Below, piece after piece: positions 1-48,520 of a DNA stretch of 48,520 nucleotides (position 1 is its first letter; each line of letters starts with the position of its first letter). Position numbers and translations under genes: made by a program. Where the stretch lies: NCBI GenBank assembly GCA_902805935.1, contig CADCUR010000105.1:1-48520 (forward strand), read 5' to 3'. The notes under the pieces are model-generated. The model was not told the origin of the DNA. It was given only the letters and a program-made list of their open reading frames with translations, and did not search any database. The DNA is from an uncultured Pyrinomonadaceae bacterium. Its GTDB lineage: Bacteria > Acidobacteriota > Blastocatellia > Pyrinomonadales > Pyrinomonadaceae.

Positions 1-29
1 AAATAGAAATAAAGTTCAGTTTTTGAACG

Positions 30-76
30 GCACAGAATTTAGTTTTTATAACTCGCTAAATTCTGTGCTATTTTTG
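30..76 (+). terminator. hairpin with T-rich tail, probable terminator of the gene left of the window
   Basis: The 13-base arms at 30-42 and 56-68 are perfect inverted copies, separated by a 13-nt loop and followed by a T-rich stretch. This looks like an intrinsic terminator for an upstream gene outside the window. It also argues that the next coding sequence starts after it. Confidence 0.55.
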
Positions 77-82
77 TATTTG

Positions 83-304
83 ATGTTTGTTGAATCTCTC
101 GAAAAAACCAACGAAAAAACTTTCGACAAATTAATTTGCGAGTCGTGCGGCAAAGAATTTTTCTGCGGCGCGAATATCGAAAAGTGCTGGTGCTTTGCGG
201 TCGAAGTGAAGGCGGAAACTTTGGCGGAATTGCGCGAGAATTTCGAGAGTTGTTTGTGTCGAGATTGTTTGCTTAAATTTTCCAAGAAAAAATTTAGTGA
301 TTGA
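83..304 (+). CDS. small cysteine-rich CWC-family protein
   Basis: This 73-residue protein has the pattern C-x2-CG-x-x-F-x-C near its N-terminus, then a C-W-C triplet, then C-x-C-x2-C near its C-terminus. That is the signature of the cysteine-rich CWC family, small putative metal-binding proteins of unknown role. The frame is open upstream to position 23, but those codons lie inside the terminator-like hairpin at 30-76 and encode unremarkable residues, so I chose the ATG at 83. No clear ribosome binding site precedes it. The next gene follows closely, so the two may be co-transcribed. The family call is good; function is unknown. Confidence 0.6.
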   Translation: MFVESLEKTNEKTFDKLICESCGKEFFCGANIEKCWCFAVEVKAETLAELRENFESCLCRDCLLKFSKKKFSD

Positions 305-305
305 T

Positions 306-635
306 ATGAAAAATTTCTTGAAAATACAGCCTGAAGATTGGGAAAGTGAAAGAGAAATCGGACAAACTTCTTTTATCATTAAAAGGGCGATTATTTTTGC
401 AGTCGTTTTGTTGCCTTTGTTTTTATTGGAAGATTTTTTGTTTAGATCTGAAAATGAAAGTTTTCAAGTTGGCGTAATTGTTATACAAATAATCGGAGTA
501 AGCATTTTTATCAGCGTGAGCGAATGGTATAGCCTCGAATCCGCATTCCAAAAATCTGCGAGAAGGAAAAACTTAGAGAAGATTACAAAATATGGCGAAA
601 AAGAAAAGCAAATTTCTAAGCGGCAAGCGCATTGA
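306..635 (+). CDS. small membrane protein of unknown function
   Basis: This 109-residue protein has two strongly hydrophobic segments, at about residues 26-43 and 54-73, followed by a basic, Lys/Arg-rich cytoplasmic tail. I recognise no family. The ATG at 306 (MKNFLKIQ) is preferred over an in-frame GTG nine bases earlier. Its 3' end overlaps the start of the deoxyhypusine-synthase-like gene by 44 bases, which suggests translational coupling. It begins right after the CWC gene, so the three genes may form one transcription unit. It is real on the basis of its overlap arrangement and membrane-like composition, but it could be fast-evolving. Confidence 0.5.
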
Positions 636-1722
636 CCCGACGCCGATTGATTCAACGACGACGCTCGCCGATTTGGTGGACGAATCTTTTATGGCGTATA
701 ACGCGGCGCGGATTCGTGAGGCGTGTCGCTTGTTTACCAATAAAATGCTGGAGACGAACGTGACGGTCGGCGTCACTTTGACGGGCGCGCTGACGCCGGC
801 GGGTTTGGGAATTTCCGCGCTGATTCCGCTGATCAAAGCCGGATTCATTGATTGGATAATTTCGACGGGCGCGAATCTTTACCACGACACGCATTTCGGC
901 ATCGGTTTATCTCTGCATCAAGGCGACGCGAAAATGGACGACCGCATTTTGCGCGAGGAAGAAGTCGTGCGGATTTACGACATTTTTTTCGATTATTCCG
1001 TTCTGCTCGACACCGACGAATTTTTCCGGCGCGTCATCGAAGGCGAAGAGTTCCAGCGCACGATGAGTTCGGCGGAATTTCATTATTTGTGCGGCAAATA
1101 CGTCCGCGAGCGCGAACGAAAACTAGGGCTGGAAAACAAGTCCTTGCTTGCCGTCGCTTATGAATACGGCGTGCCGGTTTATACGTCTTCGCCCGGCGAT
1201 TCGTCAATCGGAATGAACATCGCCGCCAAAGAATTGCAGGGCAGCAATCTGATCTTAAACCCGAATCTTGATGTCAACGAAACCGCGTCAATCGTTCTTG
1301 CAGCGAAACGCGGCATCGTTCATTCAGGCAAGAAATCCAAAAAAGGCGGCAAGTCGGCGATTTTTATTTTGGGTGGCGGCAGTCCGAAAAATTTCGCGCT
1401 GCAAACCGAGCCGCAGATTCAGGAAGTTCTCGGCATTGACGAGAAAGGTCACGATTATTTTTTGCAGGTGACGGACGCGCGTTCGGACACGGGCGGGTTG
1501 AGCGGAGCGACTCCGGGAGAAGCGGTAAGCTGGGGGAAAATTGACCCCGACCAACTGCCCGACGCGGTGGTCGCGTATGTTGATTCGACCGTCGCGTTGC
1601 CGATTATTACGGCTTACGCGCTTGCCAGGCACGAGCCGCGCGAGCCAAAACGTCTTTACGAACGGCGCGAAGAATTTATGGATTTGCTCAAACGCGAATA
1701 TGAAAAATCAACCCGAAGGTAG
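592..1722 (+). CDS. deoxyhypusine synthase family protein (bacterial polyamine-type)
   Basis: The 376-residue protein matches the deoxyhypusine synthase fold and usual length (about 370). It keeps the motif EAVSWGK around residues 310-316; K316 aligns with the lysine that forms the enzyme-imine intermediate in the eukaryotic enzyme (K329), and E310 with E323. A glycine-rich GGGSPKN stretch and the S-D-T-G segment just before the lysine motif are also typical. Bacteria do not have the hypusine substrate eIF5A, so the likely reaction is an NAD-dependent aminobutyl transfer onto a small polyamine (homospermidine-type synthesis). That substrate is inference from the family. The start overlaps the preceding membrane-protein gene. 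Confidence 0.85.
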
Positions 1723-1741
1723 TCGTGTCCGGCAATAATTT

Positions 1742-1780
1742 GACCGCCGCGCGAGGCAGCACGCGCCTCGCGCGGCGGTC
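1742..1780 (+). terminator. strong GC-rich hairpin after the deoxyhypusine-synthase-like gene
   Basis: The arms at 1742-1757 and 1765-1780 form a perfect 16-bp GC-rich stem with a 7-nt loop, 20 bases after the stop codon. No uninterrupted T-run follows, so it is either an imperfect intrinsic terminator or a transcript-stabilising 3' hairpin. Confidence 0.5.
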
Positions 1781-1818
1781 GGTTGGGTTATCATAAAAGA
1801 TTCGTGTATTAGGAGAAG

Positions 1819-4800
1819 ATGCGCGACGAAAATAACAATTCAGTTTTGCCCGATTCGGACTCGCCTACAGAGAAGAACAGCGAGCGGCTGAATCTGCTCT
1901 ACGAGATTGGACGAATTCTGGCTTCCTTAGAGACCATGAACGAAGCCGCGCCGCAAATTCTCGAAACGATTTGCCGTGTTCTCCGATTTGAACTCGGCGA
2001 ATTGTGGTGTTTGGACAAAGACGAAACGACTCTGCATCTCGAAAACGTCTGGCATTTGCCCGCCGCGCCGCTGGAGAAAATCATTGCCGACAGCCGCCGC
2101 TTTCGGTTTCCCGTCAATGAAGGTTTGCCTGGCAAAGTTTGGGCGAAAAACGCGCCGGTCTGGATTACCGATTTGAGCAATGAGGACAGTCTGCCGCGCC
2201 GGTTTTTCTTTGAAGAAACGGATTTGCGAAGCGCGTTCGCTTTTCCGATTCTGCTCGGCGAACGATTGCTCGGAGTGTTCAGCTTTTTCAGCCGCCAGTC
2301 GCGTCAGCCGGACAAGGCGTTGCTGCAGATATTTACCGCTGTCGGCAATCAGATCGGACAATTTATCAAACGCGAAAAAATCGAAAGCAGCCTGCGCGAA
2401 TCCGAAGATCGTTACCGCGCGTTTATCACTCAAAGCACCGAAGGCATCTGGCGGTTTGAACTCGACGAAAAATTTTCCGTCCGACTGCCCGTTGACGAAC
2501 AAGTTAAACTCGCCTTCGAGCGCGGTTATCTAGCGGAGTGCAACGACGCGATGGCGCGGATGCACGGTTTGGAAAAAGCGGTGGATTTAGTCGGCAGCCG
2601 CGTCGCGGACTTGCTCGATATATCGGACGCGGCGAACGTCGAATATCTGCGCTCGTTTATCGAATCCGGATATAATTTGATTGACGCCGAATCGCACGAG
2701 AAGAGCGAGGACGGCAGCGACAAGTATTTTCTCAACAGTTTAGTCGGCACGATTGAAGACGGAAATCTCGTTCGGGTTTGGGGAACGCAGCGCGACGTTA
2801 CCGATCAGAAACGCCACGCGCAAGCGATGCGCGAATCCGAGGAAAGTTACCGCATTGTCGCCGAAACCGCCTCGGACGCTGTTATTAAAATTGATGAAGA
2901 CAGCCGGATTTTATTCGTCAATTCGGCGGTCGAAAGAATTTTCGGCTACGCTGTCGAGGAAATGCTCGGACAATCCTTGACGATGATTATGCCTGAAGAG
3001 TTGCGCGCCAGGCATCTCGCCGGAATCCGGCGTTACGTGGAAACCGGCGCGCGCAAATTGTCCTGGGAAAGCCTGGAAATTCCCGCCCGGCACGCCAAAG
3101 GTCATACGTTCGCGCTCGAGATTTCCTTCGGCGCATACAGCGAACATGGCAAACATTTTTTTATCGGCGTCGCCCGCGACATTACCGATCGGAAACAGGC
3201 GGAAAAGCGTTTGACCCTGCTCGGCGAAATCAGCGAGATGACGCGCGTCTTTGAAGACGCGAACGAATTTTTGTTCGCCGTCTCGAAAGCCGTCGGCGAG
3301 CATCTGCGGGTCAGGCGTTGTTTGTTCAATGAAATTGACCTCGAACGAGATTTGGAGACAATTCACGGCGATTACTGCCGCGGCGTGGAATCGGTGGCGG
3401 GCGTCCACCGAATTTCTGATTACAGTTCGATTACTTCCGCCGAAATGATGGCGGGAAAAACCGTCGTCAACCGCGATTCGAAAACCGATTCGCGCACGGC
3501 GGCTGATTACGCTAGAGCTTACGCGCCCAACGGCGAACGCGCTTATGTCGCCGTGCCGCTGATGCGAAAAAATCGTTGGGTGGCTTCGCTGTGGGTAAGC
3601 GATGACGAGCCGCGCGATTGGAGCGGTGCGGAAGTCAATTTGCTCGAAACCATCGCCGAACGAACTTGGACGGCAATCGAAAAATTGCGAATCAACAACG
3701 CTTTGCGCGATTCCGAAGAACGATTGCAGCTTGCTGTTGATATTTCCCGCATCGCTACCTTCGATATTGATTTGACGACCGACGAGGTGCAGACCGACGA
3801 AACGGGTCGCGCCATTTACGGCTTTGAACCCGACGATCCGCTGACTTTTTCCAAGGTTCAATCGCATTTCCACCCGGATGACCGCGACGAAGTTGCACGG
3901 CGGGTTCAAGCGGCGTTCGCGCCCGAAGGCTCGGACGAATTTGAAGTCGAGCAACGCATCATTCGCACGAACGGTGAAGTGCGCTGGATTCGCGTGCGCG
4001 GACGAGCATTTTTTGAAGGCGCGGACGCCGAGCGGCGCGCCGTGCGCTGTCTCGGAACTTACGTTGATATTACTGGCAGCAAACGCGCCGAAGAAAAACT
4101 GCGCGAAAGCGACGCGATTCTGCAAACCATCAATCGCAATTCGCCGACGTTGATTTATCTGAAAGACCGCGACGGGCACATTTTAAATGCAAATAGGGCA
4201 ACGCTTGAAGTAATCGGCAAACCGCCTGCCGATGTAACCGGAAAGAATCACGCCGAATACACCGGAAAAGAAGCGGAAGGTTTAATTATTGCCGAAAACG
4301 ACCGGCAAATTATCGAAGGCGGAAAAACGGAAACTTTTGAGGAGACGGTTTTAGTGGCGGGCGAACCGCACGCCTTTCTTTCGACGAAAACGCCGTATCG
4401 CAATCAATCTGGCGAAATCATCGGGCTGGTCGGCGTGAGCTTCGACATCACCGAACGCAAACACGCCGAAATAGAACGCGAGCGTTTGTTCGCCGAAGCC
4501 GAGCAAGCCCGAGAAATCGCCGAACAAGCCAATCACGCCAAAGACGAGTTTATCGCGCTCGTTTCGCACGAGCTTCGCTCGCCGCTAAATGCGATGCTCG
4601 GCTGGACGCGCATTCTGCAGGAACAAAATCCCGACGAAAAAACAAAAGCATACGCGCTGGACGTGATTGTCAGGAACGCGCGGTCGCAGTCGCGCCTCAT
4701 TGAAGATTTGCTCGATATCGCCCGTGTCGGCAAAGGCAAACTGCGGCTCGAATTGCAGCCGACCGAATTGATTCCGATTATCAACGCGGCAATCGAAATC

Positions 4801-5661
4801 ATTAAACCGGCAGCGGAGGCGGGCAAAATTAAGCTCAGCCAAACGCTCGACCGAACAGCGGATTTTATCACGGGCGACGTTGACCGTCTGCGCCAGGTGA
4901 TTGAAAATTTGCTGTCGAATGCGGTAAAATTCACCACGCCGGGCGGCAGCGTCCGCGTCTCTCTGGAACGAGAAGGACTGGAAGCGAAAATTATCATCAG
5001 CGATACGGGACAGGGAATCAGGCAGGACTTTCTGCCGCAGATTTTTGAACGATTTAAGCAAGCCGACCCATCAACGACCCGGCGGCACGGCGGTCTCGGC
5101 ATCGGTTTATCATTGGCGCGAGATTTGGTAGAATTACACGGCGGCGCGATTTCGGCAGAGAGCGCAGGCGAAGGCAAAGGCGCAACTTTCACCGTAACGT
5201 TGCCTCTGCGAATGGTGGCGCCGATTAAAGAAAACTCAGACAAGGTGGAATTTATGCACGCTCAGGGAAAATTAAGCGGTTTTTGGATTTTGGCGGTCGA
5301 CGACGAAGCGGACGCCCGCGAACTCGTTTCGTTTATGCTGCAAATCAACGGAGCGAAAGTAACGACGGCGAATTCGGCGGTCGAGGCACTCGATATTTTA
5401 AAAAGCTCGGACGGGCGGCTGCCCGATATTCTGCTCTCCGATATTAGTATGCCGAATGAGAGCGGCTACGCGCTGCTCGAAAAAATTCGCGCGCTGCCGA
5501 GCGAACACGGCGGACAAATCCCGGCGGTCGCGCTGACGGCTTTCAATCGCCCCGAAGACCGCGAAGCGGCGTTCGACGCGGGCTTTCAAAAACATCTCGG
5601 TAAGCCGGTCGAACCCGACGATTTGATTTCCGCGATTATCGAAACAGCCGGAGCAAAATAA
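1819..5661 (+). CDS. hybrid sensor histidine kinase (GAF-PAS-PAS-GAF-PAS-PAS-HisKA-HATPase-REC)
   Basis: This 1280-residue protein is a cytoplasmic multisensor kinase; no membrane segment is visible. In order it has a GAF domain (about 22-185), PAS domains starting near 193 and 342, a second GAF (about 465-625), PAS domains near 632 and 765, a HisKA dimerisation domain with the phospho-acceptor His917 in VSHELRSP, and a HATPase_c domain with N-box (LLSNAVKF) and glycine boxes (DTGQGI, GGLGIGLSLA). A C-terminal receiver domain carries the phospho-acceptor Asp1208 in LLSDISMP. The receiver suggests internal phosphotransfer or a phosphorelay. A good ribosome binding site (aggag at 1811) supports the start. 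No partner regulator gene is adjacent, so the output is unknown. Two GAF and four PAS domains make it unusually long. Confidence 0.93.
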   Translation: MRDENNNSVLPDSDSPTEKNSERLNLLYEIGRILASLETMNEAAPQILETICRVLRFELGELWCLDKDETTLHLENVWHLPAAPLEKIIADSRRFRFPVNEGLPGKVWAKNAPVWITDLSNEDSLPRRFFFEETDLRSAFAFPILLGERLLGVFSFFSRQSRQPDKALLQIFTAVGNQIGQFIKREKIESSLRESEDRYRAFITQSTEGIWRFELDEKFSVRLPVDEQVKLAFERGYLAECNDAMARMHGLEKAVDLVGSRVADLLDISDAANVEYLRSFIESGYNLIDAESHEKSEDGSDKYFLNSLVGTIEDGNLVRVWGTQRDVTDQKRHAQAMRESEESYRIVAETASDAVIKIDEDSRILFVNSAVERIFGYAVEEMLGQSLTMIMPEELRARHLAGIRRYVETGARKLSWESLEIPARHAKGHTFALEISFGAYSEHGKHFFIGVARDITDRKQAEKRLTLLGEISEMTRVFEDANEFLFAVSKAVGEHLRVRRCLFNEIDLERDLETIHGDYCRGVESVAGVHRISDYSSITSAEMMAGKTVVNRDSKTDSRTAADYARAYAPNGERAYVAVPLMRKNRWVASLWVSDDEPRDWSGAEVNLLETIAERTWTAIEKLRINNALRDSEERLQLAVDISRIATFDIDLTTDEVQTDETGRAIYGFEPDDPLTFSKVQSHFHPDDRDEVARRVQAAFAPEGSDEFEVEQRIIRTNGEVRWIRVRGRAFFEGADAERRAVRCLGTYVDITGSKRAEEKLRESDAILQTINRNSPTLIYLKDRDGHILNANRATLEVIGKPPADVTGKNHAEYTGKEAEGLIIAENDRQIIEGGKTETFEETVLVAGEPHAFLSTKTPYRNQSGEIIGLVGVSFDITERKHAEIERERLFAEAEQAREIAEQANHAKDEFIALVSHELRSPLNAMLGWTRILQEQNPDEKTKAYALDVIVRNARSQSRLIEDLLDIARVGKGKLRLELQPTELIPIINAAIEIIKPAAEAGKIKLSQTLDRTADFITGDVDRLRQVIENLLSNAVKFTTPGGSVRVSLEREGLEAKIIISDTGQGIRQDFLPQIFERFKQADPSTTRRHGGLGIGLSLARDLVELHGGAISAESAGEGKGATFTVTLPLRMVAPIKENSDKVEFMHAQGKLSGFWILAVDDEADARELVSFMLQINGAKVTTANSAVEALDILKSSDGRLPDILLSDISMPNESGYALLEKIRALPSEHGGQIPAVALTAFNRPEDREAAFDAGFQKHLGKPVEPDDLISAIIETAGAK

Positions 5662-5663
5662 CG

Positions 5664-5719
5664 GATAAAGGATGAGGGATGAATAAAACAAGATTTTTAT
5701 TCATCCCTCATCCTTTATC
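5664..5719. repeat. word-repeat palindrome between the kinase and the biotin carrier gene
   Basis: A perfect 25-bp inverted repeat (arms 5664-5688 and 5695-5719, 6-nt loop) is built from the near-repeated words ggataaa, ggatgag, ggatgaa. The right arm ends 10 bases before the ATG at 5730. It could terminate the kinase transcript, or control initiation of the next gene if the transcript continues. Confidence 0.75.
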
Positions 5720-5729
5720 TTTCATCTCT

Positions 5730-6239
5730 ATGAAACTTGTCGCCGAACTCAATCAGAAAAAACACACGGTTCAAATCACGCGTGGCGACGGTTTGAATCT
5801 GACCGCCGAAATTGACGGGCGCGTTTACGAACTCGAAGCGTCCGAACCCGAACCGAACGTTTACTTGTTCAAGCATGCGAATCGAATTTATCAAATCTTC
5901 GTTTCCCCAAATGAAAAATCTGGGGAATCTTACCAGGCGAGTGTCGGAAATTACGACTACGAAATAAAAATCATTGACCCAAAACGCTTGCGCGGCAGCG
6001 GCGCGAGCGCGGGGCAAGCAGAGGGAGCGTCGGAAATCAAAACCGCCATGCCCGGCAAAGTCGTGCGCGTTTTGACCGAAGTCGGCGCGGACGTAAAGAC
6101 AGGCGACGGCGTGATAATCGTCGAAGCAATGAAGATGCAGAATGAAATGAAATCGCCGAAAGACGGCACGGTTAAAGAAATCCGTTACCCCGAAGGCGCG
6201 ACCGTCAACGCGGGCGATATTCTGGCGGTCATCGAATAA
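5730..6239 (+). CDS. biotin/lipoyl attachment domain protein (biotin carboxyl carrier type)
   Basis: The 169-residue protein ends in a biotinyl domain (about residues 95-169) with the motif EAMKMQNEM; Lys135 is the expected biotinylation site. This is the carrier subunit type used by acetyl-, propionyl- or other acyl-CoA or pyruvate carboxylases. The N-terminal half is a beta-rich region of unknown role, typical of stand-alone carriers paired with acyl-CoA carboxylases. The frame is open back to 5679, but that stretch lies in the palindrome at 5664-5719; the MKLVAEL start at 5730 is better. No carboxylase subunit is adjacent, so the partner must be encoded elsewhere. Confidence 0.82.
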   Translation: MKLVAELNQKKHTVQITRGDGLNLTAEIDGRVYELEASEPEPNVYLFKHANRIYQIFVSPNEKSGESYQASVGNYDYEIKIIDPKRLRGSGASAGQAEGASEIKTAMPGKVVRVLTEVGADVKTGDGVIIVEAMKMQNEMKSPKDGTVKEIRYPEGATVNAGDILAVIE

Positions 6240-6270
6240 TTTTTGCAATCGAACAATTTTTGCACAAGCG

Positions 6271-6330
6271 TTTAGAGTCCGAACTTTTGTTAATTTCTTA
6301 AGACAAACAAAAGTTCGGACTCTAAATTTT
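6271..6330. terminator. bidirectional terminator between the biotin carrier gene and mutL
   Basis: Perfect 20-bp arms at 6271-6290 and 6307-6326 with a 16-nt loop, A/T-rich at both outer ends, lie between convergent genes. This is well placed to stop transcription from both sides. Confidence 0.8.
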
Positions 6331-8397
6331 TTATGTGCGGTGAAAACCGCGCTCGATGTCCTTCATCGTCAAACGCAAAATCACGGGTCGCCCGTGCGGG
6401 CAGGTCGTCGGCGAAGACGTAACGAGCAGTTTATCAATCAGCCATTGCATTTTCTCCGCCGTGAGTTTCATATTGATTTTCACGGCGGCTTTGCACGCCA
6501 GACTCGCCGCGATTCGGTCGCGCAGATTTTCGCGCGCGCCGCCGAATTTTTCTCGTTCAACCGTGTCCAAAATTTCCGCCAGCAGATTTCTGACTTCGGA
6601 AGCGGGCAAATCGGTCGGCACAGCTTTGACGGCAATGGTTCTGCCGGAGAGTTTCATCAGCGCGAAACCTAAATTTTCAAGTTCCGTTTCGACCAAATCG
6701 AAAGCGGCGGCTTGCGCCGGAGTCAAATCAATCGTTTCGGGGAGCAGAAGATTTTGTGATTCGATTTTTCGCATCGTTTCCGCACGCCGGAATTTGTCGA
6801 ACAAAATTCGCTCGTGCGCGACGTGCTGGTCTATAAGCAGCAAACCTTCGTTGTCAACGGCGATGATAAAGCTGTCGTGCAGTTGACTGACGGGGCGAAT
6901 TTTCGCCGACGAAAGATTCTCCGGCTCGATTGCTTTCGGGATTTTCGCAGCGGAATCGGTTGGCGGCAAAACCGCTTCTCGGTTTGGTATTTGATATTTG
7001 GGATTTGGGATTTCGTTTTGCTCGTCGGTTTCAGTTTTTCGAGGCGAAATTTCGCCCAAGCGAGTTTGAACTTCAGTTTCAAAATCGTTTGAATAAACGG
7101 CGGTTTCAAATTCGCCGAACGGTGCGCCCGTTTGTTCGAGCGCATTTTCGCTCAAACGATTTTCTCTCGATTCATTTTCGCCGGTTCGGTTTTTCGGCGA
7201 TTGATTCTGCCCGCCTGTTTGATTTGTTTTAGCCGCTTCACTCGGCGCGGCGTTTTGAAATTTGAAATCGGAAATTTGAAATTCAATTTTATTTTGTTCC
7301 GGCAAACGATCTTCAGCGTTTGGTTTTTGGTCTTGGTTTTCAAATCCCAGATCCGCTGTAGTCCCAAAACCCGAATCGGCGCGCGGTTTCGCGTCGCTCA
7401 AAATTCCCGCGTTTCGCAGCGCGCCGCGAATCGCCTCGCTGATCGTTTCTTTGACGGCTTCGCTGCGCCGAAAGCGCACTTCGGTTTTTGCCGGATGGAC
7501 GTTGACGTCTAGTTCCTCAAACGGAATATCAAGAAATAAAAACGCCACCGGATAAACGCCGTGCGGCAGAACCGAACGGAAGCCTTCCAAAAGTCCGCCC
7601 GCGATAATTTTGTCTCGGACAAATCTGCCGTTGATAAAAAAGTATTGCCCGTCGCGTGTCGAGCGGCGTTCGCGCGGCGCGGAAACGAAACCGCTGACGC
7701 GGGCGACGAATTCGCGTCCGCCTTCGACCTTTAAAAGACTTTCGATCATTTGCGCACCGAAAATCTGATACGCCCGCTCGCGCAAATCAGCGGCGGGAGA
7801 GACGCGCAAAATCTCGCGCCCGTTGTTGGTTAAGGTCAAAGCGATTTTCGGATTGGCGAGCGCGTAATGCGTGACGATATTCGTTAAATGATAATTTTCC
7901 GTCGCTTCGGAACGCATAAATTTCCGACGCGCCGGCGTGTTGAAAAACAATTCGCGCACGGTAATGGTCGTTCCCGCCGAACGCGCCGAGTCTTTAACGT
8001 CAACCAACCGCCCGCCTTCGATAAAAACGCGAGTGGCGGCTTCGGCGTCTGCGGTTTTCGTCACGAGTTCGACTTTGGCGACCGACGCAATCGAAGCGAG
8101 AGCCTCGCCGCGAAAGCCGAGCGTTTGGATTTTTGATAAATCTTCCAAAGATTTTATTTTCGATGTCGCGTGACGTTCAAAGGCGAGAATCGCGTCATCG
8201 CGCGCCATTCCTTCGCCGTCGTCGGAGACGCGCATAAGGCGTCTGCCGCCGAGTTCGATGTCAATCTGCAATCTTTTTGCACCCGCGTCGAGCGCGTTTT
8301 CCAACAATTCTTTGACGACCGACGCCGGACGCTCGACAACTTCGCCCGCCGCGATTTGATTGGCTAAATTGTCGGGTAAAATTTTAATTTTGTTCAT
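6331..8397 (-). CDS. mutL: DNA mismatch repair protein MutL
   Basis: This 688-residue MutL begins with the GHKL ATPase domain (ENALDAGA, DDGEGM, GFRGEAL motifs in residues 1-140) followed by the transducer domain to about residue 330. The C-terminal domain starts near residue 505 and carries DQHVAHERILFD (Asp523 onwards), ACKAAVK and CPHGRP, the metal-binding motifs of endonuclease-type MutL proteins. The last acidic residue of the DQHA motif is Asp instead of Glu. The linker between the domains is long (about 165 residues), Pro/Asn/Gln-rich, and contains peptides encoded by word-repeat DNA at 6985-7015, 7255-7290 and 7310-7372. The reading frame is intact. mutL is divergent from atpD with a 148-bp spacer. 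Confidence 0.96.
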   Translation of the reverse strand: MNKIKILPDNLANQIAAGEVVERPASVVKELLENALDAGAKRLQIDIELGGRRLMRVSDDGEGMARDDAILAFERHATSKIKSLEDLSKIQTLGFRGEALASIASVAKVELVTKTADAEAATRVFIEGGRLVDVKDSARSAGTTITVRELFFNTPARRKFMRSEATENYHLTNIVTHYALANPKIALTLTNNGREILRVSPAADLRERAYQIFGAQMIESLLKVEGGREFVARVSGFVSAPRERRSTRDGQYFFINGRFVRDKIIAGGLLEGFRSVLPHGVYPVAFLFLDIPFEELDVNVHPAKTEVRFRRSEAVKETISEAIRGALRNAGILSDAKPRADSGFGTTADLGFENQDQKPNAEDRLPEQNKIEFQISDFKFQNAAPSEAAKTNQTGGQNQSPKNRTGENESRENRLSENALEQTGAPFGEFETAVYSNDFETEVQTRLGEISPRKTETDEQNEIPNPKYQIPNREAVLPPTDSAAKIPKAIEPENLSSAKIRPVSQLHDSFIIAVDNEGLLLIDQHVAHERILFDKFRRAETMRKIESQNLLLPETIDLTPAQAAAFDLVETELENLGFALMKLSGRTIAVKAVPTDLPASEVRNLLAEILDTVEREKFGGARENLRDRIAASLACKAAVKINMKLTAEKMQWLIDKLLVTSSPTTCPHGRPVILRLTMKDIERGFHRT
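6985..7015. repeat. word-repeat segment inside the mutL linker
   Basis: The plus strand reads as tandem variants of the word atttggg/atttgat. On the mutL strand it encodes a NPKYQIPN-like peptide in the low-conservation linker. Similar words form the intergenic hairpins elsewhere in the window. Confidence 0.55.
7255..7372. repeat. two adjacent word-repeat segments inside the mutL linker
   Basis: Positions 7255-7290 repeat gaaatttgaaat-type words and 7310-7372 contain ttggttttt/tcttgg words followed by atccgctgtagtcc at 7351-7364. The latter part has a close counterpart inside cheA (27960-27973, atccgttgtagtcc). Both copies are in frame and encode related peptides (GTTADLGF in MutL, RTTTDCGF in CheA). 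Confidence 0.65.
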
Positions 8398-8461
8398 TGA
8401 TTTATGACTTTAGTAAATTTTATCAAATCAATGCCGAGGCTGCCGCAAAATCTTCTCGTCT

Positions 8462-10063
<1,602 letters not shown>

Positions 10064-10069
10064 AAGTTT

Positions 10070-10169
10070 TTAGTCCTTCGTCCTTAGTCCTTGGTTAGTT
10101 GAGTGTAACTCTCGAATTCGAGCTAAAGAAAAACAAAGGACAAGGGATAAAGGACGAAGGACGAAGGAC
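10070..10169. repeat. word-repeat inverted element between atpD and atpC
   Basis: The left side (10070-10095) repeats tagtcctt/cgtcctt words and the right side (10133-10169) repeats ggacaag, ggataaa, ggacgaa, ggacgaa. Together they form an imperfect long inverted repeat around a non-repetitive centre. The right side ends one base before the atpC ATG, and its last gaagga word is the only Shine-Dalgarno-like sequence for atpC. Confidence 0.7.
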
Positions 10170-10170
10170 A

Positions 10171-10569
10171 ATGATAAATTTAGAAATAGTTACTCCAGAG
10201 AAAAAAGTTTTAAGCGAAGCGGTTGACCAAGTGACGATTCCGACGGCGAACGGCGAAGTCGGAATTTTGCAAAACCACGCGCCGCTGATTTCGTCTTTGC
10301 GGTCAGGACTTTTGTCATACACGCGCGGCGGCGCAACCGAGCGAATGGTCATCGCGGGCGGCTTTGTCGAAGTCAGTCAAAATAACGTTTCTATTTTGGC
10401 AGATGTTGCGGAAACGGCAGGCGAAATTAACGTCGAAAATGCCAGGACGGAATTGGCTGCCGCCGAAAGGGAACTGAGCGCCTGGAAAGGTTCGATAGAC
10501 GAAGCCGAAGCGGAACGCGAGCGGCTTGAAACCGCGCAGGCGCGGCTTCAATTATCTTCGGGCAGGTAA
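10171..10569 (+). CDS. atpC: F1F0 ATP synthase subunit epsilon
   Basis: This 132-residue protein has the N-terminal beta-sandwich signature of epsilon subunits (LEIVTPEKKV, VTIPTANGEVGILQNHAPL, GGFVEV) in residues 1-85. A C-terminal helical hairpin rich in Glu, Arg and Ala follows and can inhibit hydrolysis. It couples F1 to the c-ring as part of the central stalk. The ATG at 10171 is chosen because the upstream open frame reads through the word-repeat element at 10070-10169. Co-transcription with atpD is likely. The dependence of its ribosome binding site on a repeat word is unusual. Confidence 0.95.
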   Translation: MINLEIVTPEKKVLSEAVDQVTIPTANGEVGILQNHAPLISSLRSGLLSYTRGGATERMVIAGGFVEVSQNNVSILADVAETAGEINVENARTELAAAERELSAWKGSIDEAEAERERLETAQARLQLSSGR

Positions 10570-10579
10570 CCCGAAAGTC

Positions 10580-10620
10580 AAAAGTCCCAAGTCAAACAAT
10601 TTTTGACTTGGGACTTTTTT
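10580..10620. terminator. bidirectional terminator between atpC and the SemiSWEET-like gene
   Basis: A perfect 17-bp stem (10580-10596 with 10602-10618), a 5-nt loop and terminal T-run on the plus strand (and A-run at the other end) lie between convergent genes. Confidence 0.85.
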
Positions 10621-10644
10621 GCGATGTATTTTGCTTATATTTCT

Positions 10645-10926
10645 TTAGCTCGTGGATTCTGCCGTTGACGATTCGTGTTTTTTTAAATAAAGACTGATAA
10701 AAAAACCGACGAGACCGTTTAAGACCATCACCACATTGGTAAAAATAAAAACCGGATTCCACACTAGCCAACTGTAAACGGCAAAACCGAGCGAAGCCGC
10801 CATCTGACCGATAAAAAGCCAAATCGAAACGCCTTCGCTCGTCCCTGACTGCCATTGTTTATAAATCTGCCGACTGACGGTTAAAAACAAAATAGCCGAA
10901 CTAACCCAACCGATTACCTCTGTCAT
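10645..10926 (-). CDS. SemiSWEET/PQ-loop-like small membrane protein
   Basis: This 93-residue protein has three predicted membrane helices (about 4-20, 35-53, 57-80) and the layout of the bacterial SemiSWEET/MtN3-like family: a first helix with FLTVSRQIYKQW, then GVSIWLF at the start of the second. SemiSWEETs dimerise to move small sugars across the inner membrane. The family PQ pair appears here as RQ, so sugar transport is not certain and it may belong to a related PQ-loop subgroup. Downstream (on the minus strand) of glf; a 20-bp hairpin at 10953-11010 separates them. Confidence 0.65.
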   Translation of the reverse strand: MTEVIGWVSSAILFLTVSRQIYKQWQSGTSEGVSIWLFIGQMAASLGFAVYSWLVWNPVFIFTNVVMVLNGLVGFFISLYLKKHESSTAESTS

Positions 10927-10952
10927 AAACTTTAAAGATTTAACCCAAATAT

Positions 10953-11010
10953 AAAATTTCAGATTACGAGCGGCAAAGCCGAAACTTTATCGCTCATAAC
11001 CTGAAATTTT
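10953..11010 (-). terminator. long hairpin between glf and the SemiSWEET-like gene
   Basis: Arms at 10953-10972 and 10991-11010 pair over 20 bases with two mismatches. It follows the glf stop codon on the minus strand and ends in A/T-rich sequence, so it probably ends the glf transcript. Confidence 0.6.
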
Positions 11011-11040
11011 GAAACGTATTTGATTACCGCGTTCTCTTCG

Positions 11041-12237
11041 TTAGTTTATCGAAGAAGTAGCCGTTGCGCCTGCGCCGTTTGCCGACGCTCGTGTCGCTAC
11101 GAAAACTTTGCTGTCAGAAGCAGTTTTAACCGCAGCTTCCTTGCGTTTCATTCCGGCGATTTTGCCGTAGGTCATCAAAGCCTGCGCGACGATTTGGTCC
11201 ATATTGTAATACTTGTAGGTCGCCAACCGTCCGACGAAATGCACGTCGGGTCGCGCATCCGCCAAAGTTTTATACTTGGCGTAGAGGTCGGCGTTTTCCT
11301 TGCGCGGAATCGGATAATATGGGTCGCCGCTCGCTTGCGGATATTCGTAAACGATGCTCGTCTTTTTGTGTTCCTGCCCGGTCAGGTATTTGAATTCCGT
11401 AATGCGCGTGAACGGCTGCTCGTTCGGATAATTGACGACCGGCGCCGCTTGAAATTGCTCGGCGTCGTGCGTTTCGTGTTTGAATTCGAGCGAGCGGTAA
11501 GGAAGTTTGCCGTAGCGATAATCGAAAAACGCATCAATCGGTCCAGTGTAAATCATCTCTTTAAAGGAAAACTGGTTGATGATTTCCCGGTAATCGCAAT
11601 TGAGCATAATTTTGATGTTCGGGCTATCGAGCATTTTCTCGAACATTCTGGTAAAGCCGTATTTCGGCATCGCCTGATACGAATCGGTGAAATAACGATC
11701 GTCGCGGTTGGTGCGCGTCGGAACTCTCGCCGTGACTGACGCATCGAGTTCCGAAGGATCTAAGCCCCATTGTTTGCGCGTGTAGTTTTTGAAAAACTTT
11801 TCGTAAAGCTCGCGTCCGACCTTCGAGACGACAACGTCCTCGGACGTGCGGATATGTTCGGGCTTTTCCGCGAGTTTGGCGAAAAAGTCTTCGACTTCAA
11901 ACGACGTTAAATTCAGACCGTAAAGTTTGTTGATGGTGTCGAGATTAATCGGCATCGGCACGAGCATTCCGTCAACGTGCGCCAGAACGCGGTGCTGGTA
12001 GGAACGCCATTCGGTAAAATCAGATAAATAATCAAAAACGTCTTTTGAATTGGTGTGAAAAATATGCGGTCCGTATTTATGAATCAAAATACCTTCGTCG
12101 TTATAAAAGTCGTAAGCATTCCCGGCAATGTGTGGTCGGCGGTCGCAAATCAAAACTTTTTTGCCCGAACCGTTAGCGAGTCTTTCAGCCAGAACGCTGC
12201 CGGCAAAGCCCGCGCCCACAATTAAATAGTCAAACAT
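11041..12237 (-). CDS. glf: UDP-galactopyranose mutase
   Basis: This 398-residue flavoprotein starts with an FAD-binding Rossmann motif (YLIVGAGFAGSVLAERLA) and continues with the family hallmarks IAGNAYDFYNDEGILIHKYGPHIFHT (split here by its residue order, start near residue 38) and YTRKQWG. It interconverts UDP-galactopyranose and UDP-galactofuranose, the donor for galactofuranose in surface polysaccharides. The C-terminal 25 residues are an Ala/Thr/Ser-rich tail beyond the usual domain. A strong ribosome binding site (aggggga on the minus strand at 12246-12252) supports the start. The upstream neighbour on the same strand is a glycosyltransferase, consistent with a glycan assembly unit. 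Confidence 0.95.
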   Translation of the reverse strand: MFDYLIVGAGFAGSVLAERLANGSGKKVLICDRRPHIAGNAYDFYNDEGILIHKYGPHIFHTNSKDVFDYLSDFTEWRSYQHRVLAHVDGMLVPMPINLDTINKLYGLNLTSFEVEDFFAKLAEKPEHIRTSEDVVVSKVGRELYEKFFKNYTRKQWGLDPSELDASVTARVPTRTNRDDRYFTDSYQAMPKYGFTRMFEKMLDSPNIKIMLNCDYREIINQFSFKEMIYTGPIDAFFDYRYGKLPYRSLEFKHETHDAEQFQAAPVVNYPNEQPFTRITEFKYLTGQEHKKTSIVYEYPQASGDPYYPIPRKENADLYAKYKTLADARPDVHFVGRLATYKYYNMDQIVAQALMTYGKIAGMKRKEAAVKTASDSKVFVATRASANGAGATATSSIN

Positions 12238-12300
12238 TTCAATATTCCCCCTTATTTCTTTGTATATCTGTATTAAAAAAATACAAAAGTTTTAGTTTAA

Positions 12301-13461
12301 TCATACATTAGCAAGTTTTATACCCTGCGGCGAAATCGCCTCATCTATTAAATTCGCTATCTGCGCCCAGGTTTTATCCCACGAAATCTGCGCCAAAAAC
12401 TCGTCCGCGCGTTTTAATCTTTCCTGAGAATTTTCTTGTAAAGCCTTTTCGCAAGCCGCAACAAATTCTTCAGCCGTTTCAGCGATATGAACCAGACCGA
12501 GTTCGCCATATGGTCGGACGACATCACGAATCGGCGTGGAGACGACCGGCTTCCCGGCGGCGAGATATTCGGGCGTTTTCGTCGGACTGATGTATTTGGT
12601 TGATTCGTTCAGCGCGAACGGCATCAGTGCGACATCCCAGCCCGACAAATATGCAGGCAGTTCCTGATAATCCTTTCCGCCGAGATAATGAATATTCGCC
12701 AGGCGCGGCAAATCTTCATCGCTGATTTTCACCACCGGACCGATCATCACGAATTGCCAGTCGGATCGCATCTTTGCCGCTTCGCCTAATAATTTGACAT
12801 CTATTCTTTCGTCAATCACGCCGCAATAGCCGAGACGCGGACGGGCGATTGGTTTTTGGTCGGCAGGTTCTTCTTCGATATCCCTCGCCGTATTAAAATG
12901 CGCGGCGTCAATGCTCGACGGAAACGCGAAAACACGCGCGTGCTTGTCTTTTTTCGCCTCATAAAGACTCTGTCCGCCGGTGAAAACAAGGTCGGCTTTC
13001 TCAATCAAGCGCTTTTCGTTTTCGATCAATTCGGGCGGCGCAAATTTGAACGCCGAAAGCTCGTCCATACAATCGAAAACGGTCACGAGTGGCTGCAAGT
13101 TCGCGGCGTAATCCATCGCCATCGGCGTATAAAACCACAACACGAAATTTTTGATGTTTTCCGAATCGAATACGCCGTCGAGCATCTCGCGCTGGATGGC
13201 GGCGACGTTTCTATTTTCGCGGTCGGCGTGCGAAATGTGCGGCACGAGAACGAACAAATTATCCTCGCGCGGACTGATGTCGAGACGAGTTTCGCCGTCA
13301 ACGAAAATCGGTTCTTCGTAGAAGAAAACGCGGCGACGACGGGCGAAACGACTTAAAAGATGCTGCGGTCGCTGATAAACGAAATCCCAGCGCAGGTGCG
13401 AAAGGCACACCAAGTCGTAACCGCCTGTCTGCGACAAGTTATCTTCTGTGATCTTTTTCAT
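12301..13461 (-). CDS. glycosyltransferase family 1-like protein
   Basis: This 386-residue protein opens with DLVCLSHLRWDFVYQRPQHLLSRFA, typical (shown by its HLRWDFVYQRPQ core) of a GT-B-fold glycosyltransferase group often found beside glf. The C-terminal half has a Rossmann-like domain with LGYCGVIDERID, then the donor-site segment SPTKTPEYLAAGKPVVST at about residues 296-313. It is expected to transfer a sugar from a nucleotide donor at the cytoplasmic face. The ATG at 13461 is preferred over an upstream extension without family similarity. It lies 63 bases upstream of glf on the same strand, suggesting an operon. Confidence 0.85.
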   Translation of the reverse strand: MKKITEDNLSQTGGYDLVCLSHLRWDFVYQRPQHLLSRFARRRRVFFYEEPIFVDGETRLDISPREDNLFVLVPHISHADRENRNVAAIQREMLDGVFDSENIKNFVLWFYTPMAMDYAANLQPLVTVFDCMDELSAFKFAPPELIENEKRLIEKADLVFTGGQSLYEAKKDKHARVFAFPSSIDAAHFNTARDIEEEPADQKPIARPRLGYCGVIDERIDVKLLGEAAKMRSDWQFVMIGPVVKISDEDLPRLANIHYLGGKDYQELPAYLSGWDVALMPFALNESTKYISPTKTPEYLAAGKPVVSTPIRDVVRPYGELGLVHIAETAEEFVAACEKALQENSQERLKRADEFLAQISWDKTWAQIANLIDEAISPQGIKLANV

Positions 13462-13474
13462 AATCAATGATTCT

Positions 13475-13480
13475 ATTATA
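13475..13480 (-). promoter_or_regulatory. candidate -10 box for the glycosyltransferase gene
   Basis: On the minus strand TATAAT lies here, preceded directly by TG, but with only a poor -35. If used, the transcript would begin about 7 bases before the ATG at 13461, an almost leaderless mRNA. Confidence 0.35.
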
Positions 13481-13489
13481 CATAACTTC

Positions 13490-13932
13490 GTTAAATTAGA
13501 ATGTATTAAAGAATACAATACAAAAAAGACTCGGTATCGTTCCGATAAAACTGGCTTGACGGTTAAAAAGTTTAATTCGGTTCGAAGCGTTCGACACAAT
13601 CCTTCGGCTGATTCGCGGCAGGCAGCCGGCAAACAATTCGGCGCACATTTTCGCGCGGCTGAATAAAATATAATCTGTGTTTGTTAATATACATAACCGA
13701 TTAACAAAATTTGATACATTACAAGTGTCGTCAGAAAATTTACAGTAACGAGTCGAACGTATTTGCATTGTTGATTGGCGGCTATCGCTTCATTCGCACT
13801 TTCCCCGAAAAGCGTGAATGAAGCGGTCGGGATATAAAATGGTAACTTTTGTAAGTTTAAGAATCGGCTAAAATTAATTTGAGTGTAGCCGATTCTGCGC
13901 GTTGGAAGTCCAGTTGCGGAAGGCAGAAACAT
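13490..13932. other. intergenic region between divergent glycosyltransferase and GH1-RmlD genes
   Basis: No convincing gene is seen here. It holds three inverted repeats: 13681-13688 with 13700-13707 (8 bp, ttgttaat/attaacaa, operator-like), 13786-13795 with 13816-13825 (10 bp) and 13860-13870 with 13886-13896 (11 bp, in the likely leader of the plus-strand gene). A TATAAT is present at 13669-13674 without a matching -35. Confidence 0.5.
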
Positions 13933-16149
13933 ATGGAGTCATCAAACGAAATAAAAAAGGGCGTCGAAATTTGGGGCGGCGTTGAATGCACCGTCAACCG
14001 GGTCGGCGACGTTTTTTTCGACCAGATTAAGAAAAGCGGGCATCACAGTCGCATCGAAGACCTCGATTTGTTCGCCGAACTGGGGATTACCAGCATCCGC
14101 TATCCGGTGTTGTGGGAGCGCGTCGCGCCCGACGGACTGGAAAACCCCGATTGGCGTTGGAGCGACAGATTTCTGGGGCGCTTGCGCGAACTCGACATAC
14201 GCCCGATTGCCGGGCTGCTGCACCACGGCAGCGGTCCTCTCGAAACAAGCCTCGTTGACCCAGACTTTCCCGAAAAACTTGCCGAGTTCGCTCGGATGGT
14301 CGCCGAACGGTATCCGTGGATCGAGGCTTATACGCCGGTCAATGAGCCGCTGACGACGGCGCGTTTCAGCGGTTTATACGGTTTTTGGTATCCGCACGCG
14401 AAAGACAATCAGACTTTCGCCCGCGCGATGCTCAATCAATGTCGCGCCACCGTTTTGGCAATGCGGGCGATTCGCCGAATCAATCCGCAGGCGAAACTCA
14501 TCCAGACCGAAGATTTGGGCAAAACTTACAGCACGCCGAAGCTCAAATACCAGGCGAAATTCGAGAACGAACGCCGCTGGCTGACCTTTGACCTGCTTTG
14601 CGGACGAGTCGGCAGTAAACATCCGATGCGGAAATTTCTGCAGCGCTGCGCCGGAATCGAGGATTCGGAATTAGATTGGTTTCTCGAAAATTCCTGCCCG
14701 CCCGATATTATCGGGTTTAATTATTATCTGACGAGCGAGCGCTTTCTCGATGAAAACATTAAAAATTACGCCGGTTACCCAATCGGCGGAAACAAGCGAC
14801 ATCGTTATGTTGATGTCGAAGCCGTTCGCGTCGATCTCGACTCTCCGAATGGTTTGAAGGTATTGATGCGCGAGGCTTGGGAACGATACAAACTGCCGCT
14901 GGCGATTACCGAAGCGCATCTCGGCTGCACGCGCGAGGAACAACTTCGCTGGCTGCTTGAAATCTGGGAAACGGCAAACGAATTGAAAGGCGAAGGCGTG
15001 GATTTACGAGCCGTCACCGCTTGGTCTCTGCTCGGTTCTTACGATTGGAACAGTCTTTTGACCACTTTTCAAAATCATTACGAACCGGGCGTGTTCGATA
15101 TTCGCGGCGGACATCCGCGTCCGACCGCTTTAACGAAACTTTTGAAGAATATCGCGCGCGAACAAAAATTTGAACACCCGGCGATTGAAGGCTTGGGCTG
15201 GTGGAAACGTCGTTCCCGGTTTATTGTCCGACCCGATCAAGCGGCACAATCTACGACTGAAAAAGCGCCGGACAAAAGGATTTATCAAACTGCGGAAAGC
15301 TCGACCAAGCCCTTGCTGATTACCGGCGCGACCGGAACGCTCGGACGCGCCTTTGCCCGCATCTGTCACATCAGAGGTCTTTCCTGCCGTTTGCTGTCGC
15401 GCCGAGAAATGGATATTACAAACAAAGAATCTGTCGAACGCGCGATAGCGAAATACAATCCGTGGGCGATTATTAACACGGCGGGTTACGTTCGCGTAGA
15501 TCAAGCCGAGCGGGAATCTGAATTATGCTTTCGTGAGAACACGCAGGGCGCGGTAACTTTAGCGGGAATCTGCGAGCGTAACGCCGTTTCGTATCTGACG
15601 TTTTCGTCTGATTTAGTTTTCGACGGCGATAAACAAAAGCCTTATGTCGAAAGGGATTTCACCAATCCTCTGAATATCTACGGGCAGAGCAAGGCGGCAG
15701 CGGAAAAGCAGACGTTAGAAATCAATCCAAACGCCTTAATCGTTCGCACCGCCGCGTTTTTCAGCCCCTGGGACGAATTCAATTTTTTAAGCGTCGCGTT
15801 GGGGAAAATCCTCTCCGGCGATACGTTCAAGGCGGCGGACGATAATTTTATATCTCCGACATATCTGCCCGATTTGGTAAACGCCTGTTTGGATATTTTA
15901 ATTGACGGCGAGCGCGGTTTGTGGCATCTGGCGAATCAAGGTTCTCTGACCTGGGCGGATTTCGCGCGTCAGGCAGCCAGTCTTTCAGGGCTTAAGCCGT
16001 CATTTATTATCGGTTGTTCGACAGAGGAATTAAACTTGGCTGCTCCGCGACCCGTCTATAGCACGCTCGGCAGCGAGCGCGGAATTTTGCTGCCGAGTCT
16101 CGACAACGCCCTGAATAGATTTACGAGTTTATACAGAGCAAAGCTGTAG
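13933..16149 (+). CDS. fusion protein: GH1-like glycoside hydrolase domain plus RmlD-like sugar-nucleotide reductase domain
   Basis: This 738-residue protein has two parts. Residues about 10-410 form a (beta/alpha)8 GH1-like domain with the acid/base motif TPVNEPL (Glu138) and a candidate nucleophile Glu327 in ITEAHLG. Residues about 458-735 form an NAD(P)-binding RmlD-like domain with TGATGTLG at 464-471, FSSDLVFDG and the catalytic YxxxK in YGQSKAAAE, as in dTDP-4-dehydrorhamnose reductases. The pairing suggests coupled trimming or transfer and reduction in cell-envelope sugar metabolism, but the substrate is unknown. The ggaagg at 13918 supports the ATG at 13933. There is no signal peptide, so it should be cytoplasmic. 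It sits in the glf, glycosyltransferase and glgC neighbourhood. Confidence 0.88.
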   Translation: MESSNEIKKGVEIWGGVECTVNRVGDVFFDQIKKSGHHSRIEDLDLFAELGITSIRYPVLWERVAPDGLENPDWRWSDRFLGRLRELDIRPIAGLLHHGSGPLETSLVDPDFPEKLAEFARMVAERYPWIEAYTPVNEPLTTARFSGLYGFWYPHAKDNQTFARAMLNQCRATVLAMRAIRRINPQAKLIQTEDLGKTYSTPKLKYQAKFENERRWLTFDLLCGRVGSKHPMRKFLQRCAGIEDSELDWFLENSCPPDIIGFNYYLTSERFLDENIKNYAGYPIGGNKRHRYVDVEAVRVDLDSPNGLKVLMREAWERYKLPLAITEAHLGCTREEQLRWLLEIWETANELKGEGVDLRAVTAWSLLGSYDWNSLLTTFQNHYEPGVFDIRGGHPRPTALTKLLKNIAREQKFEHPAIEGLGWWKRRSRFIVRPDQAAQSTTEKAPDKRIYQTAESSTKPLLITGATGTLGRAFARICHIRGLSCRLLSRREMDITNKESVERAIAKYNPWAIINTAGYVRVDQAERESELCFRENTQGAVTLAGICERNAVSYLTFSSDLVFDGDKQKPYVERDFTNPLNIYGQSKAAAEKQTLEINPNALIVRTAAFFSPWDEFNFLSVALGKILSGDTFKAADDNFISPTYLPDLVNACLDILIDGERGLWHLANQGSLTWADFARQAASLSGLKPSFIIGCSTEELNLAAPRPVYSTLGSERGILLPSLDNALNRFTSLYRAKL

Positions 16150-16164
16150 AACGCGAAATCGTCT

Positions 16165-17460
16165 TTAGATTTCAGTTCCGTCCTGAATCGTCGCGTTTTT
16201 CGGCACGATGATAATGCCTTCGCGGATGAAATAACAGCCGCCCTTGCCGTCTCTGGTTTCGACGTTATGCTGATTAATCAGGCGGACGTTTTTGCCGATG
16301 CGGGCGTTTTTGTCAATGATGGCGCGGCGGACGACGGAGTTGGCGCCGATGCCGACGTGCGGTTTGGCGCGGTGGACATTTTGCTGGATTTCCTCGAACG
16401 ACTCGAAAAAATCCGCGCCCATAATAATCGAATTTTCGATTCGCGCACCTTCGTCAATTCTACTGCGCAAACCGATTATCGAGTTTCGGGCATAAACGCC
16501 GTTCAAAATACAGCCTTCGCTAATCATCGAGTTATCAATGTCGGAATTATGAACCTTCGACGGCGGCAAATAGCGGCTGCGCGTGTAAATCGGGTCGGCG
16601 TCATTGAAGAAATCGAATTTCGGCAGGGGCGAAGCCAAATCGAGATTTGCCTGATAAAACGCTCTGATAGTTCCGATGTCCTCCCAATAATTATTAAACA
16701 GATGCGCCTGGACGTTGAGTTTTTCAATTGCCGCCGGAATGATCTCGCCGCCGAAATCGAATCTGTTCGGGTCTTCGTTTAATAATTCAACCAGCCGCTC
16801 GTAATTAAAAATGTAAATGCCCATCGAAGCCAAAAACGGGCGGTTTTGGCTTTCGGTTTCGGTCAAACCGAACTGCGTCGTATCAACGCGCATCGCTTCG
16901 AGCTGGCTGCCCGTCGGCTTTTCCTTAAATTCGACGATGCGCCCGTCGCCGCTCGTCTTTAAAAGTCCGAAACCCTGAGCGTCCTGTGTATTGGCAGGAA
17001 TGACGGAAATTGTGACATCGGCGTTCGTGTCGAAATGGCGTTTGAGAAATTGACGATAATCCATCCGGTAAAGATGGTCGCCCGACAAAATCAGAACCGT
17101 ATTGACGCGCCAGTCTTGAATGTGCGGCAGCGTCTGGCGAACGGCGTCCGCCGTGCCTTGAAACCAATCGGGGCTGTCGCGTCGCTGTTCCGCCGCGAGA
17201 ACTTCGACGAAGCCGGTCGAGAACGAGGAAAAACGATAAGTGCGCGAAATGTGGCGATTTAATGAAGCGGAATTATACTGCGTGAGAACGAAAATCTGCG
17301 TTACGCTCGAATTGATGCAGTTGGAAATCGGCACGTCAATCAAACGGTATTTGCCGCCGAGCGGAACTGCCGGTTTCGCCCGGTCTTTCGTCAAAGGAAA
17401 CAGCCGCGAACCGGCGCCGCCGCCGAGAATTACCGCCACCACGTTTTCGTATTGCGCCAT
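16165..17460 (-). CDS. glgC: glucose-1-phosphate adenylyltransferase
   Basis: This 431-residue protein has the nucleotidyltransferase start [17 protein letters not shown], then [31 protein letters not shown] and the FKEKP substrate motif, followed by a left-handed beta-helix C-terminal domain ([27 protein letters not shown]). It makes ADP-glucose from glucose-1-phosphate and ATP, the committed step of glycogen synthesis, and is normally allosterically controlled. The length is normal. The ATG at 17460 ([10 protein letters not shown]) is better supported than the upstream extension to 17514. It is convergent with the GH1-RmlD fusion with only 15 bases between. Other glycogen genes are not in view. 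Confidence 0.96.
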
Positions 17461-17689
17461 AAATTTCGATAAACAGTCAGCCTGATTTTCAGTTTCTACA
17501 ATAGCCGCAATCAATCGGTTTTATCAAGCAAAAGCCTTTCAAATCCGCCGGTTTTGACTTCTCGCGGGATGCGTGATAATTTCCATAGTTCACCGGTATG
17601 CGCAAAATTTGTGCGGCAAGCTAAGCGCCCCCGGCGGTAGTTCTTTTTTAGCCTAAAATGCTTTGGATGTCGCTTTTCTCAAGAGAAGA

Positions 17690-17862
17690 AGAGATGCGGC
17701 AAAAGGGAAAGCGAGTGAAAATCTCGCACGGTCGCGCCACAGTGAAGGCGATTTTGGATTTTAGATTTTAGATTTTAGATTGGCTGTTTATTGAAAGACC
17801 AATCCAAAATCTAAAATCTAAAATCCAAAATCGAACCAGTCTGGAAACCTGTTCTGAAGTTT
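17690..17862 (+). promoter_or_regulatory. cobalamin riboswitch 1, upstream of btuFCD
   Basis: The core reads agggaaa, then gtgaaaatctcgcacggtcg and cgccacagtgaa (17703-17746), matching the conserved cobalamin riboswitch boxes, followed at 17838-17851 by agtctggaaacctg, matching the 3' box. Between the two boxes a 35-bp word-repeat hairpin (17749-17833) takes the place of the variable peripheral arm. A terminator hairpin follows at 17941-17995, so adenosylcobalamin binding should cause premature termination of the btu transcript. Outer boundaries are approximate. Confidence 0.88.
17749..17833. repeat. word-repeat hairpin embedded in cobalamin riboswitch 1
   Basis: The 35-base arms 17749-17783 and 17799-17833 pair with a single mismatch and consist of ggatttta/gatttta words repeated three to four times. 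The 15-nt loop is 17784-17798. The element lies exactly between the two conserved riboswitch boxes. Confidence 0.9.
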
Positions 17863-17940
17863 TTTAGCCGAAACCGTCTCGCGTCAGGACGTTTGGCTTC
17901 AATGGGTGCAGTTGTTTTTTATCCTTTTTTAGTAAAAACT

Positions 17941-17995
17941 CCTGCCTCTCTTGCCTTTCGTTTTAGCGCGGAAGACGAAAGAGGCGGGTTTTTTT
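17941..17995 (+). terminator. riboswitch-associated intrinsic terminator before btuF
   Basis: The segment 17941-17948 pairs with 17981-17988 and the inner part 17956-17961 pairs with 17975-17980, followed by a run of seven T (17989-17995). This is a classic expression platform downstream of the cobalamin riboswitch. Confidence 0.75.
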
Positions 17996-17997
17996 AT

Positions 17998-18969
17998 TTG
18001 TCGAAATACAGCTTTTCTAAATTAAAATTTATTTTCTTCGCATTTTCGCGTGGTTGTAAAAGTAAGTTCGCTTTGCAAACTCCAGCGGTCGTCTGTTTGC
18101 TGGTTGGTTCGTTTGTGCTGACAAATTGCCGCCGCGAAACGGCTAATCAGTCGCCGCCCGCACCGACGCGCGAAATCGCCGACGATTTGGGTCGCCGCGT
18201 GCGTCTGCCCGAACGAGTGACGAGCGCGGTTTCGCTCGCGCCGAATTTGACGGAAATCACGTTTGCCGTCGGCGCCGGCGAACAGCTGGTCGGCGTGACG
18301 AGCTTTTGCGATTACCCGGAAGAAGCAAGACGAATCCGCCGAATCGGTGATACGCTCGCGCCGAATATCGAAAACATCATCGCGCTGAAGCCGCAAATCG
18401 TTTTGGTTTCGACCGCTTCGCAGATGGAAAATTTCACGAAAACGCTCGACGCGCAAGGCATCGCGTATTTCGTCACTAATCCGAACAGTCTCGACGACAT
18501 TTACAAAACCATTTATCAAATCGGCGAGATTTTCCGCCGCGAAGAAAAGGCGTATCAAGTTGTGGATGAATTAAAAAGGCGCGTCGCCGAAATCGAAGCG
18601 CGCACCGCTGACGCGTCGGACGTAAAAGTTTTCGTGCAGATTGATAAAAATTCGCTCTACACCGTCGGCAGAGATTCTTTTATCACCGATTTAATCCGTC
18701 GCGCGGGCGGCGAATCGCTGACCGAAGACATTGCGACGGCGTATCCGAAAATCAGCAAGGAAACGGCTCTGGCGCTGAATCCCGAACGAATAATTTTGTC
18801 GGAAAGCGATAACAACCGGGAGCCGAACGAAGTTTTCGCCAATTCACCGGCGGTCAAAAACGGCAAGATTTTTTCGGTCGAAGCCGATTTGCTGTCGCGT
18901 CCGGGTCCGCGCGTCGTTGACGGTTTGGAGCGATTAGCGCGCGCGCTGCATCCCGAAAGTTTCGAGTGA
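17998..18969 (+). CDS. btuF: cobalamin ABC transporter substrate-binding lipoprotein
   Basis: The mature part is a helical-backbone (BtuF/FecB-type) periplasmic binding protein: RVTSAVSLAPNLTEITFAVGAGEQLVGVTSFCDYP (quoted by its core SLAPNLTEITFAVG), then ALKPQIVLV and a C-terminal lobe. A hydrophobic segment ends in a lipobox LTNC, so it should be an outer-leaflet-anchored periplasmic lipoprotein. The frame is open back to 17893, but those codons overlap the riboswitch tail and the terminator. The first in-frame start after the T-run is TTG at 17998, with no obvious ribosome binding site; a further TTG at 18073 is possible. The start is therefore uncertain. btuC follows after seven bases. 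Confidence 0.85.
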   Translation: MSKYSFSKLKFIFFAFSRGCKSKFALQTPAVVCLLVGSFVLTNCRRETANQSPPAPTREIADDLGRRVRLPERVTSAVSLAPNLTEITFAVGAGEQLVGVTSFCDYPEEARRIRRIGDTLAPNIENIIALKPQIVLVSTASQMENFTKTLDAQGIAYFVTNPNSLDDIYKTIYQIGEIFRREEKAYQVVDELKRRVAEIEARTADASDVKVFVQIDKNSLYTVGRDSFITDLIRRAGGESLTEDIATAYPKISKETALALNPERIILSESDNNREPNEVFANSPAVKNGKIFSVEADLLSRPGPRVVDGLERLARALHPESFE

Positions 18970-18976
18970 AAGTGCG

Positions 18977-19948
18977 GTGAAAGTCTCAAGCTCCAAGTCT
19001 CAAGTTTCAAGTCTTCGTTTTGGCGTCGGGCTGATTGTTTTATTGATTGCCGTTTTAGCCATTGCCGTTTTTCTCGGCAGCGAAAAACTTGCGTTCCTTG
19101 AATTGACGGACGAGCAAAGCGCGATTCTTTTCGATATTCGGCTGCCGCGCATTCTGCTCGGCGCGACGGTCGGCGTGAGTCTGGCGCTAGCAGGCGCGAG
19201 TCTGCAGTCGCTCCTTAGAAATCCGCTGGCTGAACCGTATCTTTTGGGCGTTTCCAACGGCGCGGCTTTGGGAACGATGCTGGCGTTTATCTTTTTCGCC
19301 GGGGTTGACGCAGCGCGTCCGCTGATGGCTTTTGCGGGCGCAAGTTTGGCGACGCTCGCGGTTTATCAAATGGCGAAGAGCCGCGCGGGAATGAGCGTCG
19401 AACGATTAATTTTGTCGGGCGTGATTGTGACGACTTTTCTTTCCTCGATTCTCGTTTTGCTGACTTCGCTGCTCGACGCGGCGAAGCTCAGAAGTTTTAC
19501 GTTCTGGCTTTTAGGCGATTTGTCGCAGGCGACGAAAAACGGATTTTATTTAACTTTGATTGTCGCCGCTCTTGGCACGATTGTTTTAAGCTCGCAGGCG
19601 CGGGCGTTGAATTTGATGATGATCGGCGAGCGCGACGCTTTCGATTTCGGCGTGGAAGTCGGGCGCACGCGCCTGATTGTTTTCACGACGGCGGCGGGTC
19701 TGGTCGGCGTGTCAGTCGCGGCGAGCGGCTCGGTCGGCTACGTCGGTCTGATTGTGCCGCATCTGGTTCGGCTGGCAATCGGCAGCGACAACCGGCTGGT
19801 CATTCCGTTTTCAGCCGTTGCGGGCGCGATTTTCGTCGTCTTGGCAGACACGGTTGCGCGCGTAGCGATTGCGCCGCGCGAATTGCCGGTCGGCGCGATC
19901 ACGGCGCTCGTCGGCGCGCCGTTGTTTGTTTATTTGTTGAGAAGATGA
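18977..19948 (+). CDS. btuC: cobalamin ABC transporter permease
   Basis: This 323-residue FecCD/BtuC-type permease has about nine to ten hydrophobic helices. It keeps the family stretches RLPRILLGATVGVSLALAGA, NPLAEPYLLGVSNGA and the C-terminal GFVGLIVPH-like segment, here GYVGLIVPHLVRLAIG. Two copies pair with two BtuD ATPases in the inner membrane. The start is a GTG at 18977, seven bases after btuF. Residues 2-13 (KVSSSKSQVSSL) are encoded by repeated aagtctcaag/caagtttcaag words, so the N-terminus may be derived from a repeat. It is part of the riboswitch-1 transcript. Confidence 0.93.
   Translation: MKVSSSKSQVSSLRFGVGLIVLLIAVLAIAVFLGSEKLAFLELTDEQSAILFDIRLPRILLGATVGVSLALAGASLQSLLRNPLAEPYLLGVSNGAALGTMLAFIFFAGVDAARPLMAFAGASLATLAVYQMAKSRAGMSVERLILSGVIVTTFLSSILVLLTSLLDAAKLRSFTFWLLGDLSQATKNGFYLTLIVAALGTIVLSSQARALNLMMIGERDAFDFGVEVGRTRLIVFTTAAGLVGVSVAASGSVGYVGLIVPHLVRLAIGSDNRLVIPFSAVAGAIFVVLADTVARVAIAPRELPVGAITALVGAPLFVYLLRR
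18979..19016. repeat. word-repeat segment at the btuC start
   Basis: The word aagtctcaag and its variants are repeated four times directly after the GTG start codon. No inverted partner is seen. It encodes a Ser/Lys-rich N-terminal tail. Confidence 0.45.
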
Positions 19949-20041
19949 AAAGCGAAAAAGGGTAAAAGCGAAAATGTGAAAAAGCTGGTTGCCGATGAGG
20001 TTAATCTTTTTCATTTTTCTACTTTTCCACTTTTTCACATT
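19948..20041. repeat. word-repeat inverted element between btuC and btuD
   Basis: The left side repeats gcgaaaa/gtgaaaaag words (19948-19984) and the right side (20006-20041) repeats the complementary ctttttca/cttttcca words, giving an imperfect inverted repeat. The right side ends five bases before the btuD ATG, where a ribosome binding site would be expected. Confidence 0.6.
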
Positions 20042-20045
20042 AAAA

Positions 20046-20816
20046 ATGCTCGAAGTTCAAAACATCGCAATCAATTACGGCGTTTGCGCGGTCGTCGCGG
20101 ATGTTTCCTTCGCGCTCGAAGCCAGAAAAATCATCGCGCTGTTAGGAGCGAACGGCGCGGGCAAAACGACTTTGCTCAAATCTCTGAACGGCGCGCTGCC
20201 GGTGAGCGCGGGCGAAATTCGGCTTGACGGAAATTTAATTGAAAATTATTCACGCCGGGAAATCGCGCGTAAAATTACGGTCATCGCGCAGGAAACCGAA
20301 ACGAAATTTCCCGTGTCGGTTGCAGAATTTGTTTTGTCGGGCAGATTTGCCCACGGCGCGGCGTTCGGCTGGGAAACTGAAAACGATTTGCGCGTCGCGC
20401 TCGATTGTCTAGAGCGCTGCGATTTGCAGAATTACGAAAATCGCCGGATGAACCGGCTTTCGGGCGGCGAACGCCAGCGCGTCGTTTTAGCCCGCGCCTT
20501 GGCGACGAAAGCGAAAATTCTGCTGCTCGACGAGCCGACGGCGAATCTCGATCTGGCGCATCAGGCGCTGCTGTTTCGCCTGATAAAAGAGCGCTGTGAA
20601 ACGGATGCGGCTTCCGCGATTGTCATCACGCACGATTTAAATCTCGCGTCGGAATTTGCCGACGAAATCATTTTGCTGAAAAACGGCAGAATCGAGGCGA
20701 AAGGCGAGCCGCGAAAAGTTTTGACGGAAGAGAATTTACAGAAAGTTTTCGATGTAAATGTTTTATTGGACGAAAATCCAATCAGTAAAAAAAGTAGAGT
20801 GACGACGATTTATTAA
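20046..20816 (+). CDS. btuD: cobalamin ABC transporter ATP-binding protein
   Basis: This 256-residue ABC ATPase has Walker A GANGAGKTTL, a Q-loop (AQETETKFP), signature LSGGERQRV, Walker B ILLLDEPTANLD and the switch histidine in ITHDLN. It is the FepC/BtuD type that powers BtuC. The frame is open upstream to 19989 only through the word-repeat element; MLEVQNIAINYG at 20046 is the natural start. There is no clear Shine-Dalgarno sequence apart from the repeat arm. It is the last gene of the riboswitch-1 operon. Confidence 0.94.
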   Translation: MLEVQNIAINYGVCAVVADVSFALEARKIIALLGANGAGKTTLLKSLNGALPVSAGEIRLDGNLIENYSRREIARKITVIAQETETKFPVSVAEFVLSGRFAHGAAFGWETENDLRVALDCLERCDLQNYENRRMNRLSGGERQRVVLARALATKAKILLLDEPTANLDLAHQALLFRLIKERCETDAASAIVITHDLNLASEFADEIILLKNGRIEAKGEPRKVLTEENLQKVFDVNVLLDENPISKKSRVTTIY

Positions 20817-20819
20817 GCG

Positions 20820-20891
20820 AATTACGAATTTCAAATTACGAATTAAAAGAGATTTCCGACATTCATAATTTGTAATTTGAAATTCGTAATT
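20820..20891. repeat. word-repeat hairpin after btuD
   Basis: The 26-base arms 20820-20845 and 20866-20891 pair fully, with one G-U pair, and are made of aattacgaattt/caaattacg words. It begins three bases after the btuD stop and ends eight bases before riboswitch 2, so it may terminate the btuFCD transcript. Confidence 0.8.
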
Positions 20892-20898
20892 GAAGTAG

Positions 20899-21062
20899 AA
20901 CAAACGGCGCAAAGGAACGCGGCGCAAATCCGCGACTGCCCACGCAACCGTAAACCGATTTTGGATTTTAGACTTTGGATTTTGGATTATTTAGCTCTGT
21001 GAATCCAAAATCCAAAACCTAAAATCCAAAATCGAGTGAGTCGGGAACTTTGACCGTTTGTT
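20899..21062 (+). promoter_or_regulatory. cobalamin riboswitch 2, upstream of the BtuB-like receptor gene
   Basis: A closing stem pairs 20899-20907 with 21054-21062. Inside, aaaggaacgcggcgcaaatc followed by cgcgactgcc and cgcaaccgtaaa (20911-20954) match the conserved cobalamin boxes, and gagtcgggaacttt (21039-21052) matches the 3' box. A 33-bp word-repeat hairpin (20956-21034) fills the variable arm. Downstream, cctccgc (21077-21083) can pair with gcgga next to aagg at 21089-21098, so control is probably at translation initiation of the gene at 21105. I see no T-run terminator. Confidence 0.88.
20956..21034. repeat. word-repeat hairpin embedded in cobalamin riboswitch 2
   Basis: The arms 20956-20988 and 21002-21034 (33 bases) pair with two mismatches and consist of ggatttta/ggattttgg words. 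Family and position are the same as in riboswitch 1, but the loop (20989-21001) is unrelated and the word order differs. Confidence 0.9.
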
Positions 21063-21104
21063 TGGGCAAATAACCACCTCCGCGTTGGGCGGAAAAGGAA
21101 AAAT

Positions 21105-23534
21105 ATGAGAATTATAAAAGTTTTAAGTTTAATTTGTTTTTTGACAATCGGCATTTTGGCGCAAACGAGCGCGATAGTTTCCGGGACGCTGTATGAACAA
21201 AAAACAGCCGGAAAAGTTCTTTCAAATTTGGAAGTAAAGTTGATTTCCGCCACCGAGCCGACCAGGTGGTTTTTGACGATAACGGACAGCAATGGAAATT
21301 ATCTTTTTGTGAATGTTCCTGACGGAATTTATTCACTGGTTTATCCCAATTCTCTCGGCGAAGAGGAAAAAAAGATTATCGTAGTCAAAAATGGGGAAAC
21401 CGTTTCCGAAGAAGGACAGCCTATAGTCCGTCCCAGCCTGCTCGGAGAAGTTTCGGTAATCGCCTCAGGCAGTCAACAAGTTGACGCCGAAGTTTCTAAA
21501 ACCGTCAACATCATCGGCGCGCAGGAATTACGCGACCGCGCCGATTTTTCCCTTGTCGAATCGTTGCGCTCGATTCCGGGTTTTCGCATTCAGCAACTCG
21601 GCGGCTTTGGCAGAACGGCGAATATCAAAACGCGCGGTTTGCGAAATCAGGACACGGCGGTTTTGATTGACGGCATACGCTTCCGCGACGCGACGGCGAT
21701 TACCGGCGACGCGACGCCGTTTTTGTCGGATTTTACTTTGACGAGCGTCAATCGAATCGAAGTTCTGCGCGGTTCGGGTTCGTCGCTTTACGGCACGAAT
21801 GCCATTGGCGGCACGATTGATTTTCAAACGCCAAGACCGGAAACCGGATTTCACGGAAACTTGTCGGGCGCGTTCGGCAGTTACGGTTTGGGACGCTTTC
21901 GCGGCAACGTTTCAAACGGCACGGAAGACGGAAAATTCGGTTTTAATTTCGGCGCCTCGCGCACCGTTTATACAAAAGGAATTGACGGCGAGGACGACGC
22001 CAACAATACGAACGTTCAATCGCGCATCGAATACAATCCGTTTGAGCGAACGAATATTTCCGCGAGATTTTTCGTCTCGGACGCTTTCGTTCGCTTGAAC
22101 TCGAATCCGAATTTTATCGGCGCGGCTTTGCCGGTTTCCATGAGAACGATTATTGATGCCGTGCCGCTTTCGCGTGAAGAACTGAGGCGTTACGAAAACG
22201 GAACGCCGCTCGCTCAGTTGAATCGCGGAGGCGCCAATTTTGTTCCTGACGCGAACGACCCGGACAATTCGCAGCGGTCGAGATTCTTTAACGGTCAAGC
22301 AGTTTTAACGCACGTCTTCAGCGACCGTTTAGTTTTTCAAGGCTATTATTCGGGCTTGCGCTCGCAGCGGAAAAACGACAACGGCACGCGCGGCATCGGT
22401 TTTCAATCGGCTTCGGTCGGCTTTTTCGACGGCACGATTCAAAACGTCAACGGGCATTTTAATTGGACGCCGAACCGTTTCAACGAAATCACCGCCGGTT
22501 ACGAGTTTGAACACGAAAAATACGGCAACGACGGATTTACGCCGAGCGGCACAGGGAATTTTACGGCTCGCGCCTTTCAATCGAGCAACACGATTTACGC
22601 GCAGGATTTAATCAAACTGCTCGACAATAAACTACAAATCGCGGGCGGTTTTCGCGTGCAGTTTTTCGATTTGAAAACGCCGAAGTTTAGTTTGAACAAC
22701 GCGCCTTACACAAATCTGACGCTCGAAAATCCGCCGAACGCATATACTTTTGACGGCGCGGCTTCTTATTTCTTTGAGAAGTCCAAAACAAAAATACGCG
22801 CGCACGTCGGCAACGGTTATCGCGTTCCATCGCTTTACGAACGCTTCGGCACATTTTTCAGCAGTTTCGGCACGCCGCGTTTCGTCGCTCTCGGCGCGCC
22901 GGATTTGCAGCCGGAAAAAACCATCGCTTTTGACGGCGGCGTCGAACAGAATCTTTTCGGCAATCGCGCGCGCCTTTCGGCGACGTATTTTTACACGCGC
23001 CTGATTGACACAATTGGTTTCGGGACGCTGCCGCAGCCTGACCCATTCGGACGCAGTAACCAGGCGTCGGGCGGCGGTTATTTGAATACGAAAGGCGGCA
23101 TCGCGCGCGGCGGCGAATTCAGCGGCGACGTTCGCGTAACGGATTCGACCGACGTTTTCGCATCCTACACTTTCACCAACAGCGACCAGCGCACGTCGCA
23201 AGTTCCGACCGTCGGAATCATCGAAACGCTCGGCATACCGAAACATCAATTCACATTGGTTGCGACGCAAAGATTCAAACGCGCGTGGGCGACTTTCGAT
23301 TTTCTCGCCGCAAGCAGTTATCTCGCGCCGATTGGTTTTCCGACTCGCGTTTTTCGCTTTGACGGCAACCGCCGTGCCGATTTGACGGGCGGTTATAACT
23401 TTCCGCTCCGAAGCGAAAGATTCAATTTGCGCGTCTTCGGCACGATTGAAAATCTGCTTGGCGATGATTATTACGAAAACGGCTTTCGCACGTTTGATCG
23501 AAACGGGCGAATCGGTTTGAGTTTCGGTTTTTAA
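21105..23534 (+). CDS. btuB: TonB-dependent outer-membrane receptor, cobalamin-type
   Basis: This 809-residue protein has a signal peptide (about 1-20), a carboxypeptidase-regulatory-like beta-sandwich domain (about 22-105), a plug domain (about 125-240: RDRADFSLVESLRSIPGF, GRTANIKTRGLRNQDTAVLIDG in part, IEVLRGSGSSLYGTNAIGG) and a 22-strand barrel ending in a terminal Phe. Such receptors use TonB energy to import scarce ligands. A vitamin B12 or cobinamide ligand is inferred from the riboswitch upstream and the btuFCD genes next door. A plausible ribosome binding site (aaaagga) precedes the ATG. The N-terminal domain is unlike the Escherichia coli BtuB and typical of Acidobacteriota/Bacteroidota receptors. 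Confidence 0.9.
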   Translation: MRIIKVLSLICFLTIGILAQTSAIVSGTLYEQKTAGKVLSNLEVKLISATEPTRWFLTITDSNGNYLFVNVPDGIYSLVYPNSLGEEEKKIIVVKNGETVSEEGQPIVRPSLLGEVSVIASGSQQVDAEVSKTVNIIGAQELRDRADFSLVESLRSIPGFRIQQLGGFGRTANIKTRGLRNQDTAVLIDGIRFRDATAITGDATPFLSDFTLTSVNRIEVLRGSGSSLYGTNAIGGTIDFQTPRPETGFHGNLSGAFGSYGLGRFRGNVSNGTEDGKFGFNFGASRTVYTKGIDGEDDANNTNVQSRIEYNPFERTNISARFFVSDAFVRLNSNPNFIGAALPVSMRTIIDAVPLSREELRRYENGTPLAQLNRGGANFVPDANDPDNSQRSRFFNGQAVLTHVFSDRLVFQGYYSGLRSQRKNDNGTRGIGFQSASVGFFDGTIQNVNGHFNWTPNRFNEITAGYEFEHEKYGNDGFTPSGTGNFTARAFQSSNTIYAQDLIKLLDNKLQIAGGFRVQFFDLKTPKFSLNNAPYTNLTLENPPNAYTFDGAASYFFEKSKTKIRAHVGNGYRVPSLYERFGTFFSSFGTPRFVALGAPDLQPEKTIAFDGGVEQNLFGNRARLSATYFYTRLIDTIGFGTLPQPDPFGRSNQASGGGYLNTKGGIARGGEFSGDVRVTDSTDVFASYTFTNSDQRTSQVPTVGIIETLGIPKHQFTLVATQRFKRAWATFDFLAASSYLAPIGFPTRVFRFDGNRRADLTGGYNFPLRSERFNLRVFGTIENLLGDDYYENGFRTFDRNGRIGLSFGF

Positions 23535-23540
23535 AAAATT

Positions 23541-23604
23541 AACCGGATAGAAAGGAGATTCAGGGTAAACAATATAAAATCCCGAATCTCCTTTCTATCC
23601 GGTT
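23541..23604 (+). terminator. terminator hairpin after the BtuB-like gene
   Basis: The perfect 21-bp arms 23541-23561 and 23584-23604 lie seven bases after the stop codon and are followed by T-rich sequence. It separates the cobalamin locus from the next gene. Confidence 0.8.
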
Positions 23605-23648
23605 TGAATTTTACTCACAACATTATTTTCTCTTTCGCATCAAAGAAA

Positions 23649-23657
23649 TGTTATACT
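23649..23657 (+). promoter_or_regulatory. extended -10 promoter upstream of the Tyr/Gly-rich protein gene
   Basis: TG-t-TATACT at 23649-23657 fits an extended -10 element; the -35 region is weak. It is followed by aaagggg (23671-23677) as ribosome binding site for the ATG at 23688. Confidence 0.5.
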
Positions 23658-23687
23658 GACGAAAAACTCAAAAGGGGTGTCAAAACT

Positions 23688-24314
23688 ATGAAGATTAGAT
23701 TGTTGTTTATCTTAACTTTAATTTCCGTCACCGCATTTTCGGCAGCGGCGCAGCAGAGGCGCACGCTGACGAATGAGAATTTGGAAAAATATCGGCAGAA
23801 GCGCGTCGCCGCCGAACGCGATCTTCGAGAAAATTATGAGCGTCTCGGTTTTCCGTCTCCCGAAGAATTGGAAAGACAAATCGAGGAAAGTCGCCAGGCT
23901 CGCGCCGAATTAGCCGACCGCCTGCGAACGGAAAATCTCGAACGCGAGCGGCTCGGTTTGGAACGCGAACGGCTCAACCTCGACCGCCAAATCGCCGAAA
24001 GCGAGGCGCAGCAAAGAAGCGCTTACCAGTCGTTTTCCAACAACAGTTTCTACGAGGGCGCGAACGATTTCTTTCTAAACTACGGCTATGCGCCCATCGG
24101 CTCCGGCTTTCCGAATTACGGCTTCGGCGATTACGGTTACGGCTTTGGCGGTTACGGTTTCCCGGGTTACGGTTATCCGAACAAACGAGGCAACCGTTTC
24201 AACCGGGGAAATTTCCGCTATAATCAGCCGCGCATGGAATACCGCAATAATCTGCCCGTGTTCGTTGCGCCGCCGGGTCGCCGAATCGCCGCGCCGCGTT
24301 CGCGCGGCAGGTAG
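23688..24314 (+). CDS. secreted Tyr/Gly-rich protein with coiled-coil segment, unknown function
   Basis: This 208-residue protein has a Sec signal peptide (residues 1-20, ending AAAQ). A charged helical region (about 25-105) with heptad-like LERERLGLERERLNL repeats probably forms a coiled coil. Then comes a Gly/Tyr/Phe-rich segment (about 130-165) made of YGFGDYGYGFGGYGFPGYGY-type short repeats, and a basic Arg/Asn-rich tail. I do not recognise the family. The composition suggests an extracytoplasmic structural or surface-binding protein. A good ribosome binding site and an extended -10 promoter precede it, and a terminator follows, so it is a monocistronic gene. Confidence 0.75.
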   Translation: MKIRLLFILTLISVTAFSAAAQQRRTLTNENLEKYRQKRVAAERDLRENYERLGFPSPEELERQIEESRQARAELADRLRTENLERERLGLERERLNLDRQIAESEAQQRSAYQSFSNNSFYEGANDFFLNYGYAPIGSGFPNYGFGDYGYGFGGYGFPGYGYPNKRGNRFNRGNFRYNQPRMEYRNNLPVFVAPPGRRIAAPRSRGR

Positions 24315-24337
24315 AAGACGGGTAATTTTGAATTTAA

Positions 24338-24378
24338 CGAAAACGCGGATTATGATTGTTAAATAATCCGCGTTTTTA
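24338..24378 (+). terminator. terminator after the Tyr/Gly-rich protein gene
   Basis: A 13-bp perfect stem (24338-24350 with 24362-24374) is followed by a T-rich stretch. Confidence 0.85.
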
Positions 24379-24396
24379 TTTTTAACGAAAAAATTT

Positions 24397-25872
24397 ATGA
24401 AAGAAGGTTGGGAAGCGATTATCGGAATGGAAATCCACGCGCAGCTGGCGACGGAGACGAAAATTTTCTGCCAGTGCGCGGCAAACTTCGGCGACGAACC
24501 GAACGCGAATACTTGTCCGGTGTGTTTGGGTTTGCCGGGCGCGCTGCCGGTTTTGAATGAAAATGTAATCAATCTCGGCGCGAAGGCGGCGCTGGCACTC
24601 GGTTTGAATGTCAACGAAACTTCGATTTTCGCGCGCAAAAATTATTTTTACCCGGACTTGCCGAAAGGTTATCAGATTTCGCAATACGACCAGCCGTTCT
24701 CCTCGAACGGCGAACTCGTGATTATGACCGCCGAACGCGACGAATCTGGACGCGCGAGCGAATTCAAACCGATGACGATTCGCATCGAGCGAATGCATCT
24801 CGAAGAAGACGCAGGAAAAAATGTTCACGAAGGTTTGCCCGAAGTTGATAAATACTCTTACATTGATTTGAATCGCGCGGGAACGCCTTTGGGCGAGATT
24901 GTGACTGCGCCGGATTTTCGTTCCTCTTGGCAGGCTTACGATTATGTCAATCACGTCCGAAGAGTTTTGCAGTGGGTCGGCGCATCAGACGCGGATATGG
25001 AAAAAGGAAATCTGCGCTGCGAAGCGAATGTTTCCGTGCGAAAAATCGGCGAGGACAAATTTCGCAATAAAGTCGAACTGAAAAATTTGAACTCGGTGCG
25101 CTTTATGCAAAAGGCGATTGAATATGAAATCGAACGGCAAATCCAGGCGCACGAAAACGGAGAAACGGTTAGTCAGGAAACCAGACTTTGGGACGAGAAA
25201 AACAACCGAACGCGCGTGATGCGCTCGAAAGAAGATGCGCACGATTACCGCTATTTTCCCGAACCGGATTTGCAGCCGTTAAAGGTTACGGCGGAATTTA
25301 TCGAGCGGGTGAAAGCGGAAATGCCCGAACTGCCGGACGTGATGCGCGACAGATTTATCGCGGACTATAAAATTTCTTACAATGACGCTTCGCAATTAGT
25401 TTCCGACAAAGATTTGGCGGCGTTTTACGAAAGGGCGGCGACGGCATCGAACAACCCGCGCGTGTCGGCGAATTTTATTTTATCGGAACTTCTGCGCGAA
25501 CTGAACAATGCGGGAAAATCGGCGGCTGATTCGCCGGTTTCGGCGGAGAACCTGGCGGAACTGATCAAAACTTTGGACGCGGGAAAAATCAACAACAATC
25601 AGGCGAAGGAAGTTTTGACGGCGATGTTCGCAGACGGCAAATCGGCGGCGGAGGTGATCGCCGAAAAAGGCTTCGAGCAGATTTCCGACGCGGGCGCAAT
25701 CGAAAAAATTATTGACGAAATCATCGAAACGAATCAAAATCAGGTCGCGGCATATCGCGGCGGAAACGAAAAGCTGTTCGGCTTTTTCGTCGGGCAAACG
25801 ATGAAGGCGTCGGGCGGCAAAGCGAACCCGAAAATGGTTAATGAAATCTTAAAAGTTAAATTGAATTCGTAA
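24397..25872 (+). CDS. gatB: aspartyl/glutamyl-tRNA(Asn/Gln) amidotransferase subunit B
   Basis: This 491-residue protein shows the GatB start IGMEIHAQLATETKIFCQC with the C-x-C ... C-x2-C zinc site (residues 27-48), then the PDLPKGYQISQYDQP and RCEANVSVR segments and a C-terminal YqeY-like tail domain (about 345-491) ending KMVNEILKVKL. With GatA and GatC it converts misacylated Glu-tRNA(Gln) or Asp-tRNA(Asn) to the correct species. The length is normal. gatA and gatC are not adjacent. The ATG at 24397 follows the previous gene's terminator by 18 bases, so its promoter must overlap that region or transcription reads through. Confidence 0.96.
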   Translation: MKEGWEAIIGMEIHAQLATETKIFCQCAANFGDEPNANTCPVCLGLPGALPVLNENVINLGAKAALALGLNVNETSIFARKNYFYPDLPKGYQISQYDQPFSSNGELVIMTAERDESGRASEFKPMTIRIERMHLEEDAGKNVHEGLPEVDKYSYIDLNRAGTPLGEIVTAPDFRSSWQAYDYVNHVRRVLQWVGASDADMEKGNLRCEANVSVRKIGEDKFRNKVELKNLNSVRFMQKAIEYEIERQIQAHENGETVSQETRLWDEKNNRTRVMRSKEDAHDYRYFPEPDLQPLKVTAEFIERVKAEMPELPDVMRDRFIADYKISYNDASQLVSDKDLAAFYERAATASNNPRVSANFILSELLRELNNAGKSAADSPVSAENLAELIKTLDAGKINNNQAKEVLTAMFADGKSAAEVIAEKGFEQISDAGAIEKIIDEIIETNQNQVAAYRGGNEKLFGFFVGQTMKASGGKANPKMVNEILKVKLNS

Positions 25873-25909
25873 TTAAAACGTTTTCAAGACAGATTTGAGG
25901 AGACTCTTT

Positions 25910-26797
25910 ATGTTAAAAGTATTGTGCGTTTCAGCTTTATTTTTAGCCACGTCTTCCGTTTGTTCGGCTCAAGCTGTTCGAGAGGAGCCGCCGATGGCAA
26001 CTATCGGCGGCGAACGCGCCGCCCGACAAAAGGAAACTGAGAGATTAAAGGGCGGACAACGAACTTCGAGAGAGGCGTCAATCAATTTGTTGCCGCTTCT
26101 CTTCGGGCGAAGAATTAGCAAACAACAGAAAATTCGTCTGGCGCCCGCGCAATCGGATTTGAGCCGCTACGCGGAATTTCTCCAAAAGCCGAGAACCGGT
26201 TTGATCAAACTTTTTTCCGATGTCGGCTGCGAAGAAAACACTAACGTCGTGCGCGCCGACGACGTCTGTCTGCAATGGATTCCGAACAGCGGTTTTTATT
26301 CGTTTCGTGAGAAAGCCTATAAGAGCGATTTTCTTGCCGATATTCGATTAAAAAACGGTATGCTGGTGAGCGACGGCTTTCTTGCGCAAAGCATTTTGGT
26401 GAACCTGGGCGATGTAGATTTGGAAACCGTTTCGAGTTCGAGTAACGGGTTGAAATTTTTAAACGAATTTCAACCGGCAGCCGAAAGCAAAGCTGCCTTA
26501 ACGCAAGTCGAGCAGATGATTAAAGGCATCAGAGCCGACAATTTTATTTATAGAAAATCTCTGCCCGCCATCGTCAACGCTACATATGCGTTGCGAGTCA
26601 CCGCCTACCGCGGCAATTTTTTGAAAAGCTATCGCGGACAATTATTTAATATATTGGCGGGCGATAAACGAATTGACGCGACGATAGCTTTTCGCATATT
26701 GGGAAAAAACGACGACGGCAGTTTAACTTTACTTTGGAAGGAATTGTCACGAAAAGACGCGCCGAAAGTGTTGTTTCAGAAGCGGAAGAAAGATTAA
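25910..26797 (+). CDS. secreted protein of unknown function
   Basis: This 295-residue protein has a signal peptide (about residues 1-20, ending VCSAQ) and no lipobox. I recognise no domain. The mature part is a mixed alpha/beta sequence of about 275 residues with two cysteines close together (VGCEENTNV ... DVCLQW) that may form a disulfide, and no membrane segment. The ATG at 25910 has a good gaggag ribosome binding site. It sits 37 bases after gatB and 25 bases before an SDR gene on the same strand, so read-through transcription is likely. Confidence 0.6.
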   Translation: MLKVLCVSALFLATSSVCSAQAVREEPPMATIGGERAARQKETERLKGGQRTSREASINLLPLLFGRRISKQQKIRLAPAQSDLSRYAEFLQKPRTGLIKLFSDVGCEENTNVVRADDVCLQWIPNSGFYSFREKAYKSDFLADIRLKNGMLVSDGFLAQSILVNLGDVDLETVSSSSNGLKFLNEFQPAAESKAALTQVEQMIKGIRADNFIYRKSLPAIVNATYALRVTAYRGNFLKSYRGQLFNILAGDKRIDATIAFRILGKNDDGSLTLLWKELSRKDAPKVLFQKRKKD

Positions 26798-26822
26798 AGT
26801 TAGTTACATGAAATTAGGAATA

Positions 26823-27539
26823 ATGAATTTAGAAAATAAAATCGCCGTCGTCACTGGCGGAACGAAAGGAATTGGCAGAGCAATCGCCGAAAGTTTATTA
26901 AAAGCGGGCGCAGCGGTTTTTATTTGCGCGCGCGATAAATCGGAACTCAAACGCGCGCTCGAACAACTGTCAGCATTGGGAAAAGTTGACGGCGAAGTTT
27001 GCGACGTGCGGAGCGAAGCGCAGGTCAAGATGATGCTCAAAGAATGCGAGCGGATTTTCGGCGGCGCCGACATTTTAATCAACAATGCGGGCATCGGCAT
27101 TATCGGCAAAACGGTCGAGGAAATGTCGGCTGAAGAGTTCGAGCAGACTTTGCAGACGAATCTGTTCGGCGTTTTCTACTGTTGCCATCACGCGATTCCG
27201 ATGTTGAAACGGCGCGGCGGCGGTTATATCATTAACATCTCTTCGCTCGCCGGACAAAACGCGCATCCGCGAATGGCGGCTTACAACGCTTCAAAGTTCG
27301 GCTTGAACGGTTTCACCGAAGCGCTGATGCAGGAAGTTCGCGCCGACCGCATTAAAGTGACGGCGATTTGTCCGGGCAGCGTTAACACTTATTTCGGCGG
27401 CGACCAGCCTTCCGGCGATAAAGCGTGGCAAATCCAGCCGGAAGACATCGCCGAGGTTGTGATTGATTTATTGAATATGAACGCACGCGCTCTGCCGAGC
27501 AAAATCGAAATGCGTCCCGCGAATCCGCCGAAAAAATAA
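26823..27539 (+). CDS. short-chain dehydrogenase/reductase (SDR) family oxidoreductase
   Basis: This 238-residue classical SDR has the cofactor motif TGGTKGIGRA near residue 12, the NNAGIG motif, the catalytic Ser in INISSLAG and the YxxxK pair in YNASKFG. The PG motif CPGSVNTYF follows. It resembles 3-oxoacyl-ACP reductase-like and sepiapterin-reductase-like members; the substrate cannot be read from sequence. The ATG at 26823 is preferred to the one at 26808 because aggaa lies at the right distance before it. It is convergent with the chemosensory cluster with three bases between stop codons. Confidence 0.88.
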   Translation: MNLENKIAVVTGGTKGIGRAIAESLLKAGAAVFICARDKSELKRALEQLSALGKVDGEVCDVRSEAQVKMMLKECERIFGGADILINNAGIGIIGKTVEEMSAEEFEQTLQTNLFGVFYCCHHAIPMLKRRGGGYIINISSLAGQNAHPRMAAYNASKFGLNGFTEALMQEVRADRIKVTAICPGSVNTYFGGDQPSGDKAWQIQPEDIAEVVIDLLNMNARALPSKIEMRPANPPKK

Positions 27540-27542
27540 GGA

Positions 27543-30527
27543 TTAAGCAATTAGATTTTTTATCAACTCGATTAACTTCGCTTCGTCGAACGGTTTCGTC
27601 AGATATTCCGCCGCGCCCAAATCAAAAGCCTTTCGGCGGTGTTTCTCATTGGCGCGCGAAGTTATCATCACGACGGGAATCTTTTGTGTATTTTCCTGTT
27701 TCTTTAACGAGGCGAGCAATTCGTAACCGTTCATTCGCGGCATCTCGACATCGGTTAAAATCACGTCGGGCAAATCGCGCAAATTCTGCGAAATATTCAA
27801 CGCTTCGAGTCCGTCTTTAGCGACGCGTGCCGTCCAGCCCGCGTTTGCAATCGTTTGCGACGTAAGATGACGGACGCTCGGACTGTCATCAACTATCAGA
27901 ACGTTTATAGGTCTTCGGTCTTCGGTCTTCGAATTTTGACCCTCGTCTTGAAATCCGCAATCCGTTGTAGTCCGAAATCCGAAATCGTCAGACTTTGGAC
28001 TTTGAATTTGCCGTTCGAGCAGGTAAAGCAAATCAATCACCGGCACGACGCTGCCGTCGCCCAAAATGCACGCGCCGAGAAATCCCTTCAGATTACGCAG
28101 CGCGGCGTCGAGCGGTTTGATAACGATTTCCTCGGGTTTAACGATTTCGTCAACTATTAAACTGCACGGTGCGTCCGTTGTTTTCAAAAGCAAAACCGGC
28201 GTCTCCGCGTCATTCGCCGTCGCGGTTGAAGGGGCGGCAAACGGCAAGCCGAGCAGATTGTTCAGATGAAAAATTGACGGTTCGGGTTCTTTAATCTTCG
28301 GCTGGCGAGCCTTGCCGCTTTGTTCGGCGTTCGCGGCAATCTGATTGTCAGTTTCCGACTGCTGACCGCCGACCGCCGACCGGTTGCTGATACGTGTGAC
28401 GAACTTCAGCGGAAACGCGAATGTTTGACCGCCCGCTTTAACCAGCAGCGCGCGGGTGACGGCTAACGCCACCGGCAGGCGAAGAGTGAACGTCGCGCCT
28501 TTGTGCGTTTCCGAATCAATTGAAATAGCGCCTTGACGCCGCTCGACGGCGGTCTTGACGATATTCATACCGACGCCGCGCCCGGACACCTGGCTGACTT
28601 CGGCGGCGGTCGTCAGTCCGGCGTGAAAGATCAGCGCGAAGGCTTTCTGTTCGCTCATTGCGTCCGCCTCTCTCTCGCTTATGATTCCGCACTGCACCGC
28701 CTTTGCCTTCAAAGCGACGGCGGAAATGCCGCGTCCGTCGTCGGAAACGCTCAAAACAAAATGCGCGCCTTCGTCGCGGACGCGCACTCTGATGCGTCCG
28801 GTTTCCGGCTTTCCGAGCAGGCGGCGCACGTCCGGCGCTTCGATGCCGTGCGCGACCGCGTTGCGAAGCAGATGCATTAGCGGTTCAATTAAAGAATCGA
28901 GAATCTGCGTGTCAACTTCCAGCGCCTCGCCTTCGATGGCGAGTTCCGCCGATTTTTCTTCTTCGTCGGCAGTCACCCGCACCGTGCGCTGCAGACGCAT
29001 ACCGAGCGAGCCGAAAGAAACCATTCGCAGATGCAGAAGTTTATCGTGCATCTGCTCGATCAAATGGCGCTGATTCTCAAAAAGCGTTTCGAGATTTCCC
29101 CGCAAAGCGTCGAGTTCGGCGTTGATGGCGGAAGTGTCGCCGGTCGTTTCAATCAGATCGCGCATCGTTTGATGAAACTCCGTGTAACGGTCGAGTTCGA
29201 GAGCGTCGAACGATTTGGGATTTGGGGTTTGGAATTTGGGATTTGAAGATTGAAACTCGAAGCCCGAAGCCCGAAACCCGAAGCCCGTTGGCATCTGGCT
29301 TTCGGTTTCGAGCATATCAGTTTCAAAATCCGTTTCGAGTTTGTTCGTCGAATAAGACAGGCGGCGCGTGCTGTTGTGAAGCTCGCCGATTTGCTGTTCG
29401 AGTTCAGCCAGACGCTGTTCAAAAACCGAGCGGCTGACGACCAGACCGTTCATTATTTTCACCAAATCGTCGAGTTTTTCCAGCGAGACGCGCACCACCG
29501 ATTTGTGAACCGAAGCTTCCGGCGGCGGATTCGCTTGACGCTGTTCGGCAATTTCTCTTCTGTCGCTCGTTTGTTGCCGTTTGCCGGTTTCCGAGCTTAA
29601 GATTTCAAATGCCGACGAATCTCCGACCGGCAACATATCGTCTAAAACGTCTGAAACCGCAAAATTCGATTCGTCCGCCGAAGCGAGAGCCGTCTGCGCT
29701 GCGTCTTCAAACTTTAACGAAAGCATCAGCGCGTCGAAATCTTTATAAACCTGTTCGACTTCCAGCGTCGAAGACGCCGGCTTTTCGTTGCGCGCCAACG
29801 CCTCGAAACAATCGGTCGCGGTTGAAAGCAGTTCAAAAATTTTCGCGTTGCCGACAATGTTGTTTTCCGCCAGATAATCGAGCGAATCTTCGACGCGGTG
29901 CGCGACACCCGACAAAACTTTTAAGCCGACAATGCCCGCCGAGCCTTTTAGAGTATGCGCGCTGCGGCGAACTTCGAGCAGGGCTTCGCAATCGTTCGGG
30001 TTTTTTTCCAGCCGCACGAGATTGGAGCGGATGTTTTGAATCAGCTCTTCGGCTTCTTCGCCGAAAATTTCCAGCATCTCTTCGTCAATTTCAAATTCCT
30101 CTTCCCAATCGCCCGCCTGCTTGCCCGCGTCCGTTGCGCCGGGTTCGGTCAATCCCAAATTTTCAAAAGACTGGTCAATAAAATCGTCCAGGTAAATCGA
30201 AAAATCTTCGGCATCGAGACGCAGCGGCGCCAGACCGACTTCGAGTTCGGTGAGTTTGTCGAGCAGCCCGCGCGATTGTTCGCCGGTCAGCGGCGCCTCC
30301 AGCCGGGCGTAACGTTTGAGATTTTCTTCGAGTTCTCCGGCAATTTTAGATATTTCGTCGAGACCGGCAACCAGCGCCGCATTCTTTATCAAACTCGTTT
30401 GGCAAAGCGAGGCGTTTATCTCGCCGCACATATCGCCCGTCTGAGCGCAGACGAGAATTTCGCTGCGAATCTTCGGCAGGTGTTTTTCGGCTTGAACGAG
30501 AAATTCTTGTAAAAGCTCCGAGTTCAT
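27543..30527 (-). CDS. hybrid chemotaxis histidine kinase CheA with C-terminal receiver
   Basis: This 994-residue protein has an N-terminal Hpt-like helical domain (about 1-100) in which Ser45 replaces the phospho-histidine, then a true Hpt domain (about 150-255) with His191 in SAHTLKGSA. A dimerisation region, a CheA-type HATPase (LLRNAVAHGIE, SVSDDGRGIS, GRGVGMNIVK), a CheW-like domain and a C-terminal receiver with LTDVEMPRMNG follow. It is the ChpA/PixL-type kinase found in chemosensory systems that steer type IV pili or other surface behaviours. The linkers hold word-repeat sequence at 27905-28012, 28355-28385 and 29217-29290. It is last in a five-gene minus-strand cluster, 122 bases after an MCP gene. 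Confidence 0.93.
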   Translation of the reverse strand: MNSELLQEFLVQAEKHLPKIRSEILVCAQTGDMCGEINASLCQTSLIKNAALVAGLDEISKIAGELEENLKRYARLEAPLTGEQSRGLLDKLTELEVGLAPLRLDAEDFSIYLDDFIDQSFENLGLTEPGATDAGKQAGDWEEEFEIDEEMLEIFGEEAEELIQNIRSNLVRLEKNPNDCEALLEVRRSAHTLKGSAGIVGLKVLSGVAHRVEDSLDYLAENNIVGNAKIFELLSTATDCFEALARNEKPASSTLEVEQVYKDFDALMLSLKFEDAAQTALASADESNFAVSDVLDDMLPVGDSSAFEILSSETGKRQQTSDRREIAEQRQANPPPEASVHKSVVRVSLEKLDDLVKIMNGLVVSRSVFEQRLAELEQQIGELHNSTRRLSYSTNKLETDFETDMLETESQMPTGFGFRASGFEFQSSNPKFQTPNPKSFDALELDRYTEFHQTMRDLIETTGDTSAINAELDALRGNLETLFENQRHLIEQMHDKLLHLRMVSFGSLGMRLQRTVRVTADEEEKSAELAIEGEALEVDTQILDSLIEPLMHLLRNAVAHGIEAPDVRRLLGKPETGRIRVRVRDEGAHFVLSVSDDGRGISAVALKAKAVQCGIISEREADAMSEQKAFALIFHAGLTTAAEVSQVSGRGVGMNIVKTAVERRQGAISIDSETHKGATFTLRLPVALAVTRALLVKAGGQTFAFPLKFVTRISNRSAVGGQQSETDNQIAANAEQSGKARQPKIKEPEPSIFHLNNLLGLPFAAPSTATANDAETPVLLLKTTDAPCSLIVDEIVKPEEIVIKPLDAALRNLKGFLGACILGDGSVVPVIDLLYLLERQIQSPKSDDFGFRTTTDCGFQDEGQNSKTEDRRPINVLIVDDSPSVRHLTSQTIANAGWTARVAKDGLEALNISQNLRDLPDVILTDVEMPRMNGYELLASLKKQENTQKIPVVMITSRANEKHRRKAFDLGAAEYLTKPFDEAKLIELIKNLIA
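27905..28012. repeat. word-repeat segment inside cheA, CheW-REC linker
   Basis: The plus strand repeats ggtcttc (three times), then aaatccg/caatccg words and gtagtccgaaatccgaaat. On the cheA strand it encodes a Thr/Asp/Glu-rich linker just before the receiver domain. The part around 27960-27973 nearly matches mutL 7351-7364. Confidence 0.65.
28355..28385. repeat. short word-repeat segment inside the CheW-like domain of cheA
   Basis: Tandem gaccgcc/gaccgccgacc words encode SAVGGQQS. They belong to a 45-residue low-complexity loop inserted between two strands of the CheW-like domain. Confidence 0.45.
29217..29290. repeat. word-repeat segment inside cheA, before the dimerisation region
   Basis: The plus strand repeats gggattt/ggggttt words, then gaagccc/gaaaccc words. 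It encodes Gly/Phe/Ser/Asn/Pro-rich linker sequence in the protein. Confidence 0.6.
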
Positions 30528-30649
30528 AATTTGTTGCGAGGCGGAAAAAGAGAGACACTGCAGGCGCGGTGAATTCTTACATCCTTAACCTTCGAGTTTG
30601 AAAAACGCAAGCTATAACCACGTCCGCGCGTTGCCGTGTCCCTACGTCT

Positions 30650-32182
30650 TTAATTGACATACAAACCGTTTTCGCTCGCCGTTAGCCGGCGCTCCCTCTC
30701 GCGCGAAAATTTGTCTTCCGGTAGTTTGAACGGCGCGACCGAGCCGCGCAAATCGTCTGACAATTCGACGAGCCTTTTCACCGAATCGGCGGCGCGTTTC
30801 GAGCCGATTTGAACCAGTTCGGTGACTTTTGAAATGTTTGCCATCGCCTGAGAAATGTCTTCGGAACTGTGCGCCTGACGTTTGGCTGATTCGGAAATTG
30901 ACTCGATAAGTTCCGCCAGCCTGGTCGAAACTTGTTCGATTTCAACTAATGCTTGCCCGGCTCGGTCGGCTAAAGTCGAGCCGACGACGACTTCGTGAAT
31001 CGTTTCCTCCATCGAAGCCACCACGTCTTTTGTCTCAGACTGAATCGTCTGCGTCAGCGCGGCGATCTGGTTGGTCAGACGGTTCGACCGCTCGGCTAGA
31101 CGTTCGACTTCTTCGGCGACCAGCGCGAAACCGTTTCCGGCTTCACCGGCGGCTGAGGCTTGCAGCGAAGCATTTAGAGCGAGTAGGCTCGTGCGGTCTG
31201 ACAAGTCGTCAATCAAATTGACGATTTGGCTGATTTCCTGCGAGCGTTCGCCGAGTTTTTTTATTCGTTTGGCGGTTTCCTGAACTTGACGGCGAATCGA
31301 AATCATCGCGCCGATATTATCCTGCACGGCTTGCGTGCCGTAACGCGCGTTGCCGAGGGCGTCGCCCGCCACCTGCGCCGAAAGCGAGGCGTTCGAGGAA
31401 ACTTCTTGAATCTGCAAAGCCATCTGCGCGATTGCCTGCGTCGTGAGCGAGATTTGCGAGGCTTGCGCTTGGCTGCCGCGCGCGAGCTGTTCGGTCGTGT
31501 CGTTGATTTGATTGGCGGAACTCGAAACCTGAAACGTTACGTCCTTGACTTGTTTGATTAGGGAACGCAATTCTTTGGTCATCGAATTAAACGCTTCGGC
31601 AATCGCGCCGGTCGTCTCCGGCGTAACTTCCGCCCGCACGGTCAAATCGCCCGCCGCGACTTCCGACACTTCGCCGAGCAGTTTGAGAATTGATTGCTGC
31701 AGGCAGTCGCGCTCTTCTTCGGTCTGAATCCGCGAGCGCAGTTTTTCGATCATACCGGCGAGCGAATGTCCAAGAGCGTCCGCTTCCGAACGCGGATTGA
31801 TGTGCGCCGACAAATCGCCCGCGGCGATTAAATCGGCGCAGGCGGCTGTCTGCCGCTGGTTGTCGGAAATCTCCTGCAGCGCGGCGAACAATTCGTTTTC
31901 GTTTTTAACCGCTTCTTCGAGCAGTTCGCCGCTGGCGATTTGACGAGCGATTTCCGTCGCGTTTTTTAATTCGCCTTCAAGTTTGAAGCTGCGGTAGTTC
32001 ACGGTTACGAGCGAAAAAGCCGCCAGACCGCCGGCAAAGAAAATCGTCAGCACCAGCGCGACGCTGTTTTGAATTGAGCCGAAATGCGAAGCGTAACTGA
32101 TCGCCGCGCCGACGAGCAGAAATAAAACCGCCAGCAACGAAGTGACTTTAGTGATTAAATTCCAAGACGAATTATTCGGCAT
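30650..32182 (-). CDS. methyl-accepting chemotaxis protein (second MCP)
   Basis: This 510-residue protein has two closely spaced membrane helices (about 13-30 and 35-57) with only a few residues between, so it has no sizeable periplasmic sensor. Cytoplasmic HAMP-like regions (about 60-200) lead into a long signalling coiled coil whose tip reads LIDDLSDRTSLLALNASLQASAAGE and AEEVERLAERS in order. This tip binds CheA and CheW. The architecture resembles PilJ/PixJ-type receptors. The ATG at 32182 starts 16 bases after the stop of the other MCP, so they are surely co-transcribed. Word repeats are absent here. Confidence 0.9.
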   Translation of the reverse strand: MPNNSSWNLITKVTSLLAVLFLLVGAAISYASHFGSIQNSVALVLTIFFAGGLAAFSLVTVNYRSFKLEGELKNATEIARQIASGELLEEAVKNENELFAALQEISDNQRQTAACADLIAAGDLSAHINPRSEADALGHSLAGMIEKLRSRIQTEEERDCLQQSILKLLGEVSEVAAGDLTVRAEVTPETTGAIAEAFNSMTKELRSLIKQVKDVTFQVSSSANQINDTTEQLARGSQAQASQISLTTQAIAQMALQIQEVSSNASLSAQVAGDALGNARYGTQAVQDNIGAMISIRRQVQETAKRIKKLGERSQEISQIVNLIDDLSDRTSLLALNASLQASAAGEAGNGFALVAEEVERLAERSNRLTNQIAALTQTIQSETKDVVASMEETIHEVVVGSTLADRAGQALVEIEQVSTRLAELIESISESAKRQAHSSEDISQAMANISKVTELVQIGSKRAADSVKRLVELSDDLRGSVAPFKLPEDKFSRERERRLTASENGLYVN

Positions 32183-32198
32183 TTTTCGTTTTTTTTTA

Positions 32199-33755
32199 TC
32201 AAGCGCGAAATTCGGAATTGTAAATCGGCGTGGCTTCGGTCTCACCCGCTATCGCTTTAACGACGGACGCGGGCGAGGGCGAAGTCTTAAAATCCGCGAC
32301 GGCAAGTTGCAAATTTTCCAGCGAAACCGCCACCTGCACTATTTGCGCTTCGGATTTTTTCAAATTTCGCACCGCGCTTTCGGTTTCGGCGATTGAAGCG
32401 GCGAAACTCTGGAAAGCCGATTCGGTAGCGGCTGTTTGCCCGTTCGCGTATGCGACAAGTTTTTCCTGCAGATTTAAAAACTGCCCGATGTATTTTTCGA
32501 GCGCGCTGAGCGAGCTGCCGGTTTCGACGGCGAATTTGGAAAGATCAGCCGCTTCGCCGACGCTTTCCTGAACAGAGCGTTCGATTTCGCAGATTTCCGC
32601 CGCGACGGTTTTGTTGAGCGCGCAAATTTGTTTGTTGGCGCCGGCGGCGCATCCGGCGAGCCGCTCGGCTTCTTCGTTCAGCGTGGCGAATCCGCGCCCC
32701 TGTTCGCCCGCTTCGGCGGTTTGAATCGAAGCGTTCAGAGCAATCATATTCATACGCTGCGCCAAATCTTCGATTGTTTTCGCCATTTTGCCGATCTCCT
32801 GCGTTCGTTCGCCCAAACGCTCGACACGCTTGACGGTATCCCGCATCTGCTGGCGCAGCGCGTCGGCGGCGGCGAGATTTTCCTGCGCTTTCAGCGAACC
32901 TTTCCGCGCTTGTTCGATGCATTGTTCGGCGGTGTGTGAGGCGGCGGAAAGCTCTTGGGAAATTTTCTGAATCGTTTGGGGAATTTGTTTGAGCGCGAGC
33001 GTTGATTGATTCATTTCCCGTATGCGGCTTTCGTCCGCGCCGATAACGGTTTGCAGCGTTTTTTGGATTTCTTTGGCGGACGCCTGCGATTGGTTGGAAT
33101 CGTTTTTGACCTGATTGATTAACTTGCCGAAGTGATGAATGAGAAACTTTAACGTTTCGGAAATTTCTCTGGTCGGCTTAAACTCCGATTTGATTTCGGC
33201 GTCGAAATTTCCGCTTCTCACCAGGCAGACTTCTGCGGTGATTTGCCGAACCGCCGCCTTCATTCGTTCCAGATCGCGTTTGGCGTTGATTGATTCGGTA
33301 ACTTTGGCGAGCAGCTTGTGAAACGAATTGCTCAGACGGTCGCTTTGTTCGAGCGGCGTGAGCGCGACATCCAGATTGCCACCTGAAACTTTATCCATCA
33401 AGCCGACGAGATTATGCAGCTGCTGATTACTGCGATAGAGCGTTTGCAGCAACTCATCGGTTTCGCTTGAACCGGAAGTTGGCGGCAAGGTCGTCGAAAA
33501 GCCGCGCTCCATACTTTTTGCCAGCAGCGCGACTTTCTCAATCGGGCGGACGACTTCGTTCGAGAGCCACCAGCCGGCGGCGACGATCGCCGCCGAGGAA
33601 AATAAAAATTGAATAAAAACCGAATAAAATGAATTGTCGGCGAACAGCGAGGTAATCAGCCACGAGCCGATTCCGAACGCGCCGACGAAAAAAGCGAGCG
33701 CGCCGGCGGCGATGCGAATTTTACTCTTGAGCGAATTGACTGCGAATCGAGCCAT
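32199..33755 (-). CDS. methyl-accepting chemotaxis protein (first MCP)
   Basis: This 518-residue protein has two membrane helices (about 15-35 and 42-63) separated by a very short loop, a HAMP region starting VRPIEKVALLAKSM and a signalling coiled coil whose tip reads IALNASIQTAEAGEQGRGFATL. The tip is more divergent than usual (RMNMIALNASIQ; ERLAGCAAGAN), and the cysteine in that region is unusual. Like its neighbour it lacks a periplasmic ligand domain, so it probably senses signals from inside the cell, through the membrane or via partner proteins. It lies 107 bases downstream of the cheW-type gene. Two different receptors in tandem suggest mixed receptor arrays. Confidence 0.9.
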   Translation of the reverse strand: MARFAVNSLKSKIRIAAGALAFFVGAFGIGSWLITSLFADNSFYSVFIQFLFSSAAIVAAGWWLSNEVVRPIEKVALLAKSMERGFSTTLPPTSGSSETDELLQTLYRSNQQLHNLVGLMDKVSGGNLDVALTPLEQSDRLSNSFHKLLAKVTESINAKRDLERMKAAVRQITAEVCLVRSGNFDAEIKSEFKPTREISETLKFLIHHFGKLINQVKNDSNQSQASAKEIQKTLQTVIGADESRIREMNQSTLALKQIPQTIQKISQELSAASHTAEQCIEQARKGSLKAQENLAAADALRQQMRDTVKRVERLGERTQEIGKMAKTIEDLAQRMNMIALNASIQTAEAGEQGRGFATLNEEAERLAGCAAGANKQICALNKTVAAEICEIERSVQESVGEAADLSKFAVETGSSLSALEKYIGQFLNLQEKLVAYANGQTAATESAFQSFAASIAETESAVRNLKKSEAQIVQVAVSLENLQLAVADFKTSPSPASVVKAIAGETEATPIYNSEFRA

Positions 33756-33862
33756 AAAAATTTTTGTCGGTCGCCTCTTGTTCCTGCACAGTTGTTTTTT
33801 GAGGTCGGCAAATAATTCGACGGTTAATCAAACGACGCAGCGAACGGCGCACAACGGACTAA

Positions 33863-34375
33863 TCAAAGTCTCAGTGAGGCGAGCATTTTGTCGGCGTCAA
33901 TCAAATTCAGAGTTTGCGATTGGCAAACAGTTTGCCCGAAAATATGCGGCGACTTTTCATCCGCGCCGAGTTGGATTTCCGCGTCGGAAACAATCATTAT
34001 TTCGCTTAATTTATCAGCCGCGAAAGCCACGCCGAATTCAAAAACCGACGAGCGCAAAACGACAAATTTCGGTCGCGGCGCGCGGCGCGAAATCTTCTTT
34101 TTCAGAATAACCGGCAGATTGATGACCGAGATTATTTCGCCGCGCAGATTGGCGATTCCGTGCAGCCACTCGGGAGCGTTCGGCAAAATTGCGACGCGAA
34201 GCGATAGCGCGGCTTCGGCAATTGTTTCCGCGCGGACGGCGTAAAGCTCTTCGCCCAAAAAAAAGACGAGATGTTTTTCGCCGACGGTTTGAGAAACTTG
34301 CGGCGCGGAAAATCTCGTCGAATCAAGCGGTGGCAAATCAAGGACAAGCGGGTTTTCCCGGCTCAGGTCGTTCAT
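33863..34375 (-). CDS. CheW-type chemotaxis coupling protein
   Basis: This 170-residue protein has one CheW domain (about 30-168): HLVFFLGEELYAVRAETIAEA, then the conserved WLHGIANLRGEIISVINLP segment, and the C-terminal half ending at the last residue. It links MCP tips to CheA. A 29-residue Pro/Ser-rich N-terminal extension precedes the domain. It is 68 bases after the TPR-REC gene and 107 before the first MCP, in the same minus-strand operon. It is of PilI/PixI type by context. Confidence 0.88.
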   Translation of the reverse strand: MNDLSRENPLVLDLPPLDSTRFSAPQVSQTVGEKHLVFFLGEELYAVRAETIAEAALSLRVAILPNAPEWLHGIANLRGEIISVINLPVILKKKISRRAPRPKFVVLRSSVFEFGVAFAADKLSEIMIVSDAEIQLGADEKSPHIFGQTVCQSQTLNLIDADKMLASLRL

Positions 34376-34443
34376 AAATTAGGCGAAAGACGCGCAATGA
34401 GAAATAAACTCCGGCGCCTCACATACTTCAGGCGGCGCGTCTC

Positions 34444-36639
34444 TTAAAATTCAATTCTCAGTTCGTCTTCGCCGGCTGCCATTTCGTCTTTGTGAAGAAA
34501 GTATGCTTCGACGGTTTTCATCAAAGTCTCGGGTCCGAAAGGTTTCGTGATATAGCCGGTGGTGCCAGCCATTCGCCCGCGCACTTTGTCGAAAAATCCG
34601 TCTTTGCCGGAAATCATTACAACCGGCACGTCTTTGGTCGCTGCGTTGCCGCGAATGAGTTTGCAGACCTGATAACCGTCAAGCTGCGGCATCATTATAT
34701 CCAGCAAAATTAAATCCGGCACGAACTCCTTGATTTTTTCCAGCGCGTCTATTCCGTCCGCGGCGCAGATTACTTCGTGTCCGCTTTTTTCGAGTTTGCC
34801 CGAAATCAATTTGCGAACCGTCGCGCTGTCGTCCACCACCAAAATTTTTCTGCCCCTCGCCATCGAATTCTGCGCGCTTTCCTGTTGTTCGATTTCCGCA
34901 AGGCGAATTTTCAAAGAATTGACTTGCGAGGCGAGCATCACGTCGTTCAGGTTCATCTGCGCGGCTTTTTGCAGATACATCGCGCCGCGCTGCAGATCTT
35001 TAAGATTGATTTGCCCGATGGCTAAATTTTTTAATTCATTAGCGCTGAATTGGCTAAAATCTTTTTCGGTTTCCATCCGCTCGACCGCCTGGAGCAGCAG
35101 TTCGCGGTCGGCTTCGCCATGCGCGAGCAGCATTTCCAAATCGGAAAGCGTCAGAATCGTCCGGCACGAACCGCAGACAAAAGCGTTCGACTCGTTTTCG
35201 GCGTCGCAAAACGGGCAAGTTGCCGTCTCGACAGGCGACTTCAAAGGATTTTCGGAGGTGAAATCTTCTACTTTTTCGGCGGCAAAATCTTCTTCTTCTA
35301 TCGAAGCGGAAAGTTCTTCGACGGGCGCGGAAAGTGTTTCCGCCTTTGTCAAATCGTTTTCTTCAAAACGGCTCGTTTCGGACGATTCAAAATCGAGCAT
35401 ATAATCGTCGTCCGCCGCTTCGTCCGGCGCGAAAAGCATCTCGTCGCCGTCAGCCTCCTCAATCTGCAAATCGTTTTCCGCCGAAATTTCGTCGGCAGCA
35501 AAACTTTCGTCCGCCTCCGGCTGCGGAAAAATTAGTTCTTGTCGCTTTTGAAAATCGCCGCAATCGAGTCGGGCGGCGTCAGGAATCAAAAAAACGTTGC
35601 CGCTTTCATTCGTTCCGTCCGCCGGCACGTCTTTGTCGTCTTCGACGTAATGCGCGGGCGGCGCGAAATTCGCCGGAAACTCCAGTTCAAGCGTCGGCTG
35701 ATTGTCTTCTTCCTTCTCGTCAATTTCCTCGAAAACGAATTGGTCTTCGGTCACAATTAAAACCGCTTCCGTCTGCTGGTCTGCAGCGCGGGCGGCGCTC
35801 AGCGCGTCTTGTTCGGCTTTTTTCGCTTCGCTTTTCGCCATCATCGCCCGCAGCGAAGCCAGACCCGCAATCGCCATCTCGTTTTCGACATTGAGCGACA
35901 AAACGCGCTCAAAGCAGGTAACTTTTTCGCTGAATGAATCAGCCAGATAAGATTTCAACATCCACGCTTCTTCGAGTTCGGGCGAGTGTTTGAAAACTTC
36001 CTGAAGCATTTCCCTTGCAACTTCGCGCTCGCCGGAAATCGCCGCCCGGTTTGCCTTTTGCAGAATTGATTCGGCGACCTGGTTTCTCGCCGCCCGAAGA
36101 TTTTCTCCGGCAATTTCATTTTCGGGATTAAGATTTAAAACTCTTTGCAAGTGAGAAATTTTTTCTTCCGCCGAATCGGAAATCGAAGCCAGCCAAAACC
36201 ACGCCGTCTCGCTTTTCGCGTCGTGAACGATTGCCTGCAGGAAACACTGCCGGGCGAAATCCGTTCTTGATTCGTTCGACGCGTCAATGCCGCGCTGGAC
36301 AAACGTCTGGGCGAGCAAGGATTGCGTTGCTTTCATCCATTCCAGCGCGCGGACGTTGTTCGGATTGACGTTTAAAACATTCGTCAAAAAAACAATTAAC
36401 TCTTCCGGGTATTCGCTGATCGAAGCCAACCAGAGCCAGGCGTTTTCATTATCGGGTTCGGCTTCAGCGATCTGAAGAAGCAGTTGCCGGGCTTCGGCGC
36501 GCTTGCCTTCCTGGGCGGCTTTAATGCCCGCCTGAAGCGTCTGGGAGATTTTTGCCGTCGCACCGTTTCGGCTAACGCCGCTGGCGATGTCATTGGTGTA
36601 AGGCAGCGTCGAAGTATTCGATTCAAATTCCAGTTTCAT
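34444..36639 (-). CDS. TPR - zinc ribbon - response receiver protein of the chemosensory cluster
   Basis: This 731-residue protein has an N-terminal TPR-like helical repeat region (about 20-275; repeated AWLWLASIS, AWFWLASIS units). An acidic low-complexity region (about 285-480) rich in Glu/Asp/Ala, a zinc-ribbon (CPFCDAENESNAFVCGSC, near 490) and a short helical stretch follow. A C-terminal receiver domain (about 600-720) carries LLDIMMPQLDG and the K in TKPFG. No DNA-binding output is seen, so it probably acts by protein contacts, as PilG/PatA-type proteins do. The MKLEFES start at 36639 is preferred to the longer open frame. It is the first gene of the cluster. Confidence 0.85.
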   Translation of the reverse strand: MKLEFESNTSTLPYTNDIASGVSRNGATAKISQTLQAGIKAAQEGKRAEARQLLLQIAEAEPDNENAWLWLASISEYPEELIVFLTNVLNVNPNNVRALEWMKATQSLLAQTFVQRGIDASNESRTDFARQCFLQAIVHDAKSETAWFWLASISDSAEEKISHLQRVLNLNPENEIAGENLRAARNQVAESILQKANRAAISGEREVAREMLQEVFKHSPELEEAWMLKSYLADSFSEKVTCFERVLSLNVENEMAIAGLASLRAMMAKSEAKKAEQDALSAARAADQQTEAVLIVTEDQFVFEEIDEKEEDNQPTLELEFPANFAPPAHYVEDDKDVPADGTNESGNVFLIPDAARLDCGDFQKRQELIFPQPEADESFAADEISAENDLQIEEADGDEMLFAPDEAADDDYMLDFESSETSRFEENDLTKAETLSAPVEELSASIEEEDFAAEKVEDFTSENPLKSPVETATCPFCDAENESNAFVCGSCRTILTLSDLEMLLAHGEADRELLLQAVERMETEKDFSQFSANELKNLAIGQINLKDLQRGAMYLQKAAQMNLNDVMLASQVNSLKIRLAEIEQQESAQNSMARGRKILVVDDSATVRKLISGKLEKSGHEVICAADGIDALEKIKEFVPDLILLDIMMPQLDGYQVCKLIRGNAATKDVPVVMISGKDGFFDKVRGRMAGTTGYITKPFGPETLMKTVEAYFLHKDEMAAGEDELRIEF

Positions 36640-37031
36640 AAATTTACGAGTGATAAAAATTACGGTTTTGTATGTTTTGAGAAAGTTTCGGAAGCGTTGC
36701 AAGCGAAGCGCTCCAAACAAAAATCAATCGGATTGCAAGGCGAATGCCAAGCCGATAGTTGGTTTCAGTCGTTCTGCACAGCGGTTTGTTTCAAGTTAAA
36801 ATGCTGTTTGACTATGAAAAAAGGAAAATGCGCGGCGTAAATCGGCGCTGCGGGTGACAAAAATCGGAATCGGTCGTTGACAAAAAATGGTAGCCGCGCC
36901 GAGCAAAGTCAGATGTAATTATACCGGGAAATATAGGGAAAAAGTGAGGTTTGAGGTAATCTACAAAGACCGGCAAATTGTTGCCGTTAGGTTTTTAAGC
37001 AAAAGCCACACCGAAGACTTCGGATGAGAAA
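36640..37031. other. intergenic region between the chemosensory cluster and the divergent flavoprotein gene
   Basis: This 392-bp stretch has no convincing gene. A TTGACA occurs at 36877-36882 on the plus strand without a -10 at proper spacing; an AT-rich taattatacc lies at 36916-36925. It presumably holds promoters in both directions. Confidence 0.4.
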
Positions 37032-37946
37032 ATGAACTATGACGTAATCATTATCGGCGGTGGCGCGGCGGGGCTTTCGGCAGCTTTATGGTGCGCCGAG
37101 TTAAAGTTAAAAACGCTGCTTCTCGAGCGCGGCGCGGAACTCGGCGGACAACTGCTGCGCGTTTATAATCCGATAAAAAATCATCTCGGAATTGAAACTG
37201 AAAACGGACGCGAAATGCGCGATGTCTTTCTCCGGCAGCTCGAAAACTATGCGTTCACCGTTCGTCTGCGATCGGAAATCGAACAAATTGATTTGAGCGA
37301 TAAATCGGTAATACTTGCCGGCGGCGAAACTTTCCGCGCCCGCGCGATAATCATTGCTACCGGCGTGCGGCGCAGAAAACTCGATGTTGAAGGCGAAGGA
37401 AAATTCCAGGGAAAAGGCATAATCGAATCTGGCACGCGCGATGCGGATTCGGTAAAAAACAAAAACGTCTGCGTCGTCGGCGGCGGCGACGCGGCGTTGG
37501 AGAACGCACTGATTTTGTCGGAAACCGCCCGGCGCGTAACGCTCGTTCACCGGCGAAACGATTTTCGCGCCCGCGACGAATTCGTCGCGCGAGTGAAAAA
37601 AAATCCGAAAGTTGAAATTTTCAACGAGACGGTTGTGCGGGGAATTTTCGGCGACCAAAGAGTCGAAACAATTGAACTCGAAAATTTAAAGACCCGAAGG
37701 AAAATCGAGAAAAACGTCGAAGCAATTTTAATTCGCATCGGTGTCGAGCCGAACACCGATTTCTTCGGCGAAAAGCCGGATTTGGATGAGCGCGGTTATA
37801 TCAAAATCACTCAAAACTGCGAAACGAATATTGAAACGGTTTACGCCGTCGGCGACGCGGCGAATCCGATTGCGCCGACCGTCAGCAGCGCCGTCGGAAT
37901 GGGCGCGACCGCCGCGAAAGCGATCTTCGCCCGGTTGAATTCTTAA
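37032..37946 (+). CDS. thioredoxin-reductase-like flavoprotein without the CxxC pair
   Basis: This 304-residue protein has two dinucleotide-binding motifs, FAD-binding GGGAAGLSAALWC at residue 9 and NAD(P)H-binding VVGGGDAALENAL near residue 152, and the C-terminal YAVGDAANPI motif of the thioredoxin reductase family. Where thioredoxin reductases have CAxC there is ESGTRDAD (about 138-145), so it cannot reduce thioredoxin by the usual disulfide. It is more likely a ferredoxin/flavodoxin-NADP reductase-like or other small-molecule oxidoreductase. It is monocistronic, with gaagacttcgg hairpin-like sequence just upstream, and convergent with the phosphatase gene. Confidence 0.85.
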   Translation: MNYDVIIIGGGAAGLSAALWCAELKLKTLLLERGAELGGQLLRVYNPIKNHLGIETENGREMRDVFLRQLENYAFTVRLRSEIEQIDLSDKSVILAGGETFRARAIIIATGVRRRKLDVEGEGKFQGKGIIESGTRDADSVKNKNVCVVGGGDAALENALILSETARRVTLVHRRNDFRARDEFVARVKKNPKVEIFNETVVRGIFGDQRVETIELENLKTRRKIEKNVEAILIRIGVEPNTDFFGEKPDLDERGYIKITQNCETNIETVYAVGDAANPIAPTVSSAVGMGATAAKAIFARLNS

Positions 37947-37950
37947 AAGT

Positions 37951-38607
37951 TTAACGAGCCGCGAAAGCGTCTTCGCCCGTCGTTTGCCGCAGATGACGCG
38001 TGTCGTTAAAGGCGTGAACGCGGATGTTATAGCGTCCGCGAATTTCAAAACGATTGATGCCGCAGTTTGACGTAACGAGCCACGGCGTCGTTCGCGTCTG
38101 GCGGTTAATCGCGCCGAGCAGGTAAAGAGTCAGAAAACAAATCGCGCCGGTGTGCGAGAAAATCACGACGTTTTCTCCCTGATGAGCGCGGAGAACTTCG
38201 TGCAGTTCACGAGTCGCGCGCCTCAGAAGCTGACGGTAACTCTCGCCGTCGGTGATCACATGGTGAATGTCGCGGTTGACGAGCGCGTAATAATCCTTCG
38301 GGTGCGCCGCCTTTGATTCGTCAAACGTCAAACCTTCGAGAACGCCGACTTTTCTCTCTCGAAAAGCGGGCGTGGCGATAATCGGCAAATCCGTCATTTT
38401 GGCGAGCGGCGCGGCGGTCTGCACGGCGCGAAGCAAATCGCTCGAATAGATGGCGTGAACTTTTTCTTTTGTTAAAGCGCGGGCGGTCATCTCTGCTTGC
38501 CGCTGTCCGAGCGCCGAGAGAGGCGTCGGCGAATGCCCGCCGAAACGTCCTTCGGCATTGCCGTCGGATTGTCCGTGTCTGACTAAAAAAAGGCGCGTAA
38601 CGGGCAT
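37951..38607 (-). CDS. histidine phosphatase family protein
   Basis: This 218-residue protein has the RHG motif LFLVRHGQSDGN at its start with the phospho-accepting His, the second-shell Arg in SSDLLRAVQTA, Glu in REKVGVLEGL (read as FRERKVGVLEG) and the second catalytic His in VIFSHTGAICF. It belongs to the phosphoglycerate-mutase-like superfamily; likely a phosphatase with unknown substrate (sugar phosphates, alpha-ribazole phosphate and others are possible). It follows prfA on the minus strand by 68 bases, and the gap is filled by a word repeat that ends three bases before its ATG. The alpha-ribazole phosphatase option is notable given the B12 genes nearby, but is not supported by position. 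Confidence 0.83.
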   Translation of the reverse strand: MPVTRLFLVRHGQSDGNAEGRFGGHSPTPLSALGQRQAEMTARALTKEKVHAIYSSDLLRAVQTAAPLAKMTDLPIIATPAFRERKVGVLEGLTFDESKAAHPKDYYALVNRDIHHVITDGESYRQLLRRATRELHEVLRAHQGENVVIFSHTGAICFLTLYLLGAINRQTRTTPWLVTSNCGINRFEIRGRYNIRVHAFNDTRHLRQTTGEDAFAAR

Positions 38608-38611
38608 TCTT

Positions 38612-38669
38612 CGATTTGGGATTGCGGATTTCGCCGCGAGCGATTTGAAATCTCAAATTGAAATCTCAA
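38612..38669. repeat. word-repeat element between prfA and the phosphatase gene
   Basis: The 19-base string gatttgggattgcggattt at 38613-38631 is followed by gcgatttgaaatctc-type words whose two outer ends (38640-38648 and 38665-38673) are inverted copies. The same 19-base string recurs exactly at 46937-46955. On the minus strand the element ends just before the ATG at 38607. Confidence 0.65.
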
Positions 38670-38675
38670 ATCGCT

Positions 38676-39755
38676 TTAAGCGGCAACGGTTTCGGCTTTT
38701 AACTTTTCGGTTTGGTAATGCGTCACGAGCGCTTCGACAAAATCGTCCAACGCGCCTTCCATCACCAAATCGAGCTGGTGAACCGTCAGCCCGATGCGAT
38801 GGTCGGTAACGCGGTTTTCCTTGAAATTATAAGTGCGGATTTTCTCGCTTCGGTCGCCGCTACCGACTTGCGATTTTCGCTCGCTTGCCTGCGCTTCGTG
38901 TTGTTTTTGCTCTTCCATTTCCTGAACGCGCGCCCGCAAAATTCGCATCGCTTTTTCGCGGTTTTTGATTTGCGATTTTTCGTCCTGCATCGAAATGACC
39001 ACGCCGGTCGGCAGATGCGTCAAACGCACGGCGGAATACGTCGTGTTGACCGATTGACCGCCCGGACCCGACGAGCAGAAATAATCAATCCGCAGATCCT
39101 TCTGGTCAATTTTAACGTCAACTTCTTCGGCTTCGGGCAGCACGGCGACGGTAATCGCCGACGTGTGAATGCGTCCGGCGGTTTCGGTTTGCGGCACGCG
39201 CTGAACGCGGTGAACGCCCGATTCATACCGCATTTTTGAATAAACCTTGTCGCCCTCAATCATCGCAAACGCTTCTTTGAGACCGCCGACGCCGGTGTCC
39301 GCCACGTCCATAATTTCCATCTTCCAGCCTTGCCGCTCGGCGTAACGCGCATACATTCGTAAAATCTCGGCGGCAAATAAAGTCGCTTCGTCGCCGCCGG
39401 TTCCGGCGCGGATTTCCAAAATGACATTCTTCTCGTCGTTCGGGTCTTTCGGCAAAAGCAGAAACTTTAACTCCTCGTCGGCACGCGCCAGATTCGTTTC
39501 GAGTTCAGCGATTTCCGACTGCGCCATCTCGCGCATTTCCTCGTCATCGCCCGCTGCGTCGAGCAGCTCTTTAGCGCCCGCCAGTTCTTCGTTCATCCGT
39601 TTGACATCGCGGTATTTTACGACGATTTCCTCTAAAGAACGATGCTGTTTCATCGTTTTGGCATACGCCTTCATATCCGACATAATTTCGGGCGAGGAAA
39701 TCTGCGCGGTCAGTTCTTCGTAGTTTTTTTCGATTTGTTCGAGTTTTTGCAACAT
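38676..39755 (-). CDS. prfA: peptide chain release factor 1
   Basis: This 359-residue class I release factor carries the GGQ motif in [14 protein letters not shown] and the codon-recognition tripeptide in the form PQT ([16 protein letters not shown]), the RF1 position where Escherichia coli has PAT and RF2 has SPF. It should therefore read UAA and UAG. It catalyses release of the finished chain at the ribosome; the GGQ glutamine is normally methylated by PrmC, whose gene is not adjacent. The [11 protein letters not shown] start at 39755 is preferred to the start four residues earlier. It lies downstream of rpmE with a hairpin between. Confidence 0.95.
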
Positions 39756-39769
39756 AAAATTCAACAAAA

Positions 39770-39855
39770 ATAACGCCGACTCTTTTTAGCCTTTCGCATC
39801 GGGCGCAAAAAATTTACACCAAGAGCGAACGGCGCGCGAAAGGCGTCGGCGTTAT
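39770..39855 (-). terminator. long hairpin between rpmE and prfA
   Basis: The continuous arm 39836-39855 pairs with 39770-39780 and 39789-39797, a 20-bp stem with an 8-nt bulge. On the minus strand it is followed by a T-rich run. It may fully or partly terminate rpmE transcripts before prfA. Confidence 0.65.
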
Positions 39856-39894
39856 ATTTTAATCGGCTAATACTGATGACTTAACGTAATCAAT

Positions 39895-40119
39895 TTATTT
39901 TTCGGCTTGTGCCGCCGCGCCGCCGCGGGCGTAGCGTTTGTTAAAGCGGTCAACGCGTCCGGCGGTATCAACTAATTTTTGTTTGCCGGTAAAAAACGGG
40001 TGACATTCCGAGCAGATTTCGATGCTCAAATCCTTGCCAGTCGAGCGAGTTTGAAAACTGTTGCCGCAGGCGCAGGTAACGGTTATATCTTGATAATTCG
40101 GATGAATTTCAGGTTTCAT
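39895..40119 (-). CDS. rpmE: 50S ribosomal protein L31
   Basis: This 74-residue protein begins MKPEIHPNY and carries the zinc-binding cysteines C-x-C (residues 16 and 18) and C-x2-C (residues 36 and 39 region, [11 protein letters not shown]), with the family end RVDRFNKRY. It is therefore the zinc-containing form of L31, a large-subunit protein at the central protuberance. An aggaga ribosome binding site precedes the ATG. rpmE followed by prfA is a common bacterial arrangement. The last residues are a short Ala-rich extension. Confidence 0.96.
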
Positions 40120-40209
40120 TTTTTAAATGGTCTCCTATGATTTTTATTTGACTTAGAATTTCGCGCCCAAAACGCAATCAGTAATAATAAGTGTCTTTCA
40201 GATGAAAAA

Positions 40210-41379
40210 TCAAGTCAAAAGGTTTTCCAGCCGCTGATGCCGGATGCCGTAAAACTCTTTTATTGATTTTATTTGCCCGTCTAATTTCTCGGCGTCAGTT
40301 TCTTTCTCGTGTCTGGTGCCGACAATCATATTGTTTTTCGGCGTGTGTTCGGTCGAGATGAATTCAAAAAGTTTCGTCGCATAACCGCTGCGTTCCAGAA
40401 GCAAAGAACGCAGACCGTCGGTGACGGTTTCAGCTTCGCGTTCGAGCATTACGCCGTGCTTTAAGATTCCGCTTAAAAATTCGGGCGCGCGCATTTGCGG
40501 ACGAATTTCCTGATGACAGCACGGCGCGACGACGATTAAGTCCGCCTTTGCCTGAATGCCTTTGAAAATCGCGTCGTCGGTCGCCGTGTTGCAGGCGTGC
40601 AGCGCGATTAAAACGTCAACGTCTTCGAGCGCGTAATCGCCGATCCAGCCGTGGACGAATCGTAAGTTTTCAAACTCTGACGCCTTGGCAATGTCGTTAT
40701 CAATCGAGACGAGTTCGGCTTTCGTGTCAACGCCGGTGATTTTCACGTTGATGCCGCGCGTGTTCGCAAAATAATCGTAAGCGGCGAACGTCAGGTAGCC
40801 TTTGCCCGAACCCATATCAACGATTTTGAGTTCGCGGCGTTTGGCGAGCGGCGATTTATCAACCAGACTGCCGAGCGTTTCGACGAATTTATTTATCTGC
40901 CGCCATTTGTCCTGCTGCTTGTCGCGGATTTCGCCGCGGTCGGTCGTGATGCCGAGCGCTTTTAGATAAAAACTGTTCGGGTTAACGAGCGTTTGTTTAT
41001 CGCGGTCGTGCGCGATTTCCGGTTTCGTCTTAAAAGTCGGTTTGGCGACGTTCAGCCGCGATTTGCCTCGTTTTCCGATGTCGAGCTGAAAATCATTTTC
41101 GAGCGTGAACAAATGACCGCTGAAAAAATCCGCGCCGAGAAATTCTCGGATTTTAGCGACGCCTTCTGCGTAATCGAAATTCTTTGCCGTATCGCGCGTG
41201 TCCTGCCGGAACAAGAAGAAAAGCCGCACGCCGCGCCTTGTTTCGACCAATCGAACTAATAATTTTTGCAAATGCGCGTCGCTTCCGCGATAATTGCCCA
41301 AAGTCATTTTGACAAAAGTTTCCTCCTGCAAACTGCGGGCGAATTCGCTGACGAATTTTTCGATATTTTCGGTTGCCAT
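40210..41379 (-). CDS. SAM-dependent methyltransferase (Methyltransf_32-like)
   Basis: This 389-residue protein has a distinct N-terminal domain (about 1-165) and a Rossmann methyltransferase domain with motif I IVDMGSGKGYLTFAAYDYF near residue 190, an acidic VDTKAELVSID segment after it, and LIALHACNTATDD and VVAPCCHQEI further on. The APCCHQEIR stretch is characteristic of a family whose eukaryotic members include METTL25-type proteins; substrate unknown, possibly RNA or protein. The ATG at 41379 is chosen over a longer open frame that reads into the word repeat at 41394-41498. It is divergent from the DinB-like gene. Confidence 0.8.
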   Translation of the reverse strand: MATENIEKFVSEFARSLQEETFVKMTLGNYRGSDAHLQKLLVRLVETRRGVRLFFLFRQDTRDTAKNFDYAEGVAKIREFLGADFFSGHLFTLENDFQLDIGKRGKSRLNVAKPTFKTKPEIAHDRDKQTLVNPNSFYLKALGITTDRGEIRDKQQDKWRQINKFVETLGSLVDKSPLAKRRELKIVDMGSGKGYLTFAAYDYFANTRGINVKITGVDTKAELVSIDNDIAKASEFENLRFVHGWIGDYALEDVDVLIALHACNTATDDAIFKGIQAKADLIVVAPCCHQEIRPQMRAPEFLSGILKHGVMLEREAETVTDGLRSLLLERSGYATKLFEFISTEHTPKNNMIVGTRHEKETDAEKLDGQIKSIKEFYGIRHQRLENLLT

Positions 41380-41393
41380 AGAATTTAAGAACA

Positions 41394-41498
41394 TTTTAAC
41401 GCAAAGGCGTCGCCGACGCAGAGGCGCAAAGGAAAACAAAACGCTTTTTAAAGACTTTGAGTTTTTGCGCCTTTGCGCCTTTGCGTTAAAATATTTGC
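41394..41498. repeat. word-repeat inverted element between the methyltransferase and DinB-like genes
   Basis: The left side is ttttaacgcaaaggcg followed by gacgcagaggcgcaaagg words (41394-41432); the right side is gcgcctttgcgcctttgcg ending gttaaaat (41467-41492). The ends are inverted copies. The element lies between divergent starts, with its right end ten bases or so before the ATG at 41508. Confidence 0.75.
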
Positions 41499-41507
41499 AA
41501 ACAAACG

Positions 41508-41972
41508 ATGGATATGATTAAAAAAGAAGATTTTCTGAAAGACGTTTTACTCATTTTACGTGAAACTTTTGAAGGTTCGCCTGAAGGCGAAGGCAGCGCG
41601 TATCTCGACCGAGGCGCGGGCGTTTTCACAACGCTCGACGCGCTTTCGGCAGAACAGGTTTCGCGCCAAATTAACGGGACCACGATTGCCGCGCACACCG
41701 AACATTTTAAGTTTTATCTCGACCGTCTGTGCGAGTTTATCCGAGGCAGAACCGAAGCGGTCAACTGGGAGCAAAGCTGGTTAATCGAGGAAGTGAACGA
41801 CGCCGAATGGAACGCTCTGCGCGGCGTAGTTCGTAAAGCCTATGAAAATGTTTTGCGGACGTTCGCCGAAGTCGAGACATGGGACGGCAGCAACATCGGC
41901 GACGCGGTGGCGATTATCGCGCACACCGCATATCATTTAGGCGCGATACGACAGTTGGCGAAAAACGTCTAA
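41508..41972 (+). CDS. DinB-like four-helix-bundle protein
   Basis: This 154-residue protein looks like a DinB/YfiT-type four-helix bundle: histidines occur in [14 protein letters not shown] (about 63-76) and in [15 protein letters not shown] near the C-terminus, positions that bind a metal in the family. Members act as thiol-dependent transferases or have unknown roles; the specific reaction is not clear. It is adjacent to a VOC-fold gene 16 bases downstream on the same strand, so both are probably co-transcribed. No clear ribosome binding site is visible; the word-repeat arm occupies the upstream region. Confidence 0.75.
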
Positions 41973-41988
41973 AAAGAATTTAAAATTT

Positions 41989-42405
41989 ATGAACAACTTA
42001 TTTCATTTAGCTTTTCCGGTGAAGGATTTGGAAGAATCCCGAAAATTTTACGGCGGGGTTTTAGGCTGTCAAGAAGGCAGAAGTTCCAATGAATGGATTG
42101 ATTTCAATCTTTTCGGGCATCAAATCGTCGCGCATCTCGCGCCTGAAGCCGCCGGCGTGCGGCACGAAAACGAAGTAGACGCCGATCACGTTCCCGTCCC
42201 GCATTTCGGCATCGTTCTGGAGATGGAAAATTTCAAAGCCTTCGCCCAACGGCTGCAAATCAAAGGCGTGGAGTTCATCATCGAACCGAAGATTCGTTTT
42301 GCGGGCGAGCCGGGCGAGCAGGCGACGATGTTTTTTCTCGACCCAAGCGGCAACGCGCTCGAATTTAAAGGCTTCGCGGATTTTTCACAGGTCTTTGCCA
42401 AATAA
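41989..42405 (+). CDS. VOC-fold (glyoxalase/dioxygenase-like) protein
   Basis: This 138-residue protein has the paired beta-alpha-beta-beta-beta units of the vicinal oxygen chelate fold: [22 protein letters not shown] at the start, [18 protein letters not shown] in the second half and [15 protein letters not shown] at the end. His6, His65 (PHFGI region) and the Glu of LEFKGF are candidate metal ligands. The second unit is typical of the glyoxalase/bleomycin-resistance/dioxygenase superfamily; substrate unknown. It lies between the DinB-like gene and a polysaccharide deacetylase, four bases before the latter's ATG. Confidence 0.82.
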
Positions 42406-42409
42406 TTTT

Positions 42410-43363
42410 ATGAAAATTAATTTAATTGGTTTGCTATTTCTCGCCTTTTGTTTAGCGTTTTCCGTTCAAGCACAAAATAAAACGCAGCGATTCATTGCTA
42501 TTACGATTGACGATTTGCCCGTCGTTTCGACGCGCGGAGATTTAAAGACGCGCCGGGAAATTACTAAAAAACTGCTCGCGCACATCACCAAAGCGAAAGT
42601 TCCCGCCGTCGGTTTCGTCAACGAAAACAAACTTTACGCAGGCGATAAACCGGATGAAGCGCAAATTGACTTGCTGCATAGTTGGCTTAATGCGGATTTG
42701 GAACTTGGCAACCATACATTTTCGCACCGCAGTCTGAACAACATCGAACTCGCCGATTACGAAAACGACATCACGCGCGGCGAAGTCATCACGAAAAAAC
42801 TGATGCGGGCGAAAGGAAAAACTCTGCGCTTTTTTCGCCACCCGTATTTGCAAACGGGTTTGAGTTTGGAAGTCAAAGACGGATTGAACAAGTTTTTGCT
42901 CGCAAATGGCTATACCATCGCGCCGGTCACAATTGATAACGCCGACTGGATTTTTGCCCGCGCATATGACAACGCTTTTGATAAAAACGATAAAAATTTG
43001 ATGAAGCGTATCGGCGCGGCATACTTGCCTTATCTTGAAAGCAAAATGGATTACTGGGAACGGCAATCGTTCAAATTGTTCAACCGCGAGATCAAACAAA
43101 TCCTGCTGCTTCACGCAAACTTCATCAACTCTGATTACTTTGACGATATTGCGAAAATGCTTGAAAAGCGCGGTTACAAATTTATAACTTTGGAAGAGGC
43201 ACTGAAGGATGAGTCTTACAAACTGCCGGACACTTTTAATAAACGCGCCGGAATTTCGTGGCTCCATCGCTGGGCTTTGGCGAAAGGCAGGGAAACGATT
43301 TTGCCTGATGAACCGAAAACGCCGGATTTTGTGATGAAAGCGGCTGGCGTTGAGTCGGAATAA
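42410..43363 (+). CDS. secreted polysaccharide deacetylase family protein
   Basis: This 317-residue protein has a signal peptide (about 1-21, ending VQAQ) and a NodB-homology domain: ITIDDLPVV carries the catalytic base and metal Asp, GNHTFSHRSL the two metal histidines, and FFRHPYLQTG the substrate-binding arginine-proline segment. It should remove N- or O-acetyl groups from an envelope glycan, acting in the periplasm. The open frame runs 111 bases further upstream only as an overlap with the VOC gene. The stop codon is directly followed by the ATG of the next gene, implying tight translational coupling. Confidence 0.85.
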   Translation: MKINLIGLLFLAFCLAFSVQAQNKTQRFIAITIDDLPVVSTRGDLKTRREITKKLLAHITKAKVPAVGFVNENKLYAGDKPDEAQIDLLHSWLNADLELGNHTFSHRSLNNIELADYENDITRGEVITKKLMRAKGKTLRFFRHPYLQTGLSLEVKDGLNKFLLANGYTIAPVTIDNADWIFARAYDNAFDKNDKNLMKRIGAAYLPYLESKMDYWERQSFKLFNREIKQILLLHANFINSDYFDDIAKMLEKRGYKFITLEEALKDESYKLPDTFNKRAGISWLHRWALAKGRETILPDEPKTPDFVMKAAGVESE

Positions 43364-44536
43364 ATGAGAAAAACGGAAATCATCATCATCGGCGGCGGCG
43401 TAATCGGCGCGAGCGTCGCGTATCATCTGACAGAGCGCGGCGCAAAGGATGTTTTGATTTTGGAGAGAGAAAATCAGCACGGGTTGGGTTCGACCGGCAA
43501 AGCGACGGGCGGCGTGCGCGCTCAATTTGAAACCGACATCAATATCAAAATGTCGCTTTATTCGCTCGACTTTTTCCGCGAATGCGATTTCGATTGCGGA
43601 TATGAGCCGCGCGGCTATTTGTTTTTTGCGACCGACCGAAAGCAATTCGATTATTTGCGGAGAAACGTCGAAAAGCAGAAATCGCTCGGCGTAAAAGCCG
43701 TCGAGATTATTGACACGAAGGCGATTTCCGAAATCGTCGTTGGATTGAACTGCGAAGATATTACGGGCGGAAGTTTCGGCGCGAATGACGGTTTTATCAA
43801 TCCGCTCGCGTTAATGCACGGATTTGCAGAAAAAGCGACGGCGAACGGCGCGAAAATTCAAACGGAAACGCAAGTTACGACAATCGAAACGCGCGGCGGA
43901 AAAATCGTCGGCGTTGAAACCGACAAAGGAAAAATCGAAGCGGAAAAAGTCGTTTTATGTTCGGGCGCGTGGGCGAGAGGTTTAGCGAAAACGGCGGGCG
44001 TTGATTTGCCGGTCGAGCCGCAAAAGCGTCAAATCGTATGGGCGAAAAGCGCAAAACCTTTACCCGCGAATCTGCCGATGGTAATTGATTTGGGCAGCGG
44101 CTTCCATTTCCGACCCGCCACGGATTTCGTCAATCCGTCAGCCGACGACACGGACGTTCTTTTCGCATATCCCGACGCAAACGAAAAGCCCTCATTCGAC
44201 ACAAATTTCGACGAATCTTTTATTCCGAAAGTTTACGAGCAGGCGAGACATCGCGCGCCGTTTTTAGCCGAAACGACAATCGTTAGAGAAAAATGCCGCG
44301 CCGGACTTTATGAAAACACGCCCGACCATCACGCGATTATCGGCGGCTGCGCTCGTGTTGAAAATTTATATTTTTGCAGCGGTTTTAGCGGACACGGCGT
44401 AATGCATTCGCCCGCTGCGGGCAGGGCGATGGCGGAAATCGTTCTCGACGGCGCAGCGAGTTTTTTAGACGTTTCGTGTTTGAGTTTGGAAAGATTTGCG
44501 ACCGGCAAATTGCTGCACGAAGCGGCTTTTATTTAG
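43364..44536 (+). CDS. FAD-dependent oxidoreductase (DAO family)
   Basis: This 390-residue flavoprotein starts with the FAD-binding motif IIIIGGGVIGASVAYHLTERG and continues with the DAO-family stretch GSTGKATGGVRAQFE, typical of sarcosine oxidase beta/glycine oxidase-like enzymes. The C-terminal NLYFCSGFSGHGVMHSP is the conserved flavin-site end motif. It should oxidise an amino acid or N-methyl amino acid; substrate unknown. It follows the deacetylase with no spacing. No tetrahydrofolate-binding partner is adjacent. A word-repeat element follows its stop. Confidence 0.88.
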   Translation: MRKTEIIIIGGGVIGASVAYHLTERGAKDVLILERENQHGLGSTGKATGGVRAQFETDINIKMSLYSLDFFRECDFDCGYEPRGYLFFATDRKQFDYLRRNVEKQKSLGVKAVEIIDTKAISEIVVGLNCEDITGGSFGANDGFINPLALMHGFAEKATANGAKIQTETQVTTIETRGGKIVGVETDKGKIEAEKVVLCSGAWARGLAKTAGVDLPVEPQKRQIVWAKSAKPLPANLPMVIDLGSGFHFRPATDFVNPSADDTDVLFAYPDANEKPSFDTNFDESFIPKVYEQARHRAPFLAETTIVREKCRAGLYENTPDHHAIIGGCARVENLYFCSGFSGHGVMHSPAAGRAMAEIVLDGAASFLDVSCLSLERFATGKLLHEAAFI

Positions 44537-44543
44537 AAGATTT

Positions 44544-44656
44544 TTTAACGCAAAGACGCAAAAAGGCACAGAGACGTAGAGGAAAAGCAAAATAAAATAA
44601 CTTTGCGAAATTTATTTGCCTCAAAAATGTTTGCGCCTCTGCGTCACCAGCGTTAA
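44544..44656. repeat. word-repeat inverted element upstream of the HDAC-like gene
   Basis: The left side (44546-44582) reads taacgcaaagacgcaaaaag then gacgtagagg words, and the right side (44618-44656) reads cctc...gcgcctctgcgtc...agcgttaaa, their imperfect inverse. The family of words matches the element at 41394-41498. The right side ends about ten bases before the ATG at 44666. Confidence 0.7.
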
Positions 44657-44665
44657 AGTTTTTTT

Positions 44666-45610
44666 ATGAAAACAGCACTAATCCATCATCCGGTTTACCA
44701 AAAACACGATACCGGCTTCGGTCATCCCGAAACGCCGCGCCGTTACGAAGTCGTGATGAACGCGCTGCGAAACGATAAAAAGTTGTGGGAAAGTTTAATC
44801 GAAATCAAGCCCGAACAGGCTTCCAGAGGTTTGATTCAAGCCGCGCATACGAAAGAACATTTCAAGCGCGTCGAAGGCGCGTTTGAAAACGGTTTGGAGC
44901 GGCTCGATGCCGATACGATTGTTTCCCTAAACTCATTTGACGCGGCAATGTTGGGCGCGGGCGGCGCGTGCCGCGCGGTTGACGTGGTGATGAGCGGGGA
45001 AGCGAAAAACGCTTTCGTGGCGGTGCGTCCGCCCGGACATCACGCGACCGCCGAACACGCGATGGGATTTTGTTTGTTTAATAACGTCGCCGTCGCCGCG
45101 CGTTACGCGCAGAATAAATATAAGGAAATCGAGCGCGTTGCAATCGTTGACTGGGACGTACATCACGGCAACGGGACGCAGGGAATTTTCTATGACGACC
45201 CGACGGTTTTTTTCTTTTCGCAGCATCAATATCCGTGGTATCCGGGCAGCGGCGCGCGCGGCGAAACCGGTTTCGGACGCGGCAAAGATTTTACGCTCAA
45301 CATACCGACCAAAGCCAGAACTCCGGCGAACGAACACAAGCGAATGTTTGAAAACGCGCTCGGCGATATTCGCCGCCACTTTCAGCCGGATTTGATTTTT
45401 ATCTCCGCCGGTTTCGACGCGCACGAAGCCGACCCGCTCGGACAATTGAAGCTGCTCGACGCGGATTTCGTCGAAATGACAAAAACGGTTAAACAGTGGG
45501 CGAACGAGGTTTGCGCGGGCAGAATCGTCTCGTGTCTCGAAGGCGGTTATAATCTCGAAACGCTGGGCGAGACGGTAAAAAATCACGTCGTGCAGTTGAG
45601 CGCGGATTAA
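44666..45610 (+). CDS. histone-deacetylase-family (acetoin utilization/acetylpolyamine type) hydrolase
   Basis: This 314-residue protein has all the zinc-hydrolase residues of the HDAC fold: the tandem histidines H125-H126 in RPPGHHA, zinc ligands D162-x-D164 region and H166 in VDWDVHHGNG, and D251 in SAGFDAHEADPLG, plus the end motif CLEGGYN. Bacterial members deacetylate acetylpolyamines, proteins or other acyl amides. With a deoxyhypusine-synthase-like polyamine gene at 592-1722, an acetylpolyamine substrate is attractive but only inference. It stands alone, downstream of a word-repeat hairpin, and has no clear ribosome binding site. Confidence 0.9.
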   Translation: MKTALIHHPVYQKHDTGFGHPETPRRYEVVMNALRNDKKLWESLIEIKPEQASRGLIQAAHTKEHFKRVEGAFENGLERLDADTIVSLNSFDAAMLGAGGACRAVDVVMSGEAKNAFVAVRPPGHHATAEHAMGFCLFNNVAVAARYAQNKYKEIERVAIVDWDVHHGNGTQGIFYDDPTVFFFSQHQYPWYPGSGARGETGFGRGKDFTLNIPTKARTPANEHKRMFENALGDIRRHFQPDLIFISAGFDAHEADPLGQLKLLDADFVEMTKTVKQWANEVCAGRIVSCLEGGYNLETLGETVKNHVVQLSAD

Positions 45611-45694
45611 TAAAACTTTCGGTTATAAATTTCATTGATTTGTGATACACTTCTCGCCAAAGAATACGCCGCCAGAACAGGAGAAAAAACAACA

Positions 45695-45976
45695 ATGCCA
45701 GATTTGGAAATGTCGTGCATGCAGTGTAAAGACGTTTTTCTTTACACGGAAAAGGAACAGGGAATTTTTTATCAGCGGAATATGATGCCGCCGCAGCGAT
45801 GTCCGAAATGCCGCTCGAAAAAAGCGGCGGCGAGCGCGAACGCTCCCGCGCGATTTGATATTGTCTGCGACCACTGCGGCAAACACGACCACGTGCCTTT
45901 CCAGCCGAAAGTCGGACGCTCGGTTTTGTGCAAAGACTGTCATCAGGCAAATAAATCGCGCGTTCGCTTCGCTTAA
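45695..45976 (+). CDS. small zinc-ribbon protein
   Basis: This 93-residue protein has four CxxC pairs: CMQC, CPKC, CDHC and CKDC. They form two zinc ribbons (about 7-45 and 58-85). The second, with HVPFQPKVGRSVLCKDCH, matches a common bacterial zinc-binding domain. Role unknown; nucleic-acid or protein binding is plausible. The ATG at 45695 has an acaggag ribosome binding site; the open frame upstream has no such support. It is followed by a word-repeat element and the enoyl-CoA hydratase-like gene. Confidence 0.8.
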   Translation: MPDLEMSCMQCKDVFLYTEKEQGIFYQRNMMPPQRCPKCRSKKAAASANAPARFDIVCDHCGKHDHVPFQPKVGRSVLCKDCHQANKSRVRFA

Positions 45977-46064
45977 AGGTGAAAAAGTGAAAAGGTGAAA
46001 AAGTTTTGTTGACAGATATTCAGTCTGCTTTTTCACTTTTCTCCTTTCCCCCTTTTTCCCTTTG
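45975..46064. repeat. word-repeat inverted element upstream of the enoyl-CoA hydratase-like gene
   Basis: The left side repeats aaaggtgaaaaagtg words (45975-46003) and the right side repeats their inverse (ctttttcacttttctcc, 46028-46063). It begins at the stop codon of the zinc-ribbon gene and ends five bases before the next ATG. The words are the same type as in the element at 19948-20041. Confidence 0.7.
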
Positions 46065-46069
46065 AAAAT

Positions 46070-46864
46070 ATGAGTTTTGAAACCGTCAAATATGAATTAA
46101 ATGAAACGGCGGCGATTGTCACGATGAATCGTCCCGAAGCCCTAAACGCGCTTTCGCTGCAATTGACGAAAGATTTGCGTGCGGCGTTTGAGCGAGCGAT
46201 TGCCGATAACGCGCGAGCCGTCGTTTTAACCGGCGAAGGCAGAGCGTTTTGTTCGGGCGGCGATTTGCGCGAGATGCAACAGATGTGGCAAAAAGAAGGC
46301 AGAATCGAAGCGTTTTTGGAAGAGCCTTTGAAGGCTCTACACGACGTAATTTTGTTAATTCGGGAAACGCCGATTCCGTTCGTTGCGGCGGTGCAAGGCG
46401 TGTGCGCGGGCGCGGGAACGAATTTCGCGCTTGCCTGTGATTTGGTTTTGGCAGCCGAGAACGCGACGTTTAACGAAGCGTTTGTGCGAATCGGTTTGTC
46501 GCCCGATTGCGGCGGAAGTTTTTTCCTGCCGCGAGCGGTCGGCGAAAAACTGGCAGCGGAACTTTTTATGACGGGCGAAACTTTGACGGCGGAAAGAGCG
46601 TTACAAGTCGGTATGATAAATCGAGTCGTAGCAGGCGAAAATTTAATGCATGAATCGCTGCAAATGGCGAAAAAATTCGCGCTCGCGCCGACCGGCGCAA
46701 TCGGGCGAATTAAAAAAATGCTCAACCAGAGCTTTTCAAACGATTTGCCGCAGCAGCTTGATTTAGAACACAAACTGCAAATCGAATCTGGCAAATCGAA
46801 CGACTTTAAAGAAGGCGTCCAAGCATTTTTTGAAAAACGTCACGCGAATTTTACAGGCAGTTGA
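46070..46864 (+). CDS. enoyl-CoA hydratase/isomerase family protein
   Basis: This 264-residue crotonase-fold protein has the oxyanion-hole segments GRAFCSGGDLREM and the GACAG-like VQGVCAGAGTNFALACDL, and the active-site region GLSPDCGGSFFLPR. Aspartate in place of the second catalytic glutamate (SPDCGG) resembles isomerase-type members such as PaaG rather than classical hydratases. It would act on a 2-enoyl or related CoA thioester in fatty-acid or aromatic degradation. An acyl-CoA dehydrogenase lies 1.5 kb away, on the other strand. A clear terminator follows. Confidence 0.88.
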   Translation: MSFETVKYELNETAAIVTMNRPEALNALSLQLTKDLRAAFERAIADNARAVVLTGEGRAFCSGGDLREMQQMWQKEGRIEAFLEEPLKALHDVILLIRETPIPFVAAVQGVCAGAGTNFALACDLVLAAENATFNEAFVRIGLSPDCGGSFFLPRAVGEKLAAELFMTGETLTAERALQVGMINRVVAGENLMHESLQMAKKFALAPTGAIGRIKKMLNQSFSNDLPQQLDLEHKLQIESGKSNDFKEGVQAFFEKRHANFTGS

Positions 46865-46888
46865 TAAATTTTTATTTTTGAATGGTTG

Positions 46889-46922
46889 AAAGCCGCCGGG
46901 TTTCAAACCTGGCGGCTTTTTT
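46889..46922 (+). terminator. intrinsic terminator after the enoyl-CoA hydratase-like gene
   Basis: A GC-rich stem gccgccggg/cctggcggc, with flanking A and T runs, ends in TTTTTT at 46917-46922. Confidence 0.88.
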
Positions 46923-46992
46923 GATTTGGGATTTAGGATTTGGGATTGCGGATTTACAAAGACCGAAAACCGAAGACCTGAGACCGAATTTT
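46922..46992. repeat. word-repeat stretch upstream of the MFS gene
   Basis: It repeats gatttgg/atttagg words, contains the 19-base string shared exactly with 38613-38631 (at 46937-46955), then gaccgaaaaccgaagacctgag words like those in cheA. No strong inverted partner is seen. It ends one to two bases before the ATG at 46994. Confidence 0.65.
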
Positions 46993-46993
46993 T

Positions 46994-48352
46994 ATGAATT
47001 TAACGTATTCGCAATTATTGAAAGGCAACCCGGATTTCCGCAACTTGTTTTGGGGACAGATAGTTTCGGAACTCGGCAATTGGTTTAATTTTATCGCCGC
47101 GCTCGGTTTAGTGCGCGTCGTTTCGGACTCTTCGCCGACGGCAGCGGGAATTTTGTTCGTCTGCCGACTTTTGCCGTTCGCGTTTTTTTCGCCGATTGCC
47201 GGAACTTTCGTTGATCGCTTTTCGCGGCGGCAAGTGATGATTTGGGCGGATTTGATTCGCGTTATCGTCGCGCTGATGTTTTTGCTTGTGACGAGCGCGG
47301 AAAATCTCTGGCTGGCTTACACGGCGACGATTTTGCTTTCGCTGTTCGGCGCGTTTTTTGAAGGCGCGAAAAATGCGACGACGCCGAATCTGACCGGCAA
47401 AGACGGACTGTTGGCGGGAACGGCGCTGATGTTTTCGTCTAGGTTTTTGCTGATGGCGCTCGGCTCGGCGCTCGGCGGTTGGGCGGCGGCGATTTTCGGC
47501 TACAAAGTCGCTTTTCTAATTAATGCCGCGTCATTCGCCGTTTCCGCATTTTCGGTTTGGCTGATTCCCGAAGCGGCGACGCGCGAAAGCGACGCGTCGC
47601 CGCGGCGACACGGAGACGCGGAGATTTTAGAATCGCCGGCGTTGGCGGGCGCGTTGCCCAAAACGGAAGATGAAAACGATTCTAAACGCCCGTCGTTTTT
47701 CAGCGAATTAAAAGAGGGATTTCATTACACCGTCAAAAATCATTTCGCGCTGACGATTTTGATAATGAACATTATCTGGGCGACGGGCGGCGGCGCGATC
47801 AATGTCATCTTCGAGCGAATGGGCGGCGTCGTTTTCGCCGCGCGCGAAAATTGGAATCCCGATTTAGCCGTGGCGATTTTATGGACGGCGAGCGGTTTCG
47901 GTTTGTTTCTCGGAATGATGATCGCTCACCGCACGGAAATGATTCTGAGTCGTCGCAACAGCCACGTTTCTTTCGTCGGCTGGACTTTAATCGCTCACGG
48001 AATTTTATTTTCCGTCGGCGGTCTGATGCCGAGCCTCATGCTGCTCGCGTTTTTTACATTCGTTTCGCGCGCAATCGTCGGCGTCGAATACGCCGTGCAG
48101 GAAACGATGTTCCAGCGCAGTTTGCCCGACTACATTCGCGGGCGCATCTCGACTTTAGACCGCGGCGCCGAGATGACGATTTTCGGTCTGTCGAGTTATT
48201 TTTCGGCGGAGTTGATGTATCACATTTCACCGCAAACATTGTTGATTATTTCGGGAATTTTATCGGCGAGCGCGGGCGTTGTTTGGTTCGTGAGAATGCG
48301 GCGAGTTAAAAATGCTGACCACCAAAACGCGGAGATTTTGAGCGAGGCTTAA
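46994..48352 (+). CDS. MFS transporter, exporter type
   Basis: This 452-residue protein has about eleven to twelve membrane helices and the first-half motifs of EntS-like exporters: NPDFRNLFWGQIVSELGNWF at the start, FVDRFSRRQVMIWADL in the first cytoplasmic loop (MFS motif A-like), and the GRISTLDRGAEM segment late in the second half. The central cytoplasmic loop (about residues 195-235) is low in complexity and contains peptide encoded by word-repeat DNA (RRHGDAEILES). Family substrates are siderophores, drugs or other small molecules; here unknown. The ATG follows a word-repeat element without Shine-Dalgarno sequence. Confidence 0.88.
   Translation: MNLTYSQLLKGNPDFRNLFWGQIVSELGNWFNFIAALGLVRVVSDSSPTAAGILFVCRLLPFAFFSPIAGTFVDRFSRRQVMIWADLIRVIVALMFLLVTSAENLWLAYTATILLSLFGAFFEGAKNATTPNLTGKDGLLAGTALMFSSRFLLMALGSALGGWAAAIFGYKVAFLINAASFAVSAFSVWLIPEAATRESDASPRRHGDAEILESPALAGALPKTEDENDSKRPSFFSELKEGFHYTVKNHFALTILIMNIIWATGGGAINVIFERMGGVVFAARENWNPDLAVAILWTASGFGLFLGMMIAHRTEMILSRRNSHVSFVGWTLIAHGILFSVGGLMPSLMLLAFFTFVSRAIVGVEYAVQETMFQRSLPDYIRGRISTLDRGAEMTIFGLSSYFSAELMYHISPQTLLIISGILSASAGVVWFVRMRRVKNADHQNAEILSEA
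47590..47632. repeat. word-repeat segment inside the MFS central loop
   Basis: The run of gacgc/ggcgacac/ggagacgcggag words encodes part of the loop between helices 6 and 7. The 12-base end acgcggagattt recurs at the 3' end of the same gene (48327-48338). Confidence 0.5.
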
Positions 48353-48400
48353 AACAAATGAACGGAGATCGAAAACTTCAATCTCCGTTCATTTGTTTTG
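48351..48400. terminator. bidirectional terminator after the MFS gene
   Basis: The perfect 19-bp arms 48351-48369 and 48381-48399 lie between the converging MFS and acyl-CoA dehydrogenase genes. Confidence 0.85.
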
Positions 48401-48416
48401 TTTCAAACATAAACTA

Positions 48417-48520
48417 TTAGGCTTTCAATAATTGCTTTGCAATGACCAAACGCTGAATCTCAGATGTTCCTTCGCCGATGGTGCAGAGTTTCGCGTCGCG
48501 CCAGTACTTTTCCGCCGGAT
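48417..48520 (-). CDS. acyl-CoA dehydrogenase, C-terminal end (partial, runs off the window)
   Basis: Reading the minus strand from 48518 to the stop at 48417 gives about 33 residues ending with [19 protein letters not shown] then [13 protein letters not shown]. This is the classic C-terminus of acyl-CoA dehydrogenases: the Arg-Asp-Ala, the [13 protein letters not shown]/partner-contact motif and a final helix. The enzyme introduces a double bond into an acyl-CoA thioester and passes electrons to ETF. The rest of the gene lies beyond the right edge. The enoyl-CoA hydratase-like gene nearby is on the opposite strand. Confidence 0.85.

Follow-up and report, generated by a model that had tools for sequence, protein, structure and literature searches.

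Heptamer-word hairpins in the P6 arms of cobalamin riboswitches of the Pyrinomonadaceae

The analysed window is the whole 48,520-nt stretch of DNA from an uncultured Pyrinomonadaceae bacterium of the Acidobacteriota (MAG G000), and it contains an operon in which one cobalamin riboswitch (RS1) precedes btuF and a second (RS2) precedes a btuB-like gene. Each riboswitch holds a long hairpin made of GATTTTRG words, at 17749-17833 and 20956-21034, coordinates that the sequence-only reading of this DNA had given and that an inverted-repeat search bore out (Table 1). This raises the question of how two riboswitches came to carry such hairpins at the same place, and what the hairpins mean for the riboswitches themselves.

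RS1 and RS2 were the only two RF00174 matches in this genome, and both exceeded the curated threshold of 31.5 bits, retaining P4, P5, P6, the J6/3 box and the L13 hairpin. In the RF00174 alignment, both hairpins lie inside the aptamer; a position outside it, which the sequence-only reading had named as a refutation, was not what the covariance model gave. They are inserted at the distal arm of P6, bounded by the L5 side (GCCACAG in RS1, GCAACCG in RS2) and the J6/3 box (AGTCTGGAA in RS1, AGTCGGGAA in RS2). Members of the RF00174 family are known to vary in the P6 arm. RS1 and RS2 differ from this norm in that the arm is filled by dispersed heptamer-word palindromes, which turn over between sister species. 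The CTCGCGTC loop of the P13-type hairpin of RS1 is the presumed partner of L5, and the true start of btuF probably lies further inside the reading frame listed in Table 1.

The order RS1-btuF-btuC-btuD-RS2-btuB is kept across the family Pyrinomonadaceae, so that orthologous sites are available for the comparison of either P6 arm. The two riboswitches belong to different subtypes (CGGTCGCGCCAC in RS1, CTGCCCACGCAAC in RS2), each conserved at its own site family-wide. A whole-block duplication of one riboswitch into the other was rejected on account of the different subtypes and the conserved synteny. The statement of the sequence-only reading that the hairpins are not simple duplicates is borne out, given that the aptamers differ in subtype and the loops are unrelated.

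Table 1 Features of the riboswitch-bearing operon in the window.
Feature	Coordinates	Strand	Basis
RS1, cobalamin riboswitch aptamer, 5' of btuF	17648..17870	+	RF00174, 33.2 bits
RS1 P6 5' strand CAG	17740..17742	+	pairs with CTG 17841-17843
RS1 GATTTTRG word hairpin, 5' arm	17749..17783	+	inverted repeat
RS1 word hairpin loop, 15 nt	17784..17798	+	inverted-repeat search
RS1 word hairpin, 3' arm	17799..17833	+	inverted repeat
RS1 P6 3' strand CTG, begins J6/3 box	17841..17843	+	arm survey and P6 covariation
RS1 P13-type hairpin, conserved CTCGCGTC loop	17875..17891	+	kept in orthologues; stem in hairpin scan
btuF-like substrate-binding protein	17893..18969	+	PF01497 (Peripla_BP_2)
btuC permease	18977..19948	+	PF01032 (FecCD)
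btuD ATPase	19989..20816	+	PF00005 (ABC)
AATTACG-word hairpin (AATTACGAATT words), intergenic, directly 5' of RS2 aptamer	20820..20891	+	inverted repeat
RS2, cobalamin riboswitch aptamer, 5' of btuB-like gene	20888..21072	+	RF00174, 36.6 bits
RS2 P6 5' strand CCG	20948..20950	+	pairs with CGG 21042-21044
RS2 GATTTTRG word hairpin, 5' arm	20956..20988	+	inverted repeat
RS2 word hairpin loop, 13 nt	20989..21001	+	inverted-repeat search
RS2 word hairpin, 3' arm	21002..21034	+	inverted repeat
RS2 P6 3' strand CGG, begins J6/3 box	21042..21044	+	arm survey and P6 covariation
RS2 P13/L13 hairpin (CCGCGTTGGGCGG)	21080..21092	+	L5-L13 covariation in RS2 orthologues
btuB-like TonB-dependent receptor	21105..23534	+	PF07715 (Plug)

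The hairpin of RS1 has arms of 35 nt that are 97% complementary, and that of RS2 has arms of 33 nt that are 94% complementary. Against 500 dinucleotide shuffles per arm, the folding energy of each hairpin had z = -11.9, and the stem scores of 31 (RS1) and 25 (RS2) lay above every shuffle (maxima of 12 and 11, respectively). The possibility that the arm is a terminator was rejected, since no T run follows the 3' arm and the terminator scan lists no site there.

The arms show a period of 7 or 14, with units of ~7 nt that are arranged in tandem and dispersed in the genome. Hairpins of the GATTTTGG...CCAAAATC type were found at six more places in this genome and at none in the reversed-pattern control, genome-wide counts here being those of pattern matches and loci. 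The window also has hairpins of other words (GGATGA, GTCCTT, AATTACG), and the arms are members of a broader class of dispersed palindromes built of words with a period of 7 or 14. Further intergenic word hairpins of the window lie at 5664-5719, 10073-10169 and 10580-10618 (GGATGA, GTCCTT and AAGTCCC words). Words related to those of the hairpin directly 5' of the RS2 aptamer occur at the equivalent place in genomes G011 and G041. In genome G001, GATTTT-type hairpins occupy 18 places, most of them with a conserved loop (GGAAGAAGCGGAGAGCTTTT type), and resemble a homogeneous amplified element.

Riboswitch matches were obtained in 96 of the 119 family genomes, and the P6 arm was read in 94 riboswitches and 19 further loci. 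The arms span loops of 3-4 nt, short stems, and word hairpins of 70-110 nt, and at least 10 genera have arms of the last kind. Words vary by species, and a genome often has different ones in RS1 and in RS2 (GATTTTRG, ATTTATC, AATTACG, GGATGA, CAGTTATC). Arms are absent or short in many genomes, including most of g22 and g23, which makes the pattern in part lineage-specific. Of the 75 operon P6 arms, 25 had a word hairpin by a strict detector, which found none in the RS1 aptamers outside P6, where P2 is variable in length too, yet without a word hairpin. Six matches fell in the 90 nt before P6 of RS2; those of G000, G011 and G041 belong to a separate hairpin directly 5' of the aptamer, and by position the remaining ones seem to be this upstream hairpin too. 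Coding DNA gave two word hairpins in 112.8 kb with this detector, and the gaps between btuF and btuC and between btuC and btuD gave seven in 9.4 kb. If an unfilled loop is taken as ~15 nt, we estimate the per-site density in P6 to be about twenty-fold or more that in these gaps.

Peripheral parts of related riboswitches hold other palindromes as well. REP-like GTAG...CTAC palindromes occur in the peripheral extension of RS2 in two genomes (G043:C40:152935-153188 and G113:C58:3698-3979), and a cobalamin riboswitch from another family of the class (G128, L228:277-576) has an AGGACTG heptamer hairpin in a peripheral arm. A GTDB-wide search for one word family (a GATTTT arm plus the 3' box) returned riboswitch matches in Acidobacteriota records only, the remaining matches being due to chance by inspection.

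Turnover of the arms was followed on a tree of BtuF, BtuC and BtuD from 43 genomes, with word classes assigned by eye. At least 14 changes of word class were required at RS1 and at least 16 at RS2, close to the 17.5 and 18.4 obtained with shuffled labels, which indicates that turnover is near saturation. Presence of a hairpin required 7 changes at RS1 (13.5 in shuffles) and 8 at RS2. In the closest pair, G012 and G013, the RS1 leaders are near-identical apart from a site that is a minimal loop in G012 and a word hairpin of 84 nt in G013; the middle pair of P6 differs on both sides, from T-A to A-T or the reverse. In RS2 of this pair, one arm differs by exactly 7 nt, i.e., one word. At one and the same RS1 site, between conserved flanks, the sisters G000 and G016 differ in their words. 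The sequence-only reading inferred that a repeat had entered, or grown in, the same permissive arm twice; the many genera and word types, the empty and filled sisters and the one-word steps support entry or growth, and show far more than two events.

The words in the arms appear to track the dispersed words of the host genome. All four arms with CATTTATC words fell within the 14 of 119 genomes that have a CATTTATC hairpin (p = 1.3e-4), and the association was weaker for GATTTT arms (p = 0.01, counts tallied by hand), both tests being uncorrected for relatedness and counting the arms themselves among the pattern matches.

It might be argued that gene conversion, and not a second entry, gave this genome one of its two arms as a copy of the other. 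The stem arms of RS1 and RS2 are 87-91% alike, their match extends a few bases into the common 3' box, and the two riboswitches share a word class within G000, G010, G011, G017 and G028. However, the words of RS1 and RS2 differ in G009, G013, G029, G055, G074, G103 and G110, the loops in G000 are unrelated, and the same words at other genomic sites are possible donors. We consider gene conversion an unlikely source of the second arm.

Word hairpins are also found in other RNA classes. The variable P3 arm of the TPP riboswitch (RF00059), a different aptamer that lies outside this window, is filled by the same class of hairpin in at least 12 relatives (G001, G013, G014, G034, G087, G090, G096, G100, G103, G112, G116 and G118), with lengths of ~60-170 nt (loci L195, L215, L217-L226). 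In the genome search, most of these loci scored below threshold or came out truncated; a permissive cmscan raised their score. The 30 best-scoring TPP loci had no word hairpin, the hairpins sitting in weak or truncated matches, and the use of TPP riboswitches as an uncolonised control was dropped for this reason. Long arms reduce detection by covariance models, and such switches, among them the several TPP riboswitches recovered only by permissive search, are thus probably under-annotated. In the P3 arm of the G034 TPP locus (L225, about 190-341), for which the sequence alone was read, the loop of one word hairpin contains a second word hairpin. Among 30 loci of RNase P RNA, one had a clear word hairpin, made of GATTTTGG words (G030, L150:1741-1828), in what our reading of the alignment suggests is the P12 region.

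Alternatively, a Y1 transposase of the REP/RAYT or IS200-like kind, which recognises hairpins and targets their loops, might move the word hairpins as small mobile elements. The nested hairpin of G034, the numerous nearly identical copies in G001, whose loop is conserved, and the GTAG...CTAC palindromes of G043 and G113 in a peripheral arm of the same riboswitch are all consistent with such movement. A Y1_Tnp domain (PF01797) is encoded in 106 of the 119 family genomes, this genome included, and, being nearly ubiquitous in the family, does not discriminate; the hairpin-bearing G014, G027 and G107, all incomplete MAGs, gave no PF01797 match. REP/RAYT families have conserved GTAG ends and are homogeneous, whereas the copies in G000 vary in both ends and loops. 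Word hairpins have neither a common terminal motif nor a visible target duplication, and their lack of fixed ends argues against a classical element, while the heptamer periodicity and the one-word steps indicate slippage. Transposition by a Y1 enzyme is an unlikely source of the hairpins.

The long arm could also be a functional part of the riboswitch, selected for faster folding, aptamer insulation or protein binding. The hairpins are very stable, as their z-scores show, and arms are common in some genera. When the arm was excised in silico, P4 pairing was nearly unchanged, and the P6 pairing probability fell from 0.96 to 0.72 in RS2 but rose slightly from 0.08 to 0.17 in RS1; folding ran without ligand or tertiary contacts, and this is a weak test. 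On the other hand, G012 RS1, many g22 genomes and other relatives have a P6 loop of 3-4 nt with an intact core, neither words nor loops are conserved, and the same hairpins also stand in plain intergenic DNA. The earlier suggestion that the hairpin helps to fold or insulate the aptamer is not supported, given these short-looped relatives and an excision that barely alters P4 and shifts P6 in opposite directions. Selection for a functional arm seems improbable to us.

It is the core that is conserved. The middle pair of P6 covaries in RS1 (T-A/A-T/G-C, 36 orthologues) and in RS2 (T-A/C-G/A-T, 39 orthologues), with one exception in 75, although the regular expression used partly selects for pairing. 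In RS2 orthologues, an A in L5 goes with a T in L13 in 16 of 16 cases, and a G in L5 with a C in 15 of 18 and a T in the other three (Fisher p = 4.5e-7, not corrected for relatedness). Since the core is conserved and many relatives have a loop of only 3-4 nt, the hairpin looks dispensable, which favours a tolerated passenger. The L13 hairpin of RS2 is directly 5' of a Shine-Dalgarno-like AAGGA (21095-21099), and translational control by predicted L5-L13 kissing is therefore likely. Downstream of RS1, a G+C-rich palindrome followed by a T run was noted by eye at about 17941-17996; the terminator scan, which covered loops of up to 8 nt, did not return it.

That an ancestral long P6/P7 arm merely diverged, with no insertion, is very unlikely: the distal stem of P6 normally varies among cobalamin aptamers and arm presence at RS1 has phylogenetic signal, but the arms are built of genome-specific dispersed words, and the pairs G012/G013 and G000/G016 disfavour simple divergence. 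Of the ancestral conserved arm that the sequence-only reading had envisaged for relatives, the frequent presence of a hairpin stands and its conservation does not, as the sequence turns over, being wholly different between sisters, and the hairpin is absent in close relatives.

We consider it probable instead that RNA arms tolerant of extra length recurrently receive dispersed heptamer-word hairpins, most of which are tolerated passengers. The hairpins are members of a large set of dispersed, degenerate 7-nt-word palindromes in the intergenic DNA of the family, and their lodging site in cobalamin riboswitches is the distal end of P6, where extra length is directed away from the ligand core. 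Their arrival may be by insertion of a palindrome, or by templated copying, at DNA hairpin loops, for which the occupation of hairpin ends, including the nested G034 case, speaks. Later growth and shrinkage may proceed by heptamer slippage, as the heptamer length steps suggest, and selection would clear insertions elsewhere in the aptamer. The most likely course is that hairpins enter repeatedly and then grow by slippage, while selection removes them everywhere except in length-tolerant arms. The P6 hairpins would fold independently and stack on P6, leaving B12 sensing essentially unaltered, with RS2 switching through an L5-L13 kissing loop beside the ribosome-binding site and RS1 through a downstream platform. 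More speculatively, the hairpin loops of structured RNAs may be a preferred, and not merely tolerated, landing site for templated insertion of palindromic heptamer arrays, the loops of earlier arrays included; if so, templated insertion would repeatedly rebuild the side arms of riboswitches and ribozymes.

Repeats inside an RNA gene are already known. Vioque (1997, NAR 25:3471, as cited in PMC2858038) is said to have described short tandemly repeated repetitive (STRR) heptamers in cyanobacterial RNase P RNA, a precedent that our case resembles in having heptanucleotide repeats within a structured RNA gene, including RNase P RNA itself (G030, P12). As in STRRs, the units are ~7 nt, tandem and dispersed, with copies elsewhere and a length step of 7 nt. 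Unlike the cyanobacterial repeats, those described here form palindromic word arrays, sit in riboswitches of Acidobacteriota, and involve several RNA classes and many independent events. Rickettsia palindromic elements are dispersed palindromes that also enter genes, and REP or GTAG-tagged palindromes are likewise dispersed (PMC3733652); word hairpins share this dispersal, but have no fixed ends or conserved core sequence. Heptamer direct repeats such as TAACTGA have been reported in Beggiatoaceae, Cyanobacteria and Bacteroidetes (PMC4679880). These are also 7-nt, intergenic and scattered, with similar words (CAGTTATC type) and an unexplained spread; however, they are mostly direct and near start codons, whereas the arrays here are inverted and form hairpins in RNA arms. 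Our literature search found no report of repeats colonising riboswitch arms, an absence that is weak evidence, and what appears new here is the recurrent colonisation of these arms.

The side arms of riboswitches are usually treated as slowly varying structure. In the Pyrinomonadaceae, they resemble docking places where repeat DNA turns over fast, and the empty, filled and one-unit-longer alleles of sister genomes provide a natural experiment on the tolerance of an aptamer to insertion and on the birth of dispersed palindromes in bacteria.
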